Assembly: GCA_037042915.1 (NCBI GenBank) | Contig: CM073193.1 | Coordinates: 9,114,001 to 9,178,000, forward strand | DNA: 64,000 nucleotides | Source: Auricularia sp. M13 | Taxonomy: Eukaryota; Basidiomycota; Agaricomycetes; Auriculariales; Auriculariaceae | Reading direction: 5' to 3' | Shown here: piece by piece, positions 1 to 64,000 of the stretch | Position numbering within the stretch: the stretch's first letter is position 1 | Layout of the letters: each line of letters begins with the position of its first letter | Notes under the pieces: model-generated | Seen by the model: the letters and a program-made list of their open reading frames with translations, nothing else | What the model was told of the DNA's origin: nothing | Databases searched by the model: none | Translations under genes and position numbers: made by a program

Positions 1-807
1 TCATACAAGCGCAGTTGGCTTGCCGAGGTTGCACTCACGTCGCGTGGCGTTTACACTCTCGTCATCCCGATTCTCTACCACACCCTCTTCCTCAATCCGA
101 GGACCAGTGACGCGCTCACAGCGAGCCTGATGCCACCCAAGCGCTGTTTTAACCCGCTGCATGCCGTTCAACGCGTCTGGGTCGATAAGATGCTTGACGA
201 CTTCGACGAGGTGCTGCGTGTGCTCGCCGAATGCCCAAATCTCCGCACGTTGGACTCAAAGGCAGAAGTGGTGCTAGCACTTCGACCAGAAATGCGCCCT
301 CCTCGGTTGGTCCTGCGCTTCCAGGCCCTGCGCTCAATCACCCGCCTTCCGCCGCACATCGGCGCTACGCTCACCCACCTCGAGGCCTATCACTTTGCTT
401 CAACCATCCCTGATGGTTGTGTATGGCTGAGAGAGCTCCTCTCCATGCTCCCCGTGCTGTCGCATGTTGTACTGAACATTGCGCAGCCCGGAAACCCTGG
501 CAGCGGCCCGACAACTGTGCTTTGGGACGAGCAGTTGGATGATATAGCGACATGTATGGGTGTTATTCTGGAACACCCTCCGATTTCACGCGTAGTCTGT
601 CACGTCTCGGGCGCGTGCACCATAGACTGGTTGCAGATTGAGGAGAGGCTGCAGAACTTGCACGACCCGAGGCTCTTTGGATGGAATGATAGACGGTACT
701 ATCTCAACTGGAATGAGGAGGAACGACTATGCGCTGTGGACGCGGTGCGCGGATTGGATGTCTGGAGCCAGGGTGTGTCCATGTGGAGGGGCGAAGATAA
801 TGTGTAG
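1..807 (+). CDS. F-box/leucine-rich-like hypothetical protein, 5' part missing
   Basis: The frame is open from the first base of the window to a TAG at 805-807, so the start lies upstream and at least 268 codons are present. Near the edge it encodes a hydrophobic stretch (VYTLVIPILYHTLFLNP) of the kind that follows the F-box helix in many Agaricomycete F-box proteins. After that come leucine-spaced segments (LRVLAECPNLRTL, LRELLSMLPVLSHVVL) typical of the degenerate leucine-rich tail of that family. The F-box itself would be outside the window. Family members are assumed to be SCF ubiquitin-ligase substrate adaptors, but this is inference; no catalytic motif is visible. No intron is needed in the visible part. 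Confidence 0.6.
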   Translation, partial: SYKRSWLAEVALTSRGVYTLVIPILYHTLFLNPRTSDALTASLMPPKRCFNPLHAVQRVWVDKMLDDFDEVLRVLAECPNLRTLDSKAEVVLALRPEMRPPRLVLRFQALRSITRLPPHIGATLTHLEAYHFASTIPDGCVWLRELLSMLPVLSHVVLNIAQPGNPGSGPTTVLWDEQLDDIATCMGVILEHPPISRVVCHVSGACTIDWLQIEERLQNLHDPRLFGWNDRRYYLNWNEEERLCAVDAVRGLDVWSQGVSMWRGEDNV

Positions 808-980
808 AGGCGCCTATTCATCGTTGTACAGGTAGTGGAATATTCTGATCCAAGAATTAATGGGAAATGGTGTCCTTCACGGCCTCCTCTATGCCCCATT
901 GACTCACACGAACGCACAAGGTCACGAATCCAGGCGGACGGTGACCAAACCTGCCGGGTTTCAGTCCATCCTGCCAACCA

Positions 981-1770
981 TCATCGGCACCGCGCATGAC
1001 CTTTGCCTTCACGGCCCGCATGTCCCGTGTAGCCATGCGAAGACGCGAGCATCCTGGAGTTTGACAGCCATCCATTGCGGTAGCCAGTCTCATGGGCAAT
1101 GCATACTACGTAGCGATGCGAGAATGCATCAGTGCCGCATGCCGCATGCATCACACCTTCAAGCGCATCAAAGTCGAGGCCGCAGCGCAGGCAACTCGCC
1201 GAGTTGGTCTGGCCAGTATCGTTAGCCCACGTCTCGTCGGCGGCCTCGTCGTCCTCGAGCTGACAGATGTCCAACACATCAAGGCCCAGATGTGTCAGTT
1301 CGGGCATTGCAGCGAGGATGTGATCGATGTGTGCAGGAGTGGGAGACCTGTTGGAGCCATCCTCGCGGGGAAAGTAGCCGACAGGCGCGTTGCGGACGCT
1401 AGCGTCGCTGCGGACATGGTACAACTGCTTGCCGCGGCACCGGCCTGACAGCCGGCGCATGGTGCAGGCATTGGCAAAGCGGCTCTGCGCCCCCCGCCCG
1501 GCGAAAGCACCGTGTGACGACGCTCTCGTAGTCGTACCCTCTCCGCAAAGAAGCAATCGCGACCCATGTACGGCACGCCGAAGTCCAGCGTCAAGTCTAA
1601 GGCGAGGCCGCTGCTGCCCGTGAAGCAGCTTGCGGATTTGGTTTTGAAGCTTGACGTTGAACCAGGTACGCGTCAAGCTCTGCCAGACGCTGCTTTCTCT
1701 CAGGCAGATACGGCTCACCGAGCTAAGTCGCTGGCTAACATGAAAGCAGGGCGCAGGCCGGTGGCACAGA
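981..1770 (-). pseudogene. Degraded F-box-like coding remnant
   Basis: On the minus strand a stretch reading SRICLRE, SVWQSLTRTWFNVKLQ and, one frame over, LDLTLDFGVPYMG resembles the post-F-box region of basidiomycete F-box proteins. A later piece (HILAAMPELTHLGLDVLDI) is leucine-rich. The pieces lie in different frames without good splice sites between them, so I read this as a decayed copy rather than a gene. It faces the F-box-like gene at the left edge. Weak assignment. Confidence 0.27.
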
Positions 1771-3364
1771 AAATGCGGAGAGGCGCGAAGCTGGCGCTCA
1801 GGCTCGCCCTCGAGCTCGAGCTGGCATACGCCCGCTTGGGATTTTGCGGCGGCCTTGGCTCAGATGGAGGGCGTCTAGACACTCGGCGGGGAGTAGTATG
1901 CTGAGCCTGGCACATAGAACACAAACTCGAGCAGCACCGCGGGGGCGACGCAGGCCCAGCATAGTCTGTCAGAACAGACATGCACGGGGTAGTCACGGCC
2001 AGGGTCCTGCCCACATCTACGCTGATAGACTTCACACATCGTGCGCCGCCCAACACAGGGTCACGTTGTTGTCTGCCATTGAAACCGTCTGAATCGGCTC
2101 GCCAGCCGTCCGCAAGCCCGAGCACTACGCTGCAGAGCCAGCTGACAGAGCGTTCACAGAGGCGTAGAAAGGCCCGAAACGACGCGGCGGGCGTGAGATT
2201 TCCGGCTATATACTGGAGGCTTGGGCACCGGCACCGGCGCAGTTCAAAGTCTGACACTCCAGGTTCACAAGCACCAAAGCCCACGCGGTTTGTAAATGTA
2301 TCAATCAATGCCACCACAGCGGCGGACCTCGAGTCCGGCCGGGTTATTGACATCGAGTGAGATGTTTGCGAGCAGCATGGCTATGGCGCCGACCGCATCG
2401 TGCAGGACCTGCTTTAAAATTCTTCAGCACAGAGCGCGTACATCCTGCATGCGGCAGCTTGTGCACCAAACCCTTATCCTGCTTCGCGTTTTTCTTTATG
2501 CGGGTGTTGCAGATGGTATCGGCGAGCCCGCTGGGTACGGGGAAGCTAAAGAGGCTGGAGTGCGGCGTTTGAATTGCGGACATGCTCTCTTGCCTCCAAA
2601 TTCACACGCAGCTGCAGATCACGCTTCAACGGCCCATGCTCCAGCACGTCTCGTTCGTCGACACCATGGCCGGGCACACTTTGAATTTGCGCCGAACCAT
2701 GATGTCCAACTCGCTCGACGGAACTGCATCTGTAGGATCAGCACCACCGTTGCCAACGGCGGTGGCTTGTGTTCGAGGCTTGTATATTCCAATGTTTGCA
2801 CAGCCGCGACTGCAGACTTCCTTGCGGATAGGAAAGACCCATGTTCTAAAAGCTGGCAGGAATTGACGCTAGACATCGCCCAGCCTACATTTCTCCCGCT
2901 TCTCTTTGCGACGTGTTCGAGATGCTTCTCTGCCCCCTAGGCGCGATATCAGAGATCGGAACCCCTGGACAGACTTTGCATGTTTATCAGCCAAGGATTC
3001 CTAAGGTCCCAACCTGACCTCTGTACCACCACTACTTGCAATGGGGAACCGGGCGCTCATGAACTGATGCAGTCTACTAAATCTCCGGTATATTAGAGTG
3101 TCACTTCCGCGGTGGACGAGCAACGTTACCAAGCCGGCTGCAATTCAAATCAGTGCGTCTTTCCTGGGCCCGAAATGTTTCGAGCCTGTGAATGAGATGC
3201 CGATTCACTCACCGGGCTGGATCTCCCAATATAGTTTCCTTGACGTCCACCTTCCCCCCACTTCTTGAACGGCAGTAGTCCCGTGGTGGGTATAAGACGT
3301 GCGTCCAGCTCGGAGCAAACTTGGAGACGCTTGGTAGCCTTCCGAACCCCACGTCCCGCCCTCC
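1771..3364. other. No supportable gene
   Basis: Open frames exist on both strands (the longest on + at 2296-2940), but none shows a family signature, a coherent exon structure or coding-like conservation. A TATA-like GGGTATAAGA near 3287 lies about 75 bases before the ATG of the DUF6533 gene at 3365 and may be its promoter element. Confidence 0.4.
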
Positions 3365-5916
3365 ATGACCGACGTGGATAGCACCTTGCGCGCGCTGCAG
3401 CCCGTGTTTCAGTCGCTCGAGCGCGCGCATATCGTTTATGTGCGTCGTGTGCTCTCCTGTGCATTGACTACGAGCAGATTCCTCACGCAAGCGATAGTTT
3501 GTGCATAGTGCGCCGCTAATAGTCCGCCCGCCATTGCGACGAATTTAGACGATCCCCAGTGTCTGCTACAGTCACGGAAATAAATATTTGTACACCCTGA
3601 TTATAATGACTCTTGTATGGACAACTGCACAGCCCGATGCACGAGCAATCTTTTACTAATAAGGGGTGTAGATGACAAGTACCGAAGCTTTAATTTGGTG
3701 GTTCATTGAAGATGATTGGATTGCTGGTTCTCGTGCTACAGTCGTAAATGTGAAATACCTATATGTGCACTGATCACCCCGCAACTTCTGATCAAATATA
3801 GGAAGCACCAAACAAAGTTTTTATATAACATATCAGAGGGTGTAGTACTAGATTATGACAGGAGAAACTACGGGAAGGGCTGTGTTGCAGAGCTAGGATC
3901 AGGTAAACATGAGTCTCAAAGTGGCCAAAACTTGACCAACTTGCCAAGGGCCGCCCAATATACTCCCATCATTGTGAGTTATTCAATGCAATTGACTCAG
4001 CAATAGCTGTTTGCTGTTATGAGGTAAAGGTATGAGGGATGGCAAGCAGCAATTGGCAAGTTGGTCAAGTTTCGGCCACTTTGAGACTCATGTTTACCTG
4101 ATCCTAGCTCTGCAACACAGCCCTTCCCGTAGTTTCTCCTGTCATAATCTAGTACTACACCCTCTCATATGTTATATAAAAACTTTGTTTGGTGCTTCCT
4201 ATATTTGATCAGAAGTTGCGGGGTGATCAGTGCACATATAGGTATTTCACATTTACGACTGTAGCACGAGAACCAGCAATCCAATCATCTTCAATGAACC
4301 ACCAAATTAAAGCTTAGGTACTTGTCATCTACACCCCTTATTAGTAAAAGATTGCTCGTGCATCGGGCTGTGCAGTTGTCCATACAAGAGTCATTATAAT
4401 CAGGGGTGTACAAATATTTATTTCCGTGACTGTATCAGTGTATTCGTATGTTCTATCCACCCATATACAACCATTCAAGCTCTAACATTCTCCCTTTCCT
4501 CTATAGGTGTATGATCACCTGACGACATTCGCGGACGAGGTGGAGATTATCTGGCCGCACGCTTGGAACGCCGGGAAGATTATATTCCTGATTGCGCGGT
4601 ACACAACATGGCCTGAGCTGCTGATCACTATCTACAGTAAGCCCCAAACTTTCTCGTCCTGAATTCGCATCAGAGTCTTCTGGTTAATCGACTTGGTGCT
4701 CAGTTGATTTCGCCAATGTCGAACCGCAGTTCTGCCACGACGTTCTCATCTACGGCTCGTGTGCGTTTGACACACGCGCAGTAGAACTTGCCTGATGCAA
4801 CAATAGGGTCTACGATGCTTTCTTTCGTCCTAACGAGCGGTGAGTCATCTCCCCTCGCCATGGCATTCTGCCGATGATGAGCTATCTTTCCCAGCGATCC
4901 TCGTCTTGCGAACGTGGGCCCTATGGGGTGGCAGCCAGCCGATTTTTATTTCATTATCGTCGTTACTTCTAGCAATAATTGCCGCCGACATCTACCTCAT
5001 TGTGTACCACATCAATCACGTCGCCTGTGAGCCGGGGTCGGACACTCGTCCGTGCTCTGCGCACTCACTAACAAGGCTATCAATGCAGATTTGCGGGCTT
5101 CTGACCCCACAGCGGTGCTCAAGGGATGCGTAATCGCGTCTACAACCAACAAGCTCGGAATCTTCTGGTGCCTGCACACTGCGTTCGATCTCTGTGAGCC
5201 CGCAGCGAATAGAGATTTTGAGTCACAGCAAACTCTCATCATCGCCCCATCGACACACAGTGATTGTCGTCCTAACTCTGATACCTGGGGTCCAACATTG
5301 TATGCACCTCCCACTGCTTCGCAATTCTCTATCTGAAAGTCTCATTTCCCATTGACAGTCCGGTTTGGAAGTTCGAACCTGATCACCTCGCTATACCGCG
5401 ACAGTAAGCCAGCCCATGAGTGGTCTACTGAGTTAATCTCCTGACTGGGATCTTCGCAGGCATCCTTTACTTTGTCTTCCTCTTCGGTATGTTCCCTGCG
5501 TTGGAGAACAACTATTCCCAAGTAACGCACGCGCACCAGCGCTCTCCCTGGGAAACCTCATGTCGATTTACCTCGCATCGGTATGGCCTTTTGCCTCGGT
5601 CACACCCTGAGCGGTCGATCTCATGCTGACGTCGGTCTGGACTCTGCAGAAGGAATTGGGCTTGCTGGTAACCTTGTAAGTGGTCCAGTGCAACTCTTCA
5701 GATCTGACCGCCGAGTCTAATATCTGGCCTCCCTCCCCGACTGGCAGGCTGCAACGCTCGTTCAACGCGATCATCGCCTGCAAGATCATCATGCATCTGC
5801 AGGCGGCGTCCCGCGTGCGTGTGCCCACCGGGACAGACACCTTGACGACGTTCGGGGCCGGCCTCTCCTTCACCAAGTTTGCACCGCAGAACTCGACCAC
5901 ATACTCTAGATGCTAA
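3365..5916 (+). pseudogene. DUF6533-type multi-pass membrane protein gene, exon 2 split by a fold-back element
   Basis: Thirteen exons can be joined in one frame: 3365-3446, 3560-3568 plus 4435-4445, 4507-4636, 4704-4760, 4807-4839, 4895-5026, 5089-5193, 5261-5299, 5359-5403, 5460-5486, 5540-5580, 5650-5675, 5748-5916. Together they give about 301 residues. The signature VYDHLTTFADEVEIIW (exon 3) is the conserved start of DUF6533, an Agaricomycete-rich family of seven-helix-like proteins of unknown function. Hydrophobic helices follow: MLSFVLTSAILVLRTWALW, IFISLSSLLLAIIAADIYLI, ILYFVFLFALSLG. The second exon (TGTCTGC-TA-TCAGTGTATTC) is interrupted at its TA by the 868-bp element at 3567-4434. 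With that insertion removed every junction is in phase and has GT-AG borders, so the host gene was intact when hit. The first splice donor is the least certain. Unless the element is skipped in mRNA, the gene is inactive. Confidence 0.85.
3567..4434. mobile_element. Fold-back element with about 380-bp inverted arms and TA target duplication
   Basis: The left arm (3567-3945) and right arm (4055-4434) are reverse complements with only a handful of mismatches. They flank a 109-bp loop (3946-4054). The outer ends read TACAGTCACGGAAATAAA, a terminus of the Tc1/mariner superfamily type, and the flanking TA is duplicated. No transposase is encoded. The open frame at 3716-4006 crosses arm and loop and resembles nothing known. 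It is therefore a non-autonomous element that needs a transposase in trans. Its ends differ from those of the Tc1/mariner element at 7440, so that copy is probably not its source. Confidence 0.93.
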
Positions 5917-7439
5917 TGGGCCGATTGCGCCGTCCGTCGCATCTCAGGCTGAAATGTTCGGGACCTCGCAGCCACTACGTTTCGATGTACAGAACTTGTT
6001 AGCATCATTCCAGCAGTGATTGTACTGCTTGTCGCGTTATCGTCGCTGTAATGTGCACATGGCTCCTCGAATGTCAGAGTAAAATCTGCTTTATATTAAA
6101 CTGCAACCCTGAAGCGGCGGCGCCGGAACGAACTCGAAGTCGCTGCGAGTCCGCTCAGAGGAATGAGAGACGGAAATCAGCCGACGTACGCGAGCAGTAT
6201 TGTACAACTCGAAGAAATCGCAATTTGTTGACGGGATTAGATGAGAGAAGGGCCCGCGTTTTGAACGGATTCTCCAACCGAGTCCTGACAGATCCCATAT
6301 CTGTATCACTCTCATACTCAAACGCTCCCATCCCTTCTCCCTCCCCCTTTCCCGCACATCGCATCACCTTCCTCGGTCAGGCAAACAGTTCCCCCAGTAC
6401 AGGTACTGCCGTACTCAACAGCGCACAACGACCGCTCCAAGCGAACTTCCAATGTCCATTCGCGTCGGCGAGGCGGACAGTGGATTTTAAGCTGCTCCGC
6501 GTATTCGGAGCGGATGAGACATGGGGCTCATAACTGTTGGTTCTCGAAACGTTTCGACCGGCACAACGAGTTTCGACTTGCAGTTTCCTTCTGCAAAAAC
6601 CCAAATGCTCTACAGCCCCAGCGACAGCTAAGTGTGCATTCCAGAGCAGCCGGGTCGTTGTGTAGCACTTGAGAGCATCCCAGAGCAGCCGTTTGATGCG
6701 CCATAGCATCCCAGAGCAATCAATTGACGCGGCAAAGCACTCAAAAGCCAAACACGGCTGCTTCTGCGCGCTTTCGATGCTTTGGCTGCTCTGCCCCGCC
6801 CCACCTCATTCTGCCGTGGCTCGGCTTGTTGCCATCGGCCTACGCTCATCACGATGGTCACCAAGAAGATTTTGTTCGGTCTTTGCTGAGTTCGAACCTC
6901 TCAACTTGCTCTCTCCTCCCCCACATCTGCGGGGCCGCGCGCATCGCGCTGGTTGCCTGCCGCCTCCCACTCATTCCCCTCCCTGGCCATGCCTTCAAAA
7001 GTGTCTGCAAGAGATCAGCCGCAAGTCCGTGAAGCTGTCAGCGTCTGTTCTTTTTTCTGGGACTCTGGGCTCTAGCTGTGAGATCTGGGCTCTGCTATGG
7101 CGTGCCTTGCTGATTCGGGGCCGTATACTGCTCTGGGGGGGTTGGCTTTGCTATGGCTCTGGGACTGGTTGCTTTGAATCTGGCTGTCTGCGCTCGCGAC
7201 GTCGCGCCCGCCTGCTGATTGCCCCGCATCGTCATGGTTGACTGACAAATCTTCTTGCCAGAAATTCAAGCGACATCACCGGTACGTACATTCTCCACCT
7301 CTCTCAAAGTTTCATTCTCACTGTCGTTACAGGCTCAACCTCATTTCCCTGCATAAGCGCTGAGTTCGAGTACACGGTGACGCGCCGCTCCCCTCGCGCA
7401 AGCCGCTTGTGGAGTTTGGCTTGAATAGTTTTCTTGTGC
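5917..7439. other. Intergenic, no gene called
   Basis: Contains a dispersed short word (GCATCCCAGAGCAGCC and variants) at about 6660-6720, and possible coding scraps around 6990-7370. The latter include an ATG at 6990 followed by in-frame codons and an acceptor-like CCAG at 7261 before KFKRHHR. No continuous model could be built. The transposon at 7440 may have split whatever gene was here. Confidence 0.35.
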
Positions 7440-7477
7440 TACTCCCCGCCACGGAAAAAAACCGCCGGTCCGAGCCG
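7440..7477 (+). repeat. Left terminal inverted repeat of the Tc1/mariner element
   Basis: Begins TACTCCCCGCCACGG, contains an A7 run, and is a perfect inverted match to 8670-8707. The transposase stop codon lies 77 bases inside it. Confidence 0.95.
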
Positions 7478-7554
7478 ACCGGTCATTCCGAACTCTATCG
7501 ACATTATTTATGCGACCGTCCGAGCAGCACCAGCTAAACCAAGTGGATTAAGAA

Positions 7555-8604
7555 CTAGTACTTCGTGTGCCCACCCTGGGCCTGTAATACAGCTGTAACC
7601 CTGTCCGGCATCTGAAGTACATGGCGGTTAATGTCATCAATGGATAAATTGTCCCACACTTCCTTGATGGCCCGCTTGAGCTCCTCCACATTGGTCGGAA
7701 GGCGCGGTAACGCGCGGAGTCGGCTCTTCAGTGTGTGCCAAATAGGCTCAATAGGCGACAGGTCAGGGGACGAAGCTGGGTGGGAGAAAAGTGCAACTTT
7801 GTGCGACCGGAGCCACTGCTGGGTGACTTTGGCCCGGTGAGCCGCGGCACCGTCTTGCTGAAATAAAATGTCCCGGTGCATTTCCGCCTTAACTTCGGCA
7901 TGAAATGGAAGCAGGACCTTCTCCAGTACCTGGTCGATATAGCGAGCTGCCGTCATTCCGCCTCCTTTGCCGCCGGGGTACTCGAGAACGACGAGCGGGC
8001 CTTTCCGATTCTGCATGATGCAGCCCCAGACCATGACACGAAGCGAAGACTGCTTGAATGTGGATACCACGCAGTCCTCCTCGTATTTCTCGTCAGGTCT
8101 CCGAGTGACGAAGACAGCATTGCGCGATCCATCGAGGTAGACGTAGCTTTCATCGGACCAAATGATGTCATCCCAGCAATTGCGATCCGCATTCCGAACG
8201 GCCCAGCGCAAGCGTTGCTCTTTCTGTGCCGCAGTAAGGAAGACAACCCTCTTGGCTACACGGCGGTGGTAGCCCTTGAGGTCCAGGTAGCTGCGCACAA
8301 CGGAGGCGGAGAGGCCAACAAGATTTCCGATGTCTCTGAACGGCGTTCGGCGATTCTTCAGGGCTTCAACAGTGACTCGACGCTTCTTTCGTGGTGTAAG
8401 TAGAGGAGGACGTCCTGAACCTGGGCGACGATGGGTGGAGCCGGTAGCCAAAAATTTGTACCAGATATCGCGAGCGGACCGCGGATGGATCCCCTCGGCG
8501 AGCGCCGCCTGCGTGAGGTTCCGCGACGGATCGGCCAATACACGGCCAATGAAGCGGGATTTGCGCGGACTATCGTAGTGGGAATGAGCACGGGTTCTTG
8601 CCAT
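7555..8604 (-). CDS. Tc1/mariner transposase, DD34E
   Basis: An intronless gene of 349 residues. It cuts and pastes the element by binding its inverted repeats and inserting at TA. Residues 10-65 form a paired-like helix-turn-helix followed by GRPP, then a basic PRKKRR stretch (71-76) that can serve for nuclear import. The catalytic triad is visible: D151 (WSDES), D251 (FQQDGAAAH) and E286 (SPDLSPIEPIW), with 34 residues between the last two, the Tc1 spacing. Length is normal for the family (about 340). No stop or frameshift is present, so the protein may be functional. The ATG is 103 bases inside the right end of the element. Confidence 0.96.
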   Translation of the reverse strand: MARTRAHSHYDSPRKSRFIGRVLADPSRNLTQAALAEGIHPRSARDIWYKFLATGSTHRRPGSGRPPLLTPRKKRRVTVEALKNRRTPFRDIGNLVGLSASVVRSYLDLKGYHRRVAKRVVFLTAAQKEQRLRWAVRNADRNCWDDIIWSDESYVYLDGSRNAVFVTRRPDEKYEEDCVVSTFKQSSLRVMVWGCIMQNRKGPLVVLEYPGGKGGGMTAARYIDQVLEKVLLPFHAEVKAEMHRDILFQQDGAAAHRAKVTQQWLRSHKVALFSHPASSPDLSPIEPIWHTLKSRLRALPRLPTNVEELKRAIKEVWDNLSIDDINRHVLQMPDRVTAVLQAQGGHTKY

Positions 8605-8669
8605 TGCTGTAGGTAGTGTACACGAAATAGCAGGTAGTGGTGTTGGAGAGAAAAAGAGAACGGACCGAC

Positions 8670-8707
8670 CGGCTCGGACCGGCGGTTTTTTTCCGTGGCG
8701 GGGAGTA
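8670..8707 (-). repeat. Right terminal inverted repeat of the Tc1/mariner element
   Basis: Perfect inverted partner of 7440-7477, ending in the duplicated TA at 8706-8707. Confidence 0.95.
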
Positions 8708-9352
8708 GCACTTATCCAATATATATATTACATTGCCAGTATTTGTTTTTTCGAGAGCGAGAGCGAGTCAGCAACTGAGCAAGCATCAAGCCAAGTGATC
8801 AAATAGTGGGCTGTGCGCATGCCGGTATCAGCGGCGCTGTGGATATCACGGAGTTGCCTAAAGCGGCCGCTCCATAGCACTTTCAAAGCGCTATGAGAGC
8901 GCTATGAGAGCGGGCCGCCTACTTTGGAGGTGCTCTGAAGAAACCCCCTCGCTACAAAAGGGGGTACGTGTCTTTGGCCGCTTTGAGTGCTCTGGAAGAT
9001 CTAAAGCACTCCACAGCGACGCCTGGTTTTTACAGAAGTCTGGCATCGTTTCTACAGCTGTGACAGCCCCTTCTGTAGACCAGTCTGATTATGAGGAGAT
9101 TCAGCTCCTGCCAGTGCCCCGGCAGCGCGATCTTGACGCGAGCAGTCCGACGAGGACCGGGACGGCACGCCAAATCGGGTGAATTCGAATACAGCGATGG
9201 CGTCGGTAATATGATAGTTCGAGCCTTTTGCGCTCTTCTTTCGATTTGGATGGATTAGGGAGTCCGCGCGGCATAGCGGAGATGAGCATTGAGGGTGGAA
9301 ACTGGAACCCAACCTCGCCAAAACCGAAACGATTCGGTGTGATCAAGCAGCG
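8708..9352. other. Intergenic, no gene called
   Basis: No coherent reading frame. A short tandem of GCGCTATGAGA lies near 8890-8915. Otherwise nothing recognisable. Confidence 0.4.
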
Positions 9353-10250
9353 TCACTGAGGCGTGGCAGCTTTCTGAGTCCGCTCAGTGGCGCTCCTCGA
9401 CCGAGAAACCTCATATGTGAATGTCGAACCTGCACAGCGTGGCGGGCTCCCGGCCGAGATTCTTTCCTTCATCGGATTGACGAACTGCGCAGACGAGACG
9501 GAGCGAGGTACACTGTACGCAGCACCTGAACGGTGCGCGCGCCGGGTCGATGCGCGAAGTCCGAATAGGCAACAAAGTTGCGGAAAACCGTCAATGCGCC
9601 GCCTGAGAGCGTAGGAACGTTCTGCCGCGCAGGAAGCAGGATGTCTTGAAGCTTGAGATATGCTGAAGCTGAACGGCCGCCGCCGTCGTCTGCACAGCAC
9701 GAGACCAAGGACGCGATTGTAGCAGGAGGACATCCGGAGATTCCAAACAGTCGAAGGACCAGAGGACAAGAACGTCAACTTTCCCGAAACCCAAACACAG
9801 CACCATGACGAGAACTCGAAGTCCCCTCAGCGCTCAGCTCAGTCGACCCGCACGCGTCAAGTCTGAGCAGCGCGAGGCGGACATGCGACGATTCAGAGGA
9901 GCGCGTTGGAGTCCGCGCGCATAGCGGTCGTCGTGGTCCAACGCGAGCTAATGGTAAGGACGGCGACTGGGGCGCGGTAGTATACGGAGCCACGGCGCCA
10001 GAACAGCCCGGTGAGTGCGTAGCGCACGCATAGTCGGGTACCGTTTGACGCCGACGGGGTTGTAGAAGACCGTCGATGCTGGCATAGCAGAGCAGAGCAA
10101 GAGAGTAATAGAGAGCGTCCGAGGGTCCTGTTGCGTTCGACACGAGGATGAGATTCAGCAAACTCCGCCGCGGCGTCGGAAGGAAGAAGTCCACTTCGAC
10201 GCCGACGCCGACTCAGAGCATTTCCCAGAGTTGGAATCACCCGCGTGCCA
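9353..10250 (-). pseudogene. Possible F-box-like remnant
   Basis: Several overlapping minus-strand frames carry F-box-like scraps: RRSLLNLILVSNA, YASIDGLLQ and, in another frame, MRALRTHRAVLAPWLRIL, which resembles the LRTL.NP.LA.HVR block of basidiomycete F-box proteins. They do not join into one frame by good introns. It ends about 280 bases downstream of the uS4 gene on the same strand. I treat it as decayed or unresolved. Confidence 0.25.
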
Positions 10251-10533
10251 GCCCACCATCCTAACCTCCGAATGCTTGCAAACGCAGTCTCCTTCCAGGA
10301 GGCAACGCAACTCAAGATACGAGCTTCACAACAGCCCACAGACGACAGAAAAAAAGGAAGCCACGGGCATATGAAAGCACCTGGATTCATTTTGGGGCGC
10401 ATACGACATATCAGCAACGAACACAGCCCGCTCTCCGCACACGCCTCGTCCACGACGGGGCATCGACTCGACACGCGATTCGCTGCACCTCGGCACAGCT
10501 CGGCCGAGTCGCGCGCTCCTCGGAAGTCGGCGT

Positions 10534-11887
10534 TTACTCCTCGTCCTCGTCGTCGCCGCCCTCCTCCTTCTTGGCCGCGGCCGCGGCGCGCTTGCGCTTG
10601 ACGCGGCCCGCGCGGGCGCCGCCGTACGGCGAGGTGAAGGCGAAGTCTATGTGCTGTGCGTAAGAGCGTCAGCGTCGAGTTGGGGAAATAGAAAGGGGAG
10701 AAGCAAAAGGCGGTAAGGTGTAGGATGGCAAACAGGAGATTGGTGTCTAAAGAAACGAAGGGCAGGCGGTGGCGCTGATCGAAAAAACAAAAGGTAGGAC
10801 CAGCGCGGCAAGGCAAGGCAGGAAAGCAAAGAAAACAGGCGACGGAGGGAGGAAGGATGATGGTTCGACCCAACTGACCTTCTGCGAGTCGAGCCGGACG
10901 ACGAAGCTGGGCACGTTGACGATCTGCTTGCCGACACGGATGTGGCGCTGGCGGATGAGCACGCGGGCGTGGTGGATGGACTTGGCGAGGCCGAGCTTGA
11001 ACACCTGCGTCTGCAGCCGGCGCTCGAGGAAGTCCTCGATCTTGAGCGCGAGCACGTAGTCGAGCCGCATGCGCGTCTCGTCCAGCACGCCGATCCGCAC
11101 CAGCCGCCGGATCAGCGCGTTGCCTGCGGCGCGTCAGCGACGAGGCGGGCGGACGGTGGCAGCGAGAGAGCGGGGGAAGGGGGGCAGTGAGAGGGAAGGG
11201 CGGGCCAGCGACCACCGGCGATGAGGGTGGGATTAGCAGGCGGTGGAGAAGGAGAGCGACCGGGGCGATGGGGAGAAAGACGGCCAGCGGTGTAAGCCAG
11301 CCGCTGGGGACTGGCTGACCGACATAGGGCAAGTTGGTCAGGAGGAAAACAAACGGGAAGAATAATAAAATTCTAATAATGCCCAGCTGTAAGGAAGGCA
11401 AAAAAGCAGCAGCGCGGCGCGCACAATAGCGAGGGAGCGACGAGGGCGGATCTCGATGCAGAAATGAAATTGAAACGACAAGGAAAGGGCATACGCACCC
11501 TCGAAGAGACGCTTGGGGTCCTTGGGGTCGAGCTTGAGCAGCTCACGGGCTGCACGGCGGATCTTGGACAGGATGAGGGCGATGCGGTAGATCTCGCGCT
11601 TGTTGCGGAGGCCGTATTCGCCTGCCAGCTAGCAAAGAGCGTGGGCATCATCACATTGAGCGCTTGGCCACTCTACAGCATTTGGACTTGGGCTGTACCT
11701 TGAGCTCGGCGTCCAGGCGCGCGGACTGGTACGCGCGCCGGGGGACCTTGTATCTGCGTGCGGGCGTGAGCGACGAACTCTAACCAATACTTTACACGTA
11801 CGTTTTGCTGTGGTTGCGCGGGGCCCTGCACGGCGCATCAGCTCAGCAACGACGACGAGCTGGGGCGAGGGGGACGGACCGAGGCAT
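10534..11887 (-). CDS. RPS9: 40S ribosomal protein S9 (uS4)
   Basis: Six exons on the minus strand: 11887-11880, 11825-11802, 11753-11699, 11628-11499, 11123-10879 and 10653-10534. They encode 193 residues starting [20 protein letters not shown]. Diagnostic blocks are [40 protein letters not shown], the S4 RNA-binding block [20 protein letters not shown] and [20 protein letters not shown], and the tail [12 protein letters not shown] with an acidic end. uS4 is an assembly protein of the small ribosomal subunit that binds 18S rRNA and helps decoding accuracy. The first coding exon has only 8 bases, ending ATGCCTCG, and the intron at 11124-11498 is unusually long (375 bases). Head to head with RPL21, 249 bases apart. 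Confidence 0.97.
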
Positions 11888-12136
11888 TTTTTCGTTAGGT
11901 GCTCGTGAGGCCGGCCGCCGTGGGAGGGTCTTGAGGGGAGGGGAAGGAAAGAGGACGAAACGGACGGTTCGGGCGATGCCGGCCGGGGACTGTGCAGTCG
12001 CCGCAGCGTCCACACAAGCTAGGTTTGCCCCCGCCGCCCCGCCCGCATTTTCCCGCTTCCCCTCCCGCTCAGCCCTTCCCACCCACCAGGCCGCCGCGCC
12101 CGCCTCCTCAAGACCCCCGCCCCGCCCCGCTTCGAG
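11888..12136. promoter_or_regulatory. Shared divergent promoter of RPS9 and RPL21
   Basis: Only 249 bases separate the two start codons. The stretch is C/T-rich towards RPL21 and lacks a TATA box. A bidirectional promoter is the natural reading, which would couple two ribosomal genes from different subunits. Regulation is inferred from position only. Confidence 0.7.
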
Positions 12137-12822
12137 ATGCCGCACTCATTCGGTTACCGCGCGCGCACGCGCGACATGTTCAAGCGCGGCTTCAAGGGTC
12201 TGTCTTCCGCGCTGCGCTGTGGGTGTAGGTGTTGACGACGGCGTAGAGAACGGGCCGATCAAACTTTCGACGTACTTGATCTCGTACAATGTCGGCGACA
12301 TTGTCGACATCAAGGCCAACGCCGCCATGCAGCGCGGCATGCCCCACAAGTACTACCATGGGTATGTTTGCTTTTCTTATTGCCTGCCTGTCCTTGCCTG
12401 CCTACGTACCCACTCGCACCGCTCCATTACCCGCCCGCGCCCTCGCATACTCGCACACTCTCTCGCCCGCTCCCTTGCCCGCACGCGCCCTCGCTGACGC
12501 TCGGTCGCGCAGGCGCACAGGCATCGTGTACAACGTGACCCCGCGCGCAGTGGGCGTGATCGTGCACAAGATCGTCGGGAACCGGTACCTCGAGAAGCGC
12601 GTGAACGTGCGGATCGAGCACGTCAAGCACTCCAAGTGCCGCCAGGAGTTCCTCGACCGCGTCAAGCGCAACGACCAGCTCAAGGCCGCCGCCAAGGCGT
12701 CCGGCGAGCGCGTCCCCACGCTCAAGCGCCACCCCGGCCTCCCGCGCGAGGCCTACGTCGTCTCCACCGCCGACAACGTCCCCCAGACCATGGTCCCGCT
12801 GCCGTACGAGACGACCATCTGA
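12137..12822 (+). CDS. RPL21: 60S ribosomal protein L21 (eL21)
   Basis: Three exons (12137-12197, 12247-12361, 12513-12822) encode 161 residues beginning MPHSFGYRARTRDMF. Family blocks visible: GFKENGPIKLSTYLISYNVG, DIVDIKANAAMQRGMPHKYY, GRTGIVYNVTPRAVGVIV, and RVNVRIEHVKHSKCRQEF. eL21 sits on the large subunit near the central protuberance and binds 28S and 5S rRNA. Length is normal for the family (about 160). The exon 2 donor falls exactly after the conserved HG, as in other fungi. Codon choice is strongly C-ending, as expected for a highly expressed gene. Confidence 0.97.
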
Positions 12823-13516
12823 GCGGAGCCGTCGTTGCTTTTGTTGTCGTATGCGTCCGTCCATGCTGCATGTCATGTCACTCGTATGCTACGCCCCACC
12901 CACCCACCCAAAATGAAAAATGGCTTGTGCGCGCGCTGGTACAATCGGGTCTGGTGTGGCATGACATTTGCTTTCAATTCAACGCTTTTCTACTTTGAAG
13001 AATGTCCGGTGCTAGGTCGTGGTGGCGAGTGCCGAGTTAATTCGATGAAGGCGCCAGGCAGAGATGAGCTTGCCACGCGTCTCAACCCCTTTCTTCGTTC
13101 CTGCCCTCGTCCTAAATACCAACCTAGAGACATCGCAACGCTCACCTCGTCCCTTATCCCCGCATCGCATTGAGAATATTATCGCACACCTCACTCAATC
13201 GGCCTTTCTACAGCTTGTGCATACTTGAACACAGTCCAAAGCGCCCGACGTCTCTCACTCGACGCCTGGTCCTCATCGTTCGCATCTCTTCAAAGTCCAT
13301 TTACTCTACGGTAGTATACATAATTGCCACTCACTCGGAGCAAATTCAGGGTGTCTCGCAGACAATATTATGGCTGCCTGTGTGATATTTAATTTAACTA
13401 TGCAATGGGCCCGAGATCTAGAGCGAATGATGGTCGGACTCTGAGGCCTTAGACTGCAATTACTTATGACACCGTCAGGCTGGTTCGAGTCCTGTGAATC
13501 CTCATATGATAGCAGC
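12823..13516. other. 3' region of RPL21 and intergenic DNA
   Basis: T-rich downstream of RPL21 with no polyadenylation signal I would insist on. No gene was recognised. Confidence 0.4.
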
Positions 13517-13583
13517 GGGATGATGTTTACTTCGAACGATTATCTTCGAACGTTAAAGTCTGCGAAGGAGACTAGGGATGATG
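13517..13583 (+). mobile_element. 49-bp insertion with 9-bp target duplication, copy 1
   Basis: A 49-base core (13526-13574) starting TTTACTTCGAACGATTATC and ending GCGAAGGAGACTA is bounded by the perfect direct repeat GGGATGATG (13517-13525 and 13575-13583). A second, roughly 85-90% similar 49-base core lies at 18189-18237 with its own 9-bp duplication. There are no terminal inverted repeats. The 3' part can fold (AGTCT, 7-base loop, AGACT). Nine-base duplications are typical of Mutator-like transposition, but no known element this small is implied. Confidence 0.75.
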
Positions 13584-13934
13584 CTACCTCAGCCCGGTTA
13601 CCAGATGTCCATGATGCTACAGTACCTGGTCAGTCACGGTCGGACGTCCATTGGCAGCCTCCTAAATCCACCTACCTCCACAATAATCCAGGACTTGGCA
13701 CCCTCCTCAGCCAAATTGAAATAAGTACCCAAGTACACGTGCCGCAGCTACACCGTCCGAATTGGGAACAAGCGCCCTTGTTCTCAGACGGGGCGGGGAT
13801 CAGCTGCAGCATCACGTCCACCGTCCACCGCTCCCCCGGTACCCAGAGTGGATATAGTGCTGCTGCTTCGAGTTCGAATTCGTGCAGTGCATTAGGGGAC
13901 TGCCGGGTGACACATGGGACCTAGGTGCATATAT

Positions 13935-14075
13935 TCTAATCTCACGGCCGCGTGCGGCGTGCATACATTCTCACGGCCGCGCGGCGTGCATACATTCTCA
14001 CGGGCGCAGGTGCAGAGATTATCACGAGTGCGAGGCGCATGCATAGATTCTCACGAGTGCGGGACTCACACGGCC
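13935..14075 (+). repeat. Degenerate tandem repeat, unit about 27-35 bp
   Basis: The word GTGCATACATTCTCACGG recurs with drift (GCATACATTCTCACGG, GCAGAGATTATCACGAG, GCATAGATTCTCACGAG). About five imperfect units are seen. Confidence 0.7.
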
Positions 14076-14600
14076 TCAGGGCGCATACAGAGCTTCAAAA
14101 CGGCGCGGCGCGCGTGTATATTGCCGGGCTACGAGACAGAGGTGTCGAAAGTGAACTGGTGGTACATGTACAGACAACAAAGTTCCAATCCAATCCAACC
14201 AAATCCAAACCAAAAACCAAAAACCAAAAACACAAGACAAGAAGACGAGAAGGGCGAAAGGACGGGTCGCAAAAGAGTACTGTGAGCGAAGTGGTAGCAG
14301 CAGTGGGTCAACCAATAAAGAGCTCGCGCGAGCGAGAAATGAAAAGCCGAGAGCTCGCGCGAGCGAGGAACGGGAGAACCGGGACGCGAGACGAGACGAG
14401 ACGAGAGAGCCGAGACATGGAGAAAATGAGGTGGTCGAGAGTCGCGGGCATGGCATCGTAATCAGATCAGAGGGCGAGTATAGCATCGCGGAGCGCATCG
14501 ATGGACGGGCGGGTGGGTGGGTTGCGTTGAGAAGGTTCGAGCGGCGGGAGTGGGAGTGGGAGTGAGAGTGCGGGCGGGAGGAAAGAGGTGGATGAAGGCG

Positions 14601-14640
<40 letters not shown>
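14601..14640 (+). repeat. Homopolymer A40
   Basis: Forty consecutive A residues. The flank to the left is G-rich (GGGAGTGGGAGTGGGAGTG). I see no target duplication around it that would mark a retroposon tail. Confidence 0.98.
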
Positions 14641-14641
<1 letters not shown>

Positions 14642-14739
14642 GAAAAGAGAAAGAAAAGAATTCAGAAAAGTGCATGGCGCGGCCCTCTGCGGGCGCGCGC
14701 CGTACGCGGATGGACTTGTGCGCCATACCAGCCAGTCGT

Positions 14740-15520
14740 ATGCCGTCCCGCGTCGCGATCTCAACACCAGAAGACCTTCGCGTGCTTGTGTGGTCGCGGT
14801 CTGGTGCTATCTGCCATTGACGGCCGATCGGCTACACGGAGGGCAACAGCGTCAGCGCATTTGGGGAGGAGGATGGAAGGAGAAAGACGTACGTTTCGAC
14901 GGGGGGCAGCTAGCGGGTGTCCGCCTAGTCCCAAGTCCTGAACGGCACCGTTTGGCGCGGCGCGAATGGACGTCGACGCCGCCAGCGCCGCACCGCGTCG
15001 CGATCTCGACACCAGAAGACCTTCGCGTGCTTGCGTGGTCGCGGTCTGGTGACGGGCGATCGGCTACACAAACCAGCCATCTCAGCGCGCATTGGGGGAG
15101 GAGGATGGAAGGAGAACGACGTACGTTGCGACAGCGGGGCAGCTAGCGGGTGTCTGCCGAGTCCCGACTCCTGAACGGCACCGTTTGGCGCGGCGCGGAT
15201 GGACGTCGACGCCGCCAGCGCCGCCCCGCGTCACGATCTCAACACCAGAAGACCTTCGCGTGCTTGCGTGGTCGCGGTCTGGTGCTGACGCGAGATCGGC
15301 TACACAACCCAGTCACCTCAGCGCGCATTGGGGGCGAAGGGGCAGAGGAGAAAGACGTACATTGCGACGGCAGCTCCGAGGCGGCGCGGATGGACGTCTG
15401 CGCCATACCATACTAGCCAGTCGTATGCCGCCCCATCCCGGTCCGAACAGCACACCAGAAGACCTTCGCGTGCTTGCGTGGTCGCGGCCTGGTGCCATCT
15501 GCCATCTGCCATTGTGTCAG
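14740..15520 (+). repeat. Four diverged tandem copies of a 212-244 bp unit
   Basis: The anchor ACCAGAAGACCTTCGCGTGC begins near 14766, 15010, 15245 and 15459. Each copy is followed by TGCGTGGTCGCGG and, with drift, by GGAGGAGGATGGAAGGAGA and a GACGTACGT element. Copies 2 and 3 are the most alike. No continuous coding frame is shared by the copies. Confidence 0.8.
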
Positions 15521-15703
15521 CGCTTATCGTGAAGGGAGGAGGCAAGGAGAGAGGACGTACTGCTGGACGGGGGGCATATCGGGAATCACGACTGGATGCG
15601 GGACGGGGCTCAGATTCTGTAATATAATGCGCGGACTCGGCGATGAGCAGGCAGCGAGCGGCGCGATCGGCGAAAACACGTACCGGGCTGGTCAACCGTC
15701 GGC

Positions 15704-16075
15704 GTGAAAAGAAAAGAAAAGAAAAGAAAAGAAAAGGTAAGGAGAAAGAAAAAAGTAAAGGAACAGGGCAGACCGCACGCGCGAAGTGCGAAAGGAAATG
15801 AGACACCGCGGGCGTGCGAAGAAGAAAATGGGTATAGCTCAGCTCATGTGCTTCGTGGCGAGGAAGAGCGCGATGAGCATGAATGAAAGGAGAGCAAAGT
15901 GAAAAGCGGGAGAGCGGAGGGTGGAGAGCGGACGAGAGCGCCGGGGATGAGAGCGCAGAGAGCGGACGAGAGCGCTGGGGATGAGAGCGTTGTCGACGAT
16001 GAGAATGTAGAGCGATGCGATGCGATGCGATGGCGAGCGATGATAACGATGACGATGACGATGACGACGAGAGCG
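15704..16075 (+). repeat. Microsatellites and short tandem repeats
   Basis: An (AAAAG)n tract at about 15704-15736, a 37-bp imperfect duplication containing GCGGACGAGAGCGC at about 15925-15990, and GATGC and GATGAC repeats at about 16015-16072. Confidence 0.85.
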
Positions 16076-16178
16076 ACCAAAGGGGAGAGCATAGAGCGGA
16101 CGGGACAACGGACGAGGAGACACAACAAACTCGGACTCGAGACAAGAGAGGAGGGGGAGCATAACGACACCAACGCGC

Positions 16179-17661
16179 TCAGCAGCGCACACTGACGCTC
16201 TCCGCCAACGTCCGCGGCCAGCTCGCGCGTTTCGGCCCAGTGCCGGCGACGGTCTGGTCGGACGCGTAGAGCGGCACCTCGACGCGCGGCAGGGTATAGC
16301 GCGCGCGCGGGCGCGACTCGACGAGGGAGGTGCCCGCCAGCTGGCCAACGAGCGCGTCGACCGTCGGCGGCGCGAAGGGCGTGTAGGCTGCCAGGCCGGC
16401 GGCGAGCGCGTCGAGCTCCTGGGCGACTGGCGCGGGAGAGGGAGCAGGGGCGGGTGCGGGGGCGCGGCGGGTGGGCGGCGGAGAAGCGGTCGGGCGGGCG
16501 TACGGGCTCGCAGCCGCGCGGGCGCTGGTGGATGTGCGCGGCGAGCGGCGCACGCTGACGGACTCGGAGTCGCTGCCCGCGCGGGAGGGGGCGGGGGCAG
16601 CAGGCGGCGGGGTGGCGGCGAGGCGCGGCGAGCGGCGGGTGTACGGGCTGGCGGTGGACCGGGCGCTGGTGCGCGACGAGCGCCGCACGCGGCCGCCGCC
16701 GCTGCTGCTGGACTCGGACTCGGCGTCGCTCGCGCCGGCGACGGTGACGGATGACGCGTAGACCGTCTCGAGCGGCGCGATGCTGGGCAGCGCGCGGCGC
16801 GCGCGCTGCTCCTTCTCCTCCTGCGCGGGCTGGGCGATGGAGTAGCCGGCCATCTGGGCGGCGAGCGCGTCGACGGTGGGCGGGGTGAAGGGCGCGTAGG
16901 CCGACAGCGAGTCGGCGAGCGCGGCCACATCGGGTGCGGGTGCGCGTGTGGGTGTGCGGCGGGCGTACGGCGCGGCGTGGGCGCGGGCGGCCGAGCGGGC
17001 GGGGCGCACGCGGCCGCCGTTCGAGCTGGCGCTCGAGTCGCTGTCGCTGCTGGCGCTGGCGTGGGAACGGGCGCGTGGGGAGGATTGCAGGCGGCAGATC
17101 TCCTCCGCGGCGCGCTGGGCGGCGAGCATCATGCACGCGTCGTCGTCGTCAAAGCAGGCGCGGGCTTCGATGTCGGCCTCGGCGTCGGGGTCGTGGTGGA
17201 CGCGGTGGGGGTGGGTGCCGCGGCAGCCGAAGCGGTCGGGGCACATCCCCACGACGGCGAAGAAGGTCTCCATAATACAGCACACGCACCAACTGCCTTG
17301 CCGCATACAGCTAGTATGGTGCGGGAGTGCGGTGGGGTACTTGACACAACTTGTGACGATGATGGCAAATTCCTGCGTGGCGAGCGGGTGAGCGACGCGG
17401 TACAAGCGGCAGAGACGGACTGACTTGAACGGTGACGCGGCGACGGATGAAGGGCTGCATACAGTTGAGGGCCTTGGTGCAATACTTGACGACGCCGGCG
17501 GAGTTGTGCTTCTTTGCTTCGAGAGCGGCATAGTGGATGAACTGGTGCGCCTTGGGCGTCACGTACGGGCCATAGGAGTCCTCAACGGCCTGGACGATGC
17601 CGACCATCTTCTTGCTAGCGAGGGCGTGGGGGCTGGGGGTGCTGCGCAGGGTAGCAGACAT
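16179..17661 (-). CDS. Orphan protein with conserved N-terminus and repeated disordered tail
   Basis: Two exons (17661-17425, 17372-16179) encode about 476 residues. The N-terminal part (VGIVQAVEDSYGPYVTPKAH, NCMQPFIRRRVTVQ) looks globular. It is followed by a short Cys/His stretch (CPDRFGCRGTHPHRVHH) and a long low-complexity tail. The tail contains diverged modules: DALAAQMAGYSIAQ / DALVGQLAGTSLVE after a TPPTV or APPTV lead, three SARxxAxPYxRR blocks, and two YASxxTVAG blocks near the end, each beside a serine/aspartate cluster that could be phosphorylated. No domain family is recognised. The splice GTCAGT...CACGCAG is 52 bases and in phase. An extra in-frame intron near 17290 is possible. 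It could also be two genes, with METFFAVVGMCPD as the second start. Confidence 0.6.
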
Positions 17662-17984
17662 AGAGCGACGAGCGGGGCAGAACGGAGGGCAGGGGAGCGG
17701 GCCAAAGGGGCGCGGCTTTAAATCTAATCTGGTCCCGCGCAGGATGGCGACGCGAGCACCGCCCCCATGCCGTAACGGTCCCATGCTAGGCCCAATCCGG
17801 CCGGCCACGCGCACGCGCCCCCCCGTTTCCCGCGTCCGAGTCGTGACAGTGATGCTTCGCGGCGGCTGTGACTCGTGAGCACCCCATTTTTCTTCGAGGA
17901 CGTCGTTCCTGACATGGCGTCGGCGCGCGTTCAAGGAAAACCCACAAGTCTCTCTCTCAGACAGGAACTTGCGGGATATCCACG

Positions 17985-19073
17985 TCAATATTCGTCCTCT
18001 GGCTGTACACGCGCACCGGGACGCAGCCTCCAGAGTTGGAACGCATACTGGACCTCGTCGCCATCGTCGTTCACCGCCCTCGCGTACCCGGACGGCACAG
18101 GCTCGAACCACTCGAGCCTCTTCGCGGGGGACCTGATACACTCGGCCATGGCATTCACATACCGGTAGCCCATGAATGGGTCCCCCTGTTTACATTGGAA
18201 CGATTATCTTCCATCGTAAAGTCTGCAAAGGAGACTAGTCCCCCTGGGGCGCAAGGGACAGCGGCGTCGGGTCGTGCACGCCCGCGTACTGAAGCACGCG
18301 CCGGAACTCGTGGATCTGCCAGCCGCCGCACGCGCAGACGCGCCGTCCACTCGCGGTCGGTCTCGCGCAGCACGACGCGCCCGAAGTCGACGATCACGGG
18401 CTCGCCCCCCGGGAGACCGCAGGATGATGTTGGCGGAGCGGATGTCGTCGTGGATGACGCCGTACCGCCCAAACGCCGAGCACGGCGGCCGACATCTGTT
18501 CGTCCGCCTCTGTCGGCCCCTGCGCTCCGCAACGTCGCGCAGCGTGGCCCTCGACGAACTCAAGCGCAAGCCCGGGCGTGGCGGCAGGCATCGGATGCGA
18601 CGATTCAGGTAGCGAAAAAGAATCCAGTTGCGGGTCGCGTCGCAAACAGTTTCGGGATGGTCGTCCCCTGCAAAGCCGCGAGTCGGCGGTATGCCGAAAC
18701 GCCATGACCATACGCATCCAGGGTAAGTACCTTCTCGCGCAGACAGGGGTCCTCCGGGACGAACATGCTGAGGTCGGTCTCTTCAAGCGCGGGGTCGTCC
18801 GCCAGCCAGCTCAGACGCCGGGCTCCAGCTGTTATCCGAGACCCATGCGCGGTTGCAGAAACGCCGGTCGAAGAGCTTCACGAGCAGTGTCGAGGGAAGA
18901 CGCGGGTGTGGCGGCACGTGCAGCGCTTGCCCGTTCGAGAGCGGCAGGAAGGGCCGCACGATTTGGACCTCGGAGGAAGAGCCAGAGCCGGGATCGCTGT
19001 GAGTTTCGTGTAGCTGGAGCTCGAGCGTCGCTCCGGGCTCGAACGGGCAGTATTCAGGCAGACTGGACACCAT
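17985..19073 (-). pseudogene. Protein-kinase-like (fungal small-kinase type) pseudogene
   Basis: Kinase hallmarks appear in order but in shifting frames: LLVKLFDRRF (N-lobe), AYRRLAALQG, LALEFVEG (hinge), IHDDIRSANIIL (catalytic loop, HDD in place of HRD/HGD) and EPVIVDFGR (DFG). A tail MGYRYVNAMAECIRSP to PEDEY-stop closes it. At least three frameshifts are needed (near 18800, near 18530 in the LRDVAER block, and in the G-run before GEPVI), and a stop follows FFFAT. It is also split by the 49-bp insertion at 18189-18237, which adds an in-frame TAG directly after QGD. The family is the basidiomycete kinase-like group that phosphorylates unknown substrates. This copy cannot be active. Confidence 0.72.
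18180..18246 (+). mobile_element. 49-bp insertion with 9-bp target duplication, copy 2
   Basis: The core at 18189-18237 begins TTTACATTGGAACG and ends GCAAAGGAGACTA. It is bounded by the perfect direct repeat GTCCCCCTG (18180-18188, 18238-18246). Deleting the core plus one repeat rejoins the kinase-like frame as PQGD-PFMGYRY, so the empty site is directly inferable. Same orientation as copy 1. Confidence 0.8.
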
Positions 19074-19384
19074 GTCAGAGCGGAGTAAAAACCACAATAC
19101 TCTAAACGCTTGTGGGAGACCGATCTTCGTCGTCTGTAGACGATATATGTCGTGAAGAACTGTGTGGGGTGAGTGTCAGCCGTCGAAGACTCGTCCGTCG
19201 ACGCGTGAGTCGAAGCAGGAACATGAAAACACCTTATATTTGTGTGTGCTCCGGCTCTTGACATTGCTTGCCGGATCCGGCGATTTAAGATTTAATAGCC
19301 GGTGGTCGGAGCAAAAGTCGCTCTACAGGGCTCTGAGAGAGGCTGCAGCGCACGTAACGCATTTCTCCGTGTCCGCTAATCCCA

Positions 19385-19566
19385 CACTGGGCGAGCACGA
19401 GACTGACGACCAGTGGGCGGAGCGTCTGCGCCAGTGCAGAAGGAACAGATCAACGAGTCCCGGCGCGTGCTGCAGTATAACGCGACCCGACTCCGCTGTT
19501 CCTAAGTTATGAGTTCCAACGCTGGAGGCTGCGTCCTGGTGCGCGTGTACAGCCAGAGGATCATGC
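19385..19566 (+). pseudogene. Second fragment of the kinase-like gene, opposite strand
   Basis: The words GAGACTGACGACCAGTGGGC, CGGCGCGTGCTGCAGTA and CTGGAGGCTGCGTCC repeat, with drift, the 3' part of the minus-strand kinase-like pseudogene (ETDREW..., RRVLQYA, LWRLRPGARVQPED). Only the C-terminal region is present and it is already out of frame. Confidence 0.65.
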
Positions 19567-21119
19567 GAACCCAGTCACTGCTAGGAATCGAGAATTTTCC
19601 GAAGCGTCGGAGCAGGCCGGAGTTTGCCTGGTCAGGAAAATTTGGTCTGAGATTTTTGCGGGGCCAGGACAAGGCCAACTATTAGCGTAGACGGAAAAGG
19701 TTAGTTTAACATGTCCGCACATTTCCAGCATCTGCGAGCGTCGGAAAACACCAAGTAGTCCGTCTTGCAGCTGGCCCGATATTGCAATGGGTTGACCAAA
19801 CTGCATTTCCCGTTACCGAATGCTTAGACTCTTGCGACACACCCGAAATATCGAGTTTAGTCGAAGCCACAATAAAGGAATTGCCGACCGGGTCAACAGT
19901 GCAAATGTTACATGGCCGAAGACGCCGAGTTTGCCGGACGCGGAAGAAAGCAAACTTCTCCGGTTCGGAAAATTTGAACTCCTCGCAACGCCGGACCATT
20001 TGGGGTTGCCCGGATCCGAATATCTGGCGCAACATTCAAGCTTCTGCGATTCGGAAAATTTGGAGTAGTCCGCGTCGGACAATGCCCAACGCTGCGTGCA
20101 CTGCAAAAGTCTATTTAGTTCTAATCGGAGTAATCTCCGTGTTCCCGCGCCGGCAAATTTCCGGCTCTTTCCCTCCTCGAAAACCGAAATGTCGTTCAAC
20201 CGGCACAGGCCACTGGCACCGGCGTCGGCACAGGCGCCGGCACCTTACCGCCACCGTCACCGTCACCGTCTTCGTGGGTGGACTCACAGGCCGACAAGCA
20301 ACGCTTCTCCGTCTTGTACTCGTGTTCTGCTGCTCACCACTCTATTATCGGTCTCGTTATTACACTCCCAGCACGGCGGCACAGACCACTGGCCACCGGC
20401 TTTGCGGCTCACCACCGTCCACCGGCCGTTGCGCGTGACGCCATTCTGAACTGCGATGATGATGCCATGGACTTGGACGAGCCCGAAGAGGACGACAACG
20501 AGCTATCCGACGCCAGCGACGTAGACTCGCAGAATCTGGCACTAACGGACGATGAACGAGACTTGGATTATTTCGATCGACTAGAATACACATTGATACA
20601 GTGTACTTAACTGATGCAGCTCCTTCGTAATGCTCATATTTTAATCAAGGTAGTCATCCTTGACACTTCCTCCACCGTTGATCATCTCTGGATTCATTGC
20701 GCAGACCGCTCACCGGCACCGGCCATCGCACTTCGCGCGGCTGCTCGTCCAGCGCGGCGGACTCGAGCTACGCGCACGTCACGCTCGCTGAGACTGCCCT
20801 ACGTAGGAAAATGAAAGACTCACCGATCGACGGTCGCGACGACGTCTTGCGTGACGGAGACGGCGGCGGAGAGGAGTCAGAGCGTAGTCGTCGGCAGGGT
20901 GGGGCTGGAGTCGGTCAGCGGTCGGAAGCCGTAAAACGGCAGACAATTTCGACCTCACCATTAGCACGAAATCGAGTCTGCGCCGAGAGCCGCGTGACGC
21001 GCTCGCGGTGAACAGCAGACTCGCGCCTGCGAGTGCCGCTACCTATGGATCGCGGGAAAAGGTCAGTACATTCTGCATGCGCGTCAAATCATCAAGCTCA
21101 CCTGCTTCAGCAACAAAAG
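19567..21119. other. No firm gene; short acidic reading frame
   Basis: Contains repeated short words such as TTCGGAAAATTTG at 19970-20070. A + frame around 20468-20610 encodes an acidic C-terminus (MDLDEPEEDDNELSDASDVD) with nothing convincing upstream. No family was recognised. Confidence 0.35.
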
Positions 21120-21946
21120 CAGTTCAGCAGCAGGCGGGCGCACCTGCCGCTGTCGAGAGCGAGCCCGCGCGCGCGGCGGGTAGACGAGAGCGAGCCCGCG
21201 CGCGCGGCGGGTAGACGAGCGCGCGCAGACGACTGCGGGCGTGCGGGCGGGGAGAGCAGCGGGACAAGACGGCGCGCAGACGAGCGGGCGCGCAGACGTC
21301 CGGATGTGAGTCTTTGCGCGTTTACACGCGCGGGCGGCGGCGAGAAGGCCGGCATACGAACGCGCGCATGGGAAGTAGGGCAGGCGGGCGGCGAGAAAAC
21401 AACAAGCGGGATGGCGAGAGGACAGACATAAGGGCCGGCGGACGCGGCGTGCAGACGCACCGCGGGTCGGCGCCGCGGTAGACGAGCGCGCGCGCGCAAC
21501 TGCAGGCAGACGAGCGGCGGGCGGACGAACGGGCGCGAGGGCATCCGGATGTACGCCTCTGAGCGTCTGCGCCTACGTGCGTCGTCTGTGCGACGGCAAG
21601 AAGGCTGGCAAACGAGCGGGAGTACGCGGGAAGATGGGCAGGCGGGCGGCGGGAAGACGAAAAGGCGGACGGCGGGCGCGGCGGGCATACGATTACGGGT
21701 AGATAGACGAGCGGCCGGCAGAAGAGTGGGCAGGGGCAGCAGGCGGGCGGGATGGGACGGCGGGGGTGGCGGGCAGGCAGACGAGCAGGCGCGCGGGCGC
21801 GCGGGCGTCGCGTGCAGGGCGACGCGAAGGCGGGCGGCGTCGGGAAGCTAAACAAGCGGGACGGCGGGCGCGGTGGGCAGACGAGGGAGCGGCGGGAAGA
21901 CGAGCGGGCTGCGGGCAGTCGAGCGGGCAAACGGCCGCTGTCAAGC
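21120..21946 (+). repeat. GC-rich degenerate minisatellite
   Basis: About 0.8 kb of G/C-rich sequence built from drifting words such as GAGCGAGCCCGCGCGCGCGG (two near-perfect copies, 21158-21215) and GCGGGCGGCGGGAAGACGA. It keeps all frames on both strands open for long stretches, which creates false arginine/alanine-rich frames. Confidence 0.8.
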
Positions 21947-23330
21947 ATGACAGCGCGTCGGCCGGCTGCTCTCCCCATGTCCAGCAGCAACGACACAACG
22001 AGCAACAAGACATGCGCTGACGACGCGCACGTCGCGTCGTCGGTCGATCACACGCAACAGCATGTCTATGGGGAACTGGGCGCAGCGGCGCACAGCTGGA
22101 CTCTGCGCGCGACCGAATTTTCGCGCCGTGCTGACGTCGCGCGGCGGCTCAAAGCAGGGCTTCATGAGACGGCCGATGCGCAGCAAGCAGTCGGCCTGCT
22201 CGATGGGTTCGGAGCGCAGGGGTTCGACGCTGGCGTAGGCGCGCCGGACGACGCTCTGCGCGACCCTCATCCGCCTCTGCCTGCGCCCCAAAATCCACGC
22301 TGTGCGGACGTCGCGTGGCTGCTCAACGGCGGGCTCGATGAGGACGCCCACGCGCAGCAAGCAGTCGGCCGGCTCGATGGTCTCGGCACGCAAGGCTTTG
22401 ACGGGGCGGTAGGCGCGCCCGCCGACGTTCTACGCGAAGACATGCACAGCGTCCACATGGCGCCGCCGTCACCCATCGCGCCGCAGAGCCGCCCCGTCGC
22501 TCAGGATGGAGCGCGCGCCGCCGAATCGTCACCGGCTAACTTCGAGGGTGGAGACCAGGCTCCAGCGGCGCCGCTTCACGCGCCCGACGCTCAGCGCGAC
22601 GACCCGCCTTTAGCTGCAAGCGCAGCGCAGCAGTTCCCCGTTAATTCGCAGCACCGCGCAGACCGCGCTCCCGCGCAGTACCGTATCCATGGTGTGAACG
22701 CCGGGCTTGCCCTGAACTTCGTCGCTCTGCCCATGGACGAAGAGAGCGCGGCCGATGGCGATGGCGACAGTGGCCAACCGGCGCCGCTGGGAACGCTCGA
22801 AGGAGTCAACGACGATCTCGCAACAGGCGAGGATAATCGTATCCACTGCCATCAAGTCGCCGCTTTGCCTGCTGTCGGCAATTCTCATGTCAGTCAGTAT
22901 TCTTGTCATTGTGATCTTACTCACCGTTGGTGACGCCGTCCAGAGCGCCGTCCACCATACAGACAGGCATCGCATTGTGACACTGCCTTCTGGCCTTGGG
23001 CACCTTGAGGTGCGTTGCGCGTGCTCGTGCGCGTGTTATTTCACTCACATCGTGATTGTAGGCAATAGGCACTGTGTTTGCGGTCTTCCGGCAGGCGGTC
23101 GACGATGGTCAATTCACCTTCCCACCGTTTTGCCTTGCGACCGTGCTGTCATTTGCCCTATTCCCTGTCATCCTCGTGACTGCGTCGTGCTCCTCATCGT
23201 TAAATGCCCCAACCTCGAGTCTGCGGTCAAGACTGTCTCTGGCACCGCGGGCACCCTCGCGTACCTCTTCTCTGTTGCCTTCGCGTACGCTTGCTTGAAG
23301 TCAGACCCCACTCAACCGACCACGGCCTAA
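21947..23330 (+). CDS. Orphan membrane protein with duplicated N-terminal module
   Basis: Four exons (21947-22691, 22771-23009, 23062-23175, 23220-23330) join in phase to about 402 residues. The N-terminal half carries a module twice: ADVARRLKAGLHETADAQQA, then VGLLDGFGAQGFDAGVGAP; and again ADVAWLLNGGLDEDAHAQQA, then VGRLDGLGTQGFDGAVGAP. The C-terminal 150 residues hold three hydrophobic helices (LCLLSAILMSVSILVIVILL, FCLATVLSFALFPVILS, GTLAYLFSVAFAYACL). No family is recognised. The first intron (22692-22770) is needed to move from the long first frame to the helix frame. The ATG at 21947 abuts the minisatellite and the start may lie further in, at 21977. Confidence 0.55.
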
Positions 23331-23371
23331 AGCTTACTCACCCTCTGGTTTTCAACCGAGATGTTTCTTGA

Positions 23372-23845
23372 TCAAATGCTCGTTGCGCAGCTCTTTCCGG
23401 CAGTCAGCTTTATCTTGTACTCCCGGTCTAATAGATTGGCGCTTTCTTGATGAAAAAAAGCTTCGACCGCACTGTAAACCATGATCAGCTGTACTGTGGG
23501 CCAGAGTACATAAATACGCGCCAGAATCAATGCAATACTGTCAACGACGATGCAGGTCGCATCGGGGAAATTTGAATGAAGTCGATACCCACCAACCATA
23601 TTGTAACTGAAAGACATAATTCCGATGCAAGCAGACGATACATACAATGAGACGCGCAAGATGATATCGCGACATGTTTTTACTCGGACCACGGGACAAC
23701 ATTCGGCTCCAGCATCGGAACTGGCGGCTCTCGCAAGGAGTAATCCGAATAGGTCTGGGTATATGCACCCCAGACCTTTCTCTTGCGTCAGGCATTGCGG
23801 GCAGAACGGCGCGCGACCACGTACATGCGATGTGGCAAAATGCAC
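23372..23845 (-). CDS. Hypothetical protein, possibly membrane-bound
   Basis: A 157-codon frame with an N-terminal CPQC and hydrophobic stretches (IILRVSLYVSSACIGIMSF, CIVVDSIALILARIYVLW). Candidate introns exist (for example GTATGTATCG...TTTCAG near 23620), so the true exon structure may differ. It converges with the gene at 21947-23330. Its 5' side runs into DNA next to the 497-bp array. Weak. Confidence 0.33.
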   Translation of the reverse strand: MHFATSHVRGRAPFCPQCLTQEKGLGCIYPDLFGLLLARAASSDAGAECCPVVRVKTCRDIILRVSLYVSSACIGIMSFSYNMVGGYRLHSNFPDATCIVVDSIALILARIYVLWPTVQLIMVYSAVEAFFHQESANLLDREYKIKLTAGKSCATSI

Positions 23846-23961
23846 AAATCAATGCTTGCCACTGGTGCCAGTCCGCAGCCGTCAGAGGGCTCGCCCTTCT
23901 TGGCTGTCTCCATATCTCGGCCAGCATGCACGTACCTCCAGCAGGTGCAGGTGCTTGAGCG

Positions 23962-25515
23962 TGCCGAAGAGGTGCGCCAAGGAGAGAGCCGACGCCCCCG
24001 TCTTCACGGTTACCGTCTGAGTTGAGCTGGGCGGTGTGGCGGCCGATAAGACTTGAACACTGCATAGATAATGAGCACGCTGTGCATAGGGGCATTTTGG
24101 AGGGCTCGAGCGCGCAAATTGCAGCGCTAGTTGCTACGCTCGACTTGCTGCACAGCTGAGCCGTCCGCCCTATCACCAACGTCTGGTGTGGGTCTCGCGC
24201 TTCGCTCGAGAGCAAGCCCCGCATATCTAGCCGCCGCCGCCTGACGATTGAAGATGCCAACTCGCCGCAAAGCTGGCGCGTACACCCGATCGCCGACGTC
24301 CGGCGTGGGCCCCGCGGTTCGCTCTGTAGCAAGCGGGCCTCTCACGGTTCCCCCAGCCCTCGCGGGCAAAAGAAATGGCAATATTATATACTCACAATCT
24401 CCGTCTGAGCCGAACTTGGTGGCGGGAGGCACTGGGAAGATTTTGGCACTGCGAAGGTGGTCAGCTTTGAAGCCAATAAATCGTAGAGGCCGGGGCGAGG
24501 ACGGGGCCTGAAGCGACGCGCGGCTGGCTGCAGAGCTCGTTGGTACACCCGATCGCCGACGTCCGGCGTGGGCCCCTCGTCAAGCACAGCAGCGTGCAGC
24601 CATGACATCTGCCGTCATGCGCAGAGATAGTCCAGCGCTCGCTATCAAGCTGCTGGCACGTATACCCGATCGCCAACGTCCGGCGTGGGCGCCGCGCTTC
24701 GCTCGAGAGCAAGCCCCGCATATCTAGCCGCCGCCGCCTGACGATTGAAGATGCCAACTCGCCGCAAAGCTGGCGCGTACACCCGATCGCCGACGTCCGG
24801 CGTGGGCCCCGCGGTTCGCTCTGCAGCAAGCGGGCCTCTCACGGTTCCCCCAGCCCTCGCGCGCAAAAGAAATGGCAATATGATATACTCACAATCTCCG
24901 TCTGAGCCGAACTTGGTGGCGGGAGGCACTGGGAAGATTTTGGCACTGCGAAGGTGGTCAGCTTTGAAGCCAATAAATCGTAGAGGCCGGGGCGAGGACG
25001 GGGCCTGAAGCGACGCGCGGCTGGCTGCAGAGCTCGTTGGTACACCCGATCGCCAACGTCTGGCGTGGGCCCCTCGTCAAGCACAGCAGCGTGCAGCCAT
25101 GACATCTGCCGTCATGCGCAGAGATAGTCCAGCGCTCGCTATCAAGCTGGCGCGTATACCCGATCGCCAACGTCCGGCGTGGGCGCCGCGCTTCGCTCGA
25201 CCGCGAGTGACATTCTTCGTGCGAGACAGGGGTGTATGATGTCCAAGGAAGAAGAAAACTCACAATCTAGCTGCATGTCGAAATGACCGGCCTGCGAGCG
25301 CGCTCTTGCCCGACCTCTGCGCGTGCGAGTATTTGAACATGTTGCCTGCGCTGCAGATGCCCGCACACCTAGCGTCTAGGGTGACGTCGCAGAGCAGGCC
25401 ACAGGTTGTCGTGTACGTGGATTGGCATTCGACGCCGTTGGTGGTGGCTGGTAAGATTTCGGCGAAAGCCGGATCTGCCAAGAGGCGGACTTAGACGAAT
25501 CCGAGTCCCGTCCCG
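23962..25515 (-). repeat. Array A: 497-bp tandem units, two full copies plus flanks
   Basis: Two 497-bp units (same landmark at 24248 and 24745) sit between unique left and right flanks. The whole block reappears at 38354-40405 with three units. Each unit holds three copies of the core CGTACACCCGATCGCC followed by (A/G)ACGTC(C/T)GGCGTGGGC. On the minus strand each unit has a donor-like GTGAGTATATA and, about 70 bases on, CTACAG or CTGCAG before AGCGAA. The right flank encodes, on minus, a Cys-containing exon-like piece (VTLDARCAGICSAGN) that is echoed beside array B. No single frame is conserved through the array. Confidence 0.9.
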
Positions 25516-25704
25516 AAATGCTGTACGCGCTTCATGATCACGCACACAAAGGTCCGCAAGGTCAGTCCCCGCCATCACGTGATGCAGCAAGGTGGCTCGC
25601 AAATCCCGACAATGGCACGATGGTACAATGGCACAAAGAATTGCCTTTTTGGACTTCATGACTGCAGATGCTCGCATATATAAAGGCTGCCATAGGATAG
25701 TGTG

Positions 25705-26596
25705 ATGGCCGACACAATGCCACCTACCTCTGCGGAACATCACTTGCGATTGCCAGTATCGCCCGGATTTTGTGGGGTCACCGTGGAGCGTTCTCCATCT
25801 CTCAGCCACTCACTGTTTACTGAACCGACTACTGTGAGCTCTCATTCTGTGAGACGCGTTGGCTCTCACACTCTCGTATAGACACAACCAAACGAGTCCA
25901 CGTCCGATGATGATTTGATGTCTACCGATGAAAGCGAGGTCAACAAGGAGGATATCACGATCCGCATGACTGGACCGTGGTCCCACGAGGCATTCGGGCA
26001 CAAAATAGTCCAAGAACTCAACGCATTCGGCAGAGACCATGCTCTCGCAACTATGCTAAACACGTTCCCGAGGCTGGATTTTGACAACGCGCTCCTGTGG
26101 CTGGAATATATCAAGACCACTCATGACCGTGGTTGTTCGTTCAATAGCGCCGTGATGGATAGCTTTCGTACCGTGCCATGGACGCAGCTTTTGGTCAGTG
26201 ACGGTAACAAAAGCTGCGTTGCTGTAAGTATCCATCCTTTCTGTTATTCCCAGGACTGACCGGGTTTATAGATGGAGCTAGGACGATTGCTGACAGCCAT
26301 AAAGAATAGAAGAGGAAGCACGCGCGACGAAACAAGCTCTGCGGCCCCATCTCGCACATATACCGCGACTCCGTTACCCCCACAGATGAAACAGCCAGCC
26401 CCGCGCAGTAATGGTGGCCGCACAGAAGCCCTTGTTGGTTCCGGGACGTCTTCCAGGGTGAGTCATATATGCGGGTTGACGGAGCACCCGCCCAAATTGC
26501 ATCAAGCAGGGAAAGATTCCACGCGGAAACATTGTCAACGCGATCTTGGGAGCTACCACGATCAAATCTATGAGAATTGAGCAGCGATTGGGATGA
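25705..26596 (+). CDS. Orphan protein, GPWS/SFRTVPWT family, copy 1
   Basis: Four exons (25705-25833, 25882-26223, 26272-26457, 26510-26596) encode 247 residues. All introns are 46-52 bases, GT-AG, phase 0. It is clearly paralogous to the minus-strand gene at 36232-37141, with the same exon number and phases. Shared blocks: GPWSHEAFGHKIVQEL, NALLWLEYIKTTHDRG, AVMDSFRTVPWTQLLVSDG, then MELGRLLTAIKNRR at the start of exon 3 and NIVNAILGATTIKSM at the end. The region before GPWS is acidic and the linker in exon 3 is proline-rich. No known domain is recognised. Conservation of both ends across diverged copies argues for a real protein. Confidence 0.75.
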
Positions 26597-27267
26597 GCAG
26601 TCTGCTTTTCTTGTTCCGATTTAGCGGTGACCCGTGTAGGACCTGACCAGCATGTATATTCCCGTTTTTCCTCAGTGCCCATAATTCTGAATCGAGGCGT
26701 TTGTATAGTTACGTGTGAGATATTGAAGAGTTGATGCTGCCGCCACCGAAAGTAGCTCCAAAATCCATGCGCCGCTGATCACACAGCCTGCTATATGTCC
26801 TTTTCATGACATTTTCGTTGCCTGGAAAGCTGCTTTGAAACCCACATCAAAAAGAGAAATCTTCAAAGGGAAAATAAGCCGAGAAAAGTCCAATTATTCC
26901 TGCCTTTTTCAGTTGCCATCTCAAGGGCGGAAAAGGAGACAAAGACGGCCTGAGAAAGCAAGAGCGTCGGAGTCCGGATGTATTCTCTTCTTCCTGCTCG
27001 CTCTCAGTCTCACAGCACCGTTTCTGTATTTCGTGTCTATGCTATCCGCAGTCTCACAAGCCTTGTTTATCTCGCCCACATTCCGCTCATCTCTATGCTT
27101 TCCCTCGCGCTCCTCTCCACGACTCTTGCGTTTCTACCCTGCCTTCCACGCCGCCCACACTGCTCCCAACAGTCCAAACCAGTGCCCCAGTACGCAAGCA
27201 GTACCACATGATGACCACCATTCCGTTCTGCGCACACGCCAGACGACGGGAGGCATGCGCCAGGCAT
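26597..27267. other. Intergenic, no gene called
   Basis: A + frame at 26978-27211 is hydrophobic (HIPLISMLSLALLSTTLAF) but has no supporting exon context. Nothing else is recognisable. Confidence 0.35.
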
Positions 27268-28187
27268 TCAATCGGTACGCGGTTTCTTCGACACCGAGTC
27301 GATCACGGCCGTTGCGCTACGTTTCTTGGTACCCCCCTGCTCCAGGGGGCCAGGCGGGCTGACCTGCGACGGGACCGGACCGAGGATGGTCATATCGACC
27401 AGTCTTGCGGTCACGATGTCCCTCATGTCATCGGGCTGGTCGATGTGCGTCGCCTCGAGCACAATCGTACACTTGACCGCGTTGCCCAGGCAAGCTTTCG
27501 TAACATCCTCCTTTGTTGGAGCGACGGAGACGGCCTCAGCATCGCGCACACAGAGCTTTGGATACTCTTCGTCCTGTGGCATACATTAGTCTTGATAAAC
27601 ACAATGGGACTCATGCGCACCACAGAGAACCTATGTATCACCTCCAACACGCCTTTGGGCCCGAGACACAACGACGGCCGAGCGGTTAGGACTCTGCCTT
27701 CCAGCGGAGAGGGATCACTGTGGTAGAACCAGGGCTCGCTCTCGTCCAAGGTGGTTCCTTGGTGGATGATCGAATGCAAATGTGGTTGTTGGTGAATGAT
27801 AGACGGATCGACGTCTGAAAGGGCGCGCGCATTGAGTTCATCCTCTGTGAATAGAATTTGAGGTTGCGTCGCCGTGCGCCGGGGGATGTAGGGAGCCATG
27901 GCGAGTTGGATATCGAACTTGACAAGCCGGTCGGATGGTGCTTCTTCGAGCACCCAAGTGATGTTGGTGACAACGCCGATAATAGCAAGCTTGTGGTCGG
28001 CGCGGCTGCCGTCTGACAGCGTCTTGGAGAATACGCGTTGATGATGGCCAACGCTGCGCCAAGCGACTTCGTGTTTGAAAAGGGCGTGTGGTTCGAAGAG
28101 GTTGTAGTCGACTTGTGATGCCTCTCTGACGCCGGCGAGGACATTGGCGCGGGTCGTCTGCGAGACAGCGTGGCGAGGTGGCTCCAT
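27268..28187 (-). CDS. Orphan protein with basic C-terminus
   Basis: Two exons (28187-27621, 27573-27268) joined across a 47-base intron (GTGCGC...branch GACTAAT...CCACAG) encode 290 residues starting MEPPRHAVSQTTRANVLAG. It has an N-terminal region with NLFEPHALFKHEVAWRS, a middle IIGVVTNITWVLEE, and a tail rich in basic residues ending VSKKPRTD that could be a nuclear localisation signal. No family is recognised. Its 5' side borders array B. A longer start reading into the array (a GTG near 28310) was rejected for lack of an ATG. Confidence 0.55.
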
Positions 28188-28379
28188 GAAGGTGGGAGGG
28201 CAAGGCGTGGACAAGGTTATGGTTCGACGCGGGCTGAACGACTCAATGGCGCCGAAATTTCGGGTGAATACTAACCACCGTGGCGTGGCTTTGGGGGTCA
28301 GATGCCACACGCTCGTCGACGTCGTCCACCAGCTTCATGTAGGGAACTGCACGCCGATGATGGACGTAGCGACGATACG

Positions 28380-29190
28380 GGGCTGCGCGACGACGTGAGC
28401 AATGGCCACAGCAGTCTGTTGCACACATACGACGGGCGGCTTTGAGAGCACGACGAAACAGTAGCTGACCGATAGCAAGAACAAAGACCGCTAATGACCG
28501 CTGGACGGCGTGAGCAGCGACCAGCGGGGCTTATGGAGCACATACGGCGATCGGGCACAGTGTGGGGACGCGGTGACGGAGCAGCGCCGGCGACGGGCGT
28601 AGCGAAGACATAGGACTGCGGTACAGCGTGAGCAGCGGCCAAAGCGTTAAATGAAGCATTTACGACGACCGGGAGAGTTATAGGGTTCCCGCGGAGGAGC
28701 TGCTGGCCGACGGCGGGCACCGCGACGATACAGTGCTGCGGACAGGCGTGAGCAGCGGTCAAGGATTTGATAAGGCACGTACAAGGGTCAGACAGCTTAT
28801 GAGGGCGCCGGGAAGGAGCGTCTCGCCAACGGCGGGTACAGCGGCGGTACAGGGTTTCTGGACGGCGTGAGCAGCGCCAAAGGCGATTAATGGAGCACTT
28901 ACGGCGACCGGGCCAGCTTATGACGACGCGGTGAAGGAGTAACTGGCCGAGGACGCATAAGTTATTACTGTATGGCGTAAGCAGCGGCCAGATCAGTTTA
29001 TGGAGCACTTGCGACAAGCATGTGGGTTAGTCGGCCGCAGGAAAGTCGATGGCCACAGGAAAGGAGGGGTCGCCCGCAGGGAAATGCAACTTGCTGCTGC
29101 TAGGCGTGAGCAGCGGCTGAAGCAGTTCATGAGGTACATACAACGGACAGGCAGCTGATAAGATGCTGCAGGATGGCGTGAGCAGCGGAC
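28380..29190 (-). repeat. Array B1: about 118-bp tandem units with intron-like borders
   Basis: Seven to eight units, marked on the + strand by GCGTGAGCAGCGG at about 28508, 28627, 28747, 28865, 28975 (GCGTAAGCAGCGG), 29105 and 29175. Read on the minus strand, most units contain GTANGTGCTCCAT or a near variant, then GCTGCTCACGCC 25-30 bases later, then a CAG within 10 bases. This is the donor, branch and acceptor order of a 45-50 base intron. The stretches between (65-75 bases) share a weak frame of the type AVPAVGQQLL / FVLAIGQLLF, but lengths are not all multiples of three. Confidence 0.85.
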
Positions 29191-30840
29191 GGCGCACTGT
29201 CGAATTTGATTAGCTTCGAAGACAATGGCATTAAGCCCAGGCGGGTTTGGCGTCTGCATCGACGCGCGACTTGCTGCAGAGCTCCAACGGCGAGTGAAGC
29301 ACTCGCCGCAGCGCTGGCCGTACACCCGATCGCCAACACCTGGCTTGGGCCCCAAGCTTCGCTCTGCGGCGAGTAACATCTCGTCTACGACCCAGACATG
29401 CAGGATGACAGTGAAGAAGAACGTACTCACGTTTCGCGTCGGGTGCGCAATGTCGACAGTGAGGGGAGTGCTCTGTCGAATGTGATTAGCTTCGAAGACA
29501 ATGACATTGAGCTCAGGCAAGTTTGGTGTCTGCATCGACGCGCGAGCTGCTGTAGAGCTCCAACAGCGAGTGAAGCACTCGCCGCAGCGCTGGCCGTACA
29601 CCCGATCGCCAACGTCTGGCTTGGGCTCCAAGCTTCGCTCTGCGGCGAGTAACATCTCGACTGCGACCCAGCCATGCAAGATGACAATGAAGAAAGATGT
29701 ACTCACGTTGCTCGTGGCGGCGCGCGACGTTGACAGGGACGGCAGTGCTCTGTCGAATTTCATTAGCATCGAAGACAATGACATTGAGCCCCCAACCGCG
29801 AGTGAACCACTCACCGCAGAGCAGGCCGTACACCCGATCGCCATCGTCTGGCCTGGGCCCCGAGCTTCGCTCTGCGGCGAGTAACATCTCGTCTACGACC
29901 GAGGCATGCAGGATGGCAGTAAAGAAAAATGTACTCACGTTTCTCCTCACGGTGTTTCTCCTCGCGGTGCACGATGTCGACAGTGAGGGAAGTGCTCTGC
30001 AGAATTTGATTAGCTTCGAAGACAATGTCGTCGAGCCCAGGCGAGAATGGTGACTGCATCGACTCTCGACTTGCTGCAGAGCTCGCTGCGCGACCTGATC
30101 GCCTACGTCCGGCGTGGGCCTCGCAGCCGGCACTGCAGCAAGTCTCCAGTGTCATGCAGCCACAGAAACTGAGTGGCCACTGATATCGTCAACAGCGAGT
30201 GAAGCGCTCGCCGCTGAGCAAGCCGTACACCCGATCGCCAACGTCTGGCCTGGGCTCCGAGCTTCGCTCTGCGGCGAGTGACATCTCTTCTACCACCCAG
30301 GCTTGCAGGATGACAGTGAAGAAAAATACACTCACGGTTGTCGCGGTGCGCAATGTGGGCAGGCAGGGGAGTGCTCTGTCGAATGTGATTAGCCTCGAAG
30401 ACAATGGTGTAGAGTTCAGGCGAGAATGCTGTCTGCATCGACGCGCGACTTGCTGTAGAGCTGGCCGCGCGACCTAATCGCCTACGTCTGGCGTGGGCCT
30501 TGCAACCAGCACTGCAGCAAGTCTCGAGTGTCATGCAGCCATCGAAACATTGAAAATAACTGGCGACCGATATCGTCAACAACGAGTGAAGTACTCGCCG
30601 CAGAGCAGGCCGTACACCCGATCGCCAACGTCTGGCCTGGGCCCCAAGCCTCGCTCTACGGCGAGCGACATCTCGACTGCGACGCAGGCATGCAAGATGA
30701 CAGTGAAGAAGAACGTACTCACGTTTCGCGTCGCGGTGCGCAATCTGGACTGGCAGGGGAGCGCCCACGTCTGTGCGAACGAAGTTGGTGGATGTATTAC
30801 CTGCGCTGCGACTACGGCCACACCTAACGTCTAGGGTGAC
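29191..30840 (-). repeat. Array B2: diverged tandem units of 230-390 bp
   Basis: The core CGTACACCCGATCGCCA recurs at about 29321, 29597, 29828, 30220 and 30612, accompanied by TTGATTAGCTTCGAAGACAA and GCGAGTGAAGCACTCGCCGC. On the minus strand each unit carries GTGAGTACGTTCTTCTTCAC followed by CTCGCCGCAG before AGCGAAGC, the same intron-like borders as arrays A and C. The left end passes without a gap into B1. Confidence 0.85.
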
Positions 30841-31345
30841 CGACGCAGAGCAAGGCGGGGAGGGGTGGGGTTGCGGGGTGCTGATGGCGTTGGACGCCGT
30901 GAGCGCTGGTGGTCGGGAAGATATCGGCCAAAGCCGAGACTGCCCAGTCAGAGGGACTTGGGCGGATTTTCGCCCAAGTCCAGCGCCGAAATGCTTCCGG
31001 ACTCACCTCCTGGCACCGTTGACGGGGTCCTTTCATGACACCTCACTTCCCAGTGCCTATTAGACAATTTCGCTGTCAAACTGAGGTCAGAAATTGCTGA
31101 CCAAGACAATACGGTGTGATTATTCTCACCCACAGCTTCGGGGCACCAGCTATCAGTTCGAATACCTCCGTGAATGAGCTGCTGCACAGATTATTGTAAT
31201 TCTCTGCCCATTAAATCTGTCTTCAATTCTCTGCGGCGTCTATACCACGATACTTTACACTGTGCCCGCGGATCACGTGAGCTGTTGACGCGCCGACGCG
31301 TCCTGCGCAAATCTGCGCCTTCGCTGCTGGTTCGCCGTAAGGCTT
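30841..31345. other. Flank between array B and an inverted-repeat element
   Basis: The first 100 bases resemble, with drift, the right flank of arrays A and C (CTAACGTCTAGGGTGACC). No gene was seen. Confidence 0.4.
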
Positions 31346-31470
31346 CACATCAGCCCGCACTGCGCGTCGCCGTGCTTCAAGGCGTCAAAACGCCTTATCC
31401 GACACACAAGTACAACCTACACGAAACAGATTTCGTGCAGGCGTCCCAGCGCGCGGTTCGGGCTGATGTG
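31346..31470. mobile_element. 125-bp MITE-like element, copy 1
   Basis: Ends CACATCAGCCCGCACTGCGCG and CGCGCGGTTCGGGCTGATG form a 21-bp imperfect terminal inverted repeat (19 of 21). Inside are two short palindromic words (GGCGTCAAAACGCC and ACGAAACAGATTTCGT). A second copy lies at 40462-40587. A target duplication is not clear because homology continues a little past the right end. Confidence 0.6.
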
Positions 31471-32256
31471 CCGCAGAACGTCCAGCCCTCAGCGAAGGGG
31501 CTTCTGTCACGCGCGGAAATAAAAGTGCCACGGCGTGCGGTAGACGCTGCAGCATTGGCTCGCCGGGTGTCGAAACCGGCACGCTGGTACGAGGTTGACC
31601 GTGACAAGAACGTGTCAACTCCGCGTTTCTCGCACCAAATCGGGCGGTGATCTAATCTAGATCGCCGGATTGCTCCCGCGCCACATCCGTCGCTCGCAGT
31701 GACCGCACTGCGAGCGCGTGTACAGAGCCTGAGCCCACAAAAACGCATACTCTGGGAATTTAGCTCGCAATCCAGCCTTTTGCGCGACCATCTGTGCCAA
31801 ATTCCCGTGCCCCCTGCCTGTTTCTCCTGCGTATACGCGTAATGTCGAGCCCGAGCACCCCTCTTGGTACTGCCAACCGCGTACACCCACGTTGAGTGTC
31901 CCGCTAATGCACACCACTTAGCTCCGGATGACGACGTTGTCAACATTGACGTTCTGCCCTGGATGCTCTCTCCCACAGTGGCGACCGACCCGGTTTCGCT
32001 TCTCGCGACGACTGCAACGGACGATCGCTCCGCCGCCGACGCAGGAGAGTCCTCGCGCCTTGCAGACGAGGGTATCGCGTCAGACAGTTCGGAGGAAGTT
32101 CCGCTGGCTGCAAGGCTCGCAGCGTCTCGGCGGCATTCCGTCTCCTCAGAGGATATCCCGCTGTCCGTTCAAGTCGCTGAACGCCGCCGTGCTGCACGAG
32201 AAATTTACAAAGCGGGCAGGTAGATACAAGGGTATAACTATCGGGGTTCAGGTGGG
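31471..32256. other. Unassigned region with one acidic open frame
   Basis: A + frame from about 31924 (after a possible acceptor CACTTAG) to 32223 encodes a Ser/Asp-rich segment (EGIASDSSEEVPLAARLAAS, SVSSEDIPLSVQVAERRR) with a duplicated SS(E/x)(E)(D/V)(I/V)PL motif. The 5' end was not found. It may be the last exon of a small gene. Confidence 0.35.
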
Positions 32257-32896
32257 TTAATCCTCCTCTTCTTCACAGACCACTTCGTTCCATCTCCACC
32301 GGTCGACGCGGGACTCTTTGGGGCCCCTTCGACGGCGACGGGAGCTCAGCCGAAGCTTGCCCGGCGGGACGTCGTCGTCGCTGTTCGTCATGTCGATGAC
32401 GACCGAGGTCTCACGCTTCTGCTCATCATGTCGCGATTATCGTCTAGGCACTTGGCTTCGTCGAGCTCCCAATAATGTAGCTTGTCGAAAACAACCTTAG
32501 CGACGAAGAGGTGATGGACCCCGTCCTATGAATGCGTGAGAAAGATCAACGGGTGTGCGCGCGACCAGCACACACCAACGGTTCGACGACGACGCGGACA
32601 GCGCGAGAATTGATCTCAATGTCGAGGTCGGATGTGTCCCCGGCCTCCGACAGTTGGTGCAGGTTGAGGCGAGGCCTGTGATCGCGTCGTCGTCGTTCTC
32701 GCGGGGCTCGAACGATGATTCGCGGGGCGGTGACGAACCTGAGATGCGAGGATACCATCCAGCGCTTGAGTCGGCGGGGTCCATGACACAGCAGGCGGTG
32801 CGCCAGAACGGATGGTCGTTTGCTACAAAGTAAGTAAAAGGAAGCAAAAGAAAGTAATCCGCGACAATGCAAGTCCGCGCTCGTGGTTCTGACCAT
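32257..32896 (-). CDS. Small orphan nuclear-type protein
   Basis: Best model: exons 32896-32739, 32675-32576, 32525-32496 and 32418-32257, in phase, about 149 residues. Key pieces: RPSVLAHRLLCHGPRRLKRW, DTSDLDIEINSRAVRVVVEP, DGVHHLFVAK, then VVIDMTNSDDDVPPGKLRLS and an arginine-rich run ending in an acidic EEEED tail. The third junction is uncertain. Reading on without the last intron gives VFDKLHYWELDEAKCLDDNR before a stop near 32392, also protein-like. No family is recognised. Confidence 0.45.
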
Positions 32897-33316
32897 CAGC
32901 GACGAGGCAGAGCGAGAACGGGGAATCCTGGCTTGCGGACTACATGTACATGTGCATGTAATAAAGAGCGGGACAGCGAGGGATAACATGTGGGGATTCA
33001 TACATCAGGGGTATTCATGCCGGGCAACAGATTCAGCGAGTTACCGCAAAGTAGGATGATTCGAAAAGAAAACGGGGCCTGGTAATTATAAGCGTACAGG
33101 CAAACGATGATGATCATAATCGGGGAGACGCGAGACCAGTCGAAAGCGAACGATGAAAGCTGGAGTGGGGAAATGGATAGAGTAAATGGTGGAAAAAGGA
33201 AAGGTCAGCGATGAGGTCAGATGAGGCAGGAGGGGGTAGCGAGAACGCGGGAGATTATTGACGGCAGCGATGGCAGACATCAGACCAACACGAGCGGATT
33301 GAGAAACGAGAGGCGG
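32897..33316. other. Intergenic between two convergently decaying or same-strand genes
   Basis: No gene seen. Confidence 0.4.
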
Positions 33317-34627
33317 TCACTCTTCGACCTCTATCTCCGCGGACGGCTGAGGTTGCCCAAGCTCCTCATCGCCCATCTCCATCGCTATGTCGACAATCTG
33401 CTGGCACACGCCAAAGATGCGAAAGCGGTTGCGCATCGACGGACTGTAAAATCTGCACCAATGCACGTAGCGGAGCCACGGGAAAGGACCGGGCGGGCAG
33501 TGGGCGTCCTGCTTGAGTTGATGTAGCACGCAAGGCGGGGGGATGAGCCACTGCGGCGCGAGTGTGCGGACGAGCATATCCATAGAGTTCATGCACAGGT
33601 GGCGGGTAGACTTCGAGACGCAGATAAGAGATATAAGGTCGCCGAACCGGTCAAATTCCTCGACGATGGCCGCTATCAATTCGACAGGGAGACGTTCGAG
33701 TGCGGAGGCGCCCGGCACGCATGGAGGGAGCGATTTCATGCGGAATGGGTTCCTGTAGGCTTGTTTTACGGGAAATCTGGCACGACGATCAGGATGGACA
33801 GCAACAACGAGGAACGAGACGCACATATCGGGGCGCTTGAAGACCCACAGCGCAGCGGGCCCACGCCACCAGCTCAGGTAGACACTGAGCGGCACAGGCT
33901 GAGACGTTTCGAGGTATCGAGCGACCTGCTCTGCGACGTCAAAGCCCGCAAGCTGAAGGTTGGCCAGCGGCTCGACGGCCTCAATCCCCTGCGTGTTCTC
34001 GATCTCGCGGCCGTAGCTCACGCCATTGATCCCAGATACGTCGCAGTCATCGAGATTCTGGCGGCGGATGACGGCCCACAACACGCGCTCAGGGTGAATC
34101 CACGAGTCGCGCCCGCTTTGCGCGCAGACAATCTCGAAGATGTCGAAGCACCCAGCGTGGAAAAAGGGAAAGACATTCCCGGTCACGTCGTACTCGCGGC
34201 CCGTGGGGCTCGCCACGGTGGCGTAAACGTGGTTCTCACCAGGCACGACGGGGTGCAGCAGGCGCACACTGCGCACATCAATGGCCTCAATGGCCTCGGG
34301 CGAAGTCTCCCGCGTCTCGAAGAGCACGGTGTGCTGTGCGTCGAGCGGGCCCAGCAGACACAGCTTCTTCTGCCATTCGATATCCTGCTGTCGGAAGTGG
34401 AATGGGCTCGATGTCGGCGAGGGGGGCGCACCCGGCCTCGCCGTGGAGAATGCGCTGGCAATGTCGGCCTGCCGGAGCAATGTCAGTTATTGCTCAGGAG
34501 ACACTGCAGTCGCTCACCTCCAGCATGGAGGCAACCTCCGCGTTTGCGCCACAGAGCTAGACAAGCCTGTCAGCCAGGATACCCGTACGGGATAGCATCA
34601 ACGTACAAAACAGTAGATGTCGGCCAT
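33317..34627 (-). CDS. F-box protein
   Basis: Three exons (34627-34607, 34556-34518, 34468-33317) encode 403 residues beginning MADIYCFLCGANAEVASMLE, a start with a CxxC that recurs in Agaricomycete F-box proteins. The middle (residues about 75-250) is a conserved globular part (NVFPFFHAGCFDIFEIVC, VLWAVIRRQN, YGREIENTQGIE). The F-box is internal: LERLPVELIAAIVEEFDRFG followed by DLISLICVSKSTRHLC. The C-terminus is acidic. Predicted role: substrate adaptor of an SCF ubiquitin ligase through Skp1 binding. Tiny first exons (7 and 13 codons) are well supported by phase and by GTACGT and GTGAGC donors. Confidence 0.85.
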
Positions 34628-34980
34628 GGTGATCCCGGAACGTGGGAGTAGATAGAGCAATGCGCACAGGGAAGGAAGTACGTTGAACTTGCGGTGGGCG
34701 AGATCGATGGGGACGCAGCCCGCCCGCACGGGTTTTATATCGCTGCTGCAGGGGCGATATAGTCGTTACCCTCTAAATCCAATCCAAGGATCACGCGGAT
34801 AGTGGATGTGGAGATCACGTCAACAACATGTCTTCAGTGGAAACAAATTGTACATACCAGCTGATATGTTGTGTGCAGAAAGGTCTTATCCACTGCACAA
34901 GCTCGAGCCAGAGCTTGGTAGGGTGTAGGCAGCAGGATTATCGCATCGCGTGCACTATGTAGTAGTAGGCGAAGTAAAAC

Positions 34981-35536
34981 GCGCCGATGACGACGACGGC
35001 GACGAGGGTTCTGGACGACGACCCTGGGTTGGAAAGGCAGCGCCTGTGGCCTGTGGCCTGTGGCCTGTGGCCGGTTCGTAGACTCGGTCAGCGCGCGGTA
35101 GAACTGCGAAACGACGCAGCGTCCGCCAGAGCAACCGAACACGCACCAGCTCAACGCAATGTGCGCATAATCCTGTCCTCCACGTCGCAAATTGCTGGCG
35201 GGGTCATAAGGGGTATGCCCAGTCTGAGTCTGTCGGCCACCGCGGTGCATCTCTATCGGCGCTTCCCCGCCGGAGTGACACCAACCTGTCACATCACGTG
35301 CTCTCGTCCTTCCGCGCCCCGATTGGGGTCGAATTCCAACCTCATAGAGCAACGTGTTTCTCTCGACACGTGTATCGCGATCGACAACCTTCTAGCCGCC
35401 CTAGACTGCTCACCCCTTCACCCTTCACTCCGGAGTACCCCACAGCGTCCTCCGTGCCCGCTACCTCATGTTTCCGGCTTCCTAACTAAGGCACTGGCCG
35501 TGGACTTACCGCACGTCGGGCGTGGACGAACTCTCT
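34981..35536. repeat. 556-bp segmental duplication, copy 1
   Basis: Same length and, as far as read by eye, nearly base-identical to 54795-55350. It contains four copies of CCTGTGG at about 35043-35073. On the minus strand it carries one module (LSWCVFGCSGGRC) of the array D/E/F type. The sequences diverge abruptly at ACTCTCT on the right. The left end lies in the array-type word GCGCCGATGACGACGACGG. Confidence 0.92.
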
Positions 35537-36231
35537 AGCCCTGTCGGCGAATGTGCCGTCGCACTTCGGCGACTACCCGCCCACTCGAATTGCTGTGTGA
35601 GTTGCTGTCGGCAATACCCCAGACGGAACCCATGGCGTCAATGTCCCTCGCATCGTTTGCAACTAGCGGGAGAGGTCTTTGTAGGCCCATTACCTCCTGT
35701 ACTACTACTACTACTACTACTACAGGTCCGTTATGGACAACTACAATTTCGATCTTGCTACGCTCTCGTCCAACCGCGTTCTTATGATTATACCTGTAGT
35801 CCTGGTAAATTGTTCTTTCGAACTCGTAGCTGATGTTACATACTGATTCGCAGTCGTCGCCGGGCGACAATCCCCAGCGGCGCGTCACGCATGGACTCTG
35901 CAGGGATGATGCCAACGCGGACAATCTGTGTCCCATCCGGAAACAACGTCTTCGGAACGCGAAGATAGCCAAGCGGCTACTCAAGTCACTTCCATTCTAT
36001 AGGCAGGATATTGATGTTCTAGGGTATGTGCGACTGGCTCGTTCCAGTCTTCGCAGACAATCTGAGGTTGCGATGCAGTCCTGTGTAACTTAACCGTGTC
36101 GAACTTGTCACATGCGCTGTCATGTCTGAATCATATTCAATTGCGGAGATAAACGGAGGTTACATGCTGTCGTATACTCTGAAAGAACACCTGGCCAGCA
36201 CTTCTGAACTACAAACTTCAAGACTGCTCGT
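35537..36231. other. Unassigned; possible exon of an unknown gene
   Basis: A (TAC)n microsatellite at about 35698-35721. A + frame at 35853-36028 preceded by an acceptor-like TTCGCAG encodes a basic stretch (KQRLRNAKIAKRLLKSLP) but lacks a traceable start. Nothing further was recognised. Confidence 0.3.
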
Positions 36232-37141
36232 TCAAACTCGCTGCACAATTTCCATCCTCTTGATCGTAATCTTACCGAGCATCGCGTTGACGATGCTTCC
36301 GCAAGGAAGGCGCTCCTATGTAAGACAAACTCAATGAAGGGCTGGCACCACGTATATGCTGCTCACCTTAGTGCCGAGTTCTGACATGATAGGCCCGCGG
36401 CCGAGATTGTTGTCCGAGGCCGGCGTTCCTGCGGTCTGCGGGGAGTTGACCCCATGACTGCCGTTGTTGGGCGGTGCACGCATTTCTGCAGTCTGTGGAC
36501 CTCTGTGAACTGGGGCTGGCGTTTCTCCGGTCTGCAGCGGTCTTGGAGGCCGAGCATAGGTCTGCATGCTTGCGCGTCGCCGGCCGTCCAGGACATTTAG
36601 CAACCGGCCTAGCTCAGCCTGTGGATTAATGAGAAACAAACATCCGAGGTCTCAGAGGCGTATTCACGGCAGCAGCGTTTCTTGGACCGTCGCTAATCAA
36701 TACCCGAGTCCACGGTACCGTACGGAAGCTATCCATGATTGCGACGTCAAACGGGAGACCACGGGTATGTGTGTCTTTGATGTATTCAAGCCACAGGCTC
36801 GCGTCGTCGTAGCCAAGCATTGGGAATGTCTCCATCATAGTTGTCACAGCGTGAAATTCGCCAAAGGTTTCCACTTCTTGGATCAATTTCTGTCCAAATG
36901 CCTCGCGAGACCAGGGTCCACTCATGCGGATGATGATCTCGTCGTCGTCCTCTTGGTCGCATTCGTTGCCAGCCACTAGCCCGTCCTCTAGTTCTGATTG
37001 AGATAGGGGTGTCTAAATGTGTGAGACTCAGCGTGCCTCTCTGAGATGCGAGCGCACAGAGAAGTCCTCGGAAGATAGATAGTCGTGGCCATCAGTCGCC
37101 ATAAATGTCGCCGTGGGCTGCCCTTCGAAAGGATACGCCAT
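36232..37141 (-). CDS. Orphan protein, GPWS/SFRTVPWT family, copy 2
   Basis: Four exons (37141-37058, 37012-36668, 36618-36367, 36315-36232), all phase 0 with introns of 45-51 bases, encode 254 residues starting MAYPFEGQPTATFMATDGHD. Paralogue of the gene at 25705-26596: GPWSREAFGQKLIQEVETFG, SLWLEYIKDTHTRG, IMDSFRTVPWTRVLISDG, AELGRLLNVLDGRR, GSIVNAMLGKITIKRM. Divergence is high in the linker, where this copy has tandem short repeats of the type QTxExxxPxxxGPQTA. The exon structure is perfectly conserved. Function unknown. Divergently arranged with the small gene at 37392. Confidence 0.75.
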
Positions 37142-37391
37142 GGCTGCTGCTCGAATGAGAGCGCTGACGGGATGCAGGTATATATATATTGGTGTTTGCA
37201 TGAGTCACGGGGAAACGGCTACCCATTCTGCCATTGCCCCCATTGTGGCCATTGTCGCATTAGGAGGTATTCAGCCATTACGGCATACCATCCATTGTGC
37301 CCATTATGACTTCGGCCACTGCCCTGCATTAGGGGCGCAGGTATAAAATTCCAGGCGATATGGCGTGCTCCTTGCTACTCACTCGACAGCT

Positions 37392-38033
37392 ATGAAGACC
37401 AAGTCGGCAAGGAAGCAGCGCAACTCTGTACGTCGTTCGTATTGTCAGTTTACCCTCAGATGTGCTGAATTCACGCGCAGCTTCTTCAGCCGAAGCGTGT
37501 CCGACTAATTGTTCGGACGCCTGAACCTGAACATTGTTCCCCGATGCTAGAGCGAGCAGCTTCGGATGTGTCGGTGAGACTGCTCATTTTCGCGTGTTTC
37601 CCAAGTGATCATGACATTCTGCATTCCCCAGGGGGAGTTGGTAGTCAAGGATGGGGTCAAACCGCAGGACCCGAGCGTCACACAGAGCGAGACAACGATG
37701 GCCCCGGCTGCTGATCATGACCATGCCGCGGCGACCGTGAACACGGTAGCAGAGGACTCGCACGCCAATACGCCAGACGAACCACTGCTTGCTCAGAGGG
37801 AGACTTCACAAGTAAGCATCTGTGTATATTATGTTAGCGCTAAGCTCATGCACCAAGAAACCCGAATGCCCTGAGGCTTGCCAATCATCTACTGATCATG
37901 GTCCGCATTCAACATTTTCTCTCACAATCAGATCGTCGGATGCATGCAACCCAGTCTGTACGGTGGAGCCGCACGGTTTGGTCAGATTTCGACAAGGAAC
38001 GCAGAAAATAAAACTAACAGTCAAATCATTTAG
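37392..38033 (+). CDS. Small orphan protein
   Basis: Exons 37392-37427, 37481-37573, 37632-37811 and 37932-38033 join in phase to 136 residues starting MKTKSARKQRNSLLQPKRVR, a basic N-terminus, then an acidic, Asp/His/Thr-rich middle. The last exon is uncertain: a GTCAG...CATTTAG segment at 37981-38033 could be another intron leading to a tail containing NPVVFNIFVGPTTVQDLVF. Divergent from the gene at 36232-37141 with 250 bases between the start codons. No family is recognised. Confidence 0.5.
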
Positions 38034-38353
38034 GCCACCAATCCAGTTGTCTTCAACATTTTCGTTGGTCCCACCACCGTCCAGGATCTCGTGTTTTCCC
38101 AAGCTGCTTGAATTTACGGCGTGTGCATGATACCGATGAAGAATGAAGAATGAGTTTGAATGTCCAGTCATATGATTCATAAGATAAGAGACATGATGAG
38201 CAAGTCAACTGCGGATATCGCGGAATTTGATCGAGAGAGCCAAGAATGGCCTCTTCGCCGGATCAGGCATAGGCGGGCAATACAGGCGCAACGGACGCAG
38301 GAATGAAGACGTTGAACATGCGGGTAGAGTGAGGCTGCCGTTACTGCTCGAGC

Positions 38354-40405
38354 ATGCCGTAGAGGTGCGCCAAGGAGAGAGCCGACGCCGCCGTCTTCAC
38401 GGTTGCCGTCTGAGTTGAGCTGGGCGGTGTGGCGGCCGATAAGACTTGAACACTGCATAGATAATGAGCACGCTGTGCATAGGGGCATTTTGGAGGGCTC
38501 GAGCGCGCAAATTGCAGCGCTAGTTGCTACGCTCGACTTGCTGCACAGCTGAGCCGTCCGCCCTATCACCAACGTCTGGTGTGGGTCTCGCGCTTCGCTC
38601 GAGAGCAAGCCCCGCATATCTAGCCGCCGCCGCCTGACGATTGAAGATGCCAACTCGCCGCAAAGCTGGCGCGTACACCCGATCGCCGACGTCCGGCGTG
38701 GGCCCCGCGGTTCGCTCTGCAGCAAGCGGGCCTCTCACGGTTCCCCCAGCCCTCGCGCGCAAAAGAAATGGCGACATTATATACTCACAATCTCCGTCTG
38801 AGCCGAACTTGGTGGCGGGAGGCGCTGGAAAGATTTTGGCACTGCGAAGGTGGTCAGCTTTGAAGCCAATAAATCGTAGAGGCCGGGGCGAGGACGGGGC
38901 CTGAAGCGACGCGCGGCTGGCTGCAGAGCTCGTTGGTACACCCGATCGCCGACGTCCGGCGTGGGCCCCTCGTCAAGCACAGCAGCGTGCAGCCATGACA
39001 TCTGCCGTCATGCGCAGAGATAGTCCAGCGCTCGCTATCAAGCTGCTGGCACGTATACCCGATCGCCAACGTCCGGCGTGGGCGCCGCGCTTCGCTCGAG
39101 AGCAAGCCCCGCATATCTAGCCGCCGCCGCCTGACGATTGAAGATGCCAACTCGCCGCAAAGCTGGCGCGTACACCCGATCGCCGACGTCCGGCGTGGGC
39201 CCCGCGGTTCGCTCTGTAGCAAGCGGGCCTCTCACGGTTCCCCCAGCCCTCGCGGGCAAAAGAAATGGCAATATTATATACTCACAATCTCCGTCTGAGC
39301 CGAACTTGGTGGCGGGAGGCACTGGGAAGATTTTGGCACTGCGAAGGTGGTCAGCTTTGAAGCCAATAAATCGTAGAGGCCGGGGCGAGGACGGGGCCTG
39401 AAGCGACGCGCGGCTGGCTGCAGAGCTCGTTGGTACACCCGATCGCCGACGTCCGGCGTGGGCCCCTCGTCAAGCACAGCAGCGTGCAGCCATGACATCT
39501 GCCGTCATGCGCAGAGATAGTCCAGCGCTCGCTATCAAGCTGCTGGCACGTATACCCGATCGCCAACGTCCGGCGTGGGCGCCGCGCTTCGCTCGAGAGC
39601 AAGCCCCGCATATCTAGCCGCCGCCGCCTGACGATTGAAGATGCCAACTCGCCGCAAAGCTGGCGCGTACACCCGATCGCCGACGTCCGGCGTGGGCCCC
39701 GCGGTTCGCTCTGTAGCAAGCGGGCCTCTCACGGTTCCCCCAGCCCTCGCGGGCAAAAGAAATGGCAATATTATATACTCACAATCTCCGTCTGAGCCGA
39801 ACTTGGTGGCGGGAGGCACTGGGAAGATTTTGGCACTGCGAAGGTGGTCAGCTTTGAAGCCAATAAATCGTAGAGGCCGGGGCGAGGACGGGGCCTGAAG
39901 CGACGCGCGGCTGGCTGCAGAGCTCGTTGGTACACCCGATCGCCAACGTCTGGCGTGGGCCCCTCGTCAAGCACAGCAGCGTGCAGCCATGACATCTGCC
40001 GTCATGCGCAGAGATAGTCCAGCGCTCGCTATCAAGCTGGCGCGTATACCCGATCGCCAACGTCCGGCGTGGGCGCCGCGCTTCGCTCGACCGCGAGTGA
40101 CATTCTTCGTGCGAGACAGGGGTGTATGATGTCCAAGGAAGAAGAAAACTCACAATCTAGCTGCATGTCGAAATGACCGGCCTGCGAGCGCGCTCTTGCC
40201 CGACCTCTGCGCGTGCGAGTATTTGAACATGTTGCCTGCGCTGCAGATGCCCGCACACCTAGCGTCTAGGGTGACGTCGCAGAGCAGGCCACAGGTTGTC
40301 GTGTACGTGGATTGGCATTCGACGCCGTTGGTGGTGGCTGGTAAGATTTCGGCGAAAGCCGGATCTGCCAAGAGGCGGACTTAGACGAATCCGAGTCCCG
40401 TCCCG
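38354..40405 (-). repeat. Array C: 497-bp tandem units, three full copies plus flanks
   Basis: Landmarks at 38641, 39138 and 39635 give an exact 497-bp period. Both flanks match array A (23962-25515), so the block is a dispersed duplicate with one additional unit. Unit-specific variants (CTGTAGCAAG or CTGCAGCAAG; GCGGGCAAAA or GCGCGCAAAA) are shuffled between A and C, which points to unequal exchange or conversion. Confidence 0.92.
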
Positions 40406-40461
40406 GGCGACGTCACGGTATCTGCCAGTGGGCCGTCGTCTGTCGGCCGGCTGTATGGCCT

Positions 40462-40587
40462 CACATCAGCCCGCACTGCGCGTCGCCGTGCTTCCAAGGC
40501 GTCAAAACGCCTTTTCCGTCATACGAGTACGGCCTACACGAAACAGGTTTCGTGCAGTCGTCCCAGCGCGCAGTTCGGGCTGATATG
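40462..40587. mobile_element. 125-bp MITE-like element, copy 2
   Basis: Copy of 31346-31470 with the same terminal inverted repeat and internal palindromes. It lies only 57 bases past the end of array C. Confidence 0.6.
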
Positions 40588-40905
40588 CTGCAACACTTCC
40601 AGGCCCATGGTGGGTAGGACGTAAAGCCGGAGCGAGACGACTCGGTGGGCGCACCGCATCCGCGCGTAAAGCGCTTCTCCATTTGTGAAACGGTGCCCCA
40701 CGACGCCGGCAACAGCAACAATGAACTCTCAGTCAAAGCAATGAGATCGTGCCGCAGGGCCGAAGCAGGCAGCAACGAGTAGCGCCAGCAAGCACACGGG
40801 ATGCATTGTCTTATAAGATGGCACATAAGCGAGAATACAGATAGCTGGCGACCGAGCGTCACGTGAGTCACGTGCCAGCCGCCGGCCGCGGCAGCAGGGG
40901 AAAGC

Positions 40906-41070
40906 AGGAGCGACCAGAGGAGCAGCGGGCGGCATACTATCGGCTGGTCAGACGACCGCGGGCAGCCCACGAAGGAATGGAACGCACCAGCGGAGGGTAG
41001 ACGACAACAGAAGTCGTCGGCGTTGCCGTCGCCGGCGGGAAGAAAGCGGTCATGACCAGAGGAGCAGCTG
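40906..41070 (-). repeat. Inverted copy of part of array D
   Basis: About 165 bases are the reverse complement of 48860-49030 (contains GACCGCTTTCTTCCCGCCGG on minus). It lies 190 bases upstream of the retropepsin-like gene. Confidence 0.88.
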
Positions 41071-41261
41071 ACGGCGTGCTTCTGGTAGAATGCCGGTCGG
41101 TTTGGGTCGGTCTCACCCCGAGTCGTGATTTCGTCACAACGCCGAATGCGTGACAGGCCATCACCTTTATCTTAAATAGCTTCTTCACTTCTTCCCTTCC
41201 AATCGTTTCCCCCAACTGCCTGCCTCATTCTTCTCCACGTAGATTGAGTCCGTCTCAACTC

Positions 41262-42489
41262 ATGGCAGTACGTATCCTGCATAGTACTTGCTTGTTACTC
41301 ATCCGGGATTACGGTACATACAGTTCGTCGTCGCGAAACCCTATCGCCTCTCCAGGCTCCACAGCAGAAAGGCCCTGAGCGAGGCTCTAGGATGGAAGGA
41401 CGTCTTTTACTCACGCGTTCTGGTGCGTAATTGATATGTATATTCGGCGAACTTCCAATCTGTATCCACGCAGGCCTTTATCCACAGGGTTGCGTTCGAC
41501 TATCTGGACAAACATCTCCCGTACGGCCTTCAGTCCAGCACAGCGATCGAAAAGATATGCAACATGGTATGCTCTTTTTTTCATACAGTGAACATTTATC
41601 TTACACCATCCAGACACGAGCCCACTTTCCTCAAATGCCGTCCTATGAAGATGATTGGCACATTAAGGTCATCCTAAAACGCTATCTGAAAACTGCCGCG
41701 AAACGGTGCCGCAGGCAGCGCAAAGCGCTTTGTGGCGAGGACGCCGTCTTTGTTTCAATCGCGGACGAGGTATGACATTTCTGGTCTCTGGAGGGTGCTT
41801 AAAGACGGTTGACTCTGGCCCACAGGCTCTCAGAAAGAACTCGCCGCAAACATGCGTGACCCAAGTTTCGTCCATCCCCCCGGAAATGACTGATGCGTGA
41901 GGACTGCAAATTTATCATAATCTGTTCGGTGCGTAGCTAACATTAGTTCCCATGCAGGGCGACGTTACTGGCGAGCGCGGGTGGCAGTGGCTCTGACGAT
42001 ACCGAGGGGGACAGGCCCCAGTCCCCAGAGTATGGCGTCAATTCCTTCGAATGTGTTGGACCCGTCCAGATGGGTTCCGGTTGTCAGAACGTCGACTCCC
42101 TCGACCATATCACCTATTTCGCGTCGGCTCATGGTCACTCTCTGACAGTGCGACCAGACACTTTCCAGCTCCAAAATTTCATCTCGTACACTGCTGCGAA
42201 ACGAACCAACGCGGCCGTTCAACGCTATGCGCATCTCGGGTCGGGTATCGCTGGCGATATATCTCTGCTCGCTGAGGTTCGCCTGACTGTGGACTTCGGC
42301 GGCATGATGGACGACGTCACGGCATCCGTTCTCAACTATACGCCAGGCAACGTCGACCTCATACTGGGAATGAGGTGGATTCGAAAGCACAACGGCTATA
42401 ATTGCTGGCCCAAGAATCAGTTTCATTTCGACGACGGCGTTCACAGCTACGTCCTGCTGTCGAAAGGTTCGGGGGATGAGTGGGTATAA
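41262..42489 (+). CDS. Multi-exon host-style gene with a retropepsin-like C-terminal domain
   Basis: Six exons (41262-41267, 41324-41422, 41474-41566, 41614-41769, 41826-41896, 41958-42489) join in phase to 318 residues. The N-terminal 118 residues are basic and helical (VILKRYLKTAAKRCRRQRKA) and match no family I know. Residues about 200-315 follow the Ty3/Gypsy-type aspartic protease layout: PDTFQLQNFIS aligns with the usual D(T/S)G-A-S..FIS, a middle VDFGGMM strand, and DLILGMRWIRKHN (275-287), the ILG.xW..KH motif. The catalytic glycine is replaced by Phe (D209-T210-F211), so proteolysis is doubtful. No integrase, reverse transcriptase or LTR is nearby. Six GT-AG exons argue for a captured or domesticated fragment rather than a live element. 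Confidence 0.78.
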
Positions 42490-44190
42490 AATTGAGGTTA
42501 GTAGTGAGATGAACGTGCTGCCGCCGAGTCTCTAAGCCCAGTTGTCTTCCAGACCGACGAGAGCGCCGAAAACGGGAGTACGGTTGATCGGGGGAGACTT
42601 GTTGCAGACGTAGCCGAATTATCCATGTCCATGATGCAGAAATGAAGCTCGTGATTACTTGAAGCGTTGGATTGAATCAGAAACTGGTCGGAGTCGGTCC
42701 GGTAGGCGCCGGCTGAGATTGAGCGCTTCTCCAACGCTGGCACTTGACACGAATCGATGTGCGGGACGAGTATGTTCCGAATTCCTACCAAGCGGGATAC
42801 CAGTATGTTGTACGATCTGGCGTGATGCCGGGCACACAGTTGAACAGCTTCCAGCATGCTTTGCAAGGGTGCAACGAGTCGACGTCCGGCAAATGTTGCT
42901 GACCGAGGGCCTGGCGGCGCCTGGTACGCATGCTTATTGTCGCACACAGAGCTTCACGCCGCTGAAGATCGCCGTCTGCTAGTGTATTTTGGAGAGCGCA
43001 CGATGCGCAGCCCGCAAAGGTGCGGACTTTTCGCGAACGACCGACTGGGCCTCACAGCTAATCGTGCTCTTTCGATGCAAGACCATACAACGCTCGTTCG
43101 CCAATATTGAGGCTCCATGGACGGCGAACAACGGGACCCCGCCTTCACGATTTACAGCCCATTACACGCCGTTCATGGCAATACGCAGGTGGCCAGCTTC
43201 TCTTCGAGCGGTGAAGACGTCGCCGTGGACTTCAAAGCACCGTTTGCCACGATTCTCGCATACTGTGCTGTCCTGGTGCGTCTCCCTTTGTTTGTACCAC
43301 TACCGCCGTGTCGATCTGCGCCGCAGGGAGATGGGCGACAGCGCTTCGTCGAGGCAGCTCGCGTTACACGCCGCTCCGCCCGTTGCTCATGTATGGGCTT
43401 CAACGGTCCGTCGGCAGCGAGGGCGTCGCCGGCCACGTCTCCAGCGGATGGGTGGCGGCGCAGGTGTGGATGTCGCCTCAACGCCGTGCGCGCTGTCGGA
43501 TGCACCCTGCACCAGACGCCGCCCATGCCCCATCGCCGCCAATGCTACGCCGGTGCATCCTCGCTTAATTGTGCGCTCTTCGTGGTCGTCTGACGCTGCA
43601 TTCAGGCGCTGCTCGCCGCGCAACGACTCGGTGAACCGCTGGCTGATGCTTTCCGCCGGGTAGTGGCCGACGTACTGCGATTACAATTGTCGGCCCTCGC
43701 CCGCTTCCCTAACGCGATTATCGCTTGGGGCGGAGGCTGCGCTTTCAGCCCTTTGCACTCCGAGCGAGTGCCGTCGTGGACCATCCATCGCCCTACCCGC
43801 GCGGCTGCATCACACGGCAGGTCCAGCGTCTTGAGTTCCGCCAGCACAGATCACTACTGCCCGTATGTTTTGCGCTGCCTTTCTGCGTCCTTGCCCACCC
43901 CTTCTGGCTCTACATTATCTTCATCCATCTCCTCACCCAAGCCGCCGGCGCTCCCGCTACTTGCGTCCTGGCCAAGAAGCTCTCTCATTACCGACCCTCG
44001 TCCGCCGGGCAAGGACCATTGTTCATACATACTTCTCCAATGGCTATTACTTCATTCTCATCGCAATGTGCTTCTGCACTCGGACATTCTGATACTTTCT
44101 GCGAACGTCTGCCATTCAGCGCGGCCGATCCGGTACAACTCAATGATTCATCGATTCAACATGCAGGGCGAACAAGGCTACAGTTGCGTC
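42490..44190. other. No gene called
   Basis: Open frames on both strands are out of register with each other. A minus-strand piece reading AGAYRTDSDQFLIQS near 42660-42700 resembles DGAYRTDSDFPNIAS at about 48010-48040, suggesting two relics of one gene. No complete model can be built. Confidence 0.35.
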
Positions 44191-45288
44191 CTAAAGAGTA
44201 GGCTCAACTTCAACGTAGTACCAGTACTTCGAAGACTTCTTCGGGATACCCTGGTCTTTGTCAGTCCGCAAGCTATGTAGATGCCTGAAACGAGTACGAA
44301 CGAGCTTTGAGCATCCTTTGCTGCTGTGATAATCCCAACGGCCCGTCCAGGCTCCGCACGCGTCGCATTGTGACATACCGTCAACTTCACGTCTCACCCT
44401 TATTTCGTTCTCGGACGTCTGTCAGTTCCACGCCACCGCGGCCGTCAGGGTGACACTTACCGAAGTATCAATGGCTGGCTGGCTGATGCCGCCCTGCAAG
44501 TCCTCGACCCCGACAGGATCAATGTCCATCGCGTCCGAGAATCCAGCCGTTTCTGGCATAGGCAGCGGATTCTGAGAAAGACGCAAGGTCAATGGCTGGA
44601 CGACTGTCGTCGACGTCGGGGCTTACCGCAGTTGCGACATCGCTGGCAACATCGCTCGGAGAAACGATCGCGTCTATGCATGTTCTGTCAATTAATACCG
44701 TCGACGAAATACTGGAACTACCCACGTGGGGCCTCGACTGCCTCTGCTTCACTGTGTGCAACATCCTGCGCACGTCGTTGATAAAGGCGCGAGCAAGTGA
44801 CAGAGCTACTCACCGAGCCTGCCGACATGAACGCACCTCCCGCGGCTTGCGCATGCGCGGGCGCTGGGAGGCGGAACATTTCCCAAGCAGAGCGAAAGCG
44901 GCGGCGACGTCCTTCTTCGCTGGTTTGTTGAGCAATTCGGTCTTGCTGCGCTGTGTGGACTTGACCCGCTATCTTAACGCAAGTCTCGCGGATTACTGAG
45001 GTAGCTGGCAATTCGTCCCAGAGCGTCCCCGGGTCATCCAATTCCGGGAACCCGTTAGAGGGAGATAGTGAGCAGTATTCGATAATGCCTCGAAAGGCCT
45101 TGTCACGTAAATAGCCAACCTCGAGAAATATGCGAGCTCACCTTAAACCCATCATCGAGAACATCATCGGGGCGGATGAGCAGAACCGTGTACGGAATCT
45201 TGCCGTCTCCGCAGGCCTTTGCAAGAAGAACTACCTGTTCTACGAGAGTAATGGTCCAGTGCGACGGTACTTCCATGGCTGTGCTCAT
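44191..45288 (-). CDS. Orphan protein with C-terminal Cys/His cluster
   Basis: Five exons (45288-45142, 45098-44814, 44743-44627, 44571-44461, 44418-44191), all in phase with introns of 42-70 bases, encode 295 residues. N-terminus MSTAMEVPSHWTITLVEQVV. The second exon contains FRGIIEYCSLSPSNGFPELD and a coiled, charged stretch. The fourth is acidic with an MDIDP motif. The last begins TSENEIRVRREVDG and has CDACGAWTGRWDYHSSKGC followed by HLH, a spacing that could bind one zinc ion. No known domain is recognised. The clean phase continuity across four introns is the main support. Confidence 0.65.
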
Positions 45289-47254
45289 GATTCTGAATGA
45301 CGGCCAGGGAGTCAGCGGACGAGGTCTCGGAAACTGGTAAGACTGAGAGCCTTACGAGAAGTAATCCTGAGTGGCGAGCTGAGAGAGGCAAGCCAGCGGA
45401 GCCGAACGCGGAGTGAAAGGGTGGGGAGGTTAATGACGAATGGGGAATCGGCGAAGAATTCAGAGCCAATGGTATATGAGAGACCTTCCTTTGAAAAAAA
45501 GCGCGTGGGGAGGGGACTGTGCAGGAAACACGTTGCACACGGGAGGGGGGTGCGGGATAAACTCCAAATCGATGGATCACGTGGACCACGGCCTCGAGGC
45601 CGTCCCAAGCATCTCCAGCATAGGGAATCAGGATTAAAACCTTTCACGCGCCACCTCAATGTCTGCAGACCAGGGCTCGAGAACTGCTTTGTGGTCGCTC
45701 ACAGCGATGTACTCACGGATGCTCGATCATTGATGAGAGATGCTTTACGTAAATTCATTACCGTTTGCAAATTGACCGCCAAGGATGCGGATCAGGCACG
45801 TAGATGATAAGCTATCGCAACACAGATCGTCCTCACCCCGTCATCCCGTGTCGCTTCGCGGCAGCTTCTGCCATGGCATGTGCTGCCCTCACGACGGATG
45901 CCTACGTAGGAACTTCTGATGCAGCAATGCAGCGTCACCGTGTATACTTGCATCGATTGCCCGGTGACTGGTTCTGGATCTCGTAGCCCGTGACAATTCG
46001 GTTGGCTACCCCCTCGGGCAATGCACGTCGGTTTGTGCCGACGTGGCTCTCTGAGCCTTTCCGCCGTTATGCATTGCGACCGGGCGCCGAGGCCGTCTCA
46101 CGATGGCACTTTCCGCATGCCCTGCGGCACCCCTAAAGCGATAGCACTTCGGATGGCAGCAGCAGCGCTCTCTCTTCCGTTCTACTCTACGCGCGACCCC
46201 ATCTGATTCGGAACCGCGCGCTCCCCTCCGTAAGACTGCTCGCGAGCAGAAGCCGCAGCTCGTGGTATCCAGCACCCCCAGCTCCAGCTCCAGCTCGAGC
46301 AAGCGCACAGCGGACGACGCGGTCGTCATCTCAAGCAGCGAGTACGATAGTCACTCTTTGTCAGTACCACGGTCTGTAGCTGGACGCGGGCAGCGGGTAT
46401 CTACAGTACCACAGCAGCCGAGCAGCTCGTTATCGACTTGACGGGACCGTTGCATTAGCAGTGTCTAAAGCACGATGAAAAATCTATTAGATACTGTGAT
46501 AGCCGTCAGAGATAGCGAAATAGACTTGAGAGAACGGCGTACCATTGAGTGATGAAAGAGATCCAAGCAAGGTAGCAACGCCGCGGCGCGTATCCAGCTC
46601 AGCCCTCAGCGTCGCAATGGTCGACGCCTGCTGCTCAGTGTGCGTCTTGCCGGCCTCGATCAGCCCGGCGCGCAAGCGTCGACAGACGTTCCTCCAGCGG
46701 TGCCAGCTGGCCATGCAAGCTCTGCGGGAGCGCGTCCTCGGCCACGGGGTCCGGCAACCACGCAGCGGCTCAAGCTGCGCAATGACCGCCGCCTGCTCGC
46801 CGATGACGGTCTTGCCCTTCGCGAGTATATCCGCGAACTGCGAGATGCACTGCTTGAGCGGCGGCAGCTGCTTGCAGGTCATACCTGCAATTCAACTACA
46901 AAACGAAGCAGTCGTTGAGCAGTCCGGGCTGCAGCATCGTGAGTACCTTTCTGAACTTGCAGCGGCACATGAGCAAGTTGGTCGCCGGCGGAGGGTAATC
47001 AGCCGGAGCATGCAAAACCGGCATCGAGCGCGATTTCGTACACGCGCGAAACAACGACGATTACGGGTGACATTTGATGTGCCAGGCACGCTCCTGTGGT
47101 ACTCCAGCAATGTCAAATTGCATGGAATCGCCCCCTCGAGACTGTCTGAGCAACGCGGTCAGTCGGAGCCTGCACACGGTAGTTATAAACGACCGCACGT
47201 ACCCAGGCCCGGGCAGCAAGCTTTCGCGCCACTTTATAGGGTAAACAAGGAGCA
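45289..47254. other. No gene called; coiled-coil-like remnants
   Basis: A + frame at 45421-45807 and a minus frame at 46487-46882 (GEQAAVIAQLE, EQQASTIATLRAELDTR, coiled-coil-like) are the best candidates. The latter is broken in its middle and lacks a defined start, and a related-looking relic lies at 51511-51836. Nothing here reaches gene quality. Confidence 0.35.
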
Positions 47255-47657
47255 CTACATGGGCTCATCAGCACGCGGGAATGTAGCAGTATTGTCTAGC
47301 GAACCTGTCGCACAAAGTCGAGTCTTCATCAACTTGAAGTTGCGCACGACAGCCGGCTCCACGAATGCCACCCATGCCCCGCAGTCGTGCTGCAGGGCTA
47401 GCATAAGATTCGGGCCACGGGTCACGCATCCGTGGAGTCTGCTGTAGTGCCCAGCGTTGATTTGCCCAGCCGAGCCATTTAGCCAAACGTAGCAAAGTGG
47501 TACGAAAGTTTCTGCAAGGGCAAAGGTCAGCAGCGACTCGGCTTTGCTGATAGTAAAGACTTACACTCGTTGCATCGGCCGTCACAAGAAGCAAATTTCG
47601 TTGTACGTCAAAATGTAGTGGGCTCGGCGCACCCCTGGTTTTCGAGGTGAGCATCAT
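47255..47657 (-). CDS. Small orphan protein or 3' part of a larger gene
   Basis: Exons 47657-47567 and 47511-47255 give 115 residues (MMLTSKTRGAPSPLHFDVQR, then LCYVWLNGSAGQINAGHYS and MLALQHDCGAWVAFVEPAVV). The second exon reads as a compact beta-rich domain. The donor (GTGTAAG) is slightly unusual. A longer model with an upstream exon ending PRPDSHWQ, joined across GTATATG...AACCAG, is equally possible, which would make this the end of a larger gene reaching past 47.9 kb. Confidence 0.42.
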
Positions 47658-48589
47658 GCGCTTGACACAATGGCAGAAAGCATATACTGCCAATGGCTAT
47701 CGGGTCTTGGGGCGCAGAACGGCCTTGAGCACCAAAGCCATGGTGCTAGCGGTTGGGAATGGCGACGATGCTGTAGCGGACGGGCGACTCCGACTCGCGC
47801 TTTGGCGGATGATACGACGGACGACGCGAGAATACAAGAGCGCGAGCGTGGTGCGGACTGTGTCAATGAGCGATGAGCGAAGAGCACGGGCTATCGCGCC
47901 CGCGCCAGCACGTTGCGGTCGTGAAGCGGTGTGGAACGAGACGGCGACGTGAGCGCCGTACCGGGAAGACATGTCGGTAGGCTTCGAATGTACAAATGTT
48001 GACGCAATGTTTGGGAAGTCGGAGTCTGTGCGGTAGGCGCCGTCGTAATTGTGGACCCACCTGTGTACCAACCTCAGTAATGCCCCGACGCCTAGCTAGC
48101 ATACACATCGACGCGGAATGGTCATTGGCTGACGGTCGCCTGCCAACACGAACGCGCTGTATGCCGTGAATGACGCCTGACCGTCGTGACCGAGTCCACA
48201 AAGCCGCCGACAGTGGCGAACGCCGCCGTCGATGACGAACGGCACCTGTCGCTGGGTCCGCTGCGCTGGTGCACTCTTAAATGCTCATGAGCTTTCCACA
48301 GCCGGTTGACGCAGCATCCAGGCGCTGGCCGCGTGCACCTCGCCTGCGCCCGACAATGTACGTTCGTCCAGCCTTTTGTCGTATTACAATACCCACGTTA
48401 ATGTTCCGTATCGGCCAGATCACCGACGATGTCGGTATGGCAGCTGGTCACCGGCGCTCATAGTATTCCAGCATGTCGCCGGCGATGGCGTCGCGGTCGA
48501 CTCGACCGACGCCGACACTGCGCTCGTGGGTCCCTAGATTATGAGCTATCTGACCCGCCGAAAAGGTACCTCAGCACGCCCAGCTCTAG
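47658..48589. other. No gene called
   Basis: The minus strand at 47697-48071 contains HNYDGAYRTDSDFPNIAS and may be an upstream exon of the gene at 47255-47657 or a relic. The start of array D adjoins. Confidence 0.3.
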
Positions 48590-49240
48590 TTGACGCCCCT
48601 ACTTTCTTCTCGCTGGTGGCGGCCATGCCGACGACTTCTGTTACGATCCAACCTCTGCTGGTGCATCCCATTTACTCGTGAGCTGCCCGCGGTCGTCCGA
48701 CCAGCCGACAAGCTACCGGAAGCACGCCGCCAGCTGCTCTTCTGGTCGTATCCGCTTTCCACTCGCTGCCGGCGGCGGCAATGCCGACAACTTTTGTTGC
48801 GGTCTATCCTCCGCTGGTGCGTCTACTCGTGGGTTATCCGCGTTCATCTAACCCGCCGGCAGCTGCTCCTCTGGTCATGACCGCTTTCTTCCCGCCGGCG
48901 ACGGCAACGCCGACGACTTCTGTTGTCGTCTACCCTCCGCTGGTGCGTTCCATTCCTTCGTGGGCTGCCCGCGGTCGTCTGACCAGCCGATAGTATGCCG
49001 CCCGCTGCTCCTCTGGTCGCTCCTGCTTCCCAGTCGCTGTCGGCGGCTGCCACGGCGTAGACACGACAATCGGTCACTGTCTCATGCCCGCATATCGTAC
49101 GGCCACCCTGTGTTTGTGCACTGCCATAAGTGACGTTCTACATCGTGGGCTGCCCGTGGTCGTACGCGTCTGACCCGCCGACAAGCTACCGCAAACACGC
49201 CGCCAATAGCTCTTCTGGTCGCCCCCGCCCCATCCGCTTG
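48590..49240 (+). repeat. Array D: tandem units of about 140 bp
   Basis: Units marked by CCGCTGGTGCGT or CTGCTGGTGCAT (48657, 48815, 48938) and by GCTGCTC(C/T)TCTGGTC (48737, 48862, 49006). Diverged further units extend to about 49240. The + strand reads modules such as VYPPLVRSIPSWAARGRLTS. Part of it is inverted at 40906-41070. Confidence 0.85.
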
Positions 49241-49698
49241 TCACAGACCTTTTAAGCTATACGTATTGATAATACATCTGCTTTCCGAACTTTGATCTTT
49301 GTGGGCCTTTGTGGCTCAGCTCGGCGACACGCTGTGTTCTCGTCTATGGCAGACAGCCTTTAATGAACCTTTGGTAGGCAGGCGTCAGTACTCTTGATCC
49401 ATCTCAGACAGCACTTTGGTTTGATTTCCACCTGATGTCGACCTGGCGATGAGACTGAAGCGGGGTGGTCTTGGGCGTAAGCTGCGCTGTTAACGTGCAT
49501 CCGAGGTGCACATGTTGATCCGGGAGCTGCTCGCAAAATAGGTAAGCAGGTAGGTACGTATGTGTGACTATCCATAAGTCAGGAATCTGAGATCGGGCAC
49601 TCCCCGGCTATAAAACATAGAGGAGAGCACATTCTCTCATCTTGCGCCCCCTCCACCGGGCTCACCATATTAGACAGGAAACATCAGGTTTAGCAGCA
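49241..49698. other. Upstream region of the Zn2Cys6 gene
   Basis: A TATA-like CTATAAAACATAG at about 49609 lies 90 bases before the start codon at 49699 and is a plausible core promoter. No gene otherwise. Confidence 0.5.
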
Positions 49699-51386
49699 AT
49701 GGAGTCCTCCTTTGTTCTGCCAGGCTCAAACAGCTCATACTTTTCTTCGTATGAAGGGCACAATCAGACTACCCGTGCTCGCGATCGAGGTCCTACCCTA
49801 CATCGCGGCGCGGCTTGTCATATGTGCCGCAGACGCAAGATGGTCTCATAGCTGCTTTGCTCTCAGATTCGCGCTTACTCACAAATTTCCAGAAATGCGA
49901 CGCAGGCAGGCCGTTCTGCGGCCCTTGTAAACGCAGTGGCGATTCTTCTGCCTGCCAGTACGATGACTCAAAAGCTCTCGCACGAATTAGCAAACTGGAG
50001 GAGGAGAATCGCACGCTGCGCGAGCGCATTTTTATGCTGGCGAATCGCCCGCTACAGGAGAGCCGCAGTTCTACGCAGGAGACAACATCCTTCCTCTCGG
50101 AAGAACTACCCACAGCACCCTCTAGATCTGTCTACACCGGGGCCGACCTGGCGTCGTTGCATCCAATTCAACCACACAGCCTCGAACAGTTGTGCGTTAC
50201 TTCACCGATATATCAACTCTGTACGATTACTGACCGGACGCGGACCCAGGATGGCTATCTTCGAACAGATCGCCGTTGCCCAGTTCGCATTTCCAAAGAG
50301 CACAATTACCTTGCTGGCTGGTAACCCAAGAGGCGGTGCCAGCGCGCTGCAAGAAGCCGCCTGCGCTGCAGCGTGTGCCGTCGCCAAAATCAACAACGGC
50401 GGCATATCCGAGTCGACATTCATGAAGCGTGCTTTTCTGGCATTCGCAAGTCTCGATGATGACGCAAGTCTTCAAGATATTCAAGCGATGGTCGTTTGTG
50501 CTGTGCTCGCTTTCGCCAGCGGCCGCATACTCCAAGGACAGCGGAACCTGGGCAGCGCGCTGCGAATTGCGCGATTCTGTGGGCGGTGGAGCAAGCCCGG
50601 TCTCAATTTGGTAGATGCAAGGGAGACGTGGTGGATGTTATGGCACGCGGAGCGTGCGTGGGCTCCTATCGTCGGCGATCTGGGCATTTCGGAAGTAATG
50701 TTGGGCCCGTTTCTGTTGAGGAACGACTACGTATTGGGCGACATCGACTACATGATGGATTCTGAGGAATTTAGGAACTGTCACGCGGCAAGTCTTGCGG
50801 CGAGGGCATGGACACTGGCTAAGGGTGAGTACCGACGTCGCTTCACAGGTGGATGTGCGGTAGGCTGTAATCTCACGTACACCCTCCAGATGCCTGGGAA
50901 TTTACGCAGGTCCCAGTGTCTTGGCAGGAAATTGAATCGACGACTGCGGCCCTCGAATCCGTCTTATCGCTTGCGACCTGCCCATCGACTAGGCTTGTCG
51001 CAGCCTCAGCTTTAGCTGTCTTGCATTACGGCGTCAAGCGTCCCGAACCCTCCTTGTATGCGGCGAAGAGAGCTGCCAATGCACTAGTTGGAGAAGATGT
51101 CGAGCGCATGAATGCCGTTGTCGGGGTGAGTCTATTCTCCTCTGTATTGGAGACCTCGTGGCAGAATTATGACGATTCCCAGTGGTGGATGGTCAAAGTG
51201 CTTCATGTTGTGAGGCATAACGGAGCGTCCGAGGCTCAAGGTATAATCGAACTCGCTGTAAAGCGGGCTGCGGCCGCTTGGGGGTACATGGATGTGGCGT
51301 TGCAAGGCAGCCTCTTCGAGGAAGAGGGGACCACGCCAGCGCATAGGATGGATGCACAGTCGCACCTGCCACCACACAATCCTTGA
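49699..51386 (+). CDS. Zn2Cys6 transcription factor with fungal regulatory (MHR) region
   Basis: Four exons (49699-49842, 49893-50191, 50250-50824, 50890-51386) encode 504 residues. The binuclear zinc cluster spans exon 1/2: C40, C43, C50, C57, C60, C69 (CX2CX6CX6CX2CX8C), with RRRK between. A coiled dimerisation stretch follows (ISKLEEENRTLRERIFML). From about residue 140 the middle homology region is seen (LEQLMAIFEQIAVAQFAF, GSALRIARF, ARETWWMLWHAERAWAPIVG). It is a predicted nuclear DNA-binding activator or repressor of fungal type; the target is unknown and no pathway genes adjoin. A 57-base in-frame GTGAGT...CCCAG segment at 51126-51182 may or may not be spliced. Confidence 0.88.
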
Positions 51387-52805
51387 TCTTAGGAGACCAC
51401 CTCACACTGTCGAAAGATATCACAGATGCCAATGTCAGGAACTCACGAATGAAGAGCGTTCGCAGCCTCCGAATAAGCAGTAATAAGTCCAATAGGCCGA
51501 GCGCAGCACATCAAGTACAGCCTTCAGAATGTCTCACTCGTCGCGCAGCTCGACCAGGTGCTGCCCAAGATGGCCGAGCCGACGCGTGGTGATCAGCTGC
51601 CCCTGCAGCTCCGGCCATACGCCGGCATGAGCTCGCCCTTCTCCGTTTGAGCGCCGTCCCGCAGAACATCCCGCCCTCCAGAGCATTGAGATGCCGTAGC
51701 TTCTGCACCGCGGCGTCGAGTTGCGCGACCTGGCTGCCCCGTGTGCGTAGCTTGCGCTGCAGTGACTCAACCGACTCGCCCAGCTCTCGCATTCAAGCCA
51801 GCATAGGCAAACTCGTCGCTGAACGTGCGGCGTCATCCAGAACTAGGACCAGATTGCGTGCCTGAGATCCGAGGCGCAGTAACGCGCGTAAGAGGCCTCC
51901 GGTGCGCGCACATAAAGTCCGAGAAATAGCGCGCCTGGGAGGAGATGCTCGGGTCGCTGCAGAGCGCGCAGACGGACGTCTCGATGCGCAGGAGGGACAA
52001 AGATGTTATACGGGTGATTATTGGACCAGGCCGCCGTGAGGGTGTCCCGTACGCTGCGCGCATCACTGACTCGGAAAACGTGTTATAATGTGGCAATCAG
52101 AAATGTAACATAGAAAAAAAATGGCGTATCGCGTCGTAGTCGGCTATAAGCTATCAAGAAAGAGCTGTTGCGCCGAGGATAGCATGGTCACGTGCTCCGT
52201 AGATTTCCGGGACATTCGGCGGTCGCACGTGATGAACGCGTCTGTAACAGTACCACAACAACTGCAAACCGGCACGGCGAGCTTCAGGAAAGCGCAAGCT
52301 CTCTGAGTTAAATTGATGAAACAGATGTTGAGGCAGCACATGAATCAGAGAACACTGTAGTATGAGCGATGAACGGACTCCTGGCTTACAATCAGTACGG
52401 AACAGTCTGACCTAGTTCCACTGCGCGCACGGCTTCCTGTACTTCATGAGCAGCCGCATGAGTGCCACCGCCACCAGGTAGTCCTGAAGCAGGCTTTGGC
52501 AATTGGATCCATAAGTTTGCTAGAGGTGTGCTCGTCGACTTTTCTCAGCGGATCATACCGACTGGGGATTTACCATTCCCTCGTTATAATCACAAATATT
52601 TGTGATTATAGCGAGGACTCGTCGGGCGCTGGATGTTATCCACACAATGGCTTGTATTCTCCAGTCTCCATTCGGTCCATGGCCTGCATTGACCTGTTGA
52701 TTATATCTGTATAAAAGGCGGTACCCTCATAGCGATTTACGAGTTCCAGACGCCCCAGTGAGAGTCGGCTCGGCACTGGTACTCGACTGAGAAACTCCGA
52801 GATCG
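51387..52805. other. No gene called; coiled-coil relic
   Basis: A minus-strand frame near 51511-51792 (MRELGESVESLQRKLRTRGS, AAVQKLRHLNALEGG) looks like a broken coiled-coil gene. Near 52565-52610 there is a short perfect inverted repeat around ATAATCACAAATATTTGTGA. No gene can be supported. Confidence 0.35.
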
Positions 52806-53291
52806 ATGGCGCACTCGGCCTTCAGTTCAGAACTGTTTGAACGAATTTGCCTTGTGGTCGCGCTGCACACACTGCGAGACTTGCAAGCAAATCAGCGACA
52901 GGGCGGACAGCGCCCGCTTAATAGCTTCTTTACATTTCGCTCTTCATTCCAGCGATCCATCCAATCACACTTATCTTATCTTATCCCATTCTATCCCCAC
53001 GTGGCACGCACGAAAACTGTCAGTCATCTTGCGGGAGCCATATGGAGAATCATCGGGAAGGATGTGTTCATCCTTCGTCTCACTGCCCCCGCCGCTCACA
53101 ACCTGAGTGAGATGAGGGTGGAATCTGGGATTGAGTTGCCACGGTTCGCGACTTCACACAAGCAGATATACTGCAAACTAATCCAATTTAGCAGCATGGC
53201 TGAAGTTTCAGCCCAAACCATACCAGTAGCAAGAACGGCTACAGGACAATCTGAATCCGTGTGCGTGAACCTGCTCGAATACTTCCACTAG
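52806..53291 (+). CDS. HMG-box-like DNA-binding protein
   Basis: A single frame of 161 residues with an HMG-box layout at residues about 35-95: RPLNSFFTFRSSFQRSIQ (start of helix 1, as in RPxNAFxxFR), then VSHLAGAIWRIIGKDVF (helix 2, as in ISKxxGxxWR). It resembles the sequence-specific MATA/SOX-type HMG boxes used by fungal mating and developmental regulators, but no mating-type neighbours (homeodomain, receptor, pheromone genes) are present. The C-terminus may be spliced (GTGTGCG...CACTAG at 53259-53291) to add PPDETFGLARKAF. A second, truncated homologue follows directly. Confidence 0.68.
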   Translation: MAHSAFSSELFERICLVVALHTLRDLQANQRQGGQRPLNSFFTFRSSFQRSIQSHLSYLIPFYPHVARTKTVSHLAGAIWRIIGKDVFILRLTAPAAHNLSEMRVESGIELPRFATSHKQIYCKLIQFSSMAEVSAQTIPVARTATGQSESVCVNLLEYFH

Positions 53292-53311
53292 CCGCCTGAT
53301 GAAACATTTGG

Positions 53312-53689
53312 ATTAGCGAGGAAAGCGTTTGCGCCCTAGTGGCGCTAGAGACGCTGCGCGGCCTCAAGACAGGCGTTACTCCCAGAAAGACAACATCGCG
53401 TAAACCGACAGCCAAGAAGATTGCAGCAAGAGCATCAAGGAAAGTCGGCGACCGACTGTATCATCTAAACACATTCATGGCGTTTCGCCGGCATTTCCAG
53501 CACTCCCTCAGATCACATTTGCCATGGTTGAAGCTCGCTTGCCCAACCATCAGCACAAATGCCAGGCATGTCAGTAGCCTTGCAGCGGGGATTTGGAGGC
53601 TGGTTCATCAAGATCGACTGATCATTGAACTTACAAGAATTGCTGCAGAGAGAGATAAGCTACTGAGGGAGAGCTTGACACAGCACTAG
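53312..53689 (+). pseudogene. Second HMG-box-like copy, without a start codon
   Basis: The frame from 53312 reads ISEESVCALVALETLRGL, matching ICLVVALHTLRDL of the gene before. It continues to an HMG-box-like block (LNTFMAFRRHFQHSLRSHLP, VSSLAAGIWRLVHQDRLII) and stops at 53689. No ATG precedes it in frame, and a stop lies just upstream at 53303-53305. It therefore seems to be a tandem duplicate that lost its 5' end, unless an upstream exon supplies one. Confidence 0.6.
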
Positions 53690-53779
53690 ACTAGTAGTAC
53701 GGATTAGGCCGGTGCTTGGTTGTAACATGATTGAATGTAACTAGTATCAGGTTGCGCAGCGGGTCAATGATATAGGGTC

Positions 53780-54800
53780 GAAGTTACGGGGAACATTGCC
53801 ATCGGCTGGGACATTGACTGCGGTCGACAAGACTGCCACCGAAAAACAGCAAACCTCCGTTGAGAGGCCAACACGAGGACTGGGGCGATGTAGCATAGTC
53901 GCAGGGGTTGTAGCCACGTTTGCGCCATGGCGACGGCGTCGAGGACGGTTTGTAGGTCGTAGTTTGACCGCATCAACGTTGTTTCCCGGCGGCTAGCGTC
54001 TGCGAGTCCAGCTGCGCTTGGCCTATTGCCGATTTGAAGCCTCAGCGCACAGCGGGACGGTTCTCTGCGTCGTTTCATAAGGTTAGTTAAGCAGGTGTAT
54101 CGAAGAAATGACAGCAAACGCACCGGTGCCGCGTAACGCGCCGCTGACAGCGACTGAGTTGACAGCGCTAGAGTGGTCTGTGGCCGGTTTGCAGCGCGCA
54201 ACGGGATCGTTTCTCGGCGAACAACATCTATAATTTGTGTAAGGCAAGCGCAGGCGGCGCAGGAGCAACCAGGGACACACCATTGCGCCGCTGACGACGA
54301 CGGCGTCGAGGACGGTTTGTAGGTCGTAGTCGGGCCGTATAAGCTTCTTTTGCGGCGGCCAGCGTCTGCGAGTTGGGTCAGACGATCGCAGGCAGCGCAG
54401 GAATATCCTGGGACGCACCAGCGCAGCGTAAAGCGCCGATGATGACGACGGCGACGAGGGCGTCGCAGTCGCGTTCACGTTGCGGCCTGTGTCAGGTTTG
54501 TAGGTCGTAGTCGGGCCGTATAAGCTTCTTTTGCGGCGGCCAGCGTCTGCGAGTTGGGTCAGACGATCGCAGGCAGCGCAGGAATATCCTGGGACGCACC
54601 AGCGCAGCGTAAAGCGCCGATGATGACGACGGCGACGAGGGCGTCGCAGTCGCGTTCACGTTGCGGCCTGTGTCAGGTTTGTAGGTCGTAGTCGGGCCGT
54701 ATAAGCTTCTTTTGCGGCGGCCAGCGTCTGCGAGTTGGGTCAGACGATCGCAGGTAGCACAGGAATATCCTGGGACGCACCAGCGCAGCGTAAAGCGCCG
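53780..54800 (-). repeat. Array E: about 182-bp tandem units
   Basis: The word GTTTGTAGGTCGTAG occurs at about 53948, 54315, 54496 and 54678. The last three units are almost identical, the first ones diverged. On the minus strand the unit encodes, in one frame, ALVRPRIFLRCLRSSDP and in another LRWCVPGYSCATCD. Both also occur in array F on the opposite strand. The right end merges into the 556-bp duplication. Confidence 0.92.
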
Positions 54801-55350
54801 ATGACGACGACGGCGACGAGGGTTCTGGACGACGACCCTGGGTTGGAAAGGCAGCGCCTGTGGCCTGTGGCCTGTGGCCTGTGGCCGGTTCGTAGACTCG
54901 GTCAGCGCGCGGTAGAACTGCGAAACGACGCAGCGTCCGCCAGAGCAACCGAACACGCACCAGCTCAACGCAATGTGCGCATAATCCTGTCCTCCACGTC
55001 GCAAATTGCTGGCGGGGTCATAAGGGGTATGCCCAGTCTGAGTCTGTCGGCCACCGCGGTGCATCTCTATCGGCGCTTCCCCGCCGGAGTGACACCAACC
55101 TGTCACATCACGTGCTCTCGTCCTTCCGCGCCCCGATTGGGGTCGAATTCCAACCTCATAGAGCAACGTGTTTCTCTCGACACGTGTATCGCGATCGACA
55201 ACCTTCTAGCCGCCCTAGACTGCTCACCCCTTCACCCTTCACTCCGGAGTACCCCACAGCGTCCTCCGTGCCCGCTACCTCATGTTTCCGGCTTCCTAAC
55301 TAAGGCACTGGCCGTGGACTTACCGCACGTCGGGCGTGGACGAACTCTCT
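54795..55350. repeat. 556-bp segmental duplication, copy 2
   Basis: Matches 34981-35536 over the whole length. Here it is directly continuous with array E, which suggests that the array side is the source and 34981-35536 the transposed copy. Confidence 0.92.
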
Positions 55351-55769
55351 CGCTTTCTGGGGATGACCTGCAGCTGGCCGGTCCGACAACGCGTGGCGGC
55401 GTGCGCCTTTCCGTGCTGCGTTCTCACGACCGCGTGGAGCGCACGGCCAGACGACCAGTACAATCCTTCCGGGACTACCCACCGCAGAGGGAATGGGGAA
55501 CATTTTACGTTGCACGATGGGACAACAGCGCGCCGGCGGTCGTGTCATCGTCCACGACGCCCGCTTCTTTCCAGTTTTCGCCGTAGTCGCTCCTGACTGA
55601 GATGCTCATTCTCCATGACGAATAACCATCTTTTAAACCGCATTATAGCTCCCTCGGGATTTTTACACTGACATATATATCGGCTATAGCCTTTGTGGCT
55701 TTTCTGTACGAGGTTGCTCGTCTCATCGGCATCGTCCTCGTCTCTTGTCTTCTCCACGCGCTTTTACAC

Positions 55770-57454
55770 ATGTCACTCCTCATCAGGAGCGTGATCTCCA
55801 ACTTGAACCTCCCCGCGGTGAGCTCATTGCACCATCATCAACTCTATGTCGGTGCTCATTATTCCTCGAGTTCCCCGCCCTCACGCCTGCGGGTTTGGAT
55901 CAATTCGTGACTCAGTTAGAACATGGTCTCCAGGATCTTCGCAGGCCGAGCATATGTCCAGTCTGTGTGCTGTTGCTGGAACAGGTTCACCTGTACCCCG
56001 GCGTCCTCGATCACAGCCTTCGGCTTCTGCGTGAGGGACACGGCCATTTCCTTTCTCGAATCATGGCCTTCCTCACCACAGAGCGCGGAGACGACGACAA
56101 CTCGGCACTTGGGAGCATCCTATTCCCAATTATCCGGGGCTGCCCCGGCCAGGCGAATGCTCTTCATCGCCGAGCGGCGGCGTGCTATACCGAGGAAGAC
56201 TGCGCACTAAGGCTCGTCGCCAGTTTATGCGCCATAATCGTCCCCTGTTTTCCGAAGTTAACTGCGCAATTGGTTTGCTCCAAGAGATTCAAATTTCATC
56301 CTGCTTGGCCCGCAGCCGCACACGACCTTACGTCCAAGCCCACGGCCTTTCGAGGCCTCCTCCACTGGCTTGCCATCAGCGACGATTCGTCCGTCGTCTG
56401 TCTCTTTATGAGGGTGTTTCTCTGGTGCCGCCCGACTTTCTACGCCGAGTTTGTCGACGACGACGCGCGATCCATATTTGCGAACACCATCTCTGCAATT
56501 CTAACCTCCGGCGCAGATGCTCTGAACAGTCCGCATACGCCAATAGAAGGCGACCGCCGGGATCCAGCGCAGTACATGGTCCATGTAGCCCAGCTTCTGG
56601 AATATCTTCCCATGTTCGGCGTCGACGAATGGCCTGAATGGCACCGCCTCCTCACTGGCTTCGAGGAGGAGGTCCTCCCGGCCGCTTATGCGGCTATCAG
56701 GTCGTGTCGAGACCCTTGTGTCAAGAGACAACTCTCAGACTTCGCATTACAATTACACACCTCGCTTGGAGACGAGTCGTTCAATTTCATGCCCGATCAT
56801 CTTGCCGATCACATGTTCGACGATCAGCTCAGATACGGTGGATGTTTTGGCCATTTCAAGAAACTCTTGAAAACGCTGGCAGCGCGCAGAGTCTGCAGCG
56901 GGCCGAACTGTCTCAAGCATTCCCATGAGATCACCCGCTTACGTCTATGCGGCTCGTGCAAGGTCTTTCAGTACTGCTCCAGGGAATGTCAGCTAGATCA
57001 CTGGCGCAGACATTCTCAGCCTCATAGTGTGGTTTGCAAACGGCTCGGTACCATCCTTGCCACAGCGCCCTTGAGCACGGACACGCCGGCATTCGAGGCT
57101 GCGTGCCTCTCGCACGGGCTCGACATCCAGGAACTCGCCGTCATCTACGCAGACTTGGTTGGCCATCGCATTCCCTCATCCGATCCCCGACGCGGGGAAC
57201 ATGCAGCAGAGGGCGCCAGCACGAGTAAGTCATCTTGCCATAAATCTTGCAGACCTTCAGTCCGAACTCATTCGTGCGCAGTACAACGAGGCATGTTCGC
57301 CATGCTCGAGCAACTTCAGTTCCTTCACGATTTTCATTCTGCGCGCTTTGGCGACCGTAGCTTATTGCTGGAGATTGTGCGTCGCTTGGATAGTCTGACG
57401 GTCGAACCCCCCCTGCGCGAGCAACTCGTTCGCTATGTTGAGATGCGGATTTGA
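55770..57454 (+). CDS. MYND-type zinc-finger protein
   Basis: Three exons (55770-55817, 55871-57224, 57282-57454) give 524 residues starting MSLLIRSVISNLNLPAFPAL. The MYND finger lies at about residues 358-405: C358, C363, C376, C379, C385, C389, H397, C405, with the YCSRECQ core. Upstream is a long helical region typical of basidiomycete MYND proteins (LDQFVTQLEHGLQ, GLLHWLAISDDSSVVCLFMR). MYND fingers bind proline-rich partner proteins; no SET domain is present, so methyltransferase activity is not implied. The small first exon was chosen because GTGAGCTCA...CCTCGAG restores frame after an ATG. The third exon adds REQLVRYVEMRI at the end. Confidence 0.85.
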
Positions 57455-57504
57455 ATGTTGAATAATGTACGAAGGCTAGCGGAAGTTTCCCAATGTGCGC
57501 GAAT

Positions 57505-57690
57505 ACAGAATTGGAACGCATCTACTAAACCAGCGACCGAATTGGAACGCATCTACTAACCAGCGACCGATGCGCTGGATGAGTTCGTCGGGAACGCCGC
57601 GGAGCGCGAGGTCGGTGGTGCCGCCCGAGCGGATCGAGTGGCCCGCGACACCGAAAAGACGTTAGCGGCCAAGTACGACAGAAACCACGA
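57505..57690 (-). pseudogene. C-terminal fragment of a tyrosine recombinase
   Basis: The minus strand reads FGVAGHSIRSGGTT, DLALRGVPDELIQRIGRW, the conserved HxxR box and downstream helix of tyrosine recombinases of the type found in fungal DIRS- or Crypton-like elements. The rest of the catalytic core (first Arg, final Tyr) is missing. A frameshift and stop follow GRW. The 3' end is a 30-31 bp tandem duplication (57510-57540 and 57541-57570). Confidence 0.62.
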
Positions 57691-58559
57691 GTGCGTCGGC
57701 ACCGTACCGTCTGAGCGAACGATAAGGGTTGTTGAAACGCGAGTTTTGGACAGTGTGATGCGACTCGTCCAGTTTCCGTCGCTCATGGGCTCGTCCTTCG
57801 CAGCTCCGTTCGCGTCCTCGACGTAATCATAATCGCCGGCGATGCCGACATGCGCGTCAAAGTCGAGATCATCGTCCGAGGAAGGGATAACCATCGCGCC
57901 CTTGGCTGCTTTCGCCGCGCGTTCAGCGCGCTTGGACGTAGAAGCGGATTTGCTGGGTTTGGGCGGCGGCGACGATGGTGAACAGGAAGGCGGGGACGAG
58001 CGCAGAGCTGCTGCCAGGCCTGCGCGCGCGCTCCGGCGTCGAGGACGGCCTTCGCTTTGCCTTTGCCCTGGCCTTTGTCGCGCAACGGCACGTTAAACTA
58101 CCGCATGACCTCCTCAAGCCTCTTCGCAGACATCTTGCCGTCCAGCCGCACGTATCCGACCCAGCGCCGCTCGGCCGTCAGCACGTAGCATGCGGTGGCT
58201 GCTTGCGTCCTTGGGTTACGGATCAGGTGTCCCTCGTCGAGCACGACGCCCTGTAGCCGCACTTCGTAAGCAATGGTAGAATTAAAGGAACGCTACACGT
58301 ACGCGCCACTTCACGCCCATGAGCCCACCATCCGTCTTGCGCTTCTTCCTGCTCGGCCCCGCCTATGCACCAGCGCTCGCAGCGACGGACTAGGTGCGAT
58401 CCTGAGCCACCTAACATTCCGTAATCAGTACTCTGCGAACGAAGATGATACTGGCAAACAGCGACGCACTTGGAGGTGATGACAATGTCGGCCGTCTCCA
58501 TATCCTACGTTGTCCGCGATCTACTTCTCCCAATTACTGAGCCTCGGCGGGCAAACTTA
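57691..58559. other. Unassigned, probably degraded element DNA
   Basis: Minus-strand frames such as SSDDDLDFDAHVGIAGDYDY exist but do not connect to the recombinase remnant or to any family. No gene called. Confidence 0.3.
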
Positions 58560-59690
58560 AGCGGCAGGCAGCGCCGATCAGCACCAGCAGCACAATGACA
58601 TCGGGCAACGTACCGATAAGTGTCGAGCCTCTGAACCCGTTCTTCGGCTCACTCTTCGTCATCAACGCCAGCGCCAAGATCGTCAGCGTCTCCCGGTGCC
58701 CATGGCGTCCGCGATAAGCCCGCCGCGGCTGAGAATGGGCGAGTTCTCGATGCGCGACGTCGTGTGAGTGAGGCTCTTGGAGTAATACGGCGTGCCCTTC
58801 TGCATCTTGTACGCGCGGAACTGCACGGCCGCGTTGCTCTGCTTCGCGTGCAACGTGGGGTGCTCTTTCGCGAGACACTACTTCGGCGTTTGTTTCTGCG
58901 TCGCGCGTGGGCATCAGACGTGCGGTTGGGAGAGAGAGAGAGAGACAGCGTCCAGAGGGGGAAGCGCGCCTGATGCTGGATGAGCTCGACGCCGGCTTGC
59001 AAACCAAGCAGCAACTGGTCCTCCTGAGCAGCTTGGAGACGACCACGCCGTCCTCTCCATCCACACCGCACAGCGTATCGCGAAGGCGCGCGCGCCGGTC
59101 GTCATCGTCGACCTTAGAAAGGGACTCGAGCATCGTACGCAGCTCCATCGCCTTCTGTGCCTCGGCATACCGCGTTGCTGCTCCGCGAGCGCCTTGACCG
59201 ACGCCTGCGAGGACGACGCTGCGGCGTAGGAGCTGCGGCGTAGTATTGAGACAGGGAAGAAAGAGGATTGAATGCTGGGACGTACACGGGCAACGGGAGG
59301 GCCGGGGCGGGGTTGCCCGTGTAGTCGGCCGTGCGCATCGTGTCGTCGAAGCCGCGCTGGCCGGGAGTCGCCCCGCGCCGCGCGGGCTGCGGTCCGTCTA
59401 GTAGTAGAGGGTACCGAGTGGCCCTAAGGATGATGCGCATATAGATTCAGCACCGTCTTGAGCCGCGGCGGCGAGAGCATCCAGTAGCAGTTGAGCGGCG
59501 GCCCGAGCCCAGAACCGCTCTCTTGGAGGTCGTCGATTCGATCTGCTGCAGCATCGATCCCCAGGCCCTGGGCACGAGTGAATATTGCCCTCGGCAGAAT
59601 CACGCGGAACTTGAACGCGCGGACTTCGAAAAGTGCAACGCGCTCTGTCTCGTCCGCGTCGTTTACCTTGACTTGCCGCTACCACCATAT
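58560..59690 (-). pseudogene. SNF2/Rad5-like helicase N-terminal remnant
   Basis: In order on the minus strand and in several frames: FKFRVILPRAIFTRAQGLG, GPPLNCYWMLSPPRLKTVLN, AMELRTMLESLSKVDDDDRR, VQFRAYKMQKGTPYYSKSLT, ILSRGGLIADAMGTG. These match the region before and at the Walker A motif of fungal Rad5/HLTF-type SNF2 ATPases. The expected ADxMGxGKT is broken: after GTG the frame shifts and Lys is lost (ETLTILALALMTKSEPKNGF continues one frame over). Everything beyond motif Ia is absent. It is a dead, truncated copy whose 5' edge abuts the BRCT gene on the opposite strand. Confidence 0.78.
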
Positions 59691-59696
59691 CTCGAA

Positions 59697-60686
59697 ATGG
59701 CTGACGCCAGTGAAAAACCTTTGAGTGGCAAGGTCTTCTATGTGGACAGGACGGTTTATGGCAAGATTGGGGAATTAGACCGAAGACAGAAATATCTTGA
59801 TTGCATCAAGGTAAGCTAAGGCTACCGACTCGCAAGCACCGAGAATTCACTCGTCGTCGAAGGCCCTGGGCGGGAGCATTTCCAACGAGGTCATCGACTC
59901 CGATATTGTCCTTGTCCATCCTGGACGCGCAAAGCTGGACGCTACGATTGTCCTAGCTAGTCCAATTGTCTCGTACTGGTTCATTGAAGACTGCTCGGAG
60001 GAGGGCAAATGTCTTCCGATTTCAAGGTATCTTGTCAATGTCATGACCAAACGGTAAGAACACATCTGACCAAGGCTCCTATTATGTAATGAGTATCACT
60101 GATGATTGTACGTAGGGATGGCAGCATCGATCGCGACAAGCGGGACCGTGAAGTGGTGTGTAGAAGCTCTAGGTCCACAACTAAAACCCATGGGCTCATG
60201 TAAAGTCTGCATGTCAGGATCTTTCGAGTGACCATGATGGTGGCAGCTCCGAGTCGGCCGTGCTCTCAGACGTGGATGCCCCGGTTCCCACATTTCTCAT
60301 CGCGGCAAAAAAGCCATTCTCAGACGATAGAGCATGCGCCTGGGCATACAAGTTCCTTCAGTGGTATACTATGCATTCAGGGCCAGCAACCGACCATCAA
60401 ATACTCAGAGTTGCATCAACTCTAATGGCCACAATAGTGAGTCCGGGTGTAACATTCTGAGTTGGCAATGACTTCTCTGTCTTGGAAGGTTCCGCAGCTG
60501 AACAAGTGCACCTTCCGCGGTGCCTGCGACAAAAATAAACGACTCGAAACGCAGGCCCTGCAGAATATCCGTGATGCCAAGGCCCAGGCGGAGCAGGACA
60601 AAGTAGCATCTATGAACGACAACGAAATCCAACGGCTCGTTGATGAGGCCGCGACCATGTACCAGCAAACGTTGAAGTCACTTTAG
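59697..60686 (+). CDS. BRCT-domain protein, Rap1/TERF2IP-like N-terminus
   Basis: Five exons (59697-59810, 59863-60053, 60116-60155, 60218-60436, 60489-60686) encode 253 residues starting MADASEKPLSGKVFYVDRTV. Residues about 8-100 fit a single BRCT repeat: KVFYVDR strand, ALGGSISNEVIDSDIVLVHP, and the SPIVSYWFIEDC helix with its conserved Trp. After an acidic linker, FSDDRACAWAYKFLQWYT resembles a small helical module, and the tail is a coiled coil (ETQALQNIRDAKAQAEQDKV). BRCT folds at this position occur in Rap1-type telomere proteins and in DNA-repair scaffolds; which applies here is inference. The start lies 7 bases from the SNF2 remnant. Confidence 0.8.
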
Positions 60687-60989
60687 AATAGTATATCAAT
60701 TTATGTGTTGGTGTGTGTATGCGTTCGTTAATGATCACACCGTCCATGCGCAGCCGGCTATCGCAGCGAGTGGATGCCGCGACGTTCTCGCGACTGTAAG
60801 GGACGTCCGGGAGTCTTGAACCAGTGCTATGCATGCGAGGGCGCCGTCGTGCTTGCTGAACACGCGCGCCGGCCTTTGGTCGGTGGTCGCCACCTGACTG
60901 CCGTTCTGGTGAACGGCGTGCGGGTGGTTCAAATTGGGAGAGCGGGGCCGTGCGCAACGTTGACGCGCGCCGCACGTGTTTTGCCCCGG

Positions 60990-61500
60990 GCTACGGACGC
61001 CTCGTCGCCGCGCACGTTACCTATTCTGCACCGGTGCGTCCCCGGTTATTCCTGCGCTGCCCGCGCTGGTTCTCTAACGCGCCCTGACCGAGGCTACAAA
61101 CTGGCCACAGTCCACAGGCGCTGCCCTTGCAAATCAGGCACGTCCAGCGCCCTCTTTGCCATCGCCATTTGCGGTTATTCCTGCGCTGCCTGCGATCATC
61201 TGACGCAACACGCAGGACGCGAAACGACGCTGATGCGATCCGGCTACGGGCTATAACCCGCCCTCGTCACCGTCGTGTCAGCAGCGCGTTAACCCTGTAC
61301 TGGTGCGTTCCCGGTTATTCCTGCGCTGCCCGCGCTCGCTTCACCCGCCTTTCATATGCTGGCCGCCGCGCAACGATATCGTTGCGGTTCACAAACCCGC
61401 CATAGGCCACAGGTCCTGTACTAGCAAGCCCAGGCTAGCGCGCTTCTCCGACAGCGGCGCGTTACGCTGTCAACCCTTCACTCGGGCTCCGTGCTGCTCG
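60990..61500 (+). repeat. Array F: tandem units of about 135 bp, same family as array E but opposite strand
   Basis: GGTTATTCCTGCGCTGCC recurs at about 61044, 61173 and 61313, usually after GGTGCGT and CCC. The + strand reads CVPGYSCAARA, GYSCAACDHLTQ, WCVPGYSCAARARF, the module seen on the minus strand of array E. Confidence 0.85.
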
Positions 61501-62052
61501 GCTGCCGCATGACAGTGGCCGTCAACGCCCTACATTTCTACACACCGCGACGCTACGATGCGCGCCGCGCACGTTAAGCAGACTCCCTGACATCGTGGTC
61601 TCCGTCCTCATGGACTACCTCTTCTATTACTGCCCCATCAGACTCCCGCGATTGCCGATTGCAGCATTTGGCTATCATCGACCTCTTTCAAGTTCAGACG
61701 CGGGCCTTGGAAGGGCCTTAGTCACTGGCTACACGGACTTCATCGTCCTTGACATCTTGCTGCTCATGACCTCATCTGGTTTATTTCCCGTTTTGCTATC
61801 TGGCTTTACTCGACTGTATTCTATGCGGACATCCGCATACATACATGATCAATCCCTCGATTGTACCTCATTGGCTGAGACACCCTGCTTCGCCTCCTAG
61901 CGTCCAACATCTCCCCGCCGCTGCGCCCGTTACTGGTCTATGTCTCTCTGAATGGATCACAATATATATCCTGGAAGACGGCCTCTGCGCGGTGCTTCGC
62001 GTACGAATCTATTAAGCAGATAAGACTTCTCACACCCTGTACAGCGGCCGAC
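61501..62052. other. No firm gene
   Basis: A + frame at 61595-61900 is hydrophobic (MVSVLMDYLFYYCPIRLPRL, VLDILLLMTSSGLFPVLL). It might be a small membrane-protein fragment; no family or intron evidence. Confidence 0.3.
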
Positions 62053-62391
62053 TCACTTCCTGACTGCTTTTTGCGCGAGTGGTTCATTGCGGACACTGAC
62101 GTATCTCCCATCGGAGGCTCGCAGCGCAAGAACCAATATATCTCCTGACCACCGCAGTCGTGTGAGGCGGTGGATAAGCCTGTTGTGGGGAGAAGCCGGC
62201 CGTCTGGTGAAAAAAATGGCAAATTTGGCAGTGTATCCATGTCGTGTAACATATACATGACACTCGTAATAGAGATTGCCAGGACCAGACCCGATGAACT
62301 CGTTCGCAGCAGCGAAGGTGCCATTCGTGAGAATGTGAACGCGGTCGACAGTCGGTCGCGTGCTGGAATATAAGACACCAATGGCAGTCAT
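62053..62391 (-). CDS. Small orphan protein
   Basis: 112 codons starting MTAIGVLYSSTRPTVDRVHI, with a compact predicted domain (FIGSGPGNLYYECHVYVTRH, LIHRLTRLRWSGDILVLALR). The RL..L.W.GDILVL block resembles short uncharacterised Agaricomycete proteins, but I cannot name the family. Upstream exons are possible. Confidence 0.42.
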   Translation of the reverse strand: MTAIGVLYSSTRPTVDRVHILTNGTFAAANEFIGSGPGNLYYECHVYVTRHGYTAKFAIFFTRRPASPHNRLIHRLTRLRWSGDILVLALRASDGRYVSVRNEPLAQKAVRK

Positions 62392-62736
62392 CGAGCTAGA
62401 CCGCTACGTAGAGCCGCGAGGACAGTGATCAGCTCCATCATTCGTTGGCTTGACTTAAATCATATCAGAGTTCGCACAATGGTCGAACGGTTACAATGCA
62501 GCCAAGGGTGTTGGAAAGACCTTCCTTATTGAGTCAGTTCGTGCACCTCCGGCGGTACATCGGGCTCGCCGTCCGGCGGTGATAGCCCGGCGACCCACCC
62601 ATCCACCCCCGCCATTGTCGTAAACAGTACTATAAGCATCAACCAGTCCTCGTTACACCTGCGGCGTAATGATTCATCGTGCACATTCTCCCTTGTTTGT
62701 CTCAACGCTCCTGTTGACACGGACTCTCATTGATGA

Positions 62737-63397
62737 ATGCACAGTGAAAACCACGATCATAGCATAGAGGAGCGTCGGGCTCCTTCTCCGGACATAGCTG
62801 TTACACCAACACCATCGATGCAAGAGCTCCTGGACGAAATCTTTGGTTGGCCAACGGAGGAAACCAACACGCCCTCACAGTTGCCCAGTTCTTGCTCCTC
62901 TCCGTCCCTCTCGCCATGCGATCCAGCAGACAGTGTCAAGCGTACACAGCAGGAGCTCACTAAGGCGGCAGACGTCCTCCTTCAAGACGAGCGCCAAAGG
63001 GATGAGGTACGCCCTAGCCTCTGTTAGTGGCATGTACATTTGACGCTACTTGCATTGGAAGGCAACTCTTGTATCCGAATTTAAAACTAGCGATGCTGCG
63101 ATTATAGCGACCAACGACGCTCAACTACCCCATGGTCAGAACCTTGCAGTGCTCCCGTGGGTCTCGGACGAGATACACAGCGCGGGGCGCGATCATGCTC
63201 GAAATGTGAGTATATTTTTCAACCAAGCTGTCCCGCTCATAGCTTGAAAGGCACCTGGGGTGGATCCAAATGGCAGATGCAATTATCGCGAGCGGCGGGA
63301 CTTTCCTGGCGGCTGCTGTGTAGTCTTTGAGACAGTGATCGACGGGAAAATCGTTTGCGTTGTTACCAAGAATTCGACTGGAATGATATGGAACTAG
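62737..63397 (+). CDS. Small orphan protein
   Basis: Three exons (62737-63006, 63062-63205, 63251-63397) in phase encode 186 residues starting MHSENHDHSIEERRAPSPDI. It has an acidic Ser/Pro-rich first half with MQELLDEIFGWPTEE, a helical stretch (VKRTQQELTKAADVLLQDER), then a globular C-terminus (NYRERRDFPGGCCVVFETVI). Introns are 45-55 bases. No family is recognised. An out-of-frame ATG four bases upstream (62733) opens a short upstream frame that could lower translation. Confidence 0.6.
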
Positions 63398-63507
63398 GAA
63401 CTATAGGTTTGTAGGTAAAAACAGGAGAGAACCAGGATAATGTCTGCTGACAATAGCGTATCTCAATTCTCGCACGAACCACTAGCCTGCCCACAGCTCA
63501 AGGTACC

Positions 63508-64000
63508 CTAACGATCCTGACAATCCCTGCTCATAGAGCTGTAACGAATGCTGCACAGGACCAAAGCTGCCTGAATCTCCTGGTCGCTGAAACAAGCGCG
63601 CGGATCAGAGCCCGCATCGCAGTAGCCGCAGTCTGCACCACCATCGCCCTCTTCCTCCACATCGCTCTCGACGGCGAACTCCGTAGCGGATGAATCGGTC
63701 GTCCGCGCCGGGGGGTAGATAGCAGAAGGAAGCTGAACACATTGCAGAGCGTGCGCAGTACTGATTGGCGTCGGAGCGACGTACTGGTACCGCGAGTGAA
63801 TGTCGGGGCAGACGCCATGGTTCAAGTTGAGATTCGCCATGAACGGCGTGAGAGACACTTGCGGTGACCCTGTCGTTTCAGGAAAATGGCGAACAGGCAA
63901 GTGATTGTATCCAGAGCCATACGAGAGAGGATAGATGTACCACGTCGTGGGTGGCTCCAAACGATCGAGACCAGACGGTGTGTTTGACTGCGGTCGCAAG
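63508..64000 (-). CDS. Hypothetical protein, 5' end beyond the window
   Basis: The frame is open from the right edge of the window to a stop at 63508. At least 163 residues, Tyr/Pro/His-rich (TWYIYPLSYGSGYNHLPVRH), then an acidic stretch (FAVESDVEEEGDGGADCGYC) and a short helical end. Low-complexity composition; no domain recognised. It converges with the gene at 62737-63397. Confidence 0.5.
   Translation of the reverse strand, partial: LRPQSNTPSGLDRLEPPTTWYIYPLSYGSGYNHLPVRHFPETTGSPQVSLTPFMANLNLNHGVCPDIHSRYQYVAPTPISTAHALQCVQLPSAIYPPARTTDSSATEFAVESDVEEEGDGGADCGYCDAGSDPRACFSDQEIQAALVLCSIRYSSMSRDCQDR

What the first reader, a model, noticed from the sequence alone, without database searches (positions are those of the whole stretch)
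13517..18246. A 49-bp insertion unit with 9-bp target duplications and no inverted ends, present twice
Two related 49-base cores (13526-13574 and 18189-18237) are each bounded by a perfect, different 9-bp direct repeat (GGGATGATG and GTCCCCCTG). That is direct evidence of two independent insertions of the same tiny unit. Both cores start TTTAC, end GGAGACTA, and can fold near the 3' end (AGTCT, 7-base loop, AGACT); a second, less regular hairpin occupies the 5' half in each. There are no terminal inverted repeats. Both target repeats begin and end with G, so the inserted unit together with those G residues reads GT...AG on the + strand. This is reminiscent of introner-type insertions, though splicing would not restore the kinase-like frame. 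The second copy interrupts a kinase-like gene and the empty site is readable. I know of no described fungal element of this size and pattern.
Basis: seen in the sequence. Interest (0 to 1): 0.86.

Follow-up and report, generated by a model that had tools for sequence, protein, structure and literature searches.

The report
Scars of a small fungal transposon
The two 49-base "insertion units" look like leftover right ends of a longer cut-and-paste transposon that jumped out and left its last ~49 bases behind, and many such remnants lie scattered over the genome.

Summary
In detail: two related 49-bp units, each flanked by a perfect, different 9-bp repeat. The interpretation changes. Elsewhere in the genome the 49-mer is the right end of longer transposons (about 340-530 bp, left end TAGTCT, right end GGAGACTA); 30 of 32 testable full-type copies have perfect 9-bp target duplications. 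Of 92 examined short copies, 46 have a perfect and 13 an 8/9 duplication; shuffled partners gave none perfect. Short copies keep the right terminus; their left edge is most often one point, GCAGAC|TTTAC, or lies inside it, rarely beyond. That point borders an inner repeat matching the element's left end better than the outer right end does. Non-templated bases at the left junction begin with T in 20 of 21 cases, several TA: the first bases of the lost left end. Best reading: excision between left end and inner right repeat left a hairpin-bearing 49-bp cap between the old duplications. The introner reading fails (at most 5 of 46 fit GT..AG). Transposase not found; no empty or filled allele available. 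The most novel surviving reading is one-ended insertion of a ~49-bp unit.

The parts
13517..13525 (+). left 9-bp target duplication of copy 1 (GGGATGATG)
13526..13574 (+). copy 1: 49-bp right-end remnant, family A; left edge exactly at the recurrent breakpoint GCAGAC|TTTAC
   Evidence: locus L005
13575..13583 (+). right 9-bp target duplication of copy 1
13531..13550 (+). TTCGAA - 8 bases - TTCGAA: inner stem of the right-end palindrome in copy 1
13557..13573 (+). AGTCT - 7 bases - AGACT hairpin next to the true right terminus, copy 1
18180..18188 (+). left 9-bp target duplication of copy 2 (GTCCCCCTG)
18189..18237 (+). copy 2: 49-bp right-end remnant, family B1 (full-type relatives L032, L034); left edge at the same breakpoint
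   Evidence: locus L031
18238..18246 (+). right 9-bp target duplication of copy 2
18220..18236 (+). AGTCT - 7 bases - AGACT hairpin next to the true right terminus, copy 2

Best explanation
Each unit is a scar of a small non-autonomous transposon with terminal inverted repeats. Shown: the full element is about 340-530 bp, starts TAGTCT, ends GGAGACTA and is flanked by 9-bp duplications. Its right end is double: an inner repeat resembling the left end (AAGTCTGCATCAA read inwards), then an outer cap of about 49 bp that holds one arm of a palindrome and the true terminus. Short copies consist of that cap, or a trimmed piece of it, between 9-bp duplications. Inferred: transposase sometimes pairs the left end with the inner repeat instead of the outer terminus and cuts there; the cell rejoins the donor site by end joining. 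The cap and both duplications stay behind, sometimes with one to three bases (T, TA, TAG) of the left end.
For: Same right terminus and flanks as full-type copies. Exact 9-bp duplications in 46 of 92 short copies and 8/9 in 13 more; none perfect with partners shuffled; tenth base agrees in only 7 and 8 of 46. 23 of 59 units align exactly to the edge GCAGAC|TTTAC or its homologue in family C; most others start inside it. The edge borders an inner repeat matching the left end at 14, 15, 12, 11 of 20 bases (0 and 0 of 20,000 shuffles, p 0.001, 0.005), outer terminus 9, 9, 7, 8. 20 of 21 non-templated left prefixes begin with T, several TA, the start of the left end. Units of several families match different full-type families. 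Duplications are better preserved in full-type copies (30 of 32 perfect) than in short ones, as expected if full copies turn into scars.
Against: No allele pair shows a full element turning into a short copy; no transposase with these ends was found. At least 11 examined family C short copies but no full C copy were seen. Some T prefixes can be point mutations of TTT or products of internal deletions (L046, L059, L129, L139, L149), and L156 could be templated with one lost G. A symmetric 2-base stagger would predict some TATAC starts; none was seen among 59. Of 30 short copies without a clear duplication only 3 show a truncated one at the junction, against 0.6 by chance. 33 of 92 have no duplication at 8/9 or better.
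Confidence: 0.65

Rival explanations
1. One-ended or minimal-unit insertion: transposase moves the ~49-bp cap itself, joining the true right terminus and an improper left edge to a target cut with a 9-bp stagger.
For: Exact 9-bp duplications; a preferred left edge; family C seen only as short copies.
Against: Left edges vary within one sequence variant, which a self-copying unit should not do; T/TA prefixes match the lost left end; short copies carry variants of several full-type families; the cap has no left-end repeat.
Confidence: 0.2
2. Abortive gap repair: after normal excision, repair copies the right end from the sister chromatid, stops at the palindrome and is joined to the left flank.
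For: Gives the same product; the palindrome could stop synthesis; trimming and short prefixes are expected.
Against: Should also leave left-end remnants, but 1 of 34 left ends found (union) is left-only (L065) and 1 is undetermined. Synthesis from the right should stop at the near arm, not beyond the loop.
Confidence: 0.1
3. Target-primed retroposition of a SINE-like RNA with a fixed structured 3' end and 5' truncation.
For: Fixed right end, variable left end, conserved hairpin.
Against: Duplication is exactly 9 bp; full-type copies have inverted ends; measured copies are either up to 59 bp or at least 337 bp, with none between (five full-type ends were held with too little flank to measure).
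Confidence: 0.03
4. Introner: an insertion spliced out as an intron using G from the duplications.
For: Both window copies read G|T...A|G.
Against: At most 5 of 46 short copies with a perfect duplication do; net lengths fall in all three classes modulo 3 (22, 15, 9).
Confidence: 0.01

Closest known systems
MITEs (non-autonomous terminal-inverted-repeat DNA transposons)
   Same: Full-type copies are short, multi-copy, with inverted ends and a constant duplication length.
   Different: Right end is doubled and hairpin-bearing; many copies are right-end remnants with intact duplications; superfamily unknown.
Tomato MULEs with tandem internal and external TIRs (PMC3310237, passages read)
   Same: An additional copy of the terminal repeat inside the outer end.
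   Different: There the authors saw no single-TIR copies derived from tandem-TIR ones in their main family and suggest the inner TIR diverges so that cutting stays outside; here remnants point to cutting at the inner repeat. The TIRs here are short.
Excision footprints of DNA transposons (rice: PMC4423477, abstract and two sections read; Ds: PMC1978519, abstract and one section read)
   Same: Target duplications left behind, deletions, filler bases, end joining; the Ds paper models cutting away from the terminus.
   Different: Footprints described there are mostly short; here one end leaves a defined ~49-bp cap at many loci.
Introners (PMC9860276, passages read)
   Same: Some families are small DNA-transposon-like units with 3-9 bp duplications.
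   Different: No consistent splice sites here.

Membership tests
MITE / non-autonomous TIR transposon (full-type copies) | inverted termini and constant-length target duplication | tested here: met
   TAGTCT...AGACTA with perfect 9 bp in 30 of 32; L076 has 8/9, L043 none
MITE / non-autonomous TIR transposon (full-type copies) | mobilised by a related autonomous element with the same ends | tested here: inconclusive
   none found: 6 MULE and 149 KDZ places; nearest to the 100 listed right ends 4.9 kb
MITE (the 49-mer itself) | inverted repeats at both ends of the unit | tested here: not met
   left edge TTTAC against right end TAGTCTCC read inwards
Mutator-like superfamily | 9-bp duplication (recalled; also stated for maize Mu in the listing) | tested here: met
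Mutator-like superfamily | MULE transposase with matching ends | tested here: inconclusive
   2 of 6 MULE loci read; L162 has other ends (GGAATGTCAGC), L161 showed none
KDZ superfamily | 7-8 bp duplication (PMC12730594, passages) | tested here: not met
   exactly 9 bp
Excision footprint | duplications with remnants of element ends between them | tested here: met
   46 of 92 perfect, 13 of 92 with 8/9
Excision footprint | filled allele at the same site | not testable with these tools
   no relatives held; same-flank paralogues all keep a remnant
Introner | GT..AG available across insertions | tested here: not met
   at most 5 of 46
Introner | spliced from transcripts | not testable with these tools
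   no RNA data
SINE / target-primed retroposition | variable duplication length and graded 5' truncation | tested here: not met
   exactly 9 bp; no measured length between 59 and 337 bp

The most novel reading that the evidence does not exclude
The ~49-bp hairpin-bearing cap is itself mobile in a eukaryotic nucleus: transposase acting on a single true end inserts it with exact 9-bp duplications, which would make it one of the smallest mobile units and a case of one-ended transposition.
Probability: 0.2. Interest if true: 0.82.

Novelty: new variant of a known kind. Interest (0 to 1): 0.5.

Why it matters
Short sequences with clean target duplications are normally counted as insertions. Here they are most simply scars, so many apparent tiny insertions would record excisions. 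A transposon that carries an inner and an outer version of one end lets one ask how a transposase chooses between them, with a readable genomic record of the choice. It is also a source of small length changes (19-59 bp plus 9 bp in the copies with a duplication) in host sequence.

Tried and rejected
Autonomous partner: MULE (6 places) and KDZ (149 places) searches; none lies next to the 100 right ends listed (nearest KDZ 4.9 kb, nearest MULE 13.6 kb; neighbouring KDZ matches merged by hand). Two of six MULE loci were read. Left ends without a close right end: L065 is left-only in the stretches held; C6:3647688 is interrupted and its right end was not reached in 2.25 kb. L071 and L074 (1159 and 1414 bp) carry foreign insertions.

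Empty or filled paralogues: L126 and L147 were used as queries; the same-flank copies (three each) all keep a remnant. Flank comparison of the loci held showed no full/short pair.

Rfam: no match in 13400-18400 at E<=1. Pfam: none for four pieces of the kinase-like gene. Papers: nine searches showed no described element with these ends in the rows listed; I read only the papers named, and most subscription journals are not in the library. PMC3411680 (passages) reports MITEs in Laccaria without the duplications needed for comparison.

Dropped rows: of 34 stretches fetched, five (L091, L093, L103, L110, L113) have no recognisable right terminus and were not counted. Three short copies were dropped as paralogous (95 to 92). 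Of the 92, the L030 match is a chance hit and L071 the tail of an interrupted full copy, so about 90 are real; L035 is a short copy with a nested insertion. These three were left out of the 30 re-aligned. One search listed 100 of 184 places, so counts are of the examined set, not of the genome. The script did not require the unit to end in A; L102 ends in G, hence 5 or 4 of 46.

Full report
Observation. Both units and both pairs of 9-bp repeats are exactly as reported. A 20-mer of the 3' half has only these two matches in the window. The genome (52.1 Mb, 14 contigs, window at C1:9114001-9178000) has 67 matches to the copy-1 pattern, 35 to the copy-2 pattern and 184 to the terminal 17-mer, controls 0, 0 and 3.

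The larger element. Many matches continue leftwards as GCAGAC into a longer element; measured lengths are 337-350, 511-516 and 527-528 bp, and 1414 bp for one with a nested insertion. It begins TAGTCT and ends AGACTA, and in the 340-350 bp groups contains GAGAGCCCCCAATTCGG and its inverse near the other end. Of 36 full-type right ends, 32 had enough flank: 30 have a perfect 9-bp duplication next to TAGTCT, L076 has 8 of 9, L043 has none. The interrupted copy L071 has its duplication too. These are MITE-like copies.

The short copies. I examined 95 short right ends, 92 after removing paralogous ones. 46 have a perfect 9-bp duplication, 13 have 8 of 9, 33 have less. With partners shuffled 200 times no perfect match occurred and 0.33% had 8 of 9. 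The tenth base agrees in 7 of 46 (left) and 8 of 46 (right), so the duplication is nine. Of the 59 units with 8/9 or better, 27 are 49 or 50 bp, 29 shorter (down to 19), 3 longer (51, 53, 59). By alignment 23 of 59 begin exactly at GCAGAC|TTTAC or its homologue in family C. Of 30 others re-aligned, three start further left: L042 by 3 bases, L017 and L158 by one. So there is a preferred edge with trimming inwards. Both window copies sit exactly at it.

Why the edge lies there. Just left of it is a sequence that, read inwards, matches the element's left end: AAGTCTGCATCAA against TAGTCTGTATCAA. Over 20 bases the match is 14, 15, 12 and 11 in four subfamilies (0 and 0 of 20,000 shuffles, p 0.001 and 0.005), while the outer terminus matches at 9, 9, 7 and 8 (p 0.05 to 0.29). 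In L016 both the left end and the inner repeat carry ATTAGAT. The right end is thus doubled. Cap and inner repeat form a palindrome: across eight variants 93.2% of pair cells are paired, five pairs change on both sides, and slid versions reach at most 40.9%. Eight variants are few, the structure was chosen on them, and three bases of family C were inferred, so this is support, not proof.

Mechanism. The left boundary of a short copy is exactly the end of the target duplication at dozens of unrelated sites, which points to transposase at the left end. 21 of 59 units have a prefix not templated by the right end; 20 begin with T and one with C. Some are probably point mutations or internal deletions, but L045, L049, L052, L100, L104, L112 and L156 carry T, TA or TAT before templated sequence, and L128 and L136 begin TAG and TAA; the lost left end begins TAG. 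This fits excision with a short stagger at the left end and a cut at the border of the inner repeat, then end joining. Full-type copies have better preserved duplications (30 of 32) than short ones (46 of 92), which fits conversion of full copies into scars. Of 34 left ends found (union), 32 belong to copies that have the outer terminus, one is left-only (L065) and one is undetermined, so no reinserted copy lacking the cap was seen. Shown: anatomy, duplications, edge, prefixes. Inferred: the cut at the inner repeat and the order of events.

Rivals. Insertion of the 49-mer itself is not excluded without other strains; it is disfavoured by left edges that vary within one sequence variant, by the T/TA prefixes, and by short copies that carry variants of several full-type families. 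Its best points are the missing TATAC starts and family C, of which at least 11 short copies (L101, L105, L108, L109, L111, L112, L114, L115, L135, L156, L159) and no full copy were seen. Abortive gap repair should also leave left-end remnants. Retroposition fails on the exact duplication length and on the lack of intermediate lengths among measured copies. Introner: at most 5 of 46 fit GT..AG, two of them the window copies.

Known relatives. The 9-bp duplication suggests Mutator-like, but no transposase with these ends was found, so I do not file it there. KDZ duplications are 7-8 bp and Plavaka 2-3 bp according to PMC12730594 (passages). Tomato MULEs with tandem TIRs (PMC3310237, passages) are closest in anatomy. 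Excision footprints in rice (PMC4423477, abstract and two sections) and of Ds (PMC1978519, abstract and one section) are closest in process; the Ds paper models how cutting away from the terminus can attach an inverted repeat to one end, a possible origin of the cap (inference).

Gene context. The second copy lies in a minus-strand stretch with kinase-like motifs; joining the flanks leaves an open frame across the site, but the motifs are spread over frames and Pfam gave nothing for four pieces, so no consequence for a gene is claimed.

Noticed in passing
L162 (G000:C6:1565000-1570800), about 872-4342: A MULE-type element: 688-aa open frame, inverted ends GGAATGTCAGCACGGA / GGATTGTGAGCCCGGA (13 of 16) and a perfect 9-bp duplication GATGCTTGG; possibly autonomous, but with other ends than the element studied.
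   Followed up: partly
L035 (G000:C3, near 4230249): A 49-mer-type short copy is itself interrupted by an element of roughly 700 bp that seems to duplicate TA; the 9-bp duplication GACGTTGCC flanks the whole.
   Followed up: partly
L001 1541-2986: A tandem repeat of about 297 bp lies directly right of a full-type copy, and the 9-bp target sequence recurs in it at that spacing.
   Followed up: no
window about 14766-15500: The block ACCAGAAGACCTTCGCGTGCTTG...GTGGTCGCGG(T/C)CTGGTG recurs about four times with diverged spacers and can pair its ends (CACCAGA/TCTGGTG); seen by eye.
   Followed up: no
window about 14601-14640: A run of about 40 A in an otherwise G+C-rich stretch.
   Followed up: no
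L036 (G000:C9:5393) and L051 (G000:C12:1128665): About 3 kb of 92.7% identical flanks around the same short copy, one of them close to a contig end: a segmental duplication.
   Followed up: no
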